Assembly (NCBI GenBank): GCA_001839685.1
Contig: MLAK01000057.1
Coordinates: 69,039-133,038, forward strand
Direction: 5' to 3'
From: Tritrichomonas foetus
Lineage: Eukaryota > Parabasalia > Tritrichomonadida > Tritrichomonadidae
Length of the DNA: 64,000 nt
In this document: positions 1 to 64,000 of the stretch, piece by piece
Layout: the number at the start of each line of letters is the position of its first letter
Position numbering within the stretch: position 1 is the stretch's first letter
Program-made: the position numbers and the translations under genes
Notes under the pieces: generated by a model
Database searches by the model: none
What the model was told of the DNA's origin: nothing
The model's input: the letters and a program-made list of their open reading frames with translations, nothing else

Positions 1-153
1 GAAAATGTAATTATTGGTCAATAATTCAGAAACTTGAAAATAATAGTTCTGAATATACAGGATTCAATATGAAAATTCAATATGGCAAATCAATTCGTTG
101 TTCAGAAAACTCCAGAATAAGTCACCAAGTTGCCTCTCAAAAAAAGTTTATAA

Positions 154-1638
154 ATGTTTTGGAGACATAAAGACAATGTCATTCTCACACTCAGTATCGT
201 CGAATTAACCATGACCGATACCGCCCCTGGAGACGTTTTCGTTCGCTGGCAACGCCGAGGCAAGTGCGGCGTCACAACTTCAGTAAAATTGACAACCGAA
301 AAATATGTCAACTTTGACGCTGCTTTTACGATGACATGCAACTTTATCGGTCAAAGTGGCTCCCGCTGGCGCCCGAAGAATTGTGACATTGAATTATATC
401 TATCTGCCAGTTCAAGAATGAAACTTCATAAATGGTCAATTGACCTTGCTCAAATTGAAAGGCAGGACGTTAACGTTTTGACCTTAAAGGCCAAATGTCC
501 ACCTTTAGGTGATGTGGCATTAGTTGTTATGATTCAGAGAGGAAAAAGTGCATCTGACGTATCAGCAACATCAAGGGGACTTTCACGAAGTCGTTCACTC
601 TCTCAGCACTCAAGCTCTCCTTTTCCTCGGCAAGATTCAAATCAAAATTTGTCGCAAGAAAGTGATGTGATGTCAGAAAAAGTGAACTCAATGACACCAG
701 AAGGTGGTCGAAACTTCCTGAAAAATGCTAGAAATAGTATGAATGCTAGAACCCAGACTTATTCGTCAAATTCATCAAGTATTCCATCATTGGGTGGAGG
801 AACAACTCTCTCTGGTGCTCCACCAAAAGTCCTTCGTCCGCCAGTGCCGATGGCACCATCTCGCGGCAGCAGTGCGAACGTTGGATCAAACTGTGATGAT
901 GACCTTCCTGGACATGGATTGGGATCACTGAGAAGAAGAATGAGTGAGAAGAAAGTGACTGTTCCAAGAATGCCAATCGCGTCATTTGATGGGCCTTTTG
1001 CTGATCAATTGAACGACCATTGTCAATCCCTCTTTAATAAAGACCTTGGATGGATTGATGGAGCTCCAGAGTTTGCGAAGAACGTCTTGGATTTGTACAT
1101 GCAGCAGCCCAGAGGACAGAATTTCACTACACCAATTTCAATGATTGGTCAGAGTCTTTCCCAGAAAGCAAGAGCAAATATTCGATCATCAATGTATTGT
1201 TTATATTCAATAGTTTATATATTTATCGAGTTGAAGTCCAATGGATTCCCCGTTGAAGCTCCAAATGCAAGTTTAGAAACAAAAATGAATGAGATTTTCG
1301 ATATTTTTACAACACATGTTTTCACACAATTTTTCGTGATGTTAGATAATCAAAATTCTGAAAGATTAAATGAATTGAAGGAAATGTTTGAAAAAGTGAA
1401 TGAATCACAAACATCCAAGTATATTTCACAACTTTGCGAATTCTCCGTTGCAGCACAACTAACACCAGCTGCTGGAAAATGGATGATTAATGAATTGGGT
1501 CTTCTCGAATGCGATTTCGTTGACAATGATATCATGAATGTAAATGATAATCAAGAAATGCTCATGAATCCAGACGATGTACTTCCTTACTGCCACTCAA
1601 TGCTTTTACAGACACCAGTTCCATCGATGGAAGATTGA
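154..1638 (+). CDS. NT-C2 domain protein
   Basis: The 494-residue protein starts at the first in-frame ATG. Residues 1-135 match the N-terminal C2 (NT-C2) domain of the EEIG1/EHBP1 group: a short basic start (MFWRHKDN), alternating beta strands, a central W-R-P-K-N segment and a closing strand ending in MIQRG. NT-C2 domains tether proteins to membranes or the cytoskeleton. Residues 136-275 are Ser/Pro/Arg-rich and probably disordered. Residues 285-494 are helical, and the segment around LNELKEMF...ISQLCEFSVAAQL faintly resembles the end of a dilute (DIL) domain; that is a weak inference. I see no catalytic motif. A peripheral membrane or cytoskeletal adaptor role is inferred from the NT-C2 fold only. 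The next gene converges on it from the minus strand. Confidence 0.75.
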   Translation: MFWRHKDNVILTLSIVELTMTDTAPGDVFVRWQRRGKCGVTTSVKLTTEKYVNFDAAFTMTCNFIGQSGSRWRPKNCDIELYLSASSRMKLHKWSIDLAQIERQDVNVLTLKAKCPPLGDVALVVMIQRGKSASDVSATSRGLSRSRSLSQHSSSPFPRQDSNQNLSQESDVMSEKVNSMTPEGGRNFLKNARNSMNARTQTYSSNSSSIPSLGGGTTLSGAPPKVLRPPVPMAPSRGSSANVGSNCDDDLPGHGLGSLRRRMSEKKVTVPRMPIASFDGPFADQLNDHCQSLFNKDLGWIDGAPEFAKNVLDLYMQQPRGQNFTTPISMIGQSLSQKARANIRSSMYCLYSIVYIFIELKSNGFPVEAPNASLETKMNEIFDIFTTHVFTQFFVMLDNQNSERLNELKEMFEKVNESQTSKYISQLCEFSVAAQLTPAAGKWMINELGLLECDFVDNDIMNVNDNQEMLMNPDDVLPYCHSMLLQTPVPSMED

Positions 1639-1859
1639 AATGAACAAAAAAAAAATGCTTTCTTTAGAATTATGAAATAGTATTGTAAATAAAGGAAATT
1701 TAAATATTTTTTATTACATACATTTTTTGGTCTGTTTTGAATCTTCATCAGATTTTATAATTTTACAAAAATAAACCAGTAAGATATCAAAGTAAAGACT
1801 AAAGAATCGCTAACCATTCCATCTATAAATCTTCTACAAAACATTTAGTTTAAAAAAAT

Positions 1860-4436
1860 TTATGTACTGCATGTAAATTTCTCCAGGTTATTTAAAAAAA
1901 CATCGGCCGTTTTTTTGAATGATGTAGATTGAAGTGACTTAAAATAGTTAATGAGATTCGCATCATTTAAAATTGTTGATAATGGCTTATGACAGCTTAA
2001 AGTTGCGAATACAGCGATGGCTTCAGTTGTATGTTGATTTTTCTGAGAAAGAAAATTCATTAAAAGAGGGATGAATATTTGAAATTCTATTGTATATCCT
2101 TTTCTCGCAATAAAATCTAGGAAAGAATTAAATGCTGTGACTAATGAGGAATCATATTCGAATAAATTTAAGGATAAGCATAAGTTTCGGAAAAAATTGG
2201 TATTTGCTAATTCATTGACGAAATGTTGATCAATTGTCATTCTTTTTACAACTGATAAAATGGATATTACAACTTGAATATCTGGTAAGCACACGTATTC
2301 AGAAATAAATGAGGATAATAAAGGTGATTTATTGATTATTCCTCTAATTTCTTTTTGTGTGTATAAATATAAAAACAGTTTATATAATGTCATTGATGGG
2401 GAACATGACATCCATTTCTGATTAAGAGCAACCATCTTTGCCATATTTAATGATTGGGCAGAGAACTTCAACAAAACCGAAGCAGATTCTGGTAATGCAT
2501 TTTGTAACGTCCGACATAATACTCGAGATTCTGGGAGAACAGTTGTACGGAGCAAAATTGAAATTGCTGGAGCTTTTAAACCAGGATCAAGAATATTTCT
2601 GCATATGACATTAAATGGAGATTTAAATGTATTATCATACAAATTTGCCAAAGCACATGTCGCAGAATATGTAACACATCGAGTTTTTGATCGACAAAAA
2701 ACATATAATATTGGCTTTACTTTTTGTAATCGCAGTTTCCTAAAGTCATTATAAGTAGTAATGAGATAAAATAAAATATCAATGTATTGTGAACCTGAAG
2801 GAATTTCTATAAAGTTTTGAGCATATGAAATTAGCAAATCAAATACATGAAATGGGTCATTGACTTCATTAAACTTTTTGGCATATAGTGCAAAAAGATG
2901 AATTACTTTTTCTGGTATTTTCATTAAAAATGATCCCAATGCACGAAACAATGAATGTGATATTAAATTTGGTCGTTTTTCAAATACAATGGCTACAAAT
3001 TCAAAAGACATATTTAAGGTCTCCTTACTTAGTAAAGGTAGTGCAGTAAAAAAATGCATTTTCTCAAACAAATCAATGAATTGTGGATTTCTTCGTATTA
3101 GTTTACAAAAATTTTCCATAATAAAAGATAAACTTGCCTCATCATTGAGGTCTCTGAAATGTGGAAATAAAAGAGAATAGTATTTCCTAAATTGCTTTAA
3201 GGTGATATTCTTTGTTAAGTACTTTAATGTTCTTGCAAAAAATGGATGTCCAGTATCCATAAGAACCTCTCTCGGCTTTATTCCCTCATCATCAAGAAAT
3301 ACATATCCAATTTTTCTTTCTTCTTTGCTGGTATTTAAGTCAATATTGGTATCTTTTTGATCAACATGCTTCAATTGAGTTTCTTTATCAATTTGTATAT
3401 CAAGTTGTCTTTGTAGTCTTTGGAGAATGGAGTCAATATCTATTGTCAATGGTGGTAATATCCTTTTCTTTGATGTTCGAGATTTTTCTTCAATAATAAG
3501 ATCATTTGCAAAATTCTTTACCATAGTTTTATCAGTTCCCTTGAAATAGACCTTCCCATCTTGAAAGGATTCAAAAATATCATAAAAATCAGGTCTTTTT
3601 GTCGGATCTTTATTCCAGCAGTTTTCAATTAAATTCATTAGGCTTTTTGGCGTGGAACTATTTATAAACTTTGGACGGACTCCATTGATAACTTTATCAT
3701 ATATTTCTGCTTTCGGTATTTTACGATATGGTCTTGTGTTTTGTGACATTTCATACAATAATAAACCAAAAGAATATACATCGCAGCTTAAGCCATATTC
3801 GTTACTTATCATTACTTCTGGTGCCATATGTGTGACAGTTCCAAGTCTCATACTCATTCTTCCACTTTTTGGTTCATTTCGAGAAATGCCAAAGTCACAA
3901 ATAACTGGTAAAAAGTTGTGATCTAACAAAATGTTACATGCTTTCAGATCTCTGTGAACTATATGTTTACGATGCATGTTAATCATTCCCCACGCAGTTC
4001 CAAGGGCTATTATTGATAAATGTGTTCCAGAAAGTTGATTTTTTCGCTTTCGTAAATCTGTGTAGGTGGTAAGTGTTCCATTGGGCATATATTCTGATAT
4101 AATTGAATAGGGAGGGTCAATTGTATAACCAATAATAGGAAGAATGAATCTTTCATGTATTTTTATCATAGTATTAACTTCCCGTGCAAAGCTTTGCATG
4201 TTTCGAGGAGTCAAATTTTCTTGGTGTAGCTCTTTTATTGCACATAATTTTCCTGATCTTAAATCTCTTGCAAGCCAAACTTGCCCAAATCCACCTTTTC
4301 CAATTTGCTGTTCAAATTGAAAATCAGATATATCACGAATATAATTAGGATAATTCTGAATTAATCGTATTATTAATTTTATCGCATCAGAGGTACATTG
4401 AGTTTTTTGTTTTTCACCATTCAGTAATTTATTCAT
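1860..4436 (-). CDS. Protein kinase (TKL-like) with helical C-terminal region
   Basis: This 858-residue protein carries a complete kinase domain at about 40-295. The glycine loop GKGGFG is at 46-51, the ATP-binding lysine K68 lies in CAIK, the catalytic loop HRDLKACN starts at 161, DFG is at 181-183 and MAPE ends at 207. All catalytic residues are present, so it should be active. The HRDLKACN loop and overall look suggest the tyrosine kinase-like group expanded in trichomonads, although trichomonad kinases are hard to place. Residues 380-858 are leucine-rich paired helices, probably an ARM/HEAT-like solenoid acting as a scaffold. Substrate unknown. The stop lies 221 bp from the end of the convergent NT-C2 gene. 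Confidence 0.85.
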   Translation of the reverse strand: MNKLLNGEKQKTQCTSDAIKLIIRLIQNYPNYIRDISDFQFEQQIGKGGFGQVWLARDLRSGKLCAIKELHQENLTPRNMQSFAREVNTMIKIHERFILPIIGYTIDPPYSIISEYMPNGTLTTYTDLRKRKNQLSGTHLSIIALGTAWGMINMHRKHIVHRDLKACNILLDHNFLPVICDFGISRNEPKSGRMSMRLGTVTHMAPEVMISNEYGLSCDVYSFGLLLYEMSQNTRPYRKIPKAEIYDKVINGVRPKFINSSTPKSLMNLIENCWNKDPTKRPDFYDIFESFQDGKVYFKGTDKTMVKNFANDLIIEEKSRTSKKRILPPLTIDIDSILQRLQRQLDIQIDKETQLKHVDQKDTNIDLNTSKEERKIGYVFLDDEGIKPREVLMDTGHPFFARTLKYLTKNITLKQFRKYYSLLFPHFRDLNDEASLSFIMENFCKLIRRNPQFIDLFEKMHFFTALPLLSKETLNMSFEFVAIVFEKRPNLISHSLFRALGSFLMKIPEKVIHLFALYAKKFNEVNDPFHVFDLLISYAQNFIEIPSGSQYIDILFYLITTYNDFRKLRLQKVKPILYVFCRSKTRCVTYSATCALANLYDNTFKSPFNVICRNILDPGLKAPAISILLRTTVLPESRVLCRTLQNALPESASVLLKFSAQSLNMAKMVALNQKWMSCSPSMTLYKLFLYLYTQKEIRGIINKSPLLSSFISEYVCLPDIQVVISILSVVKRMTIDQHFVNELANTNFFRNLCLSLNLFEYDSSLVTAFNSFLDFIARKGYTIEFQIFIPLLMNFLSQKNQHTTEAIAVFATLSCHKPLSTILNDANLINYFKSLQSTSFKKTADVFLNNLEKFTCST

Positions 4437-4886
4437 TTCTCAAACACAGGAATTAGAATAATAAAAAAGTATATTGATCATTTTGAATAAAATTCTATAG
4501 TTGCTTATCTTTCGAGTTTTCAATATTAACAATTATTATGAAAAATGGAAAACCATATTTACAACTGACATTCAAAAATATTAACCTTATCCGAAACTTT
4601 ATTATAAATTCATTTTTTTATTTCCGCAATTTATGATAATCCACTGAATCTTTCAGACCATCGATTAACAGGTCATTGGCTTTTGTATAGTGACGATATT
4701 ATGAGTTTTTAAGTCATTACAGACTTCAATATATTTTGCAAATAATTTCTTATTTAATTAATCAAGTTTAGAAATCAAGTTTAGAAATTAATAAAGAACA
4801 TTCAAAATTAGAGAAACTGTGACAGAAAGATTTTTTGTGAATAAGGATTCGTTTTTATTCTATACAAACATAAATAATATATAAAA
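4437..4886. other. Intergenic, AT-rich
   Basis: This 450-bp stretch lies upstream of the kinase and downstream of the basic protein, both on the minus strand. I see no gene. It holds a small tandem duplication at 4761-4786. Confidence 0.6.
4761..4786. repeat. 13-bp tandem duplication
   Basis: The unit ATCAAGTTTAGAA occurs twice with no spacer, at 4761-4773 and 4774-4786. It is a simple non-coding duplication with no evident function. Confidence 0.8.
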
Positions 4887-6554
4887 TTATTCGAGTGATG
4901 AACCAAAGCTATTTTGATTTTCTTTCTTTTCAGTCTTTTGAAAAAGATAATTTTGGTACGCTAATCTATGCCTGACAATATCACTTTCCCATCCTTCAGG
5001 TCGAACAACTTTTTCAATCATTGATTTATGAATTGTTTTCTTATACTTTTCATAATCAATTACAGTTGGATGAAAAGATGGTTCTTCTGGCTTAATATTT
5101 TTCTTTTTTTCTCTATAAGCTTCTAATTCTTTTTGTGTCTGTTCATTGAAATTTGGTTTGTGCTCAAATGTCATTAATTGTGATTTATAAAATTCTTGTT
5201 CCATTTGATTTAATTTTTCTATTTTTCGATCTTTCAAAATTTTGTCTCTTTCATTAAAAGATTTTTGAGCTAATCTTGATGAATTTAAAATTCTTTCAGA
5301 TCCTTGACAAACAGAAACTGGTTCAAGATCTTCTGAATATGGATATTGAACAAATTTTGGTCTTTTTGGAAGGCTTTTTCTTGGTGTTGGGGGCTTATTG
5401 CTTTTACTTAAGCGAATTAATGATTCATATTTAATAGATTTCCGATTATTTTCGATATTATCATTCAAATTGCTATCTTTACTAGAAATATTTTTCGATG
5501 AAGCATTATATTGATTAAATTTATTTTGGTTTTCAGGTTTACACGGACTATTATTTGGACTTTTGCTTGAACTTTTATTCGAATTTGTATTTGATAAGGC
5601 AATAATAATGCTTTGTCTTGCATAAGCTTGAAAAGGTGATGCATTTTTTGTTGACTTAATTGAAGTTAACAAACAATTTTTTACTTTTTCAGGATCATAG
5701 GCTGTTTCACCATTTTCTTTTACATTTAAAATCCATTCTTTCATATATTCAAGTAAAAGTTTATTATTTTCCATTCTTTGCTTCTCAAAAGTTAGACCAA
5801 ATTCGATTAACAAAGAATTTAATTCTGTTTGTGATAATTCGTTTTCGTGAATTTCTTCAAATTTTTCATTAATAAATCTTAAAAGTCTCTTTTCAGCAAG
5901 CTTTTGAGATAAAGGATTTCTTTTTGGGGAGCCAATTTTGTTTTTTTCTTCAGCAATGAATTTAGCACGCATTTCTTCGTTTTTCTTTTCTTTGTCTTTC
6001 GACATTTCATAAAGTCTGTCAAAAATTTGTGGATCAGAAGCAATTTTTTTGGGTTTTTCTTCAATTTTTGATTGAGGAGATGGAGCAGACAATCGAAGAA
6101 CCATATCTTCGATATCTTTCTTGTTTTTTCTTTTAGGTGATGGCAGTTTTTCTTCAAGATCAGGTGACATTTTCGGTTTACGATTTTGATATTTTTCTGG
6201 GTTAAAGTTTGAAGTTTTCCTTTTTCTTTTTCCTTTAGTTTTCTTTTTATTTTTATTATCAATCTGATGCTCATTTGATTGATCTTTTAAATTATTATCA
6301 TTTAAATTGGAATTCATTTTCATTTTTGGTGATTTTGAAGATAAATATAAAGTTGGATTTTTTGGCGATTTAGAATTCGGAGCTTCAGAATCAAGAGATG
6401 ATATTGAATTATTACTTGCATCTTTTGGAGTATTGAATTGATTATTTTTTGCTTCGGATTTTCTTTCACGGATTGAAGCCAAATATTCATTTGCTGAAAG
6501 ATCTGACATAGATGAATTGTTTGATTGTTGATCTTCATCAGGCTTTTCCTCCAT
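4887..6554 (-). CDS. Basic, low-complexity hypothetical protein
   Basis: I do not recognise this 555-residue protein. It is rich in Lys, Asn, Ser and Glu. Residues 1-165 look disordered, with repeated S-P-K sites. A charged helical stretch follows at about 175-280 (DRLYEMSKDKEKKNEEMRAK). An Asn/Ser linker separates it from a C-terminal segment at about 380-545 that looks conserved (NERDKILKDRKIEKLNQMEQ; then FHPTV, DYEKYKK and RPEGWESDIVRHR). Regularly spaced F-x-P and charged helical elements are common in protist axonemal and cytoskeletal proteins, so a cytoskeletal role is a guess. The start is the first ATG, followed by MEEKPDED. Confidence 0.65.
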   Translation of the reverse strand: MEEKPDEDQQSNNSSMSDLSANEYLASIRERKSEAKNNQFNTPKDASNNSISSLDSEAPNSKSPKNPTLYLSSKSPKMKMNSNLNDNNLKDQSNEHQIDNKNKKKTKGKRKRKTSNFNPEKYQNRKPKMSPDLEEKLPSPKRKNKKDIEDMVLRLSAPSPQSKIEEKPKKIASDPQIFDRLYEMSKDKEKKNEEMRAKFIAEEKNKIGSPKRNPLSQKLAEKRLLRFINEKFEEIHENELSQTELNSLLIEFGLTFEKQRMENNKLLLEYMKEWILNVKENGETAYDPEKVKNCLLTSIKSTKNASPFQAYARQSIIIALSNTNSNKSSSKSPNNSPCKPENQNKFNQYNASSKNISSKDSNLNDNIENNRKSIKYESLIRLSKSNKPPTPRKSLPKRPKFVQYPYSEDLEPVSVCQGSERILNSSRLAQKSFNERDKILKDRKIEKLNQMEQEFYKSQLMTFEHKPNFNEQTQKELEAYREKKKNIKPEEPSFHPTVIDYEKYKKTIHKSMIEKVVRPEGWESDIVRHRLAYQNYLFQKTEKKENQNSFGSSLE

Positions 6555-6965
6555 TTTGAGTAAACTACATGGTCAAATAAATTGGCCATTTTCTATTAAA
6601 ATTCGTTATATCTCTTTTGTTAACAAAAGATTTATTAACTCTTCTTTTTATTTTTTTCGACAAGTAAATAATGAAAAACACAAATAATTTCGTTGTGTTT
6701 TAAATATTAACAGTGTATTTACTGCGAATTTAATAAAAATCCAGTAGCAAAATAGTTAAGTTCAAATTATTTGCATGCATCATGACTTAAATCGATCATG
6801 AAAAATAATAAAAATCCGTTGGTACAACATTTGACTGAACACAACACTAATTTTTAACGAATGAAGATCATGATAGTAAAGAGAAAAGAAAAAAAAATCG
6901 TCAATATCTATTTAAACAAAACAAATAATTCATGGTTGGAAAATATCTTTTGATGTCTACGAATC
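6555..6965. other. Intergenic, AT-rich
   Basis: This 411-bp stretch is very AT-rich and lies between two minus-strand genes, so it should hold the promoter of the basic protein. I see no gene or clear repeat. Confidence 0.55.
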
Positions 6966-8690
6966 TCAGGTCTTTTTTGGCTCTTTAGATTGAGATAATC
7001 TGATAAGATCAGCTGTATCGGGTGGTTTTGGTAAGTTTCTGACAATTTCTTGAATTCTGTCGATTGGCTTGAATGGATATCTTTCATTTTGATACTTCTG
7101 AACTTGACCAATTAAATCATAACATTTAATACATTTCTTGAAATTAATTACACCTTCTTCAATTTCATTTCTAAAACTTTCTTGAACATATACCAAATCT
7201 TTTTTCAGGACACCAACAAACGGCACGCATGGTTCAATTGCTGATGCAATAACTTTTCTATATGCTTCATAACCGGCATCTATTGAAGCAAGTGTCATTA
7301 GTTTTTTATAATTCATTAATCTTCTCTTATTTGTCTTCATTGCCTGTCTCATTGTCATCTGCATTCTTTCCACACTTCTATGTGTGAGACCGAATATGAT
7401 TGTAAAAAGCCCATGAAAATTATTCATGATGAAAAATTCTTCGGCAACATCAATCCATCGTTTAAATATCCTTGCGCGTTCTTTTACCGTATTTCCACTT
7501 ATCACTGAATAAGAAACTGTGAATGCCAAATCATTTTGCTGCTCAGTCATTAATTTTACATAATTTACACCACTGATATCAAGAGAATGCCAAATTTCTT
7601 GAAGTAATTCATTTGGATGAATCATTCTAAAGAGATCCGAATGAATTAAAGTGATTTGTCGTGCAAGTTCAATTGGTGGAATATTTAATAAAGTCCATTC
7701 CATGGAATAATCAATTTCACCAAATTTATTTTTTGGTAAAACTGGTTCAGGTGCTACTTTTTCAGTAATGTAAACTTTATTTTTAATACCACGCATAGTA
7801 TCAATTGCATTTCTAATAATTGTAGCTTGTGAGGAGCGATTTGGATCATGATCTAAAAAATCCATGAATAAAAGAATAGATTTAACCATGGTATCATTAA
7901 ATTGATAAGGTGTCAAAATCATCCATTTGCTTAAAACACTCACAATTCGATCTTGTACTTTTTTTAATTCGAATTCTGTTCGAATATTTGTAATAATTTT
8001 TTCAGAAGATATTGGGCAAAAGTATCGAGTGAAAATTGTAGCTAAAACGTGAAAAGGTGTTGCAAATGATGGAAAAGTCACTAAAAATTGTTTTTGAAAA
8101 TTAAGGTTACCAGTTTCTTTGGATGTTAAGAAATAAATCAATTGATAAAAGTTTCCTGATTCAACATCACCATTTGAATCTAATTTGCACATATCATATT
8201 CTTTTTTGTAAAAACTGTTTTTACGAATAGAATTTGCTGCAAGATTAGAATTTGCTGCAAGATTGGAATTACTCACACTTTTAGGTAAATTAGGATTATT
8301 ATTTTGACCTTCTTCATGACGCATTAATGATGAATTTTGTGATTGGCTGGATTGCTCTCCTGGTGGCATGCTTGGTTCACTATTAGCTTTTTTACATGAC
8401 GAGTTATTATCCAAATTATTTATATTGATTTTGTTGACTTTCTGAATTGATTTTATCATTCTTGGAGTCAGGTCAAGTTTTTGATAGAGGCGGCTGATCA
8501 TTGAAACATCATCGGCTTCAGAGTCATCAAAAGAATCATCTTTTCTTAGAAAATCTATCCCGCTTGATGGCGAATTAAGTGTAACAGAATTTCGATAGTG
8601 CATATTCAAAATGACTCCATCATCGTTGATCAAGGTGTTCGGCTGCGTCTTGAGCCACTCAACAGTGTGGTTTGGTGGGGTAATAATCAT
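6966..8690 (-). CDS. RasGEF (CDC25-like) guanine nucleotide exchange factor
   Basis: The 574-residue protein has a RasGEF N-terminal module at about 180-285 (FYQLIYFLTS, then F..TFPSFATP.HVLATIF). The CDC25-like catalytic domain follows at about 333-560: P-P-I-E-L-A-R-Q-I-T, the IFKRWIDVAEEFFIMNNFHG block, then HRSVERM and the C-terminal CYDLIGQVQKYQNERYPF. RasGEFs load GTP on Ras-family GTPases. The first 175 residues are Ser/Asn-rich and contain an in-frame duplication of SNLAAN encoded by an 18-bp tandem repeat. No membrane-targeting domain is visible, so localisation is unknown. The target is unpredictable from sequence. Confidence 0.9.
   Translation of the reverse strand: MIITPPNHTVEWLKTQPNTLINDDGVILNMHYRNSVTLNSPSSGIDFLRKDDSFDDSEADDVSMISRLYQKLDLTPRMIKSIQKVNKININNLDNNSSCKKANSEPSMPPGEQSSQSQNSSLMRHEEGQNNNPNLPKSVSNSNLAANSNLAANSIRKNSFYKKEYDMCKLDSNGDVESGNFYQLIYFLTSKETGNLNFQKQFLVTFPSFATPFHVLATIFTRYFCPISSEKIITNIRTEFELKKVQDRIVSVLSKWMILTPYQFNDTMVKSILLFMDFLDHDPNRSSQATIIRNAIDTMRGIKNKVYITEKVAPEPVLPKNKFGEIDYSMEWTLLNIPPIELARQITLIHSDLFRMIHPNELLQEIWHSLDISGVNYVKLMTEQQNDLAFTVSYSVISGNTVKERARIFKRWIDVAEEFFIMNNFHGLFTIIFGLTHRSVERMQMTMRQAMKTNKRRLMNYKKLMTLASIDAGYEAYRKVIASAIEPCVPFVGVLKKDLVYVQESFRNEIEEGVINFKKCIKCYDLIGQVQKYQNERYPFKPIDRIQEIVRNLPKPPDTADLIRLSQSKEPKKT
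8229..8264 (-). repeat. 18-bp in-frame tandem duplication in the RasGEF gene
   Basis: Two identical 18-bp copies, at 8229-8246 and 8247-8264, encode SNLAAN twice within the disordered N-terminal region of the RasGEF protein. Exact identity suggests a recent slippage event. Confidence 0.85.
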
Positions 8691-9424
8691 TTGGTAAAAA
8701 TAGAATAATGAGAGAAAAAAAGCGTTTCAGAATTTTATTTATGAATTTTCAGAAAAAGTTTTTGTGAAGCGATTGAATAGATAATTTTCACTAAGTATTT
8801 AAAAAGTGAAACATAAATATCAACTTCATGAAAAACGAACATTATTTTTTCAATCAGTTTTGTCCAATAGTAGAAAATTTTCAAACAATTGATGAAACAG
8901 GAGAAATTTAAAATTCAAAATATCTCATAAAAAAATTATTAAATAGTTTTTATTTTCCTTTTAGATAATAAAAATATATTATTAAACATTATAATATAAA
9001 TTTAACTTTTATTTATTAATATACTCTTATGATATAGTAAAAATAGAGTCGAATATATTTGTTACCTATTCAAAAATTATGACGATAACTTGTTTTTTTT
9101 AAATTATTCTTTCAAATGATTTATTATAATAGTTCGTTTGAAAAGGAATAGAATCATCACACTTTTCCCTTTACAATTATTTGTCGAATCTCTATTTTTA
9201 GGTCTAAAATATTGATGAATATTTGTTTTACGTTATTTTAAGCTATAAAATCTTCTAAAACTGTCAGTAATTCTTCAATAAGTACAGTTTTCATCATGGT
9301 TTGTGAATTTTTTTCAAAATAATCTTCTGCCATATTACAATTATTTAAAAAGTCATGATGATTTTTTGATTCATAGTATCATTCAAAAACTGATCATGAC
9401 ACTTTTGTACATACTTCCAGATTG
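8691..9424. other. Intergenic between divergent RasGEF and ankyrin genes
   Basis: This 734-bp AT-rich region separates divergent genes and should contain both promoters. On the minus strand, an open stretch ending with a TAA at 9238-9240 runs back to about 9380. Its final part, from an ATG at 9331-9333, reads MAEDYFEKNSQTMMKTVLIE and then eleven more residues. It looks protein-like but is too short to call; it may be a remnant of a lost gene end. Confidence 0.45.
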
Positions 9425-12139
9425 ATGTGGGTTTACAATGGTCCTGAACCCACGAAAAAAGATGATTTCTTGCTCAACATAAATAAAGAACCAATTAAAT
9501 GTAGTAAAACAGTTTGTACTGAACTTAGTCAGAAAATTAAAGAAAAATCAACAAATGATAAATATTCAATTGAATTAAAATGTACAAATTTTGATCCACT
9601 TATTGTTCAAAAGCTTTTTACAGCACAATTGATTCAAATATCAGAAACCAATGTCGAATTTTTCATTGAGCTTTGTAAAAAATTAAAAATTGATTCTTTA
9701 AAAAACCATATCAATAATGTTATTTTAAAAAGTTTAGCATCTCTTGAAAAAGTATTGTATGCAGATCATTCTGAAATGTCTATTGAAAAAATTCTTGCTA
9801 ATCTTTATGATTTAAAGTTTATTAGCTATAAAACAATTTGTCATTCATTTTTGCACTGCTGCTTTTCAAGATCTGACAAAATCGATGAACTTTTGGATAT
9901 TTTAGTACAATTTGATAAACTTCTTCAAATTCGAGATCAGCCAGGTATTCTTAATCATTTTCATGATGTTATTATTAGTTCTTTAAAAATTGTTGATGGA
10001 GATTTTTTATTTACAAGTGAATTATTTTTTATTGTTCGAAAGTTAGTGAATCAACAAATTATAAAACTTTCAGAATTGGTAATTTTTGACCTTCCACCAT
10101 TATTTGATGATCTTTTTGGTTTAATTGAAGAAAATGAAGATAAAATTAATAAATTTAAAATAGATGCTGATAAAGGGATCGGAATTGATGAAATTGCAGT
10201 TTCTATTCGAAATGATGATTTGATTACTTTTATAGAACTTTTTAAGAATTATAAAAAGGATTCTTCAGAATTTATTATTAAAAAAGATGTATTTGAGAGA
10301 TCTACTCTTGTTAATACTGGTGTATGTAACTTTATTGAATATGCTGCATTCTTTGGAAGTGTAAAAATTTTTAAATTTTTGTTCAAAACAAATGAAGAGA
10401 AACCAGAATTACTTCCTATTTTTGCAGTGGCTGGTGGGAATATTGAAATAATAGAAATAGTATGGGATTATTCTGAAAACCAATCTGATTCACTAAAATT
10501 GAGCTTTGATGGAGCCTTAAATTTTGCAATAGAATATCACAGGCTTCATATTTTCAAATATCTTCGAGAAAAAATGGCAGTAGAAGTAAATGAAAGTGAA
10601 TTGCTTTCCGAATGTATTGAATTTTGTAATTTTTCACAATTTCATTATTTAATTTTGAATCCTGCAATAGAAATACCATCAACTATTGTTGCAGAAATTG
10701 CTAAAAGTGATATTATTGAACTAATAAAGTGGATTGTAGATTCATATCCAGAAAAATATGAAGAATTTATTAATTCTGAATTTGAAGAAACAACTCCAAT
10801 TCAATTTGCATGCAAGAATGGATCGATTGAAATGGTTAACTTTTTATTAAAATGTGAACATTGTAATGTTAATAAAAAGACGATAACTACAACTTTGAAT
10901 GCTGCTGTTGATTCTGGTGATCCACAAATTCTGAATGCTATTTTAGAGAAAGGAGTTGAAAATATCAATGATCGTGATGAATATGGATTTTCGGCACTTC
11001 ATCAAGCAGTAATGAAAAATGACATTGAAATAGTACAATNGTTATTAACACAAAAAATGATTGATAATAATCTAAGAACAAAGAAAGAAAAAATGACGGC
11101 CCTTCATATTGCTTGCCAAAATGGATTTATCGAAATAGTTCAACATTTATTAGGATCTTATAATGTTAATATTAACACTTTCTCTGTGAATGGAATGACA
11201 CCTCTTCATTCATCAATTGAAAATAACTTTCCAGAAATCGTTAAGATGTTAATGAATAATTTATTTATAAATATAAATACTGTCAATGATGTTGGTGATG
11301 CTCCAATTCACACAGCTTGTAAAGTTCAAAACATTGATATCATTCGAATGCTTGTTGAAAATGATGTCGAAATCAATGTTTTAAATGCTGAGACAATGGC
11401 TCCAATTCATATAGCATGCCATCTAAGCAATACCAATGTTTTCAGAGAATTAATAAAGAGTAAAATGATTGAAATTAATTCGAAAGGGGCTGGCTGGACA
11501 CCTCTTCATATTTGTTGTAAAAATGGAAATGTAGATATTATTAAAGAATTGCTGGAATTCAATAACCTAAATTTAAATCCCACTGGTGGAAATGATATTG
11601 ATGGTCAATTACCTATTCATATAACCGCTATTTATGATCAAACAGAAGCTGCTAAATGTATTTTAGCTGCAGGATCTTTGTCAACAAATCTCAGTAGCTT
11701 ATCTAGTGGAACTATCAATAATGCAGCCAAAAATATTAATGCAAAAAAAGAACAGCCAAAAAAAGAAAAGAAAATTAACATTAATCAAAGGAATAAAGAA
11801 GGATTATGTCCGATTCATATCGCTATTAAACATAAAAATATTGAGTTAATTCGTGCAATGTTAACAAGAAACGATATTAACTTAAACATGAAAACAGACG
11901 AAGGTGATACTTCATTTCATCTTGCTTTTAAAGAAGCAACAATGGAAATTGTAGAATTACTTTTATCAATTGTTGGAATTAACATAAATGAAACAGATAG
12001 AAACGCAATGACTATATTACATCTAGCATGCCAGTCTAATGAAAATAATCTTGTTAAAAAATTATTAAAATCAAAAGATATTGAGATTAATTGCAAAAAC
12101 AAAATTTTTGGTTCTTTTTTATTGTGTTTTTTTACTTAA
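9425..12139 (+). CDS. BTB-like/ankyrin-repeat protein, main fragment (frame-broken)
   Basis: From the ATG this frame encodes 904 residues. Residues 1-95 resemble a degenerate BTB/POZ fold (FLLNINKEPIKCSK, then L..FTAQLIQISETNVEFFIELC). A helical linker to about 430 follows, the N-terminal arrangement common in trichomonad ankyrin giants. From about 450 there are at least ten ankyrin repeats with readable T-P/A-L-H-x-A-C cores (for example KMTALHIACQNGFIEIVQHL). The frame ends at a TAA at 12137-12139 after an atypical FGSFLLCFFT tail. Ankyrin repeats resume at once in another frame at 12150, so the natural protein continues. One undetermined base lies at 11040. Role: protein-protein scaffold; partner unknown. 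Confidence 0.8.
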   Translation: MWVYNGPEPTKKDDFLLNINKEPIKCSKTVCTELSQKIKEKSTNDKYSIELKCTNFDPLIVQKLFTAQLIQISETNVEFFIELCKKLKIDSLKNHINNVILKSLASLEKVLYADHSEMSIEKILANLYDLKFISYKTICHSFLHCCFSRSDKIDELLDILVQFDKLLQIRDQPGILNHFHDVIISSLKIVDGDFLFTSELFFIVRKLVNQQIIKLSELVIFDLPPLFDDLFGLIEENEDKINKFKIDADKGIGIDEIAVSIRNDDLITFIELFKNYKKDSSEFIIKKDVFERSTLVNTGVCNFIEYAAFFGSVKIFKFLFKTNEEKPELLPIFAVAGGNIEIIEIVWDYSENQSDSLKLSFDGALNFAIEYHRLHIFKYLREKMAVEVNESELLSECIEFCNFSQFHYLILNPAIEIPSTIVAEIAKSDIIELIKWIVDSYPEKYEEFINSEFEETTPIQFACKNGSIEMVNFLLKCEHCNVNKKTITTTLNAAVDSGDPQILNAILEKGVENINDRDEYGFSALHQAVMKNDIEIVQXLLTQKMIDNNLRTKKEKMTALHIACQNGFIEIVQHLLGSYNVNINTFSVNGMTPLHSSIENNFPEIVKMLMNNLFININTVNDVGDAPIHTACKVQNIDIIRMLVENDVEINVLNAETMAPIHIACHLSNTNVFRELIKSKMIEINSKGAGWTPLHICCKNGNVDIIKELLEFNNLNLNPTGGNDIDGQLPIHITAIYDQTEAAKCILAAGSLSTNLSSLSSGTINNAAKNINAKKEQPKKEKKININQRNKEGLCPIHIAIKHKNIELIRAMLTRNDINLNMKTDEGDTSFHLAFKEATMEIVELLLSIVGININETDRNAMTILHLACQSNENNLVKKLLKSKDIEINCKNKIFGSFLLCFFT

Positions 12140-12149
12140 AATTTATAAA

Positions 12150-12646
12150 ATGACTCCATTACATTTTGTTTGTCAGAATAAAAATGTTGAAATTGCGAAA
12201 TTACTACTCTTGCAACCAACAATAGAAATTAATCCACGCGCTGAATATGATTTAACTCCTCTTCATATTCTCGCTGAAAATGGATGTCAAGAAATATTAG
12301 AACTTTTTCTCTCTTGTTCAAAAAAAGGTGCTCTTGAAATTGACGCTCAAGCAAGTGAAGGACTTAAGCCACTTCACATAGCATGTTTTGAAGGACATTT
12401 TAGTTTTGTTAAATTGTTGGTTGAAACAGGACGATGCAAAATAAACTCACAAAATTATATGGGTGATACAGCACTTCATTTTGCTTGCAAAAATGATCAT
12501 GAGAAAATTGTAGAATTTTTAATAAATCAAAAAGATATTGATATTCATATTAAAAACAATGAGGACGTTTTGTAGGCATTTTTAGAGAACCAATTAGTTG
12601 TACATCAAACCAAACTATTAAATCTTTATTGGAAAACAAAAAATGA
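12150..12646 (+). pseudogene. Continuation of the ankyrin gene in shifted frames
   Basis: From the ATG at 12150 a second frame encodes about 140 residues with four more ankyrin repeats (KMTPLHFVCQNKNVEIAKLL, DLTPLHILAENG, GLKPLHIACFEGH, GDTALHFACKNDH). It stops at 12573-12575 in mid-repeat after IHIKNNEDVL. From 12566 the original frame of the upstream fragment is open again for 26 codons (RFVGIFREPISC...LLENKK) to a TGA at 12644-12646. The pieces therefore look like one gene with two shifts that cancel. The first junction, 12104-12146, is a T-rich 43-bp segment unlike ankyrin coding sequence. Either assembly indels or real decay would explain this; an independent gene starting at 12150 is unlikely. 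Confidence 0.65.
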
Positions 12647-12847
12647 ATGATAGAAATAAAGAATTGTTTGTATTCTAAAACCTTAGTTTTATACTAACTT
12701 TATAGTTCTTGCTTTTTATTCGTAAATCTTATTCAATCCAATACTATTTTCGGTGAAAAGATTTTACAATCTCTGAGATTGTCGTAGGATTCATTCGGGT
12801 ACCACTTTTTCAAAAGCAATAAAATTTCGGTGATATCATTATTATTG

Positions 12848-14653
12848 ATGTTTTTATCAAACAATTGTCCTATCAAGCAATTACTAAAAATTACAGCAAA
12901 TACAACATGTGCAGATTGTTATGGACCAAATCCAACTTGTGTTGATCTGACTCATGGAATATTTATTTGTGCGAATTGTGGGCTTATTCATAGAGAAATG
13001 CAAAATCAAATTAAAGATGTTAAAGTTGCAACCTTTTCACATGAAGAAATTGAGATGTTAAAACAGCAAAATAATGAAGAATTCAATAAAATATGGATGG
13101 AAAGATGGAATCCATATGAATGGATGCCACCTCCTAATGTAGATGAATACACTAGAAGATCTTTTATCAATGCGAAATATAAAGAAAAGAGATGGAAAGC
13201 TCCTGAGCATTATTATCCAATAACAGATAATATGAATACTGCTTACAATCCTTATGATCCGATTAATTATGCAGATCTTGACTTTTCATCAGTAGATAGT
13301 GCTTTAGCAAGTAGTGCAAAAATTGTTGCATCAAAAGTTCCCAACATAAGTTGTTTTTTAAATCCAATAGCAAGAAAACATGAAAAAAGACAAAATGATA
13401 AAAAAGAAATTACTGATAAAGAAATTGAAACACTTCGAAAAAATAACTTCGATTTAACAAGCGAAAGCCATGAGAAAGATTCTATAATTGATGCTTTGAC
13501 AGAGGAAAATTTGACATTAAATCATAAAATTGAACAAATGACAACAACGATAAATGAATTAAATTCAATAACTCAGGAAAAACGATTCATTCCTTCAAAT
13601 CATAACAAAATAATCGAAAGTAAAAATTCAGAAAGTTCGATTTTTGAGAAAGAAGGAGAAGATAATTTATCAACTTTAAACTTAATTCAGGATTTGCAAT
13701 TACATAAACTTATTATCAAAAAACTTATTAACAAACGAATTTCACAAAAAAGTAATTTGAATCATGAACAAAAAGCATATATTGATCAAAGTGAGATTAA
13801 TGAATATAATACTATTGCAAATCTTGGAAGAGGAGATAATGCTGAAGTTCGTAAAGTAAAATTAAACCAAAATGTTAATGATGATAGTGTAAAGGATATT
13901 TTTGCTTTAAAAATTCTTCATTCAACCGAATTTACCGAAATGAAAAATTTTTTAAGAGAGAGTGAAGTTATGTTTTCTTTACGACATCCATGCATTGTGA
14001 ATATTTTTGGATTTTGTTATGGTGATGAAGCTAATCCTCCTTCAATAATTATGGAATTTATGCCAAAAACTCTTTCAAAACAAATCAAAATATTATCAAA
14101 TACAGAAAAGATTATGATTTTTACTGAAGTTTTACATGCGTTGAAATACATTCAGGAAGAAAGAGGAATGATTCACCGCGATATTAAACCAGAAAATATT
14201 CTTCTTACAAAAAATAATCATGCTAAAATTGGTGATTTTGGTTTAACAACAATTGAATCACTTGAAACATCATTAACTAAAGGAATCGGTACTTTGAATT
14301 ACATGGCTCCAGAACTTCTTGATGAAAATGAATATACAAATAAAGTTGATCAATATGCAATTGGAAAGTTGTTATATTTTATTTTGACTGATGGAACTCT
14401 TCCTCAATTTAAAATGTCAGATGCTGTGAATGGAAAAGATTTTCCAATTCCAGATTCGATTCCACCATTTGCCCAAGAAATCATTGTTGAATGTTGCTCA
14501 TTCAATCCAGAAGAAAGGCCAACATTTTCTATGATTTTAACTAAAATGAAAGATCAACAGTATTCATTGTTGAATGATGTGAATTCACTCGAGATAGATT
14601 TAAGATTGTCATACTTAGAGATAAAGAAAAACATTGTAAATTCTGAAATTTAG
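12848..14653 (+). CDS. ArfGAP domain fused to protein kinase
   Basis: From the ATG this is 601 residues. Residues 8-125 form an ArfGAP domain. The zinc finger is C21-x2-C24-x16-C41-x2-C44 and the arginine finger R49 follows four residues later, exactly the family spacing; ArfGAPs stimulate GTP hydrolysis by Arf GTPases on membranes. Residues 185-250 are probably coiled coil. A full kinase domain spans about 318-575: glycine loop from G327 (GRGDNA), K355 in ALKIL, HRDIKPEN at 443-450, DFG at 463-465 and MAPE ending at 489. All catalytic residues of both enzymes are present. The frame is continuous through both domains, so this is not an artefact of two joined genes. It starts about 200 bp after the ankyrin gene. 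Confidence 0.9.
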   Translation: MFLSNNCPIKQLLKITANTTCADCYGPNPTCVDLTHGIFICANCGLIHREMQNQIKDVKVATFSHEEIEMLKQQNNEEFNKIWMERWNPYEWMPPPNVDEYTRRSFINAKYKEKRWKAPEHYYPITDNMNTAYNPYDPINYADLDFSSVDSALASSAKIVASKVPNISCFLNPIARKHEKRQNDKKEITDKEIETLRKNNFDLTSESHEKDSIIDALTEENLTLNHKIEQMTTTINELNSITQEKRFIPSNHNKIIESKNSESSIFEKEGEDNLSTLNLIQDLQLHKLIIKKLINKRISQKSNLNHEQKAYIDQSEINEYNTIANLGRGDNAEVRKVKLNQNVNDDSVKDIFALKILHSTEFTEMKNFLRESEVMFSLRHPCIVNIFGFCYGDEANPPSIIMEFMPKTLSKQIKILSNTEKIMIFTEVLHALKYIQEERGMIHRDIKPENILLTKNNHAKIGDFGLTTIESLETSLTKGIGTLNYMAPELLDENEYTNKVDQYAIGKLLYFILTDGTLPQFKMSDAVNGKDFPIPDSIPPFAQEIIVECCSFNPEERPTFSMILTKMKDQQYSLLNDVNSLEIDLRLSYLEIKKNIVNSEI

Positions 14654-14770
14654 ATACAATCACTATATTTTAGGGAAAAAAAATCTACCAAAAATAACGA
14701 AATAAATATTTTATTACATAACAAAAATTTATTTTTTTCATTTAACGCAATCTGACTGATTACTAATAAT

Positions 14771-16459
14771 TTAGATCCTAGAAATCAGTCCATCCCACAC
14801 AGTTAATCTACTATTTACTGTATATGGAGAATATCCTCGTAACCATTCCAATTTTTCTTTTTCTATCATCACTTTAAAGAAATCTAACATTTCTATTCTT
14901 GATACATTATCAGCAGGAATATTATTTTTTACATGTGAATGATTGGCTTGTTTGTTTTTTTCTCTTATATTCTGTTTAAGTAATTCAATTTTCGCCGATC
15001 TCGCTTGTATTTTTTGTTGTAAATCATTATTATTCTGTAAAAGAGTGGTGATTTTTTGAAGATATTTTAATGACTGATCGATTTTAAATTTTTCGTTTGT
15101 AATTTCATCAAGTTTCCCATTTTGATAAGTTGGTTTTTCATCTGAAAAATCATCATTATAAAAATATTTATAATTTTCTCCATTATTACAGAAACTACTA
15201 TTTTCTTTGCTACTTAAAGATGTTTCTTTAGGCGTTCTAAGTGTTTCAAGTTCGATTTTCCTTAATAAAGTATCAAGTATTATCACATACTTTTCGGCAT
15301 TATTTTTTTCTTCCTTTCTTTCATGTTCATTTTTAGTTAATAGCTTCTTTTCTTGTAAAATGATTTCTTTTCTTATATTATTTTCAATCATTAAATGTTG
15401 TTTGATTTTCCTATATTCTTGCTCGATTTTAGCTTTTTCAAGAACATAATTATGCAGTAGTTTTTCATAATATAAAAGTTCTTTTTTAATCTTATTCTTT
15501 TTGGTTCTATTTTCATTGAGTTTATTCCAAAATATATTTTCCTTTTTGTTTCGTTTGGAAATTAATCTTTGGCTAGAATTTTTTGGTTTGTCAGCAAGAT
15601 TCACTATTTTTTCAGTTTCTTCCATTTTTTCAGATAAATCTTCTTCTAATTCTTGAATTCTATCTTTAGTTTTTCTCGTTTGATTATCTGTTTGATCAAT
15701 TTTTTGTATTAGCTGTTTGATATTAGATTCAATTTGGATAACATTATCAGGTATATTGGAAACTACCTTCATATCATTCAATCTATTTCTTATGAAGATA
15801 AAATCAAATTCATTTTTTGATGTTTTTTCTATTCTTTCTTCAGTAATCAAAGTTTGCTTTTCAAAACAGCTGTTTAGTTTCATTTTAAGATCAGAAAGAC
15901 GAAGCTCATGTTGAAGTATCCTGCTTTCAAATCCATTAATCGTTATTGAAATACTATCTATCAGTTTATTGATTTGAAGTGACCTTTTCCTCGCCATTTC
16001 TGATTGATAATCAATTTGCTCGCTTTTATTTATATCCTGCTGAAATAATTTTAATTGTTTATTCATACAAGAATCTTCTTTATCAAGTTTATTGACTCTT
16101 TCATTAAGTTTTTGAAATGATAATGTTAAAGTTTTGATTCTATTGACAATTTGATTTAATTCATTTTCTTTTCCTTTAAGTTTAATTTCTTCAACTTCGA
16201 TTTCATTGTCAATTTCCATCATTTTTCTTTGATGCTCTTCATTAAATTCATTTAATTTTTCAACAAACACTTTCTTATGTTTTTCAAGCTCATTTACATA
16301 AGAAAAAAGTTGATCCTTCCGATCGGTGAATTTTTGATTCATTAATTGTAAATTCTTTTTTTTACTATTTAGTTCGATCTCTCTGACAGATAGGCCATTG
16401 ATAGTCGATGCCAAATAGTCATCGTCGAAAAATGGCTTATCTTCAGTGAAAGAACTCAT
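14771..16459 (-). CDS. Long coiled-coil protein
   Basis: The 562-residue protein is almost entirely predicted heptad-rich alpha helix, from about residue 25 to 530, dense in Lys, Glu, Asn, Leu and Ile (for example RIKTLTLSFQKLNERVNKLD). No globular domain or catalytic motif is recognisable. The C-terminus (EKLEWLRGYSPYTVNSRLTV) is less charged and may be a conserved tail. Structural or cytoskeletal roles are typical of such proteins, but none can be assigned here. It shares a 111-bp divergent promoter with the Rab gene and converges with the ArfGAP-kinase gene 117 bp away. Confidence 0.7.
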   Translation of the reverse strand: MSSFTEDKPFFDDDYLASTINGLSVREIELNSKKKNLQLMNQKFTDRKDQLFSYVNELEKHKKVFVEKLNEFNEEHQRKMMEIDNEIEVEEIKLKGKENELNQIVNRIKTLTLSFQKLNERVNKLDKEDSCMNKQLKLFQQDINKSEQIDYQSEMARKRSLQINKLIDSISITINGFESRILQHELRLSDLKMKLNSCFEKQTLITEERIEKTSKNEFDFIFIRNRLNDMKVVSNIPDNVIQIESNIKQLIQKIDQTDNQTRKTKDRIQELEEDLSEKMEETEKIVNLADKPKNSSQRLISKRNKKENIFWNKLNENRTKKNKIKKELLYYEKLLHNYVLEKAKIEQEYRKIKQHLMIENNIRKEIILQEKKLLTKNEHERKEEKNNAEKYVIILDTLLRKIELETLRTPKETSLSSKENSSFCNNGENYKYFYNDDFSDEKPTYQNGKLDEITNEKFKIDQSLKYLQKITTLLQNNNDLQQKIQARSAKIELLKQNIREKNKQANHSHVKNNIPADNVSRIEMLDFFKVMIEKEKLEWLRGYSPYTVNSRLTVWDGLISRI

Positions 16460-16570
16460 TCAGTTTTCGAATACACTTTTAATCGTTTAAATAAAAAAAC
16501 GCGTATTTTTTTGGCGGTGTAAAGTGACAAAAATAAAATTTCAGTTGGCTTACGTTTAAAATTAAGGAAA
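16460..16570. promoter_or_regulatory. Short divergent promoter region
   Basis: Only 111 bp separate the divergent coiled-coil and Rab start codons, so both promoters must lie here or overlap the genes. On the minus strand an AAACGAT motif (16482-16488) sits 23 bp upstream of the coiled-coil ATG, resembling the ACGAT-type Myb recognition elements described in Trichomonas vaginalis. A small GC patch with ACGCGT lies nearby. Confidence 0.45.
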
Positions 16571-17170
16571 ATGATAATCGCAGATGATGTTTTAATGGCA
16601 AGAGCTGTTTTAATCGGAGATTCATCCGTCGGAAAAACTTGTTTAGTTAATCAGTTTATTCATAATGAATTCAATCCTCAAGAAGTCAGTACAATTGGCG
16701 CTTTATATGAAACATATTCCAGTACAGTCAATGGAAAACGAATTGAACTACAAATATGGGATACATCCGGACAGGAAAAGTTCAAGAGTCTTGGTCCAGT
16801 CTATTATAGGGATGCAGCAGCAGCAATTTTAGTATTTGATTTAACGTCACGAAACTCTTTTTTAAATTTAAGTAGTTGGTTAAATTTATTCAAAAATGTT
16901 ACAGGTGGGCAATCAATAATTGTTGTTGTTGGAAACAAGAAAGACCTTTCAGACTCGGTGAACGTTACTGAAAATGAAGCAAGGGAATGGGCAGCTTCTT
17001 TCGGATATAATTTCTTTGTTACTTCTGCTAAAAATGGTGAAGGTGTTAAAGAGGTGTTTGAATCATTAATGCACTCTTTAGTCGAGAAAGAAAATGATGT
17101 GAGGTCGAGAGTCTTTCAACAACTCCCTAAAAAACAATATGTTGAAACAAACAAAAGCTGTGGATGTTAA
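16571..17170 (+). CDS. Rab-family small GTPase
   Basis: The 199-residue protein has all G motifs: P-loop GDSSVGKT (16-23), the switch I threonine in STIGALYETY, WDTSGQEKF (63-71) with catalytic Q68, NKKD (122-125) and SAK (152-154). It ends in C-G-C, a double-cysteine geranylgeranylation signal, so it should act on endomembranes in vesicle traffic. Two residues deviate from the Rab norm: serine for glycine in the P-loop (GDSSVGKT rather than GDSGVGKT) and serine for alanine in WDTSGQE. Neither would abolish nucleotide binding. A second ATG at codon 9 (MARAVLIG) is a plausible alternative start. The exact Rab subfamily is not clear. Confidence 0.93.
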   Translation: MIIADDVLMARAVLIGDSSVGKTCLVNQFIHNEFNPQEVSTIGALYETYSSTVNGKRIELQIWDTSGQEKFKSLGPVYYRDAAAAILVFDLTSRNSFLNLSSWLNLFKNVTGGQSIIVVVGNKKDLSDSVNVTENEAREWAASFGYNFFVTSAKNGEGVKEVFESLMHSLVEKENDVRSRVFQQLPKKQYVETNKSCGC

Positions 17171-18141
17171 AAGAATGATCATTCTTTTTGCACTAAGACC
17201 AAAAATAGTTGATCTGTATGTATTATTTCAAATAAAAATCAATCGAACAAAAATCGCTATAATTATGTATATTTTCTTTTTTTGGTAATAAACACCATGT
17301 GTTGTTTTAGAAAAACAGAATAAAGTACTATTGGCTTTTCCTGATGATTTTAGTAAAAAGTGCAAATAGTTGAATTATGGAAGTTTTAAACTATTCCTAT
17401 CATTATTGCAGCTTTGGATAAGAAGAAATGTTAGGCTGAACAAAAAATTATGCATTGCAGATTTTACAGTGATCATGTTTCTATTTATACTGTCATGAAA
17501 ATATCAAATTTCGTAACATAATAAAGATTTGGATGAAAGAACACCAGAAAAAAGAGGTTTTAGTACAAAAGTTATCGAAAAAGATTCTTTTATTAACTTG
17601 TATACAGGCTTAAGATTTGCATTTGTTTGTTTCATTGATTATTCAATGCCATGGTATAATCAGTTTTTTGATGATACAAAATTTATCTCAATTCATTGTC
17701 TTCACTGCCGTGTGGTATTTCCACTTGCGAAAAATATCATGGAATGAGTTATCACGCATCTATTGCCTCATCATGATCTTTCTGTTGGTGATATGTTTAA
17801 GTTTAAAAAAAAATCAATATTTTTCGACAAATCATATTGATTGATGAAGTGTCATATCATTTAACTTCTACAATCTGTTGTCAAACCGACACATCGATTT
17901 ATTTACAAAGATCTTCTACTTCAATCGTTTTTGCGTGCATTGTTTAGTAAAAATATTCACCAATTCAACTGAAGGAGTAAAAATGTGTGGGAAAATAATT
18001 CATGAAATGTCATGTACTATAAACACTCGAAAACAATTATTGAAGATATATTATCGGTAATATATGAATAACTATTTAAGTTGACAATAAATATGATTCC
18101 AACAGTTCAATTTCAAATGAACACGAAAAAAAGATGCAAAA
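17171..18141. other. Intergenic with possible decayed gene
   Basis: This 971-bp region follows the Rab gene and precedes the convergent N/Q-rich gene. It has no intact gene but holds a run of consecutive plus-strand open stretches, listed separately. Confidence 0.5.
17529..18060 (+). pseudogene. Possible gene relic in broken frames
   Basis: Three consecutive plus-strand open stretches of 30-72 codons follow each other in different frames and none starts with a good ATG. The first reads as DSFINLYTGLRFAFVCFIDY and continues to a TGA at 17745-17747. The second contains LPHHDLSVGDMFKFKKKSIF. The third, to 18060, contains FNRFCVHCLVKIFTNS. Their residue composition looks like protein rather than translated noise, which suggests one decayed gene. 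I recognise no family. Stretches of this length also occur by chance in AT-rich DNA, so confidence is low. Confidence 0.25.
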
Positions 18142-19491
18142 CTATGTTAATTCTTGAGTTGATAAATATACAAAATCAGATTGAACATTGTCCAATCTCG
18201 GTGAAGCAAATGAAAAATCCAATGTTGGTGGATCATCTTCAACAGCAGTGACTGGCCTGACTGGTTGAACAATTTCAACTTTTTCAATACATTTTATTCT
18301 TCCTTCAAACTGTGCTGCATCTCTTTCAAGTTCATCTCTCATTCTTTTCATTTCATTACCAGCTGAAATATTCAATTTCTTTTGATATCTTGTTCCGGAA
18401 CTTGTCAAAGGTTTAACAGCAAAATTAAAATTATTTTCAATTGGTGGAATTTCAAAATCAAAATTTGGAAAAGGTGCCAAGGTTGGAATTGGCGCATTCT
18501 GAACAAGGCCATCATAAGAAGGCAAATTTGCTCTCCTAATTGGAGCGTCAAGAAAAGCAGGTCTATGCGGAGTATTTAGAGAAGCACGATTTTGATTTTG
18601 ATTTGCATTTTGACTATCAGTATTTGGTGTAAAACATCTTGGTGTTCTTGCAGGAAGACTGTTATCAATTGATTGCAGATGTTCATTCAAATTTACTGGA
18701 TTTGCATCATTAAATTGCACTCGCGGAACATTAGTTGCTTCATTAAACCCATTCACATTATTTCCACTATTCATATTATTTACATTATTTCGATTGTTGT
18801 TGTTGTTGCTGCTGAGATTATTGTTGTTGAAATTTGCTTCATTGTTGTAATTTGGATTTCTATTTAAATTTGTGTTTATATTTGGGTTGTTTTGATATTG
18901 ATTTTGTTGAAGTTGTTGTTGAAACTGAGACTGATTTTGAAGCTGTGCTTGATAGGAAGATTGTGATTGTGGAGTAAATGATGCTGGATGATTAAGTTGT
19001 TGGTTTTTTTGTTGATTAAATTGTTGGTTTTGTTGTGGCGGATCAGGAAGGGGTTGAAGTTTTGGTCTAAGTTGGACTTGAGGTCCTTGGTAGCCTCTCG
19101 GCTTTTGAATTATTTGTGGCTGTTGATGATTTTGATTTTGATTTTGCATCATTGATTGAAAACGGTTATTGTTTTGATTCAGATTTGGCTGTTGAAAATT
19201 TTGGTTTTTGCTGTAAAAATTATTTTGGTTATTTTGGGGGGATGGATCTGCTCCGAAGGTCAAATGCGACTCCATATTATGTTGTCTGTTCTTTTCAGTA
19301 CTTTCTGGTGATTTCACAGGTGGTGGAGAATCATCGAAAAGATGAGATTCCATTCCACGACGACGATTATTATTTGCACTTTGAAGTCCTTCAATTGTTT
19401 CTGGATTAATTTCATAATGTTCTGGTGGAGGTTCATCTCCAAATAAGTGCGATTCTGCGTTTTTCTTCCTATTATGATAAATTTGAGCCAT
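18142..19491 (-). CDS. N/Q-rich prion-like protein with ESHLF motifs
   Basis: The 449-residue protein begins with three copies of a short motif: NAESHLFGDEPPP (residues 11-23), GMESHLFDDSPPP (46-58) and NMESHLTFGADPSP (72-85). Residues 90-290 are a low-complexity Asn/Gln tract, prion-like and disordered. The C-terminal part, about 330-449, is more ordered and includes a charged helix (GNEMKRMRDELERDAAQFEG) and an acidic-hydrophobic end. The three motif copies look like docking sites for one partner. I do not recognise the protein. An AACGATAC motif lies 17 bp upstream of the ATG on the coding strand. Confidence 0.7.
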   Translation of the reverse strand: MAQIYHNRKKNAESHLFGDEPPPEHYEINPETIEGLQSANNNRRRGMESHLFDDSPPPVKSPESTEKNRQHNMESHLTFGADPSPQNNQNNFYSKNQNFQQPNLNQNNNRFQSMMQNQNQNHQQPQIIQKPRGYQGPQVQLRPKLQPLPDPPQQNQQFNQQKNQQLNHPASFTPQSQSSYQAQLQNQSQFQQQLQQNQYQNNPNINTNLNRNPNYNNEANFNNNNLSSNNNNNRNNVNNMNSGNNVNGFNEATNVPRVQFNDANPVNLNEHLQSIDNSLPARTPRCFTPNTDSQNANQNQNRASLNTPHRPAFLDAPIRRANLPSYDGLVQNAPIPTLAPFPNFDFEIPPIENNFNFAVKPLTSSGTRYQKKLNISAGNEMKRMRDELERDAAQFEGRIKCIEKVEIVQPVRPVTAVEDDPPTLDFSFASPRLDNVQSDFVYLSTQELT

Positions 19492-19696
19492 TGAAAAATT
19501 TATTCATGTATCGTTTTTTACATAACATTTCGAGAAAAAAAAACGTTATTTTGTGAAAATGTGACATGAAAAACATCAAATCTACATGATTTACACAATA
19601 TTATTTATTATGAAAGATTCATTTAAAACAAAACTCTAATTCAATGTATATTCAACATAATATGTCTCATAAGATACCATCTAAAAATGATTCCAA

Positions 19697-19778
19697 ATTT
19701 TCATGAGGAATCCAATTTAATAGTTCTGGTCATCAATCAAATAACCATCAACTATTAAATTGGATTCCTCATGAAAAT
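19697..19778. repeat. 29-bp perfect inverted repeat at the end of the Myb gene
   Basis: The arms 19697-19725 and 19750-19778 are exact reverse complements over 29 bp, with a 24-bp spacer. The right arm encodes the near-C-terminal residues FHEESNLIV of the Myb protein. The left arm contains the last two codons, the TAA stop (19717-19719) and the start of the 3' untranslated region. In RNA this would form a very stable hairpin across the stop codon. Within the spacer, TGGT (19727-19730) and ACCA (19744-19747) can extend the stem further. Confidence 0.95.
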
Positions 19779-20442
19779 CAAACTTAGGAATCACTTTTTC
19801 AGCTTCTTCAACTATTTCATCAAAACAGAAGAAATATGATATATCTTTTTCGTTAGATGATTCACTTGAATTCTCTGTTTGTGACCATGTGTTTTCGATC
19901 ACCAGGCGATTTTGGCAGCCAATCTGGCAATTTTGAGAATTTGTTATCGCTTGTTCGTTCATCATTTTCTTCATCCTGTTGTACTTTATTCTCAAAGTGC
20001 GTAATTTTTCCTTAGCGAAGCGCCTTTCTAATAAGAAATACCTATTTTTGAGCTCGATTTCTGAGCGTCCGTCAAAGAATAGCTTTAAATATTTCCATTT
20101 TTTCCCAAATATTTGCACTTTTTCAACCAAGTTTGTTTCTTCTTCTTCTGTCCACACTCTTTTGCAGAGGGTTGGCGAAAGGTAGTTTGTCCATCGGTCT
20201 TTACACTGCTTTGGGTCTCTGCTTGTCATTAGTCTTGAAATTAATTTCCAATTCAAACTTCCGACTCGTCGAACTGCCTCTTTCAGTTCTTCATCCTCGG
20301 CTTGAGTGAAATGCTTCCGAGTGATCTTTTGTTTTTTCTCAGTAGGCGAGTCAGCTGGCGAATCGAATCCCAAACAGTTGGATAATGATCGTTTAGGTAA
20401 AGTGTTGAATGAATTTGAAGATCTGGATCCGTCTCCAAACAT
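19717..20442 (-). CDS. R2R3 Myb-like DNA-binding protein
   Basis: The 241-residue protein has two Myb repeats. Repeat 1 is at about 43-88 (HFTQAEDEELKEAVRRVG, NWKLISRLM, QCKDRWTNYL) and repeat 2 at about 94-140 (VWTEEEETNLVEKVQIFG, KWKYLKLFF, ELKNRYFLLERR). The usual tryptophans are present in repeat 1 and at the start of repeat 2. Two-repeat Mybs are the main specific transcription factors of trichomonads and bind ACGAT-type promoter elements. Residues 142-241 are a basic helix followed by an acidic tail, possibly an activation region. The last 20 codons and the stop lie within a perfect inverted repeat, so the present C-terminus may be a rearrangement product. Confidence 0.92.
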   Translation of the reverse strand: MFGDGSRSSNSFNTLPKRSLSNCLGFDSPADSPTEKKQKITRKHFTQAEDEELKEAVRRVGSLNWKLISRLMTSRDPKQCKDRWTNYLSPTLCKRVWTEEEETNLVEKVQIFGKKWKYLKLFFDGRSEIELKNRYFLLERRFAKEKLRTLRIKYNRMKKMMNEQAITNSQNCQIGCQNRLVIENTWSQTENSSESSNEKDISYFFCFDEIVEEAEKVIPKFDFHEESNLIVDGYLIDDQNY

Positions 20443-21972
20443 AGTTCAATGATTTTAGTTAAAAATAATGATGTGATTATTCAAAGCGAAGTTATCTTTA
20501 GAATAATGATTTGTTTTGCAATTTTTCTTACTTAAAAAAAATTATATTGAAATAATTCAGAGAGTTTCTAGTGTTATTGAAATATTTCTATTAACAAATT
20601 TCCAGTTATTTTGTATGGATTAGCAATCAAATCATTTTTGGTGAGTGTAAATCAGAAGCAAATTGGTTATTCTCTAAATAATTGGATTTTTGGATGAATA
20701 ATATGTTGGTAATGAATGTAAGAAAGATAATATCAAGATTAAAGGAAGTAATGAAAGGTAAAATATGAGTTATTCGATATCAGAATTCAATGGGTGTTCA
20801 ATTTTCTTTTGAAATATATTCAATAATATAAAATCTCACATATTCAATTCACATCACATCACTTAACAATGACAAATACAAATATTATTTGAATACTTAA
20901 ATGTCATTGACATTCACAATTATTTTCGTTTTTTGAGTCGTTGATGAGTCACCATCTTAGAAATCATTTCATTTTGAATAATTTGAATTTAAAAAAGATC
21001 ATATCCTCATAAAATTCACCCTATTTCACCAAAAACACTGTTTTTCATGTTTTTAAGAATTACCAAAAGTACTTCTCGAATATTCGATCGATACTTTTTT
21101 CCTGAAATTTTGTGATGCTGTTGAAAAATATATGTTAATAAATTCTGTCAAAATTCATCGTTTCCGGTTGATGATTATTTCAATTAAATGGATCAAACCA
21201 TTTGAAAGAAAAATAACAGCTTTTTCAATGAAAAAATATTGTGAAGATTTTACGTCGTTTGGTCAGTCGAAAAAGGAATGTGTTTTTCTAGTTTAAACTT
21301 GATGAGTAAATCTAATTTTAATTTATTAAGTAATTAAATTAAAATTAAAAGTCTGAATCGAAAACAATAAAGAAAATTTGGAATAATTTGAAGGATTTTG
21401 CTGTTGTGTTTAAAATAATCATATGATCATATAACTACCATTTAAGTATATCCAATTTATGCTTCATCATTGTTTATATTACCATCAGATATTTGATAAT
21501 ATTTTGTCAAAGCCTATCAATACTTTATACACGTATCGGAGATGTCACAAAAAGAAAATGCAGATTTTATTTGATTTTATGAGATTAATATTGGTAAAAA
21601 AGAGCAATTAATTTCGCGATATTATTTTTGCTGGGAATGATTTTACAAGATATTGTCCATTGCATATTATTGTATTTCTTATTAATTTTTCCATGAGTTA
21701 TTCAAGATGCCATAAATTTCGCTATTTGTTCCATTCAATAATTTCGATCGATTTTGGAACATTTGTAATATTTTCCCTAATCCTTTTCTTTGTGTGCTAT
21801 TATCACAGTATTCTTTGGAAGATAATACCACGATATGGTTCCATATTCTGATTGAGATTGTTATATATTAATATTGAATTCATAATTGGTCTTCTATTTC
21901 AATGAAGATGCATAAAATAAAATGAATGCTTAAATGGCCTTTTAATGTATAAAATCTTGAAATCAATTTTGC
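20443..21972. other. Long gene-free AT-rich region
   Basis: This 1.5-kb region separates the divergent Myb and RUN-like genes. I find no convincing gene; the longest open stretch (21660-21851) is hydrophobic low-complexity and lacks support. An AT-only inverted repeat lies at 21313-21347. Confidence 0.55.
21313..21347. repeat. AT-only inverted repeat
   Basis: TAATTTTAATTTA (21313-21325) and its exact reverse complement (21335-21347) flank a 9-bp spacer. With only A and T this could be chance; no function is evident. Confidence 0.7.
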
Positions 21973-24933
21973 ATGAATCTCGATCCCGTCTTTCAACTGC
22001 TGAATTTTACCAAAGTTTTTCCAAAAGTTCTCATTAAGTTACACAATACAAATGTTTTTCAATCAATGAATAGCGTTTTTCATGGACCATTTATTTCATT
22101 TTCCTTGATAGATCAGCCGGATTTCTTTCTATTTTGCCATAATTATACCCCAATAGAAACAACAATTAAATCAAGACCAGCAGTAAAACTTCAAATGATT
22201 GCAAAGCCAGAAATCGAACATTTTATTTCTTTCACATCAAAAGAAACAGCCGAGGATTTTATCGTTGCGTTTTTTACTGTAAATGCAAAAATTGAACAAT
22301 TTATAACCGACGGAAGAATTCAGGGATTTTCATCTCGTGAAGAAAATAATATTTATGGTGTCGAATTGAATATAGATGAAGAAAAGCTAATGAGATTTGA
22401 GTTGGAGCTATTTCCAACTGAATTACATGTGAAAATCAGAGGAGAAGCACACAAAGCAAAAATCATCAGCCAAAAGAAGAAATTCAAAGATATCGTGATG
22501 AAATTTTCTCAGGATTTTAGAATAAATCCACTTTTTGAATCACCGAAAGTTGTTGATGAATTAGCAATTTGTACAAACTGTTTTGAAGTTGCTGACAAAA
22601 CTCAAAAATTCTTAGTCGTGTTTAGAACGCCCCAGTCAATGTTGAATTTCGCTCTTGCTGCATATTTGACTAATTTGAGATTACTGACTTCCAGTGGAAA
22701 CGCTCCTTCTTCAATGTTTGGACCACGAACATCAAGCCAACCAATCAAACCAGCAATGCAAACTCCTGCACAGCCACAAAAATCAAATTCTACTCACGCA
22801 AATCAAACAAATTCAACTCAAAATCAACCAAAAGAAGCAGAGAAAAATACACAAAAACCGGAAATCAGGCAAGAAACCAAAGAAATTGTTCAAAAAAATT
22901 CACAAAATGAAGACAAAGAACAACGAAGTGGAAAATCAAATTCCAGTGATGTTAAAAACAGTGAAACACCAATTAAAGAGAAGAAAAGACCTAAGAAAAT
23001 TGATGTGAATGAAAAAGTTGAGATTCCTGCGATTGCTCCAATTACGCCAACGCAGTCAATTAGAGAAAATTCATCTGGATCATTTTGCCCACCTTCACGA
23101 ATCAAGGCAGTAAGTAGCGATGCTCGCATTCAAATTGATGATGTTCTCATTATGCCTAAAAATTCAGCGTTGATGGAATTTACAAAATCTTCAAAGAAAA
23201 ATGATGATTTCATGCTCGAGGTTGACTCAATATTAGAAAGAGAAAGACGTGAAACGATTAAACAAGTCAGAGAAATAAGAAATCTTCGCGAAAGACGGTC
23301 AACTGTCAAAAAACGAGCTAGTTTTCTGAATAAAGATGGCCAACAACAGGCCAAACCTAATCATCCAGGCGTTAAATTCAACGCACTACCTGCTCTTCCA
23401 CGTAACAATAAGCGTAACAACCCGTCACAATTATCATCTGATATTCAAAACTCACCTAAGTCAGAAATTGTTGCCAAACAAAGGAAAAGAAAACCAACAT
23501 TCAAATTATCAGTTGCAAGTATCGATGTTGGTGAAATCAAACCAATTGATAATATTGTTGTTCAAATAAAAGAATGTGATGATGATTCCATTAATAAAAA
23601 TGCCGCATTAAATGCTAAAAAGTCATATACCTTTTTACCAAATGGTCCTTCAACCAAACCTATTGCTGCACCAAAATTAGAACGAGTTGTAAATGTTCTC
23701 AAAGATATTAGAAAACCAGAAAAACCAACAATTCCAGATTTTTCGCTATACATCGATGATTTAAAGAAACCACCACCTCAATTAGCATCAAAAAGCATCG
23801 AGGCTGTTTTAGATAAAGCAATTTCTTCACTGGCTGAATTCGATAATGATTTTTCATTCAAATCCTCTACGAACGATAATTTTATGACAGAAAATTCTAT
23901 CATTATACAAAATACACTTTCTCATTTTGAAGAGCTCAAAATTGACGATTTTTCATGTTTTGGTGCCGCTGAACTTGAAGCCAGATCCATCATTGAAACA
24001 CCTCAGCCACCGAATTCCCACTTTTTACATCAATTATCCATTGTTATTGAACAATTGAATAGTCAAGAACTTACTGATGTTTATTTAGATAGTAATGTTG
24101 GTCTTGATTTGGCACAGCTTTTTGCTTCTCTCTGGTTGAATGGTTTGAAAGGTGAATCTTTGATTCCTGCATTCACTGAATTTTTGATGTTTGTTCCAAA
24201 TTTGAGTAAAACTGTTGATCGTGCTTCTAAAGAAACCGATAAGTTGTGTCAAGCCTCAATTATTTCTGCATTTTTATTAAATACCACATGGATTGTTCCT
24301 GTTCTAAGAGAAATTAAACGCCGTGATCGGTGGATAACCAAATATTATTATGAATCTGCTTTAATTAACTCTGAGAATGATTTAGATTTAATTTTATCGT
24401 TGTTAGTTCCAATTATGAATCATGTGAAGTTCCGCATTAGTGTTCGCAGCTCTATTTTATCAACAGCCAGTATTGAGTTCATGACAAGGTATATATTGAC
24501 CCCTGCCTATGGATATTTAGAAGTCCAGCCTTATTTGAATAATGCAGAAATGCTCACAGCAATTTCTAATCAATTCGGTTATGGACTTAAAAATTATGCA
24601 AAAATTAAAATTGGCCAAGGAACACCACAAATTTCTTTCATTATGGATGTGGTTTCAAACTGGCGAGGTAAAAAAGATGAAGATTTTGAATTATTTTCGA
24701 AAACTTCACAATTCATTTTTGGACAATTTACAATTGGACAGAAAAACACACAATTAAATGATTTTATAAAATTTGCAATGGAGAAAAATATGCTTGCCAA
24801 GTGGTTGATTTATCTTCTTCATTCACGAAGTGTTGCTGAAAAGTATTATGAAGAAGAATCTTTATTCAGAGATTCTGGAAGAGCTTATCATGTAATTGCT
24901 GCCATCATTAAATTCTCAAAAGTTTCTAACTAA
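21973..24933 (+). CDS. Large protein with RUN-like C-terminal domain
   Basis: This is 986 residues. Residues 1-235 look globular with two beta-rich halves, possibly PH-like; the repeated pattern ...ISFTSKETAEDFIVAFFTV and ...LVVFRTPQSMLNFALAAYLT supports duplicated modules. Residues 236-640 are a disordered Gln/Asn/Lys/Pro linker. The region from about 690 resembles a RUN domain: LAQLFASLWLNGLKGES, then WIVPVLREIKRRDRWITKYY, ESALIN, and a paired Leu-rich helix (LDLILSLLVPIMNHVKF). RUN domains bind small GTPases or kinesins. This is inferred from pattern, not a family search. The rest, to 986, is helical. Confidence 0.75.
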   Translation: MNLDPVFQLLNFTKVFPKVLIKLHNTNVFQSMNSVFHGPFISFSLIDQPDFFLFCHNYTPIETTIKSRPAVKLQMIAKPEIEHFISFTSKETAEDFIVAFFTVNAKIEQFITDGRIQGFSSREENNIYGVELNIDEEKLMRFELELFPTELHVKIRGEAHKAKIISQKKKFKDIVMKFSQDFRINPLFESPKVVDELAICTNCFEVADKTQKFLVVFRTPQSMLNFALAAYLTNLRLLTSSGNAPSSMFGPRTSSQPIKPAMQTPAQPQKSNSTHANQTNSTQNQPKEAEKNTQKPEIRQETKEIVQKNSQNEDKEQRSGKSNSSDVKNSETPIKEKKRPKKIDVNEKVEIPAIAPITPTQSIRENSSGSFCPPSRIKAVSSDARIQIDDVLIMPKNSALMEFTKSSKKNDDFMLEVDSILERERRETIKQVREIRNLRERRSTVKKRASFLNKDGQQQAKPNHPGVKFNALPALPRNNKRNNPSQLSSDIQNSPKSEIVAKQRKRKPTFKLSVASIDVGEIKPIDNIVVQIKECDDDSINKNAALNAKKSYTFLPNGPSTKPIAAPKLERVVNVLKDIRKPEKPTIPDFSLYIDDLKKPPPQLASKSIEAVLDKAISSLAEFDNDFSFKSSTNDNFMTENSIIIQNTLSHFEELKIDDFSCFGAAELEARSIIETPQPPNSHFLHQLSIVIEQLNSQELTDVYLDSNVGLDLAQLFASLWLNGLKGESLIPAFTEFLMFVPNLSKTVDRASKETDKLCQASIISAFLLNTTWIVPVLREIKRRDRWITKYYYESALINSENDLDLILSLLVPIMNHVKFRISVRSSILSTASIEFMTRYILTPAYGYLEVQPYLNNAEMLTAISNQFGYGLKNYAKIKIGQGTPQISFIMDVVSNWRGKKDEDFELFSKTSQFIFGQFTIGQKNTQLNDFIKFAMEKNMLAKWLIYLLHSRSVAEKYYEEESLFRDSGRAYHVIAAIIKFSKVSN

Positions 24934-25107
24934 ACAAAGTAATCTCATGATTTTGGATTCATATTTTTGGATTTTATGAGACTGTTCTTTTGATTTATTA
25001 ATTCACTTATATTATAAACACTTTATTAACAAGAAAATATCTAGCAAACATTTAAATACAAACTCATCTGGAAATATAAACATATAGTTTCCATAGAAAC
25101 CAAATGT

Positions 25108-25142
25108 AAAAAAAAAAAAAAGAGAGATAGAGAGAGAGAAAT
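25108..25142. repeat. Poly-A and GA microsatellite
   Basis: A run of A residues followed by GA-rich repeats (GAGAGATAGAGAGAGAG) lies in the short gap between two convergent genes. It is simple-sequence DNA and prone to length variation. Confidence 0.85.
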
Positions 25143-25164
25143 AATCGACTCTAATTTATGAACA

Positions 25165-26520
25165 CTAAGCCTTGCTTGCCTGTTTCGGTATTTGCGCCTC
25201 GTCTTCCTCCAGTCCTAGCGCGTTGTCCTCGTCAGGCATCATGTTGTCTGCGTTTGTGTAAGAGGCAGAAACACTTCCTTCAACAGATTCACCTCCATCT
25301 TCAGAACCCCAGAATTCCATCATCAATGCAAGCACAGAAACAGCCGCACGAGAAATTGCCCATTCTGTTGCTGTATTCTTGAGGAAACCGTTTAAAACAT
25401 TCATAAGAACGAAGTCCCCGTAAGCAAAGCAAACAAGTGCGATCGATGTTGCAAAGATTACAACTCTTTGGAGGTAGTTTTCACCGATCGAAAAAATAGA
25501 AGCGATGATCGAAACTGCCACTGGAACAAAAAACAATGCTTCAGAAAAGAATGACTTGAGAGTTTTAACGTAATGATCAGGTGGCAGGAATGTTGGATCA
25601 CTAATTATTACATCATTTAAGCCATTATATATACAATAAATGAAGAATATTATTGATATGAAAACTTGGATCGACAAACTGATTTTGTTGATTTTTCCAT
25701 CGCTGGCAAGGAGTTGGAAAATAACTTGACAGTAAAAATAGAAATAAGTGAGTCCAAAATTTCTAAAAACGTAATCAATAACAATTACAAATTGTGAAGG
25801 ATAATAATAATAAAAGGCGTGAAATGGATTGAAATAAAAAATAGCTGCAACATGAAGGAAAATCGTGAAAAGTTGTGCAATCGATTTTTGTTTGACTCCA
25901 GAAACGAGCGAATATATTAACACTGCGAGGGAAACAGCCGAAAGCACAATTCTGATCTTCATTTGGAAGAAAGTAGCATCAGCTGGAACAAATTCATAAG
26001 TGAGTGATAAATTATGTGATTCGGTAAAGGATGAATGAATTGATGCATTAAATTCTAAACGGTCGAAATCAATCAAACTTGTATGAAAAAGTGGAGCTTG
26101 TTGATCGGGTTCTATTGAAAAAGCTGAAGTAAGTTTGTCAATTTTTCGATGCTGAGAATAGAAGGACAAGGTTAGATTGAGTAATAAATCTTTCGTTTTG
26201 TCTTCTAATGAAGTTAAATTTGGATAAAAAGCAGAAATGCGAAGTTTTTGATTCAATGATGAAAGTTGCGATATTGTTGACGAAAATAAATCGAGTTGCG
26301 TATTTTCATCATTTTTTGGAAAATTGAGATTGGATTCTATTTTTTCGAGATGATTTGGGCCAAAAAAGCTGACAATAATAATTACGAGAAAATACAAAAC
26401 GAATACCAAAAAAGTTGAAACAATTCGACATATTGAAGTGTCATCTGCAAAAATTGAGTTTTCTTTGGCTGCTATATCGTCCTGGATTTCGACTCGCTTT
26501 AAATCTTGAAATTGATTCAT
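25165..26520 (-). CDS. TMEM181/Wntless-like multi-pass membrane protein
   Basis: The 451-residue protein has one N-terminal membrane helix (about 32-54, ending in SFFGPN) and a ~130-residue lumenal or extracellular part with several N-x-S/T sites. About seven membrane helices follow between about 185 and 410, then an acidic cytoplasmic tail. This one-plus-seven layout matches TMEM181 and Wntless-type proteins, which carry cargo or act as receptors in the secretory pathway. Supporting details are the G-P after the first helix, the F-x-N-P-F in a loop, and a last helix ending near a Trp-Gly-Ser. The assignment rests on topology and scattered residues, so moderate confidence. Function in this organism is unknown. 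Confidence 0.65.
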   Translation of the reverse strand: MNQFQDLKRVEIQDDIAAKENSIFADDTSICRIVSTFLVFVLYFLVIIIVSFFGPNHLEKIESNLNFPKNDENTQLDLFSSTISQLSSLNQKLRISAFYPNLTSLEDKTKDLLLNLTLSFYSQHRKIDKLTSAFSIEPDQQAPLFHTSLIDFDRLEFNASIHSSFTESHNLSLTYEFVPADATFFQMKIRIVLSAVSLAVLIYSLVSGVKQKSIAQLFTIFLHVAAIFYFNPFHAFYYYYPSQFVIVIDYVFRNFGLTYFYFYCQVIFQLLASDGKINKISLSIQVFISIIFFIYCIYNGLNDVIISDPTFLPPDHYVKTLKSFFSEALFFVPVAVSIIASIFSIGENYLQRVVIFATSIALVCFAYGDFVLMNVLNGFLKNTATEWAISRAAVSVLALMMEFWGSEDGGESVEGSVSASYTNADNMMPDEDNALGLEEDEAQIPKQASKA

Positions 26521-26937
26521 TTTTGATTCAAACAGACATTTTCAATTTTTCACATCAGAAAAATAAAGCATCTAAATGTTGATCGATTTGGCCAAAAAAA
26601 TGACAACAAGGATTATGGTTACTTTTCCATAACTTTTTGATAAGTTTATTTCATGATTAATAGACCATAAATTTGACCTTAGTGTAAATTATCTGACCAG
26701 ATAATATTCATCTTCATTATTTTTCTTTTTATCACATTCAATATTTCATAAATTTTGCAAGTATTTGTCTGCATTTGATCAATATATTATATATATGCTT
26801 ATTTTATGCAATATTAAGAAATTCACAAAGTAATAGGCTTTTCATGTGAATTTCTTAATTCTTAGTGAAATTTTTTCAACATCCATTCAATTTTTTGAGA
26901 ACTCAGTCAATAATGAATCAATGAGTTCACATTTAAA
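26521..26937. other. Divergent promoter region
   Basis: This 417-bp AT-rich stretch separates the divergent membrane-protein and zinc-protein genes. I see no gene. A short repeat of GTGAATTTCTTAA-like sequence occurs around 26818-26855, once in each orientation (TTAAGAAATTCAC and GTGAATTTCTTAA). Confidence 0.5.
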
Positions 26938-27408
26938 ATGACATCTGGATTTGGTTGTGCTCAAAGTAATAGTTTTTCATCTGATTTTGGTACTTGGAGA
27001 GTTAATGAACATAACAACATTCATATGCTTGAAAATCAAAACCAGCAAATATTGCAAAGACTTTCCATATGTGAAACAACCATTTATTCCCAACAAAACC
27101 AAATCAAAGAATATGAAAATCGAATTAAAGCATTAGAGTTAACCGTAAAAGAACTTCTTGACAAAAGCTCATCCGCTCCAGACGGATTAATTCTACATGA
27201 GTGTACAGCTAAAGTTCATGGTAAAACTTATATCTATCAAAAATGGTATTCTTGTTACACATGTGGACTCACTCAGGAAAACAATGGGAAAGGTTGCTGT
27301 GAATATTGCATGAGAAAGTGTCATCAAGGACATGATATTCAATATAAGGGAATCGTAAATGCTTTTTGTGATTGTACTCACTGTCTAAGATTTAATTTAT
27401 CATTTTAA
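26938..27408 (+). CDS. Small coiled-coil plus UBR-box-like zinc protein
   Basis: The 156-residue protein has a coiled coil at about 26-76 and a cysteine/histidine-rich C-terminus. The latter has C89, C106-x2-C109, C120, C121-x2-C124, C128-H129-x2-H132 and C144-D-C146-x2-C149. The pattern ...SCYTCGLTQ...CCEYCMRKCHQGHDI...FCDC matches a UBR box, the zinc fold that recognises N-terminal degrons. Known UBR boxes sit inside very large ubiquitin ligases. Here the domain is nearly alone and no RING or HECT domain is visible, so it may be an adaptor or degron reader. The start is the first in-frame ATG. The next gene converges 108 bp away. Confidence 0.8.
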   Translation: MTSGFGCAQSNSFSSDFGTWRVNEHNNIHMLENQNQQILQRLSICETTIYSQQNQIKEYENRIKALELTVKELLDKSSSAPDGLILHECTAKVHGKTYIYQKWYSCYTCGLTQENNGKGCCEYCMRKCHQGHDIQYKGIVNAFCDCTHCLRFNLSF

Positions 27409-27516
27409 ACAAATCTTGAATAAAATAAATCTTGAAATAAATAAAAAGTATTATTGAAATATCTAATTTACATAAAAACAATATTTTTCTCATTTTACCA
27501 TGAATATATAAAAACA

Positions 27517-30500
27517 CTAAGAATGATGAGGAACAGTCAATTTTGGCATTGGTTTGCTTGCAGTAGAATTACTTCCTCCCGATCGATCAAAAAATTTTGA
27601 ATCTGGCCTTCTTGCACTATCTAGTGCTGATTGAGCACCAGAATTCACTCTTGAAACTTTTATTGGCGTTGTTGAAGAATGAATTCCGAGTCTTGATGTT
27701 GTTGCTCCTGATCCCATTGGTGGAAGTGGTGCTTTCATACCACGTCTCATTTGTTGAGCTCTCTCTTTAAGTTCAGATAAGTTAATTCCAAGTTGATTTG
27801 CTAATTTTTGTAATTGCTGCGGATTTTTCTTCATTAATTCTTTTGGTGTTGTAGTTGGAGACATTAGTTGAAGTCTTTCTTTTTCAAGAGCAATTCGAAT
27901 CCTTTCTGCTTCTTCAAGATTTCTCTTTTTCATTATTTCTCTTTGTTCAATCAATTTTAATCTTTCATCATATTGAACTACTGTTTCAACAGCCATTGCT
28001 TCTTTTTGTTTAGCAAGTCTATTTGCAGTTTGCTTTCTCTCTTCCAACCAAATTTGCCGAACTATAGCATCTCTCTTTCGCTTATTCTCGTTATCAATTG
28101 CTGATTTAATGATATATTCGTCGCTTGTTCTTAATTTTTCGATGACCTTGTTATTTCTTTCAATTCGTTCTTGATCTTTTAATTCTCTATTTTTAATTCC
28201 TTTTTCTAATCTCTCACGATGAACATTTTTGAATTCGTCAATTTTTTCTTTCTTTTCAATCAGTTTATGCTGGAATATTTCTTCATGTTTAATTTGCTTG
28301 TCAGTTGTATTTTTTCTTTTCTTTTCGAGAATCTCGGTTTGATTTTGACGAATCTTTTTAACTCGTTCTTCTTTTTCTTTTTCTTTTTCTTTGTTTTGAA
28401 GTTCTCTTTCTTTCTGTTGTTGCTCTCTTTTCATTTGTAATTCTATTTCTCTTTTCTTTAATTGATCCTGAAGCTCTTCGAAGGTTTTTTGTCTCTGACG
28501 TAATGTTTCTTCTGTCATTTTCTTTGCTTTTTCATTTTTTGCTTTTCTATCTTGCTCCAATTTCTGAAGGCGTAATTTTTTCTGTTGCTCAATTTCTTCC
28601 TTTCTTTTCAGAAATAGATCTTCTTTTTCTTTTTCTCTTTTCCTTTTTTCTTCATCTCTTTTTCTTTTATCAATTTCATCTTGTTCTAATTTTTTAATTC
28701 TGGCGATCATTTTCATTCTTTCCTCTTGCCTTTGTCTTCTTAACTCTTTTTGTTGCTTAATTATTTCCTCATGTTCTCTTTCTTGTGATTCTACATCTTG
28801 TCTTGCATATTCTTGTTCAATAAACATATTTAATATGGCAGCTTCCGCTTCTTTTCTATTTCTATTCTCCAATTTTTGTAATCGATCTCTTTCTTGTTTC
28901 ACAAAGTCAACTTCGTTTCCATTACTTAAACTAACTGCATCATAATTTCGAGAGCTTGAAGCACCAGGTGAAGGATTTCTAGATCTCGCAGCTTCCTTCT
29001 TTTGGTATTCAATAATTCGATTTCTTTCTTCCTTTATGAATTCGATTGTATTATCAACTCTCTTTTGTAATTCTGCTCTAACGACTTCTTTTAACTCAGG
29101 ATCTCTTGTATAACTAAATATGACAGCATCAGATGGGTAGGTGATTTCTTCCATATGAATTCCAAGATTATGGCATGCTTGACGTGTTAAAGGATCATTA
29201 AATTTTCTTGGTCTTTTAGGATTGTAATTATCAATTGATCGAAGTTTCCTATGGGTATGCTCTGTTTCATACTCATACTGATTCTGCTGTTCCGACATAT
29301 TAGCAGTTGGTTCCTTTTCCACTGGCATTGGAGCTGGCATATCTTCAATTTCGTCTTCTTGGTCATTTTGTGGATTTTCTAGACTTTTTTCTTGAGGTAT
29401 TGACTGTTCATTTTTATCTTTTAATGATGAAGGTGGATGCAATTTTTCTGGAATAGTATCTGTCTGAAAAAGTTTTTCACCGGATTTCCCATCATCATCA
29501 GTTTTAATATTCTCTTCTGATTTTGAATTGTCTTCAGGTTTTGTATTTTCTTCCGATTTGATATTTTCTTCCGATTTTCCTTCCTCTTCTTTTTTAGATT
29601 TTTCTGTTTCATTTGTTTTTTCTATCCTTTTATCTTTTGATTTTGTTGCATTCATTTCTTCTGGTTGTTTTTCATCACTAGAAGAAGTAGATGAATTCGA
29701 TGAAGTACCTCCACTCGACTTCGCACTTTGACAATTATCGTTAGTTTCATTGTGATCTAGTTTTTCTTCATTATCACTACTCTCGCTTTGTTTTTCAATT
29801 TTATCATTACTGGAAATTACATTTTCAATTTTCTCTTTTTTATGATGCTTTTTTCTCTTTTTCTTAGATCCTACTTCATTAGCTTGATTTTCATTTGAGT
29901 TTTCTTGGACTTGACTTGGAATATTATCCATTAAATTTGATATAGTATTCATTATTATTTGGTCAATTTTTGGATGATTTTCTTTGTCATTATTCTCTTC
30001 ACCATTATCTTTTGTGCTCATTTCAGTTTCCACTTTTTTTTCTACATTATTTCCTTCTTCGTTTCCTTTTTCTTTAGTTTCAACCTTGATTTCTTGATGA
30101 TTATCATCATTGATGTTTTCGTGTTTTTCTTCAATTTTTATTGGAGTTTCATTACCTGGTTTCGGGTCATGTGATTTTTCCGAAGATGAGGAAGAATCAT
30201 TGATTGGTGGATTGCGTTCTAGTGATTCTATTCCTAATAATGCATTAACTTTATGTTCTTGATCTACAATTTCAATACGATTTTTTCCTTTGTTTTCATC
30301 TTTTATTTTACTTTCGTCCAAAGAATTTGCATTTGAAGATAGTTTACTTTCAGTTTTTTCTGCCTCTTCTTTACTAATTATTTGAGTTGAGACATTATCA
30401 GGAAATGTTTCAATATGAGCTTTTGAAGAAGATGAGCTAATTTGTTTCTTTACCTCTTGTTCGATCGATTGTCCTTTTTCTTCATCTGAAGAAGTAGAGG

Positions 30501-31821
30501 ACGATTTTATTTTCACAGTGTTTCTATCAAATTCTTGAGCTTCACTTTGATCATTAGCATTTGAATAATTGTTAAATAACAACTCTTTATTTTCAACTTG
30601 TTCTTTTTCTTGAGAAATTTTATCTTCTTTATCCGTATTATCTGTTTCTGATTTAGCATTATCTGTTTCTGATTTAGTATTATCTGTTTCTGATTTAGCA
30701 TTATCTGTTTCTGATTTAGCATTATCTGTTTCTGATTTTGTATTGTCTGAGTCTGATTTTGTATTATCTGAGTCTGATTTAGTATTATCTGAGTCTGATT
30801 TAGCATTATCTGTTTCTGATTTAGNNNNNNNNNNNNNNNNNNNNNNNNNNNNNNNNNNNNNNNNNNNNNNNNNNNNNNNNNNNNNNNNNNNNNNNNNNNN
30901 NNNNNNNNNNNNNNNNNNNNNNNNNNNNNNNNNNNNNNNNNNNNNNNNNNNNNNNNNNNNNNNNNNNNNNNNNNNNNNNNNNNNNNNNNNNNNNNNNNNN
31001 NNNNNNNNNNNNNNNNNNNNNNNNNNNNNNNNNNNNNNNNNNNNNNNNNNNNNNNNNNNNNNNNNNNNNNNNNNNNNNNNNNNNNNNNNNNNNNNNNNNN
31101 NNNNNNNNNNNNNNNNNNNNNNNNNNNNNTCTGATTTAGCATTTTCTGTTTCTGATTTAGCATTATCTGAGTCTGATTTGGCATTGTCTGTTTCAGTTTC
31201 TTTATTACTGTCACTTGAAGTAGAAGAAGCTGAGGATGAGGATGAAGAAGAAGTAGAGTTGACTTCCGATTCAGGTTGATTGTTTTCTTTTTCAGTGTCA
31301 CCTTTTGCATCCTCTGTAAAGTCATCGAAGCCGCTATTAAGTGTACTACTTAAATTTTTATCACCAACTGGTGATGCAAAGTTTCTTTCGGATTCAGAAT
31401 TCATTCTACTTGATTTTTCAGGTGATTCCGGACTTTGCGATATTATTTCTTCGTCACTTTCATTTTTTGTTGTATTTTCACTTTGATCATTTAAATCAGG
31501 ATTTTTTACATTACTTGAATCTCCATCTCCACCTGGTTTACTAGAACTTTCTCTCAGAGAATCCTCACTATCTGAATCTGAACTTGACGACGAATAAGAA
31601 TCTGAAGATTCTGATCTTGTTTTATTTGAATTTCCAGATTCGTTTAATTTCTCTCTTTGTTGATTTTTAACTTCTTTTTCTTCGCCTTCGTTATTCTTGC
31701 TTTCTTGGACATTCTTCAATAAATTATTGAGGAGACTTGGTCTTGCCCCGTTTCCAGTACCAAGCAGCGACTTATTTTTTGGCTTATTTTGAGTTTCGTC
31801 ATGTTGCGAAGGAGGATCCAT
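27517..31821 (-). CDS. Giant acidic-repeat/coiled-coil protein (contains assembly gap)
   Basis: The frame is about 1434 codons including 305 undetermined bases. Residues 1-225 are acidic and Ser-rich. Residues 226-395 are a 7-residue tandem repeat of type K-S-E/D-T/S-D/E-N-A/T, in which the gap lies. Residues 400-850 are disordered and acidic. A more ordered block at about 857-945 (YPSDAVIFSYTRDPELKEVV) may be the conserved core. Residues 970-1300 are a very long Arg/Lys/Glu helix rich in R-Q-K-E-E, like microtubule- or actin-binding coiled coils. The C-terminus is Ser/Pro-rich. I recognise no family; a cytoskeletal or nucleolar scaffold is a guess. The repeat length is unreliable because of the gap. 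Confidence 0.75.
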   Translation of the reverse strand: MDPPSQHDETQNKPKNKSLLGTGNGARPSLLNNLLKNVQESKNNEGEEKEVKNQQREKLNESGNSNKTRSESSDSYSSSSSDSDSEDSLRESSSKPGGDGDSSNVKNPDLNDQSENTTKNESDEEIISQSPESPEKSSRMNSESERNFASPVGDKNLSSTLNSGFDDFTEDAKGDTEKENNQPESEVNSTSSSSSSSASSTSSDSNKETETDNAKSDSDNAKSETENAKSXXXXXXXXXXXXXXXXXXXXXXXXXXXXXXXXXXXXXXXXXXXXXXXXXXXXXXXXXXXXXXXXXXXXXXXXXXXXXXXXXXXXXXXXXXXXXXXXXXXXXXXKSETDNAKSDSDNTKSDSDNTKSDSDNTKSETDNAKSETDNAKSETDNTKSETDNAKSETDNTDKEDKISQEKEQVENKELLFNNYSNANDQSEAQEFDRNTVKIKSSSTSSDEEKGQSIEQEVKKQISSSSSKAHIETFPDNVSTQIISKEEAEKTESKLSSNANSLDESKIKDENKGKNRIEIVDQEHKVNALLGIESLERNPPINDSSSSSEKSHDPKPGNETPIKIEEKHENINDDNHQEIKVETKEKGNEEGNNVEKKVETEMSTKDNGEENNDKENHPKIDQIIMNTISNLMDNIPSQVQENSNENQANEVGSKKKRKKHHKKEKIENVISSNDKIEKQSESSDNEEKLDHNETNDNCQSAKSSGGTSSNSSTSSSDEKQPEEMNATKSKDKRIEKTNETEKSKKEEEGKSEENIKSEENTKPEDNSKSEENIKTDDDGKSGEKLFQTDTIPEKLHPPSSLKDKNEQSIPQEKSLENPQNDQEDEIEDMPAPMPVEKEPTANMSEQQNQYEYETEHTHRKLRSIDNYNPKRPRKFNDPLTRQACHNLGIHMEEITYPSDAVIFSYTRDPELKEVVRAELQKRVDNTIEFIKEERNRIIEYQKKEAARSRNPSPGASSSRNYDAVSLSNGNEVDFVKQERDRLQKLENRNRKEAEAAILNMFIEQEYARQDVESQEREHEEIIKQQKELRRQRQEERMKMIARIKKLEQDEIDKRKRDEEKRKREKEKEDLFLKRKEEIEQQKKLRLQKLEQDRKAKNEKAKKMTEETLRQRQKTFEELQDQLKKREIELQMKREQQQKERELQNKEKEKEKEERVKKIRQNQTEILEKKRKNTTDKQIKHEEIFQHKLIEKKEKIDEFKNVHRERLEKGIKNRELKDQERIERNNKVIEKLRTSDEYIIKSAIDNENKRKRDAIVRQIWLEERKQTANRLAKQKEAMAVETVVQYDERLKLIEQREIMKKRNLEEAERIRIALEKERLQLMSPTTTPKELMKKNPQQLQKLANQLGINLSELKERAQQMRRGMKAPLPPMGSGATTSRLGIHSSTTPIKVSRVNSGAQSALDSARRPDSKFFDRSGGSNSTASKPMPKLTVPHHS
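30647..31192. repeat. 21-bp tandem repeat array
   Basis: About 11 complete 21-bp units are visible, eight left of the gap and three right of it; about 15 more would fill the interval between. Each encodes a KSETDNA-type heptapeptide on the minus strand. Units alternate between ETD and DSD versions. Unit starts to the left (30647 to 30815, steps of 21) and to the right (31130 onward) stay in the same 21-bp register across the N-run. Confidence 0.9.
30825..31129. other. Run of 305 undetermined bases
   Basis: N characters fill 30825-31129, inside a tandem repeat. The distance between flanking unit starts, 31130 minus 30815, is 315 bp, exactly 15 units, so the gap size agrees with both the reading frame and the repeat period. 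Confidence 0.98.
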
Positions 31822-32055
31822 TGCAGAAAGAAGAGAAAAATTTTGGAAATTTGCTTTTATTTAACGTATTATAATCAAAAAGTTGGTTAAGAAAACATTC
31901 AATTTTTTGAATAATTCATTCAAACATAATCACCTCATTAATGATCAAGATATCGATTCAATAAATCTTGATCAAGATATGAAGATCTAACTTATCATTA
32001 ATAATAGAAACAAAACCAATATATTTATTTTTAAGCTGATACTAAACAATGTTTA

Positions 32056-33348
32056 TTATAATATGCGCTCATCTATATTTTCCTCAAGAATATCCTCCTC
32101 TTTTTTCTCTGATTCAGAATAATCAATACTAGATGGTTCCTTATCAACAATATGTAAACTACTGTTAACTTTAGAGTTTTCTTCAGAAATCGATGATTTC
32201 GGGAATACAAAAATTCCGAAAATCATCGCAAGAATCTGAATACAGGCATAAAATAAAAATGAATAACCAAGACCTAATCCTTTTTCCATATATGGCCAAA
32301 CAAATACTACAATAGTAGTAATCAGCCAATTGGCTGAAGTTAGTACACCCATTGCTGTTGCTCTAACATCATCAGGAAATAATTCTGCTGCTCTCAAAAA
32401 AGGGATTGGACCAGTTCCAATACCATAAAATAATTGTTCAGCAAAAAGACCAACCAAAAATAATGCTGGATTAGTATTTGCTAACTTATAAACAGTGAGT
32501 AAAATGAAAGCAAGAAGTTGGCCAGCAGAAGATAATTCCCAACAGAATTGTCTTCCCCACCTATCAACAACAAATGCAGCTAGAGCTGTTGTTAAAACTT
32601 GAGAGAGATTTGCAACTACGGATATAATTCGTGAATCAACATCCATTCCAGCCTTTTCAATAATTCCTTGAAGATTTGAAATAATTGCTTGAACACCAGA
32701 AAATTGAAGAAAAAACATCAAAGCCAATGATACCAATATTTGTTTAGGATGTTTTCCTAATGTTACAAAAGGTGGAGCTTTTCCAGATACAGATGAATCA
32801 GGAGTAAATACTATTAAGATGCAGAGAATTCCAGATGGAATAGCACATAAAGAAGAGTTCAATCTCCAATCTTTGGTAAACCCAAATAAAGAAGGCAGCA
32901 TGAATCCAACTGATGTTAAAAGTTGATTAATGTATCCATATAATCCTCTTTTTTCCAGAGGTGCAAGCTCACATATATATGAAGGACAAATAGTTGATCC
33001 AAACCCTATCGTTAATCCTGCTATACATCTCATTAAAAATAACAACCATAGTTTTTTCGATCTTCCAAGAATAACAAAAGCAATAAATGCTAATGCTCCG
33101 GTTAAGAAGCATCCCTTCTTTCGTCCAATCATTGGTAGAAATACATTGATGAATGGCGCTCCAAATACTGCACAGATATGTGCACAAACATTAAATAAAA
33201 CTTGTTGAGTATCGGTAAAATGAAACTCATTCGTAATTTGTTCTTGTGTTGGAGAGGCAAATGATAATATTGATCCCATTGTAACACTACCCAACGTTAC
33301 AACAAGTGCTGCTATTAAAGGGCTTTTTATTAAAGGAACTTTGCCCAT
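32056..33348 (-). CDS. MFS sugar transporter (GLUT/HXT-like)
   Basis: The 430-residue protein has about 12 membrane helices. Family marks are GRKKG after helix 2, a C-E-L-A-P-x-x-x-R-G loop after helix 4, QFSGVQAI in helix 7 (the sugar-porter Q-x-S-G motif), DRWGRQ after helix 8 and GIGTGPIPF in helix 10 with AELFPDDVRA after it. These place it in the sugar porter family of the major facilitator superfamily, which moves hexoses across the plasma membrane. The order and spacing are complete. The C-terminal tail from about 395 is acidic and short. Substrate and direction cannot be read from the sequence. An AACGATAC element lies 50 bp upstream. Confidence 0.92.
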   Translation of the reverse strand: MGKVPLIKSPLIAALVVTLGSVTMGSILSFASPTQEQITNEFHFTDTQQVLFNVCAHICAVFGAPFINVFLPMIGRKKGCFLTGALAFIAFVILGRSKKLWLLFLMRCIAGLTIGFGSTICPSYICELAPLEKRGLYGYINQLLTSVGFMLPSLFGFTKDWRLNSSLCAIPSGILCILIVFTPDSSVSGKAPPFVTLGKHPKQILVSLALMFFLQFSGVQAIISNLQGIIEKAGMDVDSRIISVVANLSQVLTTALAAFVVDRWGRQFCWELSSAGQLLAFILLTVYKLANTNPALFLVGLFAEQLFYGIGTGPIPFLRAAELFPDDVRATAMGVLTSANWLITTIVVFVWPYMEKGLGLGYSFLFYACIQILAMIFGIFVFPKSSISEENSKVNSSLHIVDKEPSSIDYSESEKKEEDILEENIDERIL

Positions 33349-33682
33349 GATAAATATCTAAAAATATTGATGTGAAAAATTCTTTTGAATTTTCTTAGTA
33401 TCGTTTTTTATTTGAAAGAATTCTCAAATTTGATGCACACTTTTCTGACAATTGACGCTACTAAAAAAAGAAAGAAATGTATCGCATATAACGTTAACAA
33501 GAACATAGACAGCAATATATTTTCATTAAATATCTTAATACATGAAACACAATTTTACTGATCCTAAACTAAACTTGAAAAATATATTTTTCCTTGTCTT
33601 TTTTTTATTCAATTGAAACAATCATGACTTACAAACTTTTTGATAAAATATTGAATAATTAAACGTTACAAAACACTTACGA
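33349..33682. other. Divergent promoter region
   Basis: This 334-bp AT-rich region separates the sugar transporter and the next plus-strand gene. It holds the 13-mer GTATCGTTTTTTA at 33398-33410, also found upstream of the N/Q-rich gene. I see no gene. Confidence 0.5.
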
Positions 33683-35788
33683 ATGAAGCAAAGGAAGAGG
33701 ACTTCTAAACCAGCAATTGTGATTCCTAAACAAAGTCCTAAACAAGGAGCCCCAGTGAAAGCTTCAGGAAAAAGTAAACCAAGCCAAGGAACTTTTTTAT
33801 CTCATCAAATTATTGATACACATGAAAAGTCTGAAATTAATCTAGAAACACAATCTTTTTATGCACAAAGCCAAAAAGCTTATTATTCAGCATATGATGT
33901 TCCTCATAAAGTAGATAATAAAGAAAAACAACTTGGTGGGTTGAAACCAGCTGCACCACCTCAAGAAAAAAGTGAACAAATGAAAATGAAAATCAATGCT
34001 CAAGAAAGTAAAAAAACAAATCCAAGGTGCACAAATGAATTTCTATATAATAGAAAGCCACAAAATCACCAAATAACGGAAGAAACCATAAAAAATGATA
34101 ATTTCCGAAAACATAATTTCGAAAGCCAACAGGAAGTTTCAGAAGAAAACTTTTCCCCTAATAAATACGATCAAAGAATAGAAGGAACTCAAGATTATTT
34201 GAGCAATACAAAAATTTTAGAAAACGAAAAAAAGCATCAAACAAAAAATGTTAGAAATCTTGTTAAAGAAGAAAACCCTTCAGATGTTTATTTAATATCT
34301 CCATTTTACGAAAAAGAGAAATTAAAGAAAGAAAATTATATCAATTTAACAGTAAATGAGATTTCCAATTCACTGAAAGAAAAGTTTTCAAATAATTTCC
34401 TTAAATTTTATCAAAATTGCAGTTCTTTGAATGATGAATCACATATAAAAGTAGATAAAGGTACAGATATTAACGTGATTACTATGCCTGATCAAGTAAA
34501 GTTTAAATATGAAGATGGAAGCATTATTAATGCATATTTTGATAATGATTCTTCTATTGATGAAATTAAAGCATTTTTGTGTAAAGGCGAATCAATAAAA
34601 CAAGTAAAGCTTCAATATAATAACATGAATATTGAATGCGAATGTTTTGGCCAATTGAATTACAAATATGATGAATTTATTAATGTTTTACTTTTACCAA
34701 AAGACAGAAAACCATTCAAAGAAGTAAATCCAAATAAACAAATAGAATTCTATTATTATGAAAACGTTAACAATATTATAATTAAAAATAAGAATGACAA
34801 CAATAAAAACAAAAATAATATGATTGAAAATAATAAAAGTGAAAATAATACGATTGAAAATAATGAAAATGAAGATAATAAATCTAATGGAAATAGAGAG
34901 GATGAAGTTAAATTTAAAGTTGTTAAGGATTTTAACGAATTAAAAGGAAAAACCATTAAGGATATTCGTCATAGTGTTGCAGTTTGGTTTAATTTAGGTA
35001 TCCAAGAGGATGAAGAAGCAGAAGAAGAGGAAGAAGATGCATTCAAAAACAATTTATCTTTATTGAATTGTGATTTATCTAAAACGATTAAAGTAGAACA
35101 TCCACTATACATTAGGCCAAAAAGCAGAATAGATTATTTTTCGCAAATTGCTCTTATTTCAAATGGGCACTTATTGGTAGATCAAAGGAAAGTCATTAAA
35201 AATCATTATAATACATATTCAGCGATGATTGATCGTGAAGAAATTTTTGAAGACGAAATATTTAACGAAAAATATGAAAAAGTTTTTGTTTATATAACAG
35301 AATTAGAAAATAAACACGAGTATGACGATGATAACTGCGATGATTATGCAGATGAAATTGAACTTACATTTGTTAATGACATTGATGAACCAGATAATGA
35401 TGATAATATTGTAACAAAATTATTAATTGAGAATTATACATCAGCAACAGTTTCAGATATTAAACAAATTTTACAAAAAGAATATTTAAATATAAAAAAA
35501 CCAAAACGCTTATCCTTGTTTTCTAAAAGAAGTGAATATATAGTTCTATTACATAATGAGCAAGAATTGATTAAAAATATAGTTTCTCCAACAATGAATA
35601 CCAAGTTTGAAATTAAAATATTTGAGATGTCAAGTAAGCCAGTAGTTAAAAGAGTTCTTGATAATCTTGAAAAGTTCACAAAAGGTACAATTAATCATCA
35701 GCTGATTAAAGATATTTACGAAAATTGCAACAGAAGCATTCCTATTACAATGTCAACATTAGAATATATGTCTCATCATTATGTTTGA
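33683..35788 (+). CDS. Hypothetical protein, disordered with ubiquitin-like segments
   Basis: I do not recognise this 701-residue protein. Residues 1-225 are Lys/Gln/Pro-rich and disordered. A segment at about 265-345 (VKFKYEDGSIINAYFDNDSS, then IDEIKAFLC and a following strand pair) has the strand-strand-helix order of ubiquitin-like or PB1 folds. A second candidate lies around 545-660 (IELTFVND, then ATVSDIKQIL and YIVLLHNEQELI). Between them an Asn/Lys/Glu low-complexity tract (about 369-410) carries two imperfect copies of an IENN-type repeat. If the folds are right the protein would be a multi-UBL scaffold; this is inference only. The start is the first ATG. Confidence 0.65.
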   Translation: MKQRKRTSKPAIVIPKQSPKQGAPVKASGKSKPSQGTFLSHQIIDTHEKSEINLETQSFYAQSQKAYYSAYDVPHKVDNKEKQLGGLKPAAPPQEKSEQMKMKINAQESKKTNPRCTNEFLYNRKPQNHQITEETIKNDNFRKHNFESQQEVSEENFSPNKYDQRIEGTQDYLSNTKILENEKKHQTKNVRNLVKEENPSDVYLISPFYEKEKLKKENYINLTVNEISNSLKEKFSNNFLKFYQNCSSLNDESHIKVDKGTDINVITMPDQVKFKYEDGSIINAYFDNDSSIDEIKAFLCKGESIKQVKLQYNNMNIECECFGQLNYKYDEFINVLLLPKDRKPFKEVNPNKQIEFYYYENVNNIIIKNKNDNNKNKNNMIENNKSENNTIENNENEDNKSNGNREDEVKFKVVKDFNELKGKTIKDIRHSVAVWFNLGIQEDEEAEEEEEDAFKNNLSLLNCDLSKTIKVEHPLYIRPKSRIDYFSQIALISNGHLLVDQRKVIKNHYNTYSAMIDREEIFEDEIFNEKYEKVFVYITELENKHEYDDDNCDDYADEIELTFVNDIDEPDNDDNIVTKLLIENYTSATVSDIKQILQKEYLNIKKPKRLSLFSKRSEYIVLLHNEQELIKNIVSPTMNTKFEIKIFEMSSKPVVKRVLDNLEKFTKGTINHQLIKDIYENCNRSIPITMSTLEYMSHHYV

Positions 35789-36130
35789 ATAAACCATGCA
35801 ATTCTTCAATTAATTCTTTGATGTTTGAAATTTTATCACCTAATTTTCATTTTTTTATATTCGAGTATTTCGTTAGTTTGGGGTAGCTATAATGGGTTGA
35901 ACAGCGTTGAGTACATCTTATGGAATAAGGATTGACAATAACAAATGATCATAATAATAATTTTCATAAGCATGACAAAATTGCATACTTGAATCAACAC
36001 TTATGTCATCAAACATTAGTCAGGAACGGTTATCTGAATAGATGTTAACCATATTCGCTGGAAAAATTTGCTAGAACGATAGACAAAATTGTCACTTTTC
36101 CTATAAATTTAAAAAATCGTTATTTCGTGA
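35789..36130. other. Intergenic between tandem plus-strand genes
   Basis: This 342-bp AT-rich gap holds the promoter of the next gene. It contains AACGATA at 36075-36081, a following TCACTTTT, and ATCGTTA at 36116-36122 just before the ATG. I see no gene. Confidence 0.5.
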
Positions 36131-37663
36131 ATGAGTGACCCTGAAGCTGAAGGCGACGTGAATACTTTAAAACCTAATGAAAAAGACGATTCAAATGAAA
36201 ATCAAGCGAATGCAGATGAAAAAGGGGAGCCCGCCGAAAATCAATCTGACCCCGCAAAAGCAAATCCTCCTTTGGATGAAGCCACGAGCAAACTAAAAGA
36301 TGACATCACTAACGCAATTGATAAAATCGCAAACTCTATTGATAATTCTGAAGAGCAAGCCTCTGATAAAGAAAATGAAAATCTTTCTGACTGCTTATCA
36401 GCTCCGCTTGCATCGGTTATTTCGAAAATCCAAGTAGATGATACACAAGATGATAATGAAGGAAACAGCGAGGGAAACAATGAAGCAAATGATGAAGAGA
36501 ATGATGATGAAGGAAATCTGTCAAAAATTACATTTGGAATGACAGAAGCAATAACAGCAAAGCCGATTTCACCACCACCGGAAAAATCTGGTGAAAACGA
36601 TGAAAATGAAAGCAACTATGATAACAACAACGAAAGCAATAATAATGATACTTATTCTGAAGGTAATGAAAGTCAAAGAAAAAGTACCAAACGATCAAGA
36701 AGAAAAGCAGCCGAAGAGGATGAAGAAATTGTTCAATACTCTGATGAACAACTGAATGAAGCATATGAAGAGTTTAAAAAGAGAAAACAATTGCCGCCAT
36801 ATTTAATGCGTGATGCCGTTCTCGATTATGCTCGCCGTCAGTCTCTTCAATTTATGGTTGATGAAAACTATGATGCAGCTTATAAAAACGATTTAAGTGT
36901 AAATGATCTCCTTTTAGAATATTCTAAAGATTCTGGTGGTTACAACACTGAAACAATCACACGTAATCTCGAAGCAAGAATTGAAATGGCACAACAACAG
37001 CGTCAAAAATCAAATGAAAAATATCAATCAAGAATTCAAATGATGAAAGAATACGAACAACAAAAACTGCATCAACTTGAAGACCTTCAAGAAGAAGAAC
37101 GAAAACAATTTGAGGCTAGTTGTCAAAAACCAGAATTCTTACAGAAGTTTTCCAAACCATCCACTAAATTACTTCAGATTCGAAAAATTCAAAAATCTTT
37201 AGCACTTGCACACAAATTTGAAGAAGCGAAAGATGTGAAGTCTGAAGCAGATCAAATGCAAAAAGCAGAAACTGTACAAGCTCAAAGACGTGCAATAGAA
37301 TATATCAGATCAAGTTATGCACAGCTTCTCGAGAAACATCAACAACAACTTGAATGCGCAACAGAAAATGGAAAAAGAAAAATCCGTGCACTTGAAGAAC
37401 AACTCAACCGCGAAAATTTGGCTAATCGAAATTTAATTCGACAACTTGAATTAAGATTAAAAGAAACAAAGACGAAAAAAGGATCATGTTTGCCACCTTT
37501 GAATTCCAGTGGTTGTAAAAAGCCACCATCAAAAAGTGCAATGAAACAATTGGCCAAATACAGACATACTCAGCAAATTACAATGCTGGAAGTGAAATTA
37601 ACAAACATACAGAAAATTGTAGGAAATGTAAAACCTGCAACAAAACCGGTAAAAATCATGTAA
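36131..37663 (+). CDS. Acidic and coiled-coil hypothetical protein
   Basis: In this 510-residue protein residues 1-190 are acidic (Glu/Asp/Asn) and disordered, with several SPP and SDPA sites, followed by a basic patch (KSTKRSRRKAA). Residues 195-265 look globular and may be conserved (YSDEQLNEAYEEFKKRKQLP, then DAVLDYARRQSLQFMVDENY). Residues 270-465 are one long coiled coil. The C-terminus (CLPPLNSSGC, SKSAMKQLAKYRHTQQITML) ends with a second short coil. I do not recognise the family. Both ACGAT-type elements upstream and the ATG immediately after TTTCGTGA support the start. Confidence 0.7.
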   Translation: MSDPEAEGDVNTLKPNEKDDSNENQANADEKGEPAENQSDPAKANPPLDEATSKLKDDITNAIDKIANSIDNSEEQASDKENENLSDCLSAPLASVISKIQVDDTQDDNEGNSEGNNEANDEENDDEGNLSKITFGMTEAITAKPISPPPEKSGENDENESNYDNNNESNNNDTYSEGNESQRKSTKRSRRKAAEEDEEIVQYSDEQLNEAYEEFKKRKQLPPYLMRDAVLDYARRQSLQFMVDENYDAAYKNDLSVNDLLLEYSKDSGGYNTETITRNLEARIEMAQQQRQKSNEKYQSRIQMMKEYEQQKLHQLEDLQEEERKQFEASCQKPEFLQKFSKPSTKLLQIRKIQKSLALAHKFEEAKDVKSEADQMQKAETVQAQRRAIEYIRSSYAQLLEKHQQQLECATENGKRKIRALEEQLNRENLANRNLIRQLELRLKETKTKKGSCLPPLNSSGCKKPPSKSAMKQLAKYRHTQQITMLEVKLTNIQKIVGNVKPATKPVKIM

Positions 37664-37992
37664 CCTTTGGTTTTTATGATTTTGTTTCCTTGATCAAATT
37701 TGAGTTTTTTTATTTCTTTTTCTATTCTTTGTTTTGTATTTATTTTATTTTATTGGTAAAATATCTTTTTTACTCTCAATTTTTTCTATTCATCTTTTCT
37801 CCTAATATATGTTTTTTGTAGTTTATTTTTTTGTCCTTCCTAAATTCCTCCAGTAGTTATTTCATTCCTTTCTCAATACGGTAAATTTTGAAAGATAATT
37901 TGGTCAATTGGATGCTTCATTATGGTAAATATATTGACCAATATCATATCAATAATTCACCTCCATATTAAGCTTTCATAATTCATCAATTG
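37664..37992. other. Intergenic, T-rich
   Basis: This 329-bp gap is a T-rich run followed by AT-rich sequence before VPS13. A TCATA element about 20 bp before the VPS13 ATG resembles the trichomonad initiator consensus TCA-Y-W. I see no gene. Confidence 0.5.
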
Positions 37993-40900
37993 ATGAAGGC
38001 GATTGTGACGGGAATTCTCACATCTGTTTTTGAAGAATATATTAATCCCATTCAAAATTGCCAACTTGATGTTGCAATTTGGCAAGGAAATGCACAACTT
38101 CAAAATGTCACAATAAAATCAACAGCTTTATCATCACATGATTTCCCATTTACTGTTAAAGAAGGTATAATTAAATCAATTTCATTACATTTTCCATGGA
38201 ATGCCATTAATTCAATGCCATGTATTATAGAAATCGATGGAGTAAACCTAGTTGCTAATTTTTCAAAAGAAATTGAAATGAATACTGATATAAAAGTAAA
38301 AGAATCATATTTGAAAGATTTAGAAAATGCTTGTCAAGGAAATGAAGAGTCACAAAATGGAATTTTATCCGGAATTTTCACAACTCTAATTGATAATATT
38401 ATATTTAAAATAAAAAATGTGCATATTCGAGTAGAATTAGAATCAAAAAGTAAGGAATCACAAAAAACTTTTGCAGCTGGACTAATTTTGGAAGATTTTG
38501 AATGTTTTACGATAAATGATAAAGGTGAACAAGCTTTTGTAAATTCTTCAAATATCCGACTTCGAAAACAAATTTATATAAAAGGTTTTTCACTTTATAT
38601 TGACTCAGGAAACAGTCCTTTAAATCAAATAAAACCTATCAATTCCAACCAATCTGATGCACAAGAGCAAAATCAAACGCAAAACAACATGGAAAATGAA
38701 GGAAATAACGAGTCTAATAATGATTTGAACAGTGAAAATGAAGATAATCATGAATATATTTTGAAAGATTTTTCCTTTTCTTCAATATTCACAAGAACAA
38801 AAGACAAAAGTGAGAATAATACAGATTCGAGTAAAGCCACTCCCAATCATACACAAACAGAAATATTGAATCAAATTCCAGATTTTTCCTTTAAATTTGA
38901 TAAAAATCAATTATTAGTGCTAAAAGAATTCATATATCAGCAAAATATGTTTAATATGAGACAAAAATATTTCATTTGTGGTCATCCGCCATCTTTACCA
39001 AAAAGTCAACGATCTTCTGGCAAATGGTGGAGATATATTCATCGATGCACAATTGAAAAAAGGTTTCCAAATCGAATAAAAGTTAATGATGTTATTCAAA
39101 TGCTTAAAACACGCCAAATTTATCATCAACTATGGGAAACTCGTCAAACTTTGACTTTAGAGAATTTTAAAAAGTCTCATCATTATAATATTTTAAAGAA
39201 TATAGAAAGTTCTTTGAATTTGAACACAATTCTATTTCTCCGAAGTTATTCCGAATATAAAATTAAACAAAATTTAAATAAAGACAATTTTAACGAAATT
39301 GTATTCGATCCTGATGAGCTTAATACTTTACTGATCAAAAACTCTACCTTTTCAAGTTTTTTAATGTCAATTGTAATTAATAAATTTAATATTGATATAT
39401 TTGATTTTCAAAATAATTTAAATACATTAGTTGTTGAACCAGTTGTTTCTCTTTCCGTATTAAATATGAATGGAATGTTCACTAAAACAATAGAAAAAGA
39501 TACATCTTTTTCATTTACTTGTAAAAATTTTAATATTTTCACGCCAAATGAAGAAATATTCGGTCAAACAACGTCATCAGAAATTGAAAAACCTATGTTT
39601 TCTTTAACTTATAAAAATTATCCAGCTAAATTAGAAAGGGAAATTGATGTGATTGCAAATTCTCCTTCATTAAACATTGATTTAGATTTGATTTATTCCG
39701 TTACAAATTTATTTTCCAGTCAGACAACTGTATCTTATTCAGTTTCCCCTAAAGAAGAACCTTCCGTTTCGATTCAAAAAAGATGCGAAGAATATCCATT
39801 TATAAAATTGAATGTTGACTTTTTCTCACCAAAAGTTAAATTAGCTAATACTCAACTTACACTTGGATTAGATAACATTAATATTAAGTCTTTCCCAATT
39901 CATGATCGAACCATTCAAAATCAAGAAACACTTTATAGTGATTTTGAATTGCATTTGCAAAACTTATTCATCAACTATGATAAAGATTTAATTTTATATC
40001 CATTTTCAACTTATGTTAAATATTCAACATTAATATCCCCTGTTGAGTCAATCGATCAATATAAAGTCTTTATCGACATGTCAACAATTTCTCTTGAACT
40101 ATCAAAAACAAGCTGTAAGGGACTGTTTCATTCTCTAAATTACCTCATGAAACCAAGATCATTTCAAATTGAATCAATTAATAAAAATAACAATGGCGTT
40201 CAAACTAATCAAAAGAATATAGAATTAACGAAAACTTTTGCATCCTCAGTTAAATTCAAAATTCAAAAAGTAATGCTTAATTTAATTACTATTGGTGAAT
40301 TTAACATCATTGATGTTTCTTCTACAATTGTGATTCATAAAGATTCATCAAATATTGCTTTAAAAGCGTACGAAATTGAATGCTTGAATACTGAGAATAA
40401 ATATATTGAATTTGTCAAAGACACAAATATTAAAAACTTTAAAAATGCTATATCTGGAATTATAGATTTAAGTCCAAATAATAGAATATTTTGTATCGAC
40501 ATCAACAATCCAGTCATTGTAATTGATTTTGAATGGATTGGAAAATGTATTAACTTTTTCAAAAAAGCCAAGAAAACGAACAACACAAATGAAAGCCCAA
40601 GAACATCCAAATTGAACCAAGATACTTCTCAAAATGTTCAAAGTGCTCAACATTTAAAAGCCGGAAATAAAACTGTCAATACTTATGAAATTGTGATAAA
40701 TACTCCTAAATGCATTCTAAATTTACCAACTGTTGATGAAAATGAAAATATTAAAGTTGTATTTGATTTAGAAAAAGTTGGTGTCTTAAATCATCTATTA
40801 TCATTTTCTAACACCAATATTCTAATTAATGAAAGAGTTATTGCGGAAAAAGTTGACTTTAAGTATTCTGAATTATCTGTTTTATGTGATTTTATAGAAT

Positions 40901-43900
40901 TAAATTTAGAGGAAAATGATTATCCACTTTTACTGGAATTGTCTGATTATATAACGAATAAATATGATAAATATTTTTCATCTGATAAAAATTCCATTCA
41001 AATGAATTCACAAGTTGAACAAATCAATAAAAAATCAAATGACTTTTATATAAATATTGGATTAGTCAACATTAATTTGAAAGAAAAATTAGGAATTAAA
41101 TTCGAATCATTTTCCTTGAAAGTTTCGGAAAAAATAGAAATTTCATTAAATGAAATTGAAATCCTCGAAATGTTTACTTATAACGTTATGACAAATTTCA
41201 CATCACTAAGTATCATTAAAGATGGAAATAGTACTTTAATCAATATCTCGCCATCTTCTTGCATCAATTTGGATATTCTGCCAACCCATTTCTTATATTA
41301 TTATTTTGTTGACAAAGACAATCCACATCGAATAAAAGTAGATGAGAAAGTTGATGTTTTACATCAGCGAGAACGTAAAATTCAAATAATTACACAAGAC
41401 TTATGTCTGGAATTAACTGACTTAGGCACTGCAGTGATAAATTCTGTTGCATTGATTTTTGAAATGGGACCAAAAGGATTTCTAATGAAAATAAATGGGA
41501 ATTCTTTATCCATTATGAGAAAGAATAATAAAGTTAATAGTTATGAAAATGATTATTTTCTGATGACAAATTCTGATTTTGCTTTAACTTTTACGAAGCA
41601 ATTAATCAAAATGAGATTAGACAATACTGTGTGTAAATATGATCTGGATGAAATTCTGAAATATGCTAATTTTTCATCTGGAATTTTACATGGAATTGTA
41701 AAAGAAACTGAAGACAAACCAGTTTCTGTTCCTTTGTTTAAATATGATATTCAAATTTCCGAATTAAATGCAAATTTAGAAAACTCTTCAGTTTTTCTCA
41801 AATTCCATAATTTTGTTTTGAAAAACACAGTTCAAGATTTGACTAAATTGTATATCGGATCTGACAGCCTTTCATTCTCCTCTAAACAAGCTAATTTTAT
41901 TAATATTGATTCACCAAAAATCTGTGTGTCGATGACAGTCCGAGAATCTTATCCAAATGTTACTTTAAATAGTAATAATTCAGCAGCTTCTTCTTCGTTT
42001 TCTTTTTCAGATAACTCAATTGATTTTGATTTCTCTGATAAATCAAGTATTAATTCAAGCTCATCAAATTTACTGGATTTAATAATATCAGAAAATAAAA
42101 ACAATTTTTTACATAAAATATCAATTTATTTGCTTTTTGATTTTGTGAGTTTTGATCACAAGAATGAATTTGTAGATGATTTATGTCAAGCAATTATATA
42201 TATGTTTTCTAAAAAGAATAATGAAGAAAAAACCGAAGAATCAAAGAAATATCACTGGGACTTGAAAATTTCTGTGATCATTAACTCTTTATATTTAACT
42301 TTTAACGCGTTGAATAAAATTCTTTTAAATGATTTCAAATATAAAATGTATCATGGTCAGCAATACGTGAATGTGCACTCATTAAAACTACAAGATTTTC
42401 CTGATTTATTATACAATGATTCTTTAAATCACAGCAAAGATGTTTTCACTATGAAAATGGAAGATTCTTTGATGGAATGCTTATTGACTAATTTCACTAT
42501 AAAACTTAACTTTAACTCGGAAATAATTATAAATTTCCTTTCAGAACTTCTTGATTCACCATTTTTATCAATGAACTTTGGAAATAAAGAATATAATGAC
42601 AAACAAACAAACAAGAAACGATTATTTATGAATATTCATTTCTCAAATTTCAAGTTAATTTTAATTAATAGCCTGTTTTCTCTAAATTTGGATCTTTCTG
42701 GTCATTCAATTTTAAGTGATAATCTTCTTCAACTTGTTTTTGATTCACTTTCTTGTTTTTACTCTGAAAATGATATTGTTTTTGAACCAATAATACAAAA
42801 TTTAAATGTTCATTTAGAAAAAGCAAAAGATAATCTTTTTATAATCTTACGAAATTGCAATTTCAATATTAGTCCATCTGACATAATTGATTTTCAAGCT
42901 CTATCTGAAGATATAATGAGATTTTTGCAGCAACAAGCAAATAAATTATTGAATCGGAATTTGAAAAATAAAAATTTTGAAGAAACTCAAGAAAACAATC
43001 AAAGATATCCAATTAATGAACTTAAAATTGTGTTTGATCCCATTATATTTAATTTTTGTGAAGATAACAGGAAAACTAGAATTCCATTTCCATTTATTCG
43101 AGTATCTATACCGCCTGTTGATTTAACTCTGAAACCATGCTCACCAGTAATTGTTATTGATGTAAACAATATTTTAACAGAGATGTTTAATAAGAAAACG
43201 CAGAAATGGGATCTTTTGCACGAATCAATTTCATTATCTGTAAAAATTGAAAATAAAAAGATGATTAAAGTTTCTGTTGTAAGTGGAATGAATTTGGTTC
43301 TTTCAAGTCAAATTCTTAATCAAATCAGAAAGTTCAGCTTTACTCGATCAAAATATGAAATTAAGCCCGAGTATATTATTGAAAATCATTCCAACGATGT
43401 CTGCAACTTTCTCTTTAATGGAAAAAATGAAGTGAAAGTAATGCCAGATAAAATATTTGAATTTTATGATACAAAGAAATTTTTATTTGATAATAGAACT
43501 ATTGTTGATCCCAATCATTTTGTGTCACCTTTATACATTGGTTCCAAATATTCTTTGTCTGTTTTCATTAAGAATGGTTTCCGCTTTTTATCTATTAATT
43601 CGTTTATTTTATTTAAAAATAATACGGACATTTCATTGGTTTTTCAAGGCATTACACAAAACAATCATGAAAATATTGTTGCATTGTATCCGCATTCATT
43701 TTCATCAATTTCCTTGAATTGTAAATCATTTATACTTTATGGTGAAACTCATAGTTTACGCTATGATCCACAGAAAAACCCATCGAAAAGAATAAGTCTT
43801 TTAGCATTAAAAGAAAAAAGAGAAGCATCAATACCAGTATTTGTAGGGAACATCAAATTCATAATGAAAATTAGTCTGAAATTTTCTCAGAAACGAGGTG

Positions 43901-46611
43901 TTTTAGTGTTAAGAATTAGACCAAAATTCACTGTTATTAATTACTTACCTTTTCCTGTTGAATTTGTAATTCCACAAACAAAAACAATAGTTTCGATTCC
44001 ATCAAAATCACATCAATTCTTGAATCATTATGGCTTTGCGGACAATTTTCTATTTCACCTAAAAATTGGTCAAAAAGTGACACGTGATTATCAATTATTT
44101 TTAAATAATGATATTGTAACTATACCTGTTTATTTTAATGATGTTAATGCAATTTCTGTATCACATCAACGAAATGTCATTTCAATAAAGCCGCCGGTTT
44201 TTCTTAAAAATCAAACTAATTTTCAAATTTCGCTTTTTGATAAGAACAATCGAAAAATCTGTAAGATTTTGGAAAGGCAAACTGGAGTTATTGGCCCAAT
44301 TGAATATTTCAATGAAATTCAATCACAAAAAAAAATTATGATTTATTTATCTATTGATGGTTATTCAAAAAGTCATCTTGTTGAAATTGGTGATGATGTT
44401 CAGCCTGTTTTAATGCCTTCTCTTAAATTTTCCGGAATGTTTTTACCTTTATTTTTAAGTGGAAGCTATGATTCTCATGGAACCATTAATTTACAAATTA
44501 ATTATATGATTGAAGTTAAGAATCTAACAAAAAAATATATTTGTCTTCAATCTGTTAATTTACAGAATTGTATTATCGGTATCCCTTTAATTGTTAAATC
44601 CAAGGAAACAATGGCAATTACTTGTGCCTCAAAAATGTTTATATTTAATCTTTCGATTGAAGGTATTAATGAATATACAACCATTTGTTTGCAACAAAAA
44701 GATAAAACCAAATCAATTCACTCAACATTACTCCTAAACGATAAAGAAATGGTTGAAGTTGAGTTTCAGGAGTCTATTAATAGCACAATTTATGTAATTC
44801 TTAGAGAATGCACCTTTCCACAGCCATTAATGATAACTAATTTACTAGAAGATTCCATCATCCATTTACAAGAATCAAGGCTCAAAGTTCTACCAATGTC
44901 CACCAAAATTGTTGCAACTAAATCACTTCCAAATAGCATTAGTGCTAATACCACTAGTTTAACACATCATCACAGTGTTAATTCTAATAGAAATGTAAAT
45001 ACTATTAAAAGTGCCAATCTTTTGTCATTTGTTGTCATGGATGAAAACATCAACGTTAATTTGGAAATTCTTGACTTTCCAATTAAACATGAAATTAGAA
45101 TGAATGATAATTCAATTTTATTGTTTGTAGAAATCCAAAGCTTATCAAATGGCTCACATTTAATTATTGTTTCGCGAAGAATTGAACGATGTAAAAGTTT
45201 TTATGATATTGGTTTGAGTATCGACATTCCAAGATTTTCAATATCTTTAGTTGATGATAAAACAATAGAACTATCTTTATTCACTTTGACAAATACTTCA
45301 TTCAATTTCAATCGAAGTAGAAACATTGATTCATTTTCTGTGTTTATTGACACTATTCAAATTGATGACATGTATCCAGATGTTCCAATTCCAGTTGTTG
45401 CATATAATCGAATTTCGCCATTCATGTCCATGGTTCTTTCTAAAGCAACGAATTCCAACACATCATTTAAACAAGCTTATTTGAAATTAAATGATATGAT
45501 TCTGTATATTGACAGTAACTTTATCTCAGAATTGATATATTTCTTTAAAGGAATTGTTCAATCTGATGGAATTAATCAATATAAGCCCAAAAATATTAAT
45601 ACCAAAAAAACAAAAAGTTCTAAAAACCGTGAAAATCTTGTAAAAAATACTTTTTCATTTGAAATGATTCGAATTGAACCAATAAACTTTAATGTTTCGG
45701 TGAGATTCAAATCAGGAAGAGTTTTACAGCATAACTATGAATCAGATATTCTACAAAAATTCATTCCACCAATTTCGCATGTTGGTTTAACCTTAGATTT
45801 CTTTGAAAAAAAGAATATTTCAGGCACAAGTAATCAAATATCAAGAATTTTAGTTGATAATTATAAGCATAAAATCAAAGCCCATATTATAAGCCTTATT
45901 TTATCAGCACCAGAAGGAATAGTACGATCTGCTTCCGATATTTTACATCAAATTCATGAAGATTCTCATTCATCTCCTGTTACATTGAATAATACACCAT
46001 CACGTTCAATTAGTAGTGGATTTGAATCATTTACAAAAGGATTAGCAAAAGCAGTGACTGGAATTGTGACAGAGCCAATGAATGGTCTTCAAACAAACGG
46101 AGCATCTGGTTTAATAGGTGGTCTTGTTCGTGGTACACTTGGTGTTGTCTTACAGCCCACTGCTGGTCTTTTAGATGCAACAACAGGAATTATTGATGGA
46201 GTTAAAAATGCATTTCAAGATCAACGAAAAGTTGTTCGAGACCCGCGAACATTTTCAAATGGACAAATAATTCCTTATGATAATGTTAGTTCATGGTGTC
46301 AACTTAGCTTTCAACGATTAATTGAAAATTATAATGAAACATTTTCCTATTTTATTAAAGGGAAAACAGGATTTGTTGGAATTACGCAAAATTATTTAGT
46401 TATTTTTGGAGATTATCAAGACAATTTAAAAGTTAAGTACCTAAACAAATTAACAGAAATCAAAAAAGTTTATAACGAAGGGCGTTTATTAAAAGTTGAT
46501 TTTCTTAATGGAAAACAATTGATTGTTGATTGCGAATCACAAGATATAGCCAAAAATTCGGTGGAAACTATCTTTTCTCTGTGTTGTTTTAGTATTATCA
46601 TAAATGTATGA
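37993..46611 (+). CDS. VPS13: VPS13-family bridge-like lipid transfer protein
   Basis: A single uninterrupted frame encodes 2872 residues. The N-terminus is a chorein domain (residues 1-115): a basic-hydrophobic start, then the family signature L-x-V-A-I-W-x-G-x-x-x-L-x-N-V and F-P-W-N. The middle is a long series of beta strands as in the lipid-channel rod. Around 1970-2200 lie strand-rich segments typical of the SHR-binding/VAB region (RPKFTVINYLPFPVEF; MIEVKNLTKKYICL). Near 2660-2750 is the C-terminal amphipathic region with repeated GLxxAVTGIVxxP, GLIGGLVRGTLGVVLQPTAG patterns, followed by a PH-like end. VPS13 proteins move bulk lipid between organelles at contact sites. Length is close to the usual 3000 or so. 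Confidence 0.93.
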   Translation: MKAIVTGILTSVFEEYINPIQNCQLDVAIWQGNAQLQNVTIKSTALSSHDFPFTVKEGIIKSISLHFPWNAINSMPCIIEIDGVNLVANFSKEIEMNTDIKVKESYLKDLENACQGNEESQNGILSGIFTTLIDNIIFKIKNVHIRVELESKSKESQKTFAAGLILEDFECFTINDKGEQAFVNSSNIRLRKQIYIKGFSLYIDSGNSPLNQIKPINSNQSDAQEQNQTQNNMENEGNNESNNDLNSENEDNHEYILKDFSFSSIFTRTKDKSENNTDSSKATPNHTQTEILNQIPDFSFKFDKNQLLVLKEFIYQQNMFNMRQKYFICGHPPSLPKSQRSSGKWWRYIHRCTIEKRFPNRIKVNDVIQMLKTRQIYHQLWETRQTLTLENFKKSHHYNILKNIESSLNLNTILFLRSYSEYKIKQNLNKDNFNEIVFDPDELNTLLIKNSTFSSFLMSIVINKFNIDIFDFQNNLNTLVVEPVVSLSVLNMNGMFTKTIEKDTSFSFTCKNFNIFTPNEEIFGQTTSSEIEKPMFSLTYKNYPAKLEREIDVIANSPSLNIDLDLIYSVTNLFSSQTTVSYSVSPKEEPSVSIQKRCEEYPFIKLNVDFFSPKVKLANTQLTLGLDNINIKSFPIHDRTIQNQETLYSDFELHLQNLFINYDKDLILYPFSTYVKYSTLISPVESIDQYKVFIDMSTISLELSKTSCKGLFHSLNYLMKPRSFQIESINKNNNGVQTNQKNIELTKTFASSVKFKIQKVMLNLITIGEFNIIDVSSTIVIHKDSSNIALKAYEIECLNTENKYIEFVKDTNIKNFKNAISGIIDLSPNNRIFCIDINNPVIVIDFEWIGKCINFFKKAKKTNNTNESPRTSKLNQDTSQNVQSAQHLKAGNKTVNTYEIVINTPKCILNLPTVDENENIKVVFDLEKVGVLNHLLSFSNTNILINERVIAEKVDFKYSELSVLCDFIELNLEENDYPLLLELSDYITNKYDKYFSSDKNSIQMNSQVEQINKKSNDFYINIGLVNINLKEKLGIKFESFSLKVSEKIEISLNEIEILEMFTYNVMTNFTSLSIIKDGNSTLINISPSSCINLDILPTHFLYYYFVDKDNPHRIKVDEKVDVLHQRERKIQIITQDLCLELTDLGTAVINSVALIFEMGPKGFLMKINGNSLSIMRKNNKVNSYENDYFLMTNSDFALTFTKQLIKMRLDNTVCKYDLDEILKYANFSSGILHGIVKETEDKPVSVPLFKYDIQISELNANLENSSVFLKFHNFVLKNTVQDLTKLYIGSDSLSFSSKQANFINIDSPKICVSMTVRESYPNVTLNSNNSAASSSFSFSDNSIDFDFSDKSSINSSSSNLLDLIISENKNNFLHKISIYLLFDFVSFDHKNEFVDDLCQAIIYMFSKKNNEEKTEESKKYHWDLKISVIINSLYLTFNALNKILLNDFKYKMYHGQQYVNVHSLKLQDFPDLLYNDSLNHSKDVFTMKMEDSLMECLLTNFTIKLNFNSEIIINFLSELLDSPFLSMNFGNKEYNDKQTNKKRLFMNIHFSNFKLILINSLFSLNLDLSGHSILSDNLLQLVFDSLSCFYSENDIVFEPIIQNLNVHLEKAKDNLFIILRNCNFNISPSDIIDFQALSEDIMRFLQQQANKLLNRNLKNKNFEETQENNQRYPINELKIVFDPIIFNFCEDNRKTRIPFPFIRVSIPPVDLTLKPCSPVIVIDVNNILTEMFNKKTQKWDLLHESISLSVKIENKKMIKVSVVSGMNLVLSSQILNQIRKFSFTRSKYEIKPEYIIENHSNDVCNFLFNGKNEVKVMPDKIFEFYDTKKFLFDNRTIVDPNHFVSPLYIGSKYSLSVFIKNGFRFLSINSFILFKNNTDISLVFQGITQNNHENIVALYPHSFSSISLNCKSFILYGETHSLRYDPQKNPSKRISLLALKEKREASIPVFVGNIKFIMKISLKFSQKRGVLVLRIRPKFTVINYLPFPVEFVIPQTKTIVSIPSKSHQFLNHYGFADNFLFHLKIGQKVTRDYQLFLNNDIVTIPVYFNDVNAISVSHQRNVISIKPPVFLKNQTNFQISLFDKNNRKICKILERQTGVIGPIEYFNEIQSQKKIMIYLSIDGYSKSHLVEIGDDVQPVLMPSLKFSGMFLPLFLSGSYDSHGTINLQINYMIEVKNLTKKYICLQSVNLQNCIIGIPLIVKSKETMAITCASKMFIFNLSIEGINEYTTICLQQKDKTKSIHSTLLLNDKEMVEVEFQESINSTIYVILRECTFPQPLMITNLLEDSIIHLQESRLKVLPMSTKIVATKSLPNSISANTTSLTHHHSVNSNRNVNTIKSANLLSFVVMDENINVNLEILDFPIKHEIRMNDNSILLFVEIQSLSNGSHLIIVSRRIERCKSFYDIGLSIDIPRFSISLVDDKTIELSLFTLTNTSFNFNRSRNIDSFSVFIDTIQIDDMYPDVPIPVVAYNRISPFMSMVLSKATNSNTSFKQAYLKLNDMILYIDSNFISELIYFFKGIVQSDGINQYKPKNINTKKTKSSKNRENLVKNTFSFEMIRIEPINFNVSVRFKSGRVLQHNYESDILQKFIPPISHVGLTLDFFEKKNISGTSNQISRILVDNYKHKIKAHIISLILSAPEGIVRSASDILHQIHEDSHSSPVTLNNTPSRSISSGFESFTKGLAKAVTGIVTEPMNGLQTNGASGLIGGLVRGTLGVVLQPTAGLLDATTGIIDGVKNAFQDQRKVVRDPRTFSNGQIIPYDNVSSWCQLSFQRLIENYNETFSYFIKGKTGFVGITQNYLVIFGDYQDNLKVKYLNKLTEIKKVYNEGRLLKVDFLNGKQLIVDCESQDIAKNSVETIFSLCCFSIIINV

Positions 46612-46858
46612 ATTATTTTTTCTCTCACTCTAGTTCTTAATTCTTTCTTTTATTATTAAGATCATTATTTATATGAAAATTGAACTCACTATAGCAAATA
46701 TGGAAAATTTTTTAATGAATCGATTTATTTTGGTGATATGACAAAAACTCATCAAAATTGAATTGATATATCGTCCAATTCAAAAACATTTTAATAAAAA
46801 GTTTGTGTGGCATTACTGATTAATATTCAAAAAATAAAATGTTTAATTCAAAAAATCC

Positions 46859-47824
46859 ATGAGTGAAAGAAATGTTTCAAATGACTTGTCCAACGAAAAT
46901 AATTTATCTTTTTTACAAGATGATTCTGATTATACATTGACAAATGAATGTGAGACCAGAATTAATCCCAAAAATAACTTTGATCAAAAATTTGATGAAG
47001 ATTTAAATTTCTCTGTTTTGCAAATAAATAATGAAGAAATTGTCAAACTAGAAAGTATTTTGAATGAAAATCATTCAAAACAAATTCATGATTTAATTTC
47101 AATTTTTTCGAGTTGTTCACAAATTTGTCATGATACTTTTTTGCTTTATTTTAACAAAGTTGTTAATGAATACATATCAGATTTTTCTCAAAAAAAAGGA
47201 GAAGATCGAAAATTTCTAATTATTGAATCATTATTTTTCTTTTTAAACTCAGAAACAATTCGTTTTAATTCTATTAAATCACTCATTTGTATCAAAGAAA
47301 TCTCCAATTGTCAAGGCATTTCTCAATTGTGGAAAATTCTATATGAAACAGGAGATGAATTGACTGCAAATTTCTTAGTTGAATTATATCTCCTTTCTAA
47401 AGAACATAATAAATTTCATAGATTTGTTGAAATGTGTGTTGCACGTTCAAATTATCTAAAAAATAAAAAATTAACAGATCATAAAGAATTGCCAATTTCA
47501 AAATTAATTATGAAAATATTAATGATAAATCATAGCAAAATGAAAAAAGCTGAAGGAAATGAAAATGTTTCGAAAGAAGATGATGATAAAAAACTTGATT
47601 ATTTTTCGATATTTTTTGATGGTTTGAAAGAATATGTTAAGTTAATAGATTTTCCTTCAAATTTGCTGATAAGAATTCAACAAACAATTTTCTCTCTTTA
47701 TTCAATTCATGATTTTATTCCAAACAATGTCAATAATCAGGTGAAAAAAGCTCTTTGGAAACTTTCATTAAAAAACCTTCTTCTTCATTCAGCAATGAAC
47801 TATTTAATGTTCTGTATGAATTAA
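46859..47824 (+). pseudogene. USP-family gene, N-terminal fragment
   Basis: This frame encodes 321 residues of helical sequence, starting at an ATG after an AT-rich leader. It has an acidic, Asn-rich first 60 residues and then paired helices, as in the long N-terminal solenoids of large ubiquitin-specific proteases. The last 25 residues (ALWKLSLKNLLLHSAMNYLM) are out of frame with what follows. At an A6 run, 47744-47749, one extra base would carry the frame into the next fragment. The true coding therefore switches near 47744, and the printed C-terminus to 47824 is a shadow of the next frame. Confidence 0.7.
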
Positions 47825-49749
47825 TTAATCGAGTTGGGAATGATTTTGAAGAAAGTAATCATTTATTTTATTTCTTATTGAATGAAATTTTATTAAATAA
47901 GCACAAATACTTTCATATACCGTCAAAAATATATGAAATTATGGAAATTCTTGTCAAAAAGAATATCGATTTGGCCAATGATATTATTAATAATTTGACA
48001 AATTATAAAATACCTGAAAATGCAGGAAAACTCGAATTTTTAATAAAATATATCACATCATCAAAAGTAAAACGCGGTTTATCTGATCATCACAAATCAT
48101 CGCACATTAACTCTATAATTCAACAAATTTTTAATATTGCTGATTTTAGATATAAAATATTATCTAAGACTAATATTGATGATCAGAATCCAAACAATGA
48201 TTGGTTTATTCAATTACAAAAATTATTGCTTTATTTGTCTGCTTTTCCAACAACTTATATTCAATCTGATGACTTTATTCATTCATGGGAAAAAATGATT
48301 TCTTTAAGAGAAAAAGAAGAAGTTTTACTCAACAAAATTGAAAATAATCCTTATTTTAATGATGAAAATATAGAATCCAGTATTGATGAAAACTACAATA
48401 GAAATGACAACACTTTGCACTCATTAAAAGATAATTTCTATGATGCTGCAGACTTTGCGCAGAAAATTCTAACAATGATTTCTGAAATAGCACCTGAATT
48501 AACCTCTGCTTTTGAAGGTGAAATAATTCGAAGATACAAAGGAATGAATGGAAGTGATCTCAATCTCGAAATTGTTGAACCTTTTAATATTTTAAAGCTT
48601 GATGTAATTAATCATAATTCTCTTTCCGATTCTTTCAATACATTTATATCACCTGAATATCTTGATAATTTTTTAATACGTGGTATTGGACAGTGTGATG
48701 TTGAAAGAAGGAATATGATCAAAAAAATCCCTGAAATTCTTATTATTCAAGAAAAAAGGTTCGAATTGGACAGAAAATCTAAGAAAACCATAAAATATAG
48801 TGATAAATTTATTTTTCCCTCAGAAATTGATCTGAAAAATTTAATTGAAAATAATGATGATTGTCAATCACAACAATCTACCATTTATAATTTAATTGGT
48901 GTTGTCATTCATAGTGGAAATGTCAGTAATGGTAAATACATTTCATGTGTTAAGGATCAAAGTAAAGGTTGGTTTTCTATTGATGAAAAGAAAATTAAGC
49001 CTCTAAGAAATGAAACATTAACGAATTCATCTTTTGGAGGATATAATCAAGTTGACAATTGGGATAACTCGCGCAAACAGAAAGTCACAAAACTAATATC
49101 AAAAAAGAAATGTGCATATCTATTGATTTATAAAAGAAAAGAAGAAATTTATTCTTACAATCTGATAAATGTTTCAGGGAAAAATATTATGAACTTTCAA
49201 AATAATCTACATTTTAATATTTTATCAAAAAATATTGCAGATATTTACAGTGACATAAAGTATATTATATTTCAACATTTACTGTTAAGTCCTCCATTTT
49301 CCAAGTTTTTGTTTAATATTGACTTGTGTATTGAAAACACCAATTCATCAATCAGCTATTTCTATGAATATCTGATGATCATTAGTAGAAACATTCGAAA
49401 CCTCGATTCAATTTCTGAACTTTTCGAGCAGAGTAAATCAATAATAATACAACCTCGAATTGCAACCTTTATAATTTCCAAAGTGGAAAACTTTTATGAA
49501 ATGTGTGTGTTACAAAATGATTATCATACAAGATCTCATTATTTATCTTTAGTTGAAACAGCGCTTCCTTATGCCTCAGAAGAATCTCAACTTTCATTTA
49601 TTGATTCGATTCTAACTTGCATTGCAGAAAATGGAAATGAACTAATGAATCAATGGATGAATTTTGATGAATTTTTCCACCCTCTTTCTTTATTAATCGG
49701 AAAAAAGAATGAAAAATGGGAATCGATTTTATTTGAATTTATTAACTAA
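47755..49749 (+). pseudogene. USP-family gene, catalytic-domain fragment (inactive)
   Basis: This frame has no ATG start of its own and continues the upstream fragment. It carries a ubiquitin-specific protease fold. The first box reads GLSDHHKSSHINSIIQQIFN, where active enzymes have G-L-x-N-x-G-x-T-C-Y-x-N-S; the catalytic cysteine is serine (codon 48100-48102). The second box reads VVIHSGNVSNGKYISC, where the catalytic histidine of G-H-Y is lysine (48934-48936). Other features remain: PEILIIQEKRFE, FPSEIDL, WFSIDE, GGYNQVDNW and AYLLIYKRK. The domain is therefore a pseudo-protease. The frame ends at a TAA (49747-49749) directly followed by open, protein-like sequence. Confidence 0.75.
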
Positions 49750-51930
49750 ACAGTAATTGATTACTCTAATAATCATCGTAATGTTGAAATACTAACTAAA
49801 ATAAATCTCTCATCAATATTTCATACATTAGAAAAAATCATGACAAATGAATTAAAAGAATGTTTTTGTCCTCATGTTTCAGATTATCAATTTCTAAGTA
49901 GTTTTATTCAATCTAGGAAGCATTTTAAGGCATTTTCTTCTTTCATTTTACCTTTCAGTAATAGCATTTATAAAGTATGTCAATCTTCAACTTATCAAAT
50001 TTTAATGAATCCTAATGATGCTGCTTCATTTTTCGTAATTCATTTTAATTTTGTGAAAGGATCGCAATTTATACTGGCGAATATTATTGGTAAAGATGTT
50101 AAATACATATCTCAATTCTTACATGAAGTTCATAAAAGAATAAAACCATTTGGAGATGCTTATAGTGAAGTTTTGATCCAAAACATGAAAGATTTAATTT
50201 TGTCTTTGTTATCATCATCTAGCAAAAAGAATCGAAATTTAATTACAGACTTTTTAGAAACTAATCCAATTGGATATGCTAAATTATATTCAATTCTCTT
50301 TAATGAAATAAATTGCATAGTTTCAGTCGTTGACAATATTCTTAATGATGTAAGACAAGCAATAGTAGACATGGAACATTTTCCACATTTAATACCAACA
50401 AAGGAGTATTTCTCAATTTTAGCATTATGTGTAAACAAAGGAAATTTCAAAAAGAGCGTACTTTTAAAGGCTAACATTTATTTGGATGTACTTAAAAAGT
50501 TATATAATGTGATCCCAAGAACACATTTATTAAATTTCTTATGTACAACAATTCTTGAATTTAGTGAAGAATTCTTTGGAAATATGCACAATTTTGTAAC
50601 TTATTTGGATAGTTTTCGAGCATTGGACCCAAATTGTGAACCAGAAGTAATTCAAAATTTCCTTGATTTTGTTCCATATTCTCATCAATTCTCAGCTAAA
50701 TTTTTTAGTCATGCAATTTTTACTAATTTGGCAAAAAACATCTTTTCTAATCATATTAACTCAGAAATTTTTAAAGAATTCATTTTGAGGCATTCAAATC
50801 CAGATAATTGGCAATTAGTTATTAAAATAATATGGGAGAAAAATATTTTTGAACAAAATTTAAATGAAAAACATTCAGCCTATTTACAACTCACAAGTGA
50901 AATAATTAAAAGATTTCCGCAATCTGCAACAATATTCTTATCAAGAGGAATGTTTTTTGAAACTCTTAAAGATTTATCAAATAAAAAGGGCTCAAATTAC
51001 TTCAAAAACATCACATCTTCAGCTGATGTTGCCGAAATTTTGGCTGTTTTTACGGATTCATTCTTCATTGAATCCAATTCACAAAAGAATTCATCTTACT
51101 TCGGTCATCGTTTCCGCCGGAACACATATAGCCATGCGAATAATAAAAAAAATGAAATTCTAGGCGATGACTCTCGAAAATTTGGTAGTATTGTAGATAA
51201 TTACAACAAATATTTGAACCTTCTGAATATTTTTGCAGTTGTTTCGTACGACAAATCAGGTAGTTTTTGTCGACTTCTTCAATCGATTTGTGTAATGTCT
51301 AATGATATAAAATTACAACTATTTCAACTTTTAGCAACAGAAGAAAAAAGTTTTATCAAAAGAGTTCCTAAAAATGCTTCTAAAAGTGCAGTTTCTTTAG
51401 TTTCTTGTCTATGTTTCTTGAACATTAATGATCCAAAAGTAAATGATATTTTAGTTAGGGAAATGAATGATATTGAGTCAATTGAGCATTTTGAAAGCCT
51501 TGCCAAAGTTGCGGCTGTTGTTAGACAAAATATTACTAAGTTTACTAAAGTTTGTACTGATTTTATTAGTCAAACACAAGAAGTGAGAGCTTTCCAAGGC
51601 CCAATTCGAAGACTTCTTTTCAATGTCGCAGATAATTTATGTGATACTTCATTTAAATGTAATATAAATGAACCAAAAAGGGATATAGAAATATGGGATG
51701 AAAAAGCAACAAATATGCTTGAAGAAATAATTTCTCTGAAGTCCACATCAAAACAAAATAATGATGTAGCAGTTCTGCTTTCATTTATGTTTGAGTGTCG
51801 AAGGAAACATGGAGTTACACCAAGAAAGCTTTCCCTCAATGAACAAACGCTACAATGTCTAGAAGAAATAAGACTAGATATTGATATAAGTGGTACTGAT
51901 GCATATGATTATATTTATGCCAAAGCGTAA
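49750..51930 (+). pseudogene. USP-family gene, C-terminal fragment
   Basis: The same frame as the previous fragment is open again right after its TAA, through 30 codons (VIDYSNNHRNVEILTKINLS) to an ATG at 49840 and on to 51930. The region from that ATG encodes 696 residues of leucine-rich helical repeats, like the C-terminal solenoid of USP9X/USP34-type proteins. Read together, 46859-51930 would be one gene of about 1690 codons with one shift and one stop. If the downstream part is used alone, it would begin at 49840. No catalytic motif lies here. Confidence 0.6.
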
Positions 51931-52564
51931 TATGTAAATATTTATGAATCTTTTTTAGTATTATTGTTCTAATTATAATTATTATATTAATTAATGAAGG
52001 AAAAGATCCATATAAATACATACATTTCCATATAATTTCATGCTTTTTTCTGATAGGCAAAACAGATACCATATATTACAAGATAGTGTGATACTGATTC
52101 AACAACAAGTAAAATGCAAAGCCAATATTTTGCACCAGGCTTTTTGATTTTGCACCAGATTGTTGAGATGAATCTAGCTAATAATGGACATTTTAAATGA
52201 AAAAACAGAATTAAGATAGTTATTTTTATATTTATGACATGAATAAAAAAAGAATTCAGAATAAAAATTATATATTTATATATTTTGTTCTTACCAAATG
52301 GAACTGAATACTTTTTATCATGGCCAAGAGCCTTCTAAAATTTCGAAAACTTGGTAGTTAGGTTTTGCTTTTCAAATTATTGTTTACTTATTAAAGTTTT
52401 ATGTTTGAATTATTCATATGTAAACAGCATTTGCAGTTCCCACGAATAAAAAATGAAAATGCTGTTTTGTTATAAATAAAAATTTAGTCTTAAGATTTTA
52501 AAACCTTAGTAGAAACAGAGATGTATAGAAAAGTTGATTAGTCTTTTTTTATTCAACAACGAAT
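51931..52564. other. Intergenic, AT-rich
   Basis: This 634-bp stretch lies between the USP relic and a convergent small gene. ATTTTGCACCAG occurs twice, starting about 22 bp apart near 52125-52160. I see no gene. Confidence 0.5.
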
Positions 52565-53161
52565 TTAGATTTGGTGAGCTTTCTTTCTAAATTTTTGTGG
52601 CTTCAATTTCTTGCCTTTCACTGGCTTATATTGGATATCATCAGTTGTGTAACTTGTTGGCGGTGTTTGATATGCCAGGAATTCATCATCAATATTATTT
52701 TCAATACTTCCGTCGTTGTTGGCAATATCATTAGCTGTCGAGTCAGCCTGTTGATTTGGCGGTGGAGCACTTGGATCATCTAAACGGATTTCATATTGTA
52801 ATTGCCCTGGAATCTTCAACATTTTCTTCGTTTGGTCCCTTTTCGGTGATTTAAAATCGAGGGTTTCGTTTATTGTCGTGTTTGGCGGAATTCGATGAAG
52901 GAAAAATGTATGGGCGGCAACAATCTTTTTGGGCTTGACTGGATTCTTTCGTCGAATGAGAAGAAGAACTTTATCGATATTCGAACAAGCGCAGTTGATT
53001 GTAAAGGTGTGGTTGAGATTCGAAAGTTTTGATGGTTTCACGGTGAGTTTTTGTTTTTGATGGTCTGGAAATGAAGTAATGCTTATTTTTATTTGATCGG
53101 CGTGTGTGAGATGCTTGCATCTCAGGCTCATCGAAAGAACCGTAAGTTGAAGTTGTTTCAT
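52565..53161 (-). CDS. Small C2-like protein, paralogue A
   Basis: The 198-residue protein is alternating strands in its first 125 residues, ending in a Lys-rich tail. It is clearly related to the gene at 56646-57173. Shared blocks include S-I/V-T-x-x-P-x-H-x-K-Q-K, KLSN-V/L-NH-S/T-F, L-x-L-x-x-RRKN, and L-D-F followed by K-x-L/V-K-I/L-PG. The fold may be C2-like, from strand pattern only. After residue 125 this copy has an Ala/Asn/Pro-rich linker (SAPPPNQQADSTANDIANND) and a basic end (GKKLKPQKFRKKAHQI) that the paralogue lacks. Function unknown. Confidence 0.7.
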   Translation of the reverse strand: MKQLQLTVLSMSLRCKHLTHADQIKISITSFPDHQKQKLTVKPSKLSNLNHTFTINCACSNIDKVLLLIRRKNPVKPKKIVAAHTFFLHRIPPNTTINETLDFKSPKRDQTKKMLKIPGQLQYEIRLDDPSAPPPNQQADSTANDIANNDGSIENNIDDEFLAYQTPPTSYTTDDIQYKPVKGKKLKPQKFRKKAHQI

Positions 53162-54930
53162 TATGTTGCAAAAATATGGAATGGAAATTCACTCGTGAAA
53201 TTTTGATTACTATGAAAAAGTTATACGTTTGTTATTGTTAATATTCAAAAAGTAGTTTTGATCGCACTATGAAAGAATAGAATTCCATCAAAAGTGGTTT
53301 GCATAAAATGATAAAAAAAATGCTCGCTTCAGAAACTCTTTCAATTGGTTAGGAATTGAGTCACATCTAGAATTTCATTCTGAAAGCTTTGAATTTTTCT
53401 GATAGTCTGGCAGAAAATAAAACTGAATCATTTTCTGAAAGTGATCGGAGCCAATTGGATGATCATATTTCTAAAGTATTTATTAGGAAACATACTTTAG
53501 AATATGGAGACAAAATTAAAAGCACTCTAACATTTCTGACTGACATGGAAAACGTATAAAGCGTTTTATAGGTTATAATGTGAGGTAAAAAATATTCTCT
53601 CGAATGTGAATATTTTCATGAGTTTAACACAAGAAAAATGATGTGAAAATATAAAGTTGAAAACATAATGTCAAAATATTCTTTTCAAAGAAAAATCAAA
53701 TAAATCATTTTGACACCATAAAAAGCACTTATTTTTGCAAAGAGAATGACAATTTAATCATCACTCAATTTTTGAAAGATTTAGTAGATAAAATTCTGAG
53801 AAAGATTGGAAGAAAATCAATGGCTACATTTATTAATTGCTTATGAAAAATAATGATCACTTCTCCTGAAGTTAGGGGGCACGATTCCATACAAAATTAT
53901 CTGAGTCGTAAAAAATCACAGAGCATCTCATTGGATAATCAGTGCCAACAAATATTTGTTTATATTATATGTTGAAAACACAGGTATTTTGTGATCCATT
54001 CTCCAATATTTATCAAACATATATTCAGCCATTTTAGCACATGTTATTTTGGACCTTGAGCTAGACCTATAAAAATGACCTTAAAAAAATCAAACTTACA
54101 TAATAAATTCTAAGTTAAATTTCCCATTCCAGCTTAATGTCTCCCACATGTCATTTTATGGACTGTGGTTTTATTCGATTTTCTATACATATAACTATTC
54201 AACTATTTTGGATGTACCCTGTAAGTTTTTAATGGATCATCGCTGTACTTAAATTCCAACAAAAAATCGTCTTACCTGTTTCCAAAATTCGAAAACACAA
54301 AACAAAAAGCAGTAATTATTATTTTTTGTCTGGAAATTAACAAGACGCAAAAATAGAGACTCATACTGGTTCTGTAAGTATGAATGGCATATAAACTTTC
54401 CTATAAAAAAATGCTACCAGGACTCACAAACTATGGTAGACCGAAAATAGTCATGATATGAAGACTTTTATTGAAACACAAATTGTTGTTAATCCAAGCA
54501 AATCCACACAATCACTCAAATTGTTCTTAATCCAATACCAACCGGATCAATATTCAGATAACTCCACAGGACTATACAATAACATCAATTGGACAACTCA
54601 CCAATAAATTTGTGGGGATATGGAATAGCATTCCCATCATGCAATAAACTATATTTTATAAGCAGATTTCATTTATTTTTTTAACCTGACATGAGTGACA
54701 TCCACCCTTTTCAACGTCATGCAATTTCACAACAATATTTTGTTCAACTTCCATTGAAAGACCTAATTCAAATAGATAATAACAAGATTTCAGTCTCACT
54801 CTGATTTCAGAACTAATCAGTGATATTACAAAAAAGAGTGGATTTAGTAGAGAAGAAGAAGACACTTCATTATTGGAAGTGTAAAAATTGAACAAAAATG
54901 GAAAACTATTAAGAAAAGACTACCAGGAAG

Positions 54931-54944
54931 ATCACCCGGGTGAT
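54931..54944. repeat. 14-bp perfect palindrome
   Basis: ATCACCCGGGTGAT reads the same on both strands and is GC-rich in AT-rich surroundings. It could be a binding site for a dimeric protein, or chance. Confidence 0.85.
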
Positions 54945-55227
54945 ATCGAATATAATAAAAGAAACAAATTAGTGGGGAAATCTAAAATATGTTTTTTCTG
55001 TAGAAAAATCTCATCATATTCAAAATCATCCCAGATTGTTGAAAGGAGTTTATCTTGAATATTTGATTTCGGGAAAAAATCAAGATAATAGTAAAGCAAT
55101 CATATTATATATATTAAAGTGATAGTGTAAAATGAATGAACCAATTGAATCATAGAAAAGCTTTCAACAATATGAACTTTTGGATATTATTTTTGATTTT
55201 CGAAAAAACTCGTTTATTCGATGTATT

Positions 55228-55253
55228 GTATCCAGTGGATATAAACTGGATAC
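55228..55253. repeat. 9-bp inverted repeat
   Basis: GTATCCAGT (55228-55236) and ACTGGATAC (55245-55253) are exact reverse complements with an 8-bp spacer. No gene is nearby, and the function is unknown. Confidence 0.75.
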
Positions 55254-56645
55254 GTTTGAACGAATATTTTTTTGGAAATTGTAAGGTAAATATGTCCTGG
55301 TGGCCCACTGACACAATATAAACAATTCAAAATATTTTATGATAACTCATTCAATGTAAAATTTCAATCGCAAATTTTATCTTCACATTTATGGTGAACG
55401 AACTTTTTTGTTCGGAACTTTTTGTGTGCCTTTTATTCATTCATGAACGATAGAACTGACACGAACCATAATTAATGAATTGATCCAATGCTGTTCTCTC
55501 GGAGTTAGAAACAATTTAAGCTACATACAGTGACTCAAGTTACTATATTAGATATTTTGGATGATTCCTTCGTGTTGGAAACTTACAGAACCTCCTCAAA
55601 TTCAATTTTTTGTCTATTTCCCCCTATCGTTTTAGAGTTGTATAAAAAGCACTCAAAAAGTTGCGTCCAAACGAATTAAAATCTTTGAATAGAATTTGGT
55701 TAGACATGAAAGAAAAAACAAGTAAAACAGGGTTCGTGAATTTGATTGAATGCGTGATCAATGATGAAGTTTGTTTCCATTGCTTTTCTCAAAAAAAGTA
55801 TGTTATAAGGGACTCATTATTTACATTATTTGACAATTTTTTTTCTTTTCAACAATAAAATCTGTTTCCTATCTATTGAGATGGATAAATTGAGACATCG
55901 TTGAACATTTATTAGAAAAAGTTCAGCTACATTGAAACTTTTCTTAAAAAAATTAATATTTTCAAAGAAAATTTATGTATCCATCATTTTGCGGTAAACT
56001 CTGATCAAATGCACGGCCAAGATATTAGATACATGTTTTTGTAAATATACCTTTTAATGACGATCTGAGAGAAAAGACTTGTTTATTTCCATACAAGATC
56101 GGAAAAAGAATATTCGTTCAAAAAGTTGAAAGAATTGATGCGAACTTTTGATTGGATTCAATTTTCTCTTCAGATTGCAATGGACTTTTTGATAGATTTA
56201 TTCACAGTTTAACGAAATTCTATCAATATCATTCAAAGCTTTGCCGCTGAACTTATTGACATCATGGTTTCATAGATGATGAAACATTGATAAAAAAAAA
56301 TTACGGTAATTTTTCATATCACTGATTTTATGACATTTTTTTGCAACCGTTTTTTCCATTGACGAATTCAAGAAAATGAAGTGATTTTAGATCAATAATA
56401 GGCATATATTGCAAATATACCAGCTTTAATAGAGTTATCATCTTAGTATTTATATTTAATATATCATATGTATTGCATATAAACCTTAATAAAATGGCAT
56501 TAATTTGTTTTAATGAAGATATGCATACATATATATATTGACCTAAAAAATCTTCACAAAAAATTGAGGACAAAGTAAATTTTATGCAAAAGAAACGCAA
56601 GGATCACTTCATTTTCTATTATATACAAAGATTTGATTCTTTGAC

Positions 56646-57173
56646 ATGAGCATCATCTTCAATATCGTGTCCCTTGACTTCTCCCATGAACTTTCCAAAA
56701 AGGCCAAATACATTCGATTCAGCGTGACTGCGCTTCCATCTCATGAGAAACAAAAGTTTTATATCAAATCCAAGAAGCTCTCTAATGTGAATCATTCCTT
56801 TAGAATAGATACAGGCATCACCAAAATCACACAATTGGTCCTTGTCGTCCGCCGAAAGAATTTCATTGAAAGCAATCCAATTCTTGGAAAGCAAACCATT
56901 AATGTGGAAAACCTCAAACAGGACGAAGTGATTGACATGTCTCTCGATTTTGCTCCTTATATGAATGAGGCAACCGGCAAGATGGTGAAATTGCCAGGTA
57001 AAGTTCATTTCCATGTTTTCTATGACACAAATACAAACATAAATAACTATGACCAAAATGACGCGGCTAAAATCAATCAGGCTTACAATGATGCTAAAAT
57101 TGTGAAAGCCCGTAAAGAACATAACATCTTCAAACAGAAGAAAGTTCACATTACAGACTTCGATTTCCAATAA
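56646..57173 (+). CDS. Small C2-like protein, paralogue B
   Basis: The 175-residue protein is the plus-strand relative of the gene at 52565-53161. Its first 130 residues share the strand order and blocks with that protein (RFSVTALPSHEKQKF; KLSNVNHSF; LVLVVRRKN; GKMVKLPGKVHFHV). Its tail differs: an Asn/Asp/Ala-rich segment (NINNYDQNDAAKINQAYND) and a basic end finishing in HITDFDFQ. GC content and codon choice look higher than in most neighbours, as in well-expressed trichomonad genes. Start is the first ATG. A long antisense frame over this gene is a shadow. Confidence 0.75.
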   Translation: MSIIFNIVSLDFSHELSKKAKYIRFSVTALPSHEKQKFYIKSKKLSNVNHSFRIDTGITKITQLVLVVRRKNFIESNPILGKQTINVENLKQDEVIDMSLDFAPYMNEATGKMVKLPGKVHFHVFYDTNTNINNYDQNDAAKINQAYNDAKIVKARKEHNIFKQKKVHITDFDFQ

Positions 57174-57647
57174 GAAGGTCATTAATGACCTTTATTCATT
57201 ATCATGCAGACTTAGAATAAAATTTTTCATGGACTCCAATTCCGAAAGTTTTTTTTTTTTTATGATCTGTTCAGTTTTATTTTTCATAACCAAAATTCTC
57301 ATACTAAGGAGTTGTTAGTATAATCACTAGCATGTATGAAGACGAGATGTTTTACGAATACATGAAATGTGATATCAAAAATACCATTGAAAATTTGAAC
57401 CTAATAAAGTTTAACTTTTTAAATTTAAAAAGTGACAGTCAATTTCAAAAATTACTGATTTTTCCATATGTATTCATTTCAATGTTTATGAAAAATAGAT
57501 GGTGATGAGTCATAAATAAAGATATGATCTTCCTGAGAGTAATTCAGCTATCCACAACCAAGATTCAGGAATAATGCATTTGAAAAAAATAAAGTGGAAA
57601 TAAAATAGGGAAATGTTTATTTCTACTCATACATTTTGAGTTTAACT
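57174..57647. other. Intergenic, AT-rich
   Basis: This 474-bp gap lies between convergent genes and includes a short T-run near 57250. I see no gene. Confidence 0.5.
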
Positions 57648-58664
57648 TCATTGATAAGTTGGGTATGTAACATAATCAGCGATGTTACAAACGTTTGAAC
57701 CAAGAAGGTATCTGATATATCCCTGCTCACCCCAAGACTCACCCCATGAGTTTCTCACGATCCAGTACTCCTCGCTTCCTTCAACGCCATAGCCAACTAT
57801 TCCCATTGCGTGGTTGTAAATATATTGTGTGCGGCAGAACCATGACCAGTAGATTCCGCCCTGGTAGAGCTGGAAAGAGTAGTGACCAGCATCGACATTA
57901 CAGCTGACTGGGCCATTTGCTGCAATGTGTCCCTTGAGGTTTTGTTCATCAGACTGAGGGAACATAGTAACTGCCACAATGTTTGAAACTTTTGATTTTT
58001 CATCATAGAGACATGCTCCTTTATGACCGCTGTATTGATAGTTTTCTTCCAGAATGAATTTTCCATTCTGTTGTTCGATGACATATTTCATAGCTTGATC
58101 AGGCCAGCCGCCGCTGCATCCCTGGCACGAATAATCTGATGTGACGCAATCAACGAGCGACTGTTCAGAAAATCTGAGCAATTCACCAGTGGCAATTGCG
58201 TGACATGACTCTTGTGCAGCGATTGCAGAGAATGCCCAACAGCTGCCGCAGCTTCCCTGGTTCTTAATAGGGTTGACTTTTCCTTCACTTCTCCAGTCAA
58301 ATGATGTTGGTGTATCTTTGTATTGAATCCTCTCATGATGGGAATGATGTGAACTCATTCTTCCACTTGGAACATTTAAAAGTGATGCGTACTCGCTGCT
58401 TGTGTAGGTGGCAAATTGGTACAATGATAATGTGTATCCGTGACCTTTCGAATTGAATTCATGAACATAGCGGGCATTTGCGAGATATATTCCCAAACGT
58501 AGGAAATAATCATCTCCGTGATAGAAAACGTTGTTGGTGCGCATCCAGTTAAGGAAGTTCCTCTCGTCGTTGGCGGCGAGAAAGAGTTTGGCCGAAAGAA
58601 GCTGAGCAAAAAAGAACATTTCTAACAATTGGAAGAAAATAGAATATTTTTTGAATGAAACCAT
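57648..58664 (-). CDS. Cathepsin L-like cysteine protease (papain family C1)
   Basis: The 338-residue preproenzyme has a hydrophobic leader and an inhibitor prodomain at about 35-105 (FLNWMRTNNVFYHGDDYFLR, with an ERFNIN-like helix). The mature domain begins near 119 (TPTSFDWRSEGKVNP). The catalytic set is complete: Q136, C142 in QGSCGSCWAF, H285 in YNHAMGIVGYG and N305 in RNSWGESWG, with GCSGGW and the usual cysteines. Such proteases are secreted or lysosomal and are major degradative enzymes of trichomonads. Two ATGs are possible; the second (codon 16, 58617-58619) gives the leader MFFFAQLLSAKLFLA, like other trichomonad family members, and a TCATTC element just before it supports that start. 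A His-rich patch (H106, H107, H109, H110) precedes the mature domain. Confidence 0.95.
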   Translation of the reverse strand: MVSFKKYSIFFQLLEMFFFAQLLSAKLFLAANDERNFLNWMRTNNVFYHGDDYFLRLGIYLANARYVHEFNSKGHGYTLSLYQFATYTSSEYASLLNVPSGRMSSHHSHHERIQYKDTPTSFDWRSEGKVNPIKNQGSCGSCWAFSAIAAQESCHAIATGELLRFSEQSLVDCVTSDYSCQGCSGGWPDQAMKYVIEQQNGKFILEENYQYSGHKGACLYDEKSKVSNIVAVTMFPQSDEQNLKGHIAANGPVSCNVDAGHYSFQLYQGGIYWSWFCRTQYIYNHAMGIVGYGVEGSEEYWIVRNSWGESWGEQGYIRYLLGSNVCNIADYVTYPTYQ

Positions 58665-60812
58665 TTAAAATTGCGAAATATTCAGAATTATTGTGAAACA
58701 TATATTTTAACCTTTATGTGTTATATATCAGTATCACACATATATATTATGAGAATAAAACTTATTACCAATTCTAAATATCTGATGATAATTATATTTA
58801 CATTTTAAAAATGTAATATCACTAATTTCTCATAATATCGGTATAAATTTTGGAATTAAATATTGTATGTTATTGAAAAAGTGGATTTTGAATTAAGAAA
58901 TAAACCTGCACTGAGAATTATTGAAGCGGTAGTTAAAAATTGTGAAGATGTTTTTTTGTTGAAAATCTTTCTATATCTTTCTCGATTTTATTTTATTAAG
59001 ATATTAATCATATATTTCTAATAGAAGATTGATTTGATAATTCCTTTTATTCAAACTGTATTGTACTTAATAAAATCTATTGGATAATTCCATCCATCAT
59101 TTCATTCAAGATCTTAAATCCATATTATATGGGAAATGTCAATGTTTTATGTCTTTACAGAAAGAAGTATGAGGTTTGTTTCAAAATATATTGCTTTTTA
59201 ATGAAACATGTTTAAATCATGATTTGTTTAGTGAAGCATGTGTTTCCAATTACTTATTGAATAATAAATATACATAATAATATCATTTTCTTTGAAGTAA
59301 TCATAATCAATCACTAAAAAAAATAATACTAATAAATAAACGCGGATTGAATCCTGAGGCAAAGTCTATCTCATGAATTTCTGATTTATATATCTATTAA
59401 ACAGTTCTATCAAGCCTTGAGATCAACAACTTATCACGAGTATTAATTTTCTACTCATATCTCTCCTATTTTTCAATTTTTGAATCATTTAAGTGGTTAG
59501 AAATCTTTCTGTAGTTTCTTCAGTTTCTTCGATGGCAGAGTCCATCTTAGAAATTGTTTCTCTGATGATGTAAAGTCGAATAGACGAAGTTCTATCTGTT
59601 GTCTTGCAAATATTGAAAACATGATTAACCAAAATGAAACTAATATAGCTTTTAGAGATTGAATCAAACATCAAAGTCATCAATATCGATGTCTTTACAC
59701 GATAATATGTGAAGAAGGAAATAGAGAAAAAAATGAATATCATAGTTCTCAATGAAAAATAGTTAGAATTTCTTGATCTCAAGCATTTTATATAAATGAT
59801 TCATTTTAATTTAAAAAGAATCGCGATAAAAGAAATGATGGGGATAGAAATTATCAAAATTTCGGAAGATTGGATTTTGATAGAAATAAATCACTTTTTG
59901 AAAAAAGGTGACCAGAGACTTATGAGGAACGATGTGAGTCTAACTTTATATATCGCAAATAACAACTTAAATCATGATGTTACAGAAAAAGTGGAGGAAA
60001 GTGATGATATCTTTTCACTTTTTCTGGACCCTCTGCGTTTACAATTTGTTCGATTTGTAGTGAAATTTGAAAGAGTTTTGAAATATTGAAATCACATCCA
60101 CGTTTAAAGTTGAGTGACTAACAGAGGGATTGATTGTAATGAAAGTTATACAAGAAACCCGATCGCTATATACTGGCTTCATTCTGATTCATCTCTGTAA
60201 CTGAGAGGTTCAAGTGGCCAACATTTCTGATAATTACATATCATATATCAGCCGCGTTTTTCAGCGGTAATAAATTCTGAGAATTTCTATTAACAGTTCG
60301 GTCAGTAGATCTCAATATTTCTGCAATTGATTACTTATATTTTGAATTAGCTTATCGAACTTTTACAGAGATCCCATTTTATATTAGCCTCTTTTGAGAG
60401 CCAACGAAAAAAAAATATCCGATTCAATTATATTACACTTTCAATAAATAAAAAAAAAGTATTTTTTCATGAATTGTCAAAAATGAAGAGGATTATGTTT
60501 TTCATACGGTAATCCAAAGAAATATGTGTTTAATGGAATTCATTCACATCTATCTATTTCAAATTAAAGTTTGTAAATCATTTCTAACGCTGGATTTAAT
60601 AACGATTATCGTGAATTCTGATTCTGATATGTATTGAAATTTATTGAATACCATTGTGAATGACATTGTGAACTTCTTGATAAATTACAGAAATCTGAGT
60701 ATTGAAAATATCGAATACAAATGATAACCATCATTGAAAATTCGAGATATCTTTTTCGAGTGTAAAATTCTAGATATACTTGTTCGATCACTTCACTTTC
60801 ATTCATAACATA
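58665..60812. other. Gene-poor region upstream of malic enzyme
   Basis: This 2.1-kb AT-rich region separates divergent genes. Two 97-codon open stretches (59489-59782 minus and 59796-60089 plus) are present but lack supporting features. ACGATTATCGT, an inverted pair of ACGAT motifs, lies at 60602-60612, about 200 bp before the malic enzyme start. No RNA gene is recognised. Confidence 0.5.
60791..60812 (+). promoter_or_regulatory. Candidate initiator for malic enzyme
   Basis: The 22 bp before the ATG read CTTCACTTTCATTCATAACA and then TA. TCACT, TCATT and TCATA each match the trichomonad initiator consensus TCA-Y-W, normally placed within about 20 bp of the start codon. Start of transcription is inferred, not shown. 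Confidence 0.55.
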
Positions 60813-61997
60813 ATGTCGAGAAACTACGCTCAAGAATCTCTCCAACTTCACTACCAACTCAAGGGTAAGCTCGAGGTTACTCCACGTGCCCCAGTTACAA
60901 ACAGAGAAGAACTCTCACTTGCTTACACACCAGGAGTTGCCCAGCCATGTCTTGAAATCCAAAAGGATGTCAACAAATCTTACGAACTCACACGCAGGTG
61001 GAACACAGTTGCAGTTATCACAGACGGTACAGCCGTTTTGGGTCTTGGTGACATTGGACCAGAAGCCGGCATGCCAGTCATGGAAGGAAAATGTGTTCTT
61101 TTCAAGGCATTTGGTGGTGTTGATGCTATCCCACTTTGTGTTCGTTCAAAGAGCACTGACGAAATTGTTCGCACAGTTCAATTATTACTTGGATCATTCG
61201 GTGGTGTTAACTTAGAAGATATTTCTGCTCCACGTTGCTTTGAAATCGAACGCCGTCTTAAGGAAGTCAGCGATATTCCAATTTTCCATGATGATCAACA
61301 TGGTACAGCTATCGTCACACTTGCAGCACTTACAAATGCACTCAGAGTAGTCAACAAGAAGATGGAAGATATCACAGTTGTTACATCTGGCGCTGGTGCA
61401 GCAGGAATTGCAATCATCAAACTCCTCATTGCCCGTGGACTCAATCCAGCCAAGGTCATCATGACAGATCGCAATGGTGCCATCTATGAAGGACGTGATA
61501 ACCTTAATGAGGAAAAGATCGAAATTGCAAAGATCACAAACAAAAACAAGAAAGCTGGCCCTCTTGTTGAAATCATCAAAGGTGCTGATGTTTTCATTGG
61601 TGTCTCTGCTCCAAATACAGTTACACAAGATATGGTTCGCTCAATGGCTCCAGGTGCAATCCTCTTCCCAATGGCAAACCCAACACCAGAAATCATGCCA
61701 AATCTCGCACTCGAAGCTGGTGCCGCTGTTGTTGGAACAGGACGATCTGATTTCCCCAACCAGATCAACAACGTTCTTGCTTTCCCAGGCATCTTCCGTG
61801 GTGCTCTCGATGTTCGTGCTAAAGATATTAACAATGCTATGAACATTGCCGCCGCTAATGCAATCGCTGACCTTGTAACTAAAGAAGAATTAAATAAGGA
61901 CTACATCCTTCCACGTGCTTTCGATCCAAGAGTTAAGGATGCAGTCAGCAAAGCTGTTGCTAATGCTGCACGTGAAAGTGGTGTTGCCCGTATTTAA
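60813..61997 (+). CDS. Bacterial-type malic enzyme (malate dehydrogenase, decarboxylating)
   Basis: The 394-residue protein converts malate to pyruvate and CO2 with NAD(P)+. It is the short prokaryotic form: YTPGVAQPC (38-46), the catalytic lysine K93 in EGKCVLFK, metal ligands E135/D136 and HDDQHGT (159-165), a dinucleotide motif GAGAAG at 193-198, and NPTPE. About 42 kDa and without an N-terminal targeting peptide, it matches the cytosolic malic enzyme reported in T. vaginalis, which was acquired from bacteria; the hydrogenosomal form is a different, longer family. The start is the ATG after clustered TCA elements. Codon use is more GC-rich than in neighbours, as for abundant proteins. The stop TAAA may double as a polyadenylation signal. 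Confidence 0.95.
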   Translation: MSRNYAQESLQLHYQLKGKLEVTPRAPVTNREELSLAYTPGVAQPCLEIQKDVNKSYELTRRWNTVAVITDGTAVLGLGDIGPEAGMPVMEGKCVLFKAFGGVDAIPLCVRSKSTDEIVRTVQLLLGSFGGVNLEDISAPRCFEIERRLKEVSDIPIFHDDQHGTAIVTLAALTNALRVVNKKMEDITVVTSGAGAAGIAIIKLLIARGLNPAKVIMTDRNGAIYEGRDNLNEEKIEIAKITNKNKKAGPLVEIIKGADVFIGVSAPNTVTQDMVRSMAPGAILFPMANPTPEIMPNLALEAGAAVVGTGRSDFPNQINNVLAFPGIFRGALDVRAKDINNAMNIAAANAIADLVTKEELNKDYILPRAFDPRVKDAVSKAVANAARESGVARI

Positions 61998-62534
61998 ACA
62001 CCCAGTTAATAGAAAAATAGAAAAATTAGAGAATCCTTTAGAAACAACTTTTCAATAAAAAACAAATTTTTAAAAAATAAATCTCCTTATTTTTTCCTGT
62101 AAAATATTTTTCAGTCTTATATGTCAGATGAAATTCCACTTGTAACGCTGGTTATGAATATATTTCAAAATTTGATGCTATTTGTTTTAATTGATGAACA
62201 AAAATGAGTTGGAATCATACTGTTTTGATTACTATTTATCAACCTATAATAAATCGAGGTAAATTGAATAAAATGATGAATTCTAAACAATGAATGTGTT
62301 ATCTTTTTCTTACATTGAATAAGCCATATAGAGAATCGATAACAATCAATTATTTCATCAGCAAAGTAATAAAAATTAGTGCATGTAGAGAACCCAAATC
62401 CGATGAATAATTATTTGTCTACTTTGCCTGGCAATTTGACAAAATACATGACTGTATTTGAGTGAAAATAAAATAGAAATCAACTTATCAAATTTTCTGT
62501 ACTTTAAAAAAGATACATCATTAAGAGTATCATC
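61998..62534. other. Intergenic, AT-rich
   Basis: This 537-bp gap lies between two plus-strand genes. It begins with an A-rich tail region (AATAAAAAAC) of the malic enzyme and ends with ATCATTAAG about 16 bp before the transporter ATG, an initiator-like match. I see no gene. Confidence 0.5.
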
Positions 62535-64000
62535 ATGCTTGATGAATCATTAAGTGAATCACCAATTTTAGAAGAGAAGCAGAAAGGATTTAAATGTAGG
62601 CGTGTATTCATTTTACTAATCCTTGGGCTTACTCACAATCTTGTTTTTTTCCAAAGGACAATTCCCTCAGTTCTTTCAGAAATGATGGCTGATACATATG
62701 GCGTTGATGTAGCTCAGCTAGGTATTTTTTCATCGATGTTCTTTTATCCTTATGCGATTATTCAACCTTTCGCTGGATTGCTTGCAGATGTTATCGAACC
62801 CGGTTATTTATGTACTGTGGCAACATTAATTTCAGCGAGTGGTGCTTTAATTTGTGGTTTTAGTAAAACTTTGTTTGTTGGATGTATTGGCCGCTTAATG
62901 GTTGGATTTGGTTTTTCACCTATTTATGCTTCATCATGTAGATGCATTGCAAATTGGATTGATTTGACTTATTATTCTCGTAGCGTCGGAGCTTTTATTG
63001 CTTTCGCTGGAATGGGTGGATTTATTGCACAAGGGCCATTTTCGATCTTAACCAATTATATTTCTTGGAAATATTGTTATTTTATCGCATCTGGTGTTGG
63101 ATTTATTCTGGCTTTACTTCAATTATTATTTGTTCGAGGAAATCCAACGAAATTAGGTTATAAAGCTGTTAATATGGAATGTTCATCTCTTGAAGTATCA
63201 ACAGGAATGAATGTTTCTATGAAATCCAGACTTTATCAATTATGGATAAACTTTAAGACAGTAATGACATTTCCTAGTTTTTGGTGGGTTGCATCCTATA
63301 ATTTCATTGGATCGGGGCCTTATTTTTCGATTCAAGGTATGTGGGGTGGTCCATATTTACGAGATGTTATGAATTTCTCTGTTGCAAAAACAGGGAATAT
63401 TATCATGTCAACATCAATAGGAAATTTACTTGGAGCTTTGTTTATGCCTCAATTATCTGAATTAGGAAACTACCTCTTTAAATTGAAGAAAAAGTGGTTT
63501 TTTTTCATATTTACATTCTTATCAGCATTTACCGTTCTTCCTTTTGTTTTCAAAAACGATATGAGTGGAATCACGATATTTATCCTTTTATTTTTATACG
63601 CTTTATTTTCGAATTCTGTTACTAATGTTGCATATCCAATGGTTCGTGAATATTATCATGCATCATGTTCAGCAACATCGATTGGTTGCATTAATTTTTT
63701 CGCTTTTGCAAGTACAGCCATTTGTCAAGTGGCCATTGGAAAATTACTCTCTCCATATAAAATCGAGAGCGAAGGTGATGCAGGAAATTATTCATCAATA
63801 GGGTACAGAAATTGTTTGTGGATACCAACAATAATTATGTCGTTTGTTGCGACAATATGTATCGGCATGGCAAAAGATTCAACAGATGTCCTCCTATATG
63901 AAAGGTTTACATCGTGGTCCCCCAAAGGTTTGTGGGACCACCCCATAAACCTTTGTCCTACCACACACACTACCATCACCACTACCACCATCACTAATGA
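62535..64000 (+). CDS. MFS transporter, incomplete at window edge
   Basis: From the ATG the frame stays open to the window end, 488 codons. It has about 12 membrane helices in two halves. Features include an acidic N-terminus, QRTIPSVLSEMMADTYGVD, GIFSSMFFYPYAIIQPFAGL with a following D (organophosphate or hexuronate-type MFS), GRLMVGFGFSPIYASS, and W in the second half. The family moves sugar phosphates or organic anions in bacteria; this one is unlike the sugar porter at 32056. After residue about 455 (MAKDSTDVLLYE) the sequence becomes GC-rich and then Thr/Pro-rich (TTHTTITTTTITN), which does not look like the natural end of such a protein. Either the stop is missing or a repeat has entered. 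Confidence 0.8.
   Translation, partial: MLDESLSESPILEEKQKGFKCRRVFILLILGLTHNLVFFQRTIPSVLSEMMADTYGVDVAQLGIFSSMFFYPYAIIQPFAGLLADVIEPGYLCTVATLISASGALICGFSKTLFVGCIGRLMVGFGFSPIYASSCRCIANWIDLTYYSRSVGAFIAFAGMGGFIAQGPFSILTNYISWKYCYFIASGVGFILALLQLLFVRGNPTKLGYKAVNMECSSLEVSTGMNVSMKSRLYQLWINFKTVMTFPSFWWVASYNFIGSGPYFSIQGMWGGPYLRDVMNFSVAKTGNIIMSTSIGNLLGALFMPQLSELGNYLFKLKKKWFFFIFTFLSAFTVLPFVFKNDMSGITIFILLFLYALFSNSVTNVAYPMVREYYHASCSATSIGCINFFAFASTAICQVAIGKLLSPYKIESEGDAGNYSSIGYRNCLWIPTIIMSFVATICIGMAKDSTDVLLYERFTSWSPKGLWDHPINLCPTTHTTITTTTITN
63914..63955. repeat. GC-rich alternating inverted repeats
   Basis: Two overlapping hairpins are possible. The first pairs 63914-63926 (GTGGTCCCCCAAA) with 63929-63941, 12 of 13 bases matching, with a 2-bp loop. 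The second pairs 63923-63936 (CAAAGGTTTGTGGG) with 63942-63955, 13 of 14 matching, with a 5-bp loop. They share bases, so only one can form at a time. The patch is sharply richer in G and C than its surroundings. Confidence 0.85.
63961..63997. repeat. ACC/ATC-rich simple sequence
   Basis: The window ends in an imperfect trinucleotide tract of ACC, ATC and ACT units, directly after the GC-rich inverted repeats. It may mark the edge of a repeat element or an assembly end. Confidence 0.75.

Follow-up and report, generated by a model that had tools for sequence, protein, structure and literature searches.

A perfect inverted repeat that supplies the stop codon of a Tritrichomonas foetus Myb gene, and its probable origin by template switching

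In a 64,000-nucleotide stretch of DNA (the window) from Tritrichomonas foetus, a parasite of cattle, an inverted repeat sits at the 3' end of a minus-strand Myb gene. The locus raises two questions, namely how a protein gene came to end in a perfect hairpin, and whether this hairpin has been kept for what it does in the RNA.

The inverted repeat and the gene that it ends

The two arms are complementary at 29 of 29 positions and are separated by a spacer of 24 nt (Table 1), which is the perfect 29-bp repeat of the original prediction. Sequence and translation also agreed with its description of the inner arm as coding sequence (FHEESNLIV, up to residue 231) and of the outer arm as the carrier of the stop. 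The TAA stop had further been called the antisense of a TTA leucine codon, and this is literally true, the two triplets being paired with each other; it is, however, less striking than it may seem. When 5350 antisense copies of 29 nt were drawn at random from coding sequence, 40% held a stop in a random frame, so that a foldback ending an open reading frame is unsurprising in an AT-rich genome.

Table 1. Features at and around the 3' end of the Myb gene, with positions counted along the window.
Feature	Position	Strand	Content or basis
Next gene downstream, same strand, 449 aa	18142..19491	minus	ORF list; Pfam search
Downstream outer stem extension, GGAATCATTTTT	19683..19694	minus	predicted fold, pairs with 19787-19798
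Outer arm	19697..19725	minus	exact reverse complement of the coding arm; codes N240, Y241, stop
TAA stop	19717..19719	minus	antisense of the Leu229 TTA codon at 19756-19758
Two-repeat Myb gene, 241 aa	19717..20442	minus	uninterrupted ORF; PF00249 and PF13921 matches
Spacer, 24 nt	19726..19749	minus	codes DGYLIDDQ, residues 232-239
Inner (coding) arm	19750..19778	minus	codes FHEESNLIV, residues 223-231
Coding-side outer stem extension, AAAAGTGATTCC	19787..19798	minus	predicted fold, pairs with 19683-19694

A match of 29 nt is far beyond chance, as had been claimed. Across 100 order-3 Markov simulations of a 64-kb window, perfect arms reached 19 nt at most (loop up to 100), and in real sequence (317,163 bases in 47 records, loop up to 200) the next longest measured 17 nt. 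The real sample was composed of the window and 46 loci, namely Myb loci together with 15 stretches of 10 kb picked arbitrarily; a few bases were counted twice, and five loci that overlap the hairpin were excluded. The simulated windows and the 317 kb of real sequence together rule out a chance origin. The arm was also unique, and with up to three mismatches only its own two copies were found in the 63.7-Mb assembly (none for the reversed control pattern), while a query of the assembly with 843 nt of the gene end returned no further copy of the hairpin. A perfect arm longer than 11 nt (loop up to 100, within 200 nt of the stop) was present in 0 of 29 Myb paralogues, and a common class of gene-end hairpins was rejected on these paralogues and on the 317 kb, neither of which held another. 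No description of the hairpin locus was found in the literature, among the titles and abstract openings of the matches listed.

The gene product belongs to the trichomonad two-repeat Myb proteins. The Pfam search matched PF00249 in two stretches (E 4.2e-22) and also PF13921, and at least 150 matches to the protein, itself included, were obtained in the same genome (579 candidates, 150 scored), which was searched as one T. foetus assembly of 63.7 Mb and 1064 contigs. TRFO_13624 of T. foetus was the closest paralogue among the matches listed. The ATG of the next gene downstream is 225 nt past the Myb stop, and its 449-aa product, without a Pfam match at E 0.001, is Asn/Gln-rich and carries an ESHLF-like motif about three times at its N-terminus. 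The gene at 21973-24933 on the plus strand is placed divergently from the Myb gene, and its product of 986 aa has a RUN domain (PF02759, E 4.7e-9) close to the C-terminus. A long minus-strand ORF (27517-31821) contains a 21-bp tandem repeat (30637-31194) that is broken by a 305-base N gap at 30825-31129, and the plus-strand AT skew is -0.44 at 28001-30000, inside the same ORF.

The outer arm created more than the stop codon, because the TAA together with position 19716 reads UAAA. In T. vaginalis this tetranucleotide is reported to serve as poly(A) signal and may cooperate with the stop codon (PMC6413133). The stop codon may double as a poly(A) signal in T. foetus too. TAAA was present at the stop of 32 of 107 sampled T. 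foetus ORFs, and the copied arm therefore leaves an ordinary-looking gene end. The next UAAA downstream of the Myb stop is at +94, and an AATAAA starts at +110. The scan for bacterial-type terminators gave none, and promoter-like sites numbered 3 against 2.4 expected.

Origin of the second arm

The hairpin was probably made by a short-range template-switch (foldback) error in DNA synthesis in which the coding arm served as template, a reading to which we assign a probability of about 0.6. About 29 nt or more of the last codons of the Myb gene would have been copied in reverse, 24 nt downstream, during DNA synthesis, and the copied strand would now hold the last two codons, the TAA stop and the UAAA. 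As for the extra pairing beside the core, either an imperfect palindrome may already have been there and seeded the switch, or a longer tract may have been copied whose ends then decayed. The predicted outcome for the mRNA is a hairpin of about 50 bp that encloses the stop. The template switch is the best reading because the inverted repeat is perfect, single-copy and not dispersed, has a short spacer and is far beyond chance. A nearby reverse-complement copy beyond chance, as is expected of a template-switch product, was found (29/29, spacer 24). On the other hand, a perfect core with altered flanks would also fit an old palindrome that was later perfected, or selection on the stem. The sequence itself shows a perfect, single-copy inverted repeat that supplies the stop; we infer the mechanism, its direction (coding arm as template) and the displacement of a different ancestral 3' end from one T. 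foetus assembly.

Comparable events are known. For RNA genes, Monttinen and Loytynoja reported that a single template-switching event can produce a perfect hairpin (PMC8794818). The present hairpin is like theirs in that its perfect reverse-complement arms lie close together, in that one reverse-copying event would suffice, and in that an RNA stem would be obtained at once; it is unlike them in that ancestral states were reconstructed in that work, and for RNA genes, whereas here the end of a protein gene is known from its present sequence alone. In yeast, Abraham and Hazkani-Covo described how template switching between the arms of short inverted repeats alters coding sequence (PMC8604942). 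As in those yeast genes, an inverted repeat within a protein gene would change residues, and the spacer is within their 70-bp limit. The arms given there are at most 16 bp and the changes are multinucleotide substitutions, in contrast to the present arm of 29 bp, the copy of which would supply a stop and the UAAA.

The original prediction had also proposed that the foldback gave the gene a new end. The template-switch origin stands as the best available reading of a perfect, single-copy repeat that is beyond chance, while the new gene end found no backing, with no orthologue and no significant tail alignment. Two protein searches returned no orthologue of the Myb protein, and the 37 proteins among the matches listed (the query's own excluded) cover at most 68% of it. 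Searching the genome with the tail of the protein retrieved only the tail itself, and homology to the tails of other Mybs was not significant for any of 29 (z at most 3.0). Many of these 29 paralogues, judged by eye, end in an acidic, aromatic stretch too. When the flanks are joined without the outer arm, a 248-aa reading is obtained that ends in DDQLESFLDGIL (LESFLDGIL), and a shift of the junction by 1 or 2 nt alters this ending completely. The nine new residues score as Myb-tail-like, at a level that was reached by 6.2% of 1979 flank 9-mers versus 73% of 493 tail 9-mers. Alignment of the tail to that of the closest paralogue was insignificant with or without the nine residues (P 0.15 and 0.14). 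Of 1370 null joins, 40% did equally well. The codon usage of the coding arm gave a log-odds of -0.87, which falls between coding sequence (1.61 +/- 1.99) and inverted 3' flank (-1.56 +/- 1.93) and so does not tell which arm came first. With no orthologue found and no tail aligning significantly, an older gene end and a longer ancestral protein are no more than possible, and either arm may be the original one.

The predicted RNA stem and its possible role

The sense RNA is predicted to fold into a hairpin of about 50 bp that reaches past the 29-bp core both ways. The inner extension consists of eight predicted pairs within the spacer (19740-19747 with 19727-19734), and the outer one of twelve predicted pairs past a 7-by-1 internal loop (Table 1). 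The predicted folding energy of the 161-nt sense segment was -66.9 kcal/mol (z -10.9), and that of the 160-nt hairpin segment was -66.2, versus a mean of -22.4 and a lowest value of -35.9 in 105 other ORF ends (at least 200 aa). The mRNA stem over the stop codon that had been suggested from the letters is thus borne out, as a prediction, by the sense-RNA fold, and the effects on termination, 3' ends or small RNAs that had been suggested along with it are possible ones. Elongating ribosomes melt such stems. The stem would therefore be opened ahead of the stop, and any pause would be expected near codon 222 and not at termination.

The hairpin could be a selected RNA element, either a 3'-end structure for stability or processing, or a Dicer substrate giving small RNAs, and a template switch may have made it in the first place; we hold this to be possible but unlikely. 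The depth of the sense fold, far below the 105 other ORF ends, speaks for it. The pairing outside the core counts instead for the template switch, to a degree that depends on the control. Among 5939 genomic contexts, the outer flank pairing had a P of 0.013 with Watson-Crick pairs and 0.008 with G-U pairs admitted, and the inner stem pairing a P of 0.015 with G-U and 0.38 without. When the core was held fixed and its own flanks and loop were shuffled (400 controls per setting), both strands folded better than nearly all controls, with P 0.0025-0.0075 for sense and 0.003-0.015 for antisense. With genomic flanks and loops as control the sense strand was still unusual (P 0.0025-0.025, 400 each), whereas the antisense strand was unremarkable (P 0.25-0.63, and 0.43 among 600 gene-end controls). 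The pairing excess is accordingly seen on the sense strand under both controls and on the antisense strand under one only.

The sense fold beats the antisense fold by 15.5 kcal/mol (-66.9 versus -51.4), a difference that 0 of 600 gene-end controls match and that has a P of 0 to 0.01 against genomic-context controls (400 each). This difference shrinks when the own flanks and loop are shuffled, with P 0.02, 0.04 and 0.11 at flanks of 25, 40 and 60 nt, so that much of the bias is composition; the loop gives most of the rest, as shuffling the outer flanks only gave P 0.34 and the loop only P 0.018. The evidence for RNA-level selection on the stem is weak and control-dependent, and gives a hint only.

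Processing of the stem is conceivable, because T. foetus has three genes with a Piwi domain and one protein in which the RNase III domain is present twice. The three Piwi-domain frames are on contigs C432, C608 and C120, and RNase III domains were found in three frames, one of which, an 833-aa frame on C303, has two and is Dicer-like; the contigs bearing Piwi or RNase III frames are C303, C193, C622, C432, C608 and C120. The regulatory, IRE-like hairpin described in the 3' UTR of TvCP12 in Trichomonas vaginalis (PMC10143249) is a further point in favour, being a hairpin near a trichomonad mRNA end. That hairpin, however, is protein-binding and regulatory and lies in an untranslated region, whereas the present one is about 50 bp and includes coding sequence and the stop. 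No IRE family was among the eight Rfam matches with E up to 1, and the non-canonical trichomonad form is outside these models. All Rfam matches stayed under their gathering scores, and the best microRNA ones were on both strands; the top match, mir-576, reached 42.5 bits against a gathering score of 99 on both strands, and the hairpin was not assigned to any microRNA family. These microRNA matches reflect hairpin shape only. A microRNA-like product is not favoured either, because the small RNAs reported for T. vaginalis are about 34 nt and were likened to piRNAs (PMC7845603). A further-reaching scenario, in which one replication error gave a new stop, a poly(A) signal and an antisense copy, and in which the stem could be processed by Dicer- or Piwi-like proteins, would make this a new-born self-targeting hairpin RNA locus in a protein gene, and we consider it very unlikely.

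Draft assembly, mobile elements and significance of the locus

It is improbable that the second arm is an artefact, that is, a foldback chimera or a gap-filling error in a short-read draft assembly. The assembly is probably the strain K draft, which combined Illumina with 454 reads, had its gaps filled automatically and was published as 68.5 Mb in 1573 scaffolds (PMC5399258), and the hairpin is a single unique locus; the draft assembly thus carries some artefact risk for it. Against this, the 82-nt hairpin would be short enough for single reads of that kind, and no N gap is near it, N being present only at 11040 and 30825-31129, although N would also be missing from a gap that had been filled. 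Nor does the stem seem to match a fresh exact foldback, since its pairing beyond the core is imperfect. Two long-read assemblies of T. foetus have been published, a PacBio one of Belfast (GCA_905133005.1) and a Nanopore/Hi-C one of KV-1 (JBEJVY000000000; PMC11415386). It is extremely improbable that a hairpin-type mobile element (MITE) inserted here, ended the gene and left the hairpin as its relic. About 30% of the KV-1 genome of T. foetus consists of DNA transposons (PMC11415386), and a 3-bp CAA, read from the sequence, flanks both arms. A match of 3 bp is trivial, however, one of the arms codes in frame for the protein, and a MITE or other dispersed inverted-repeat element is expected in multiple copies, while the two arms are all that 63.7 Mb contain with up to three mismatches and the gene-end query brought up no other hairpin.

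The foldback hairpin that supplies the stop codon of this Myb gene is a real-looking, rare, single-copy and further example of a known mutation class. Were it present in strain K only, or missing from long-read assemblies, it would be a minor polymorphism or an artefact. Confirmation in other isolates would make it a clean natural example of one template switch rewriting the end of a protein gene, and one from which the rise of hairpin RNAs within protein genes could be studied.
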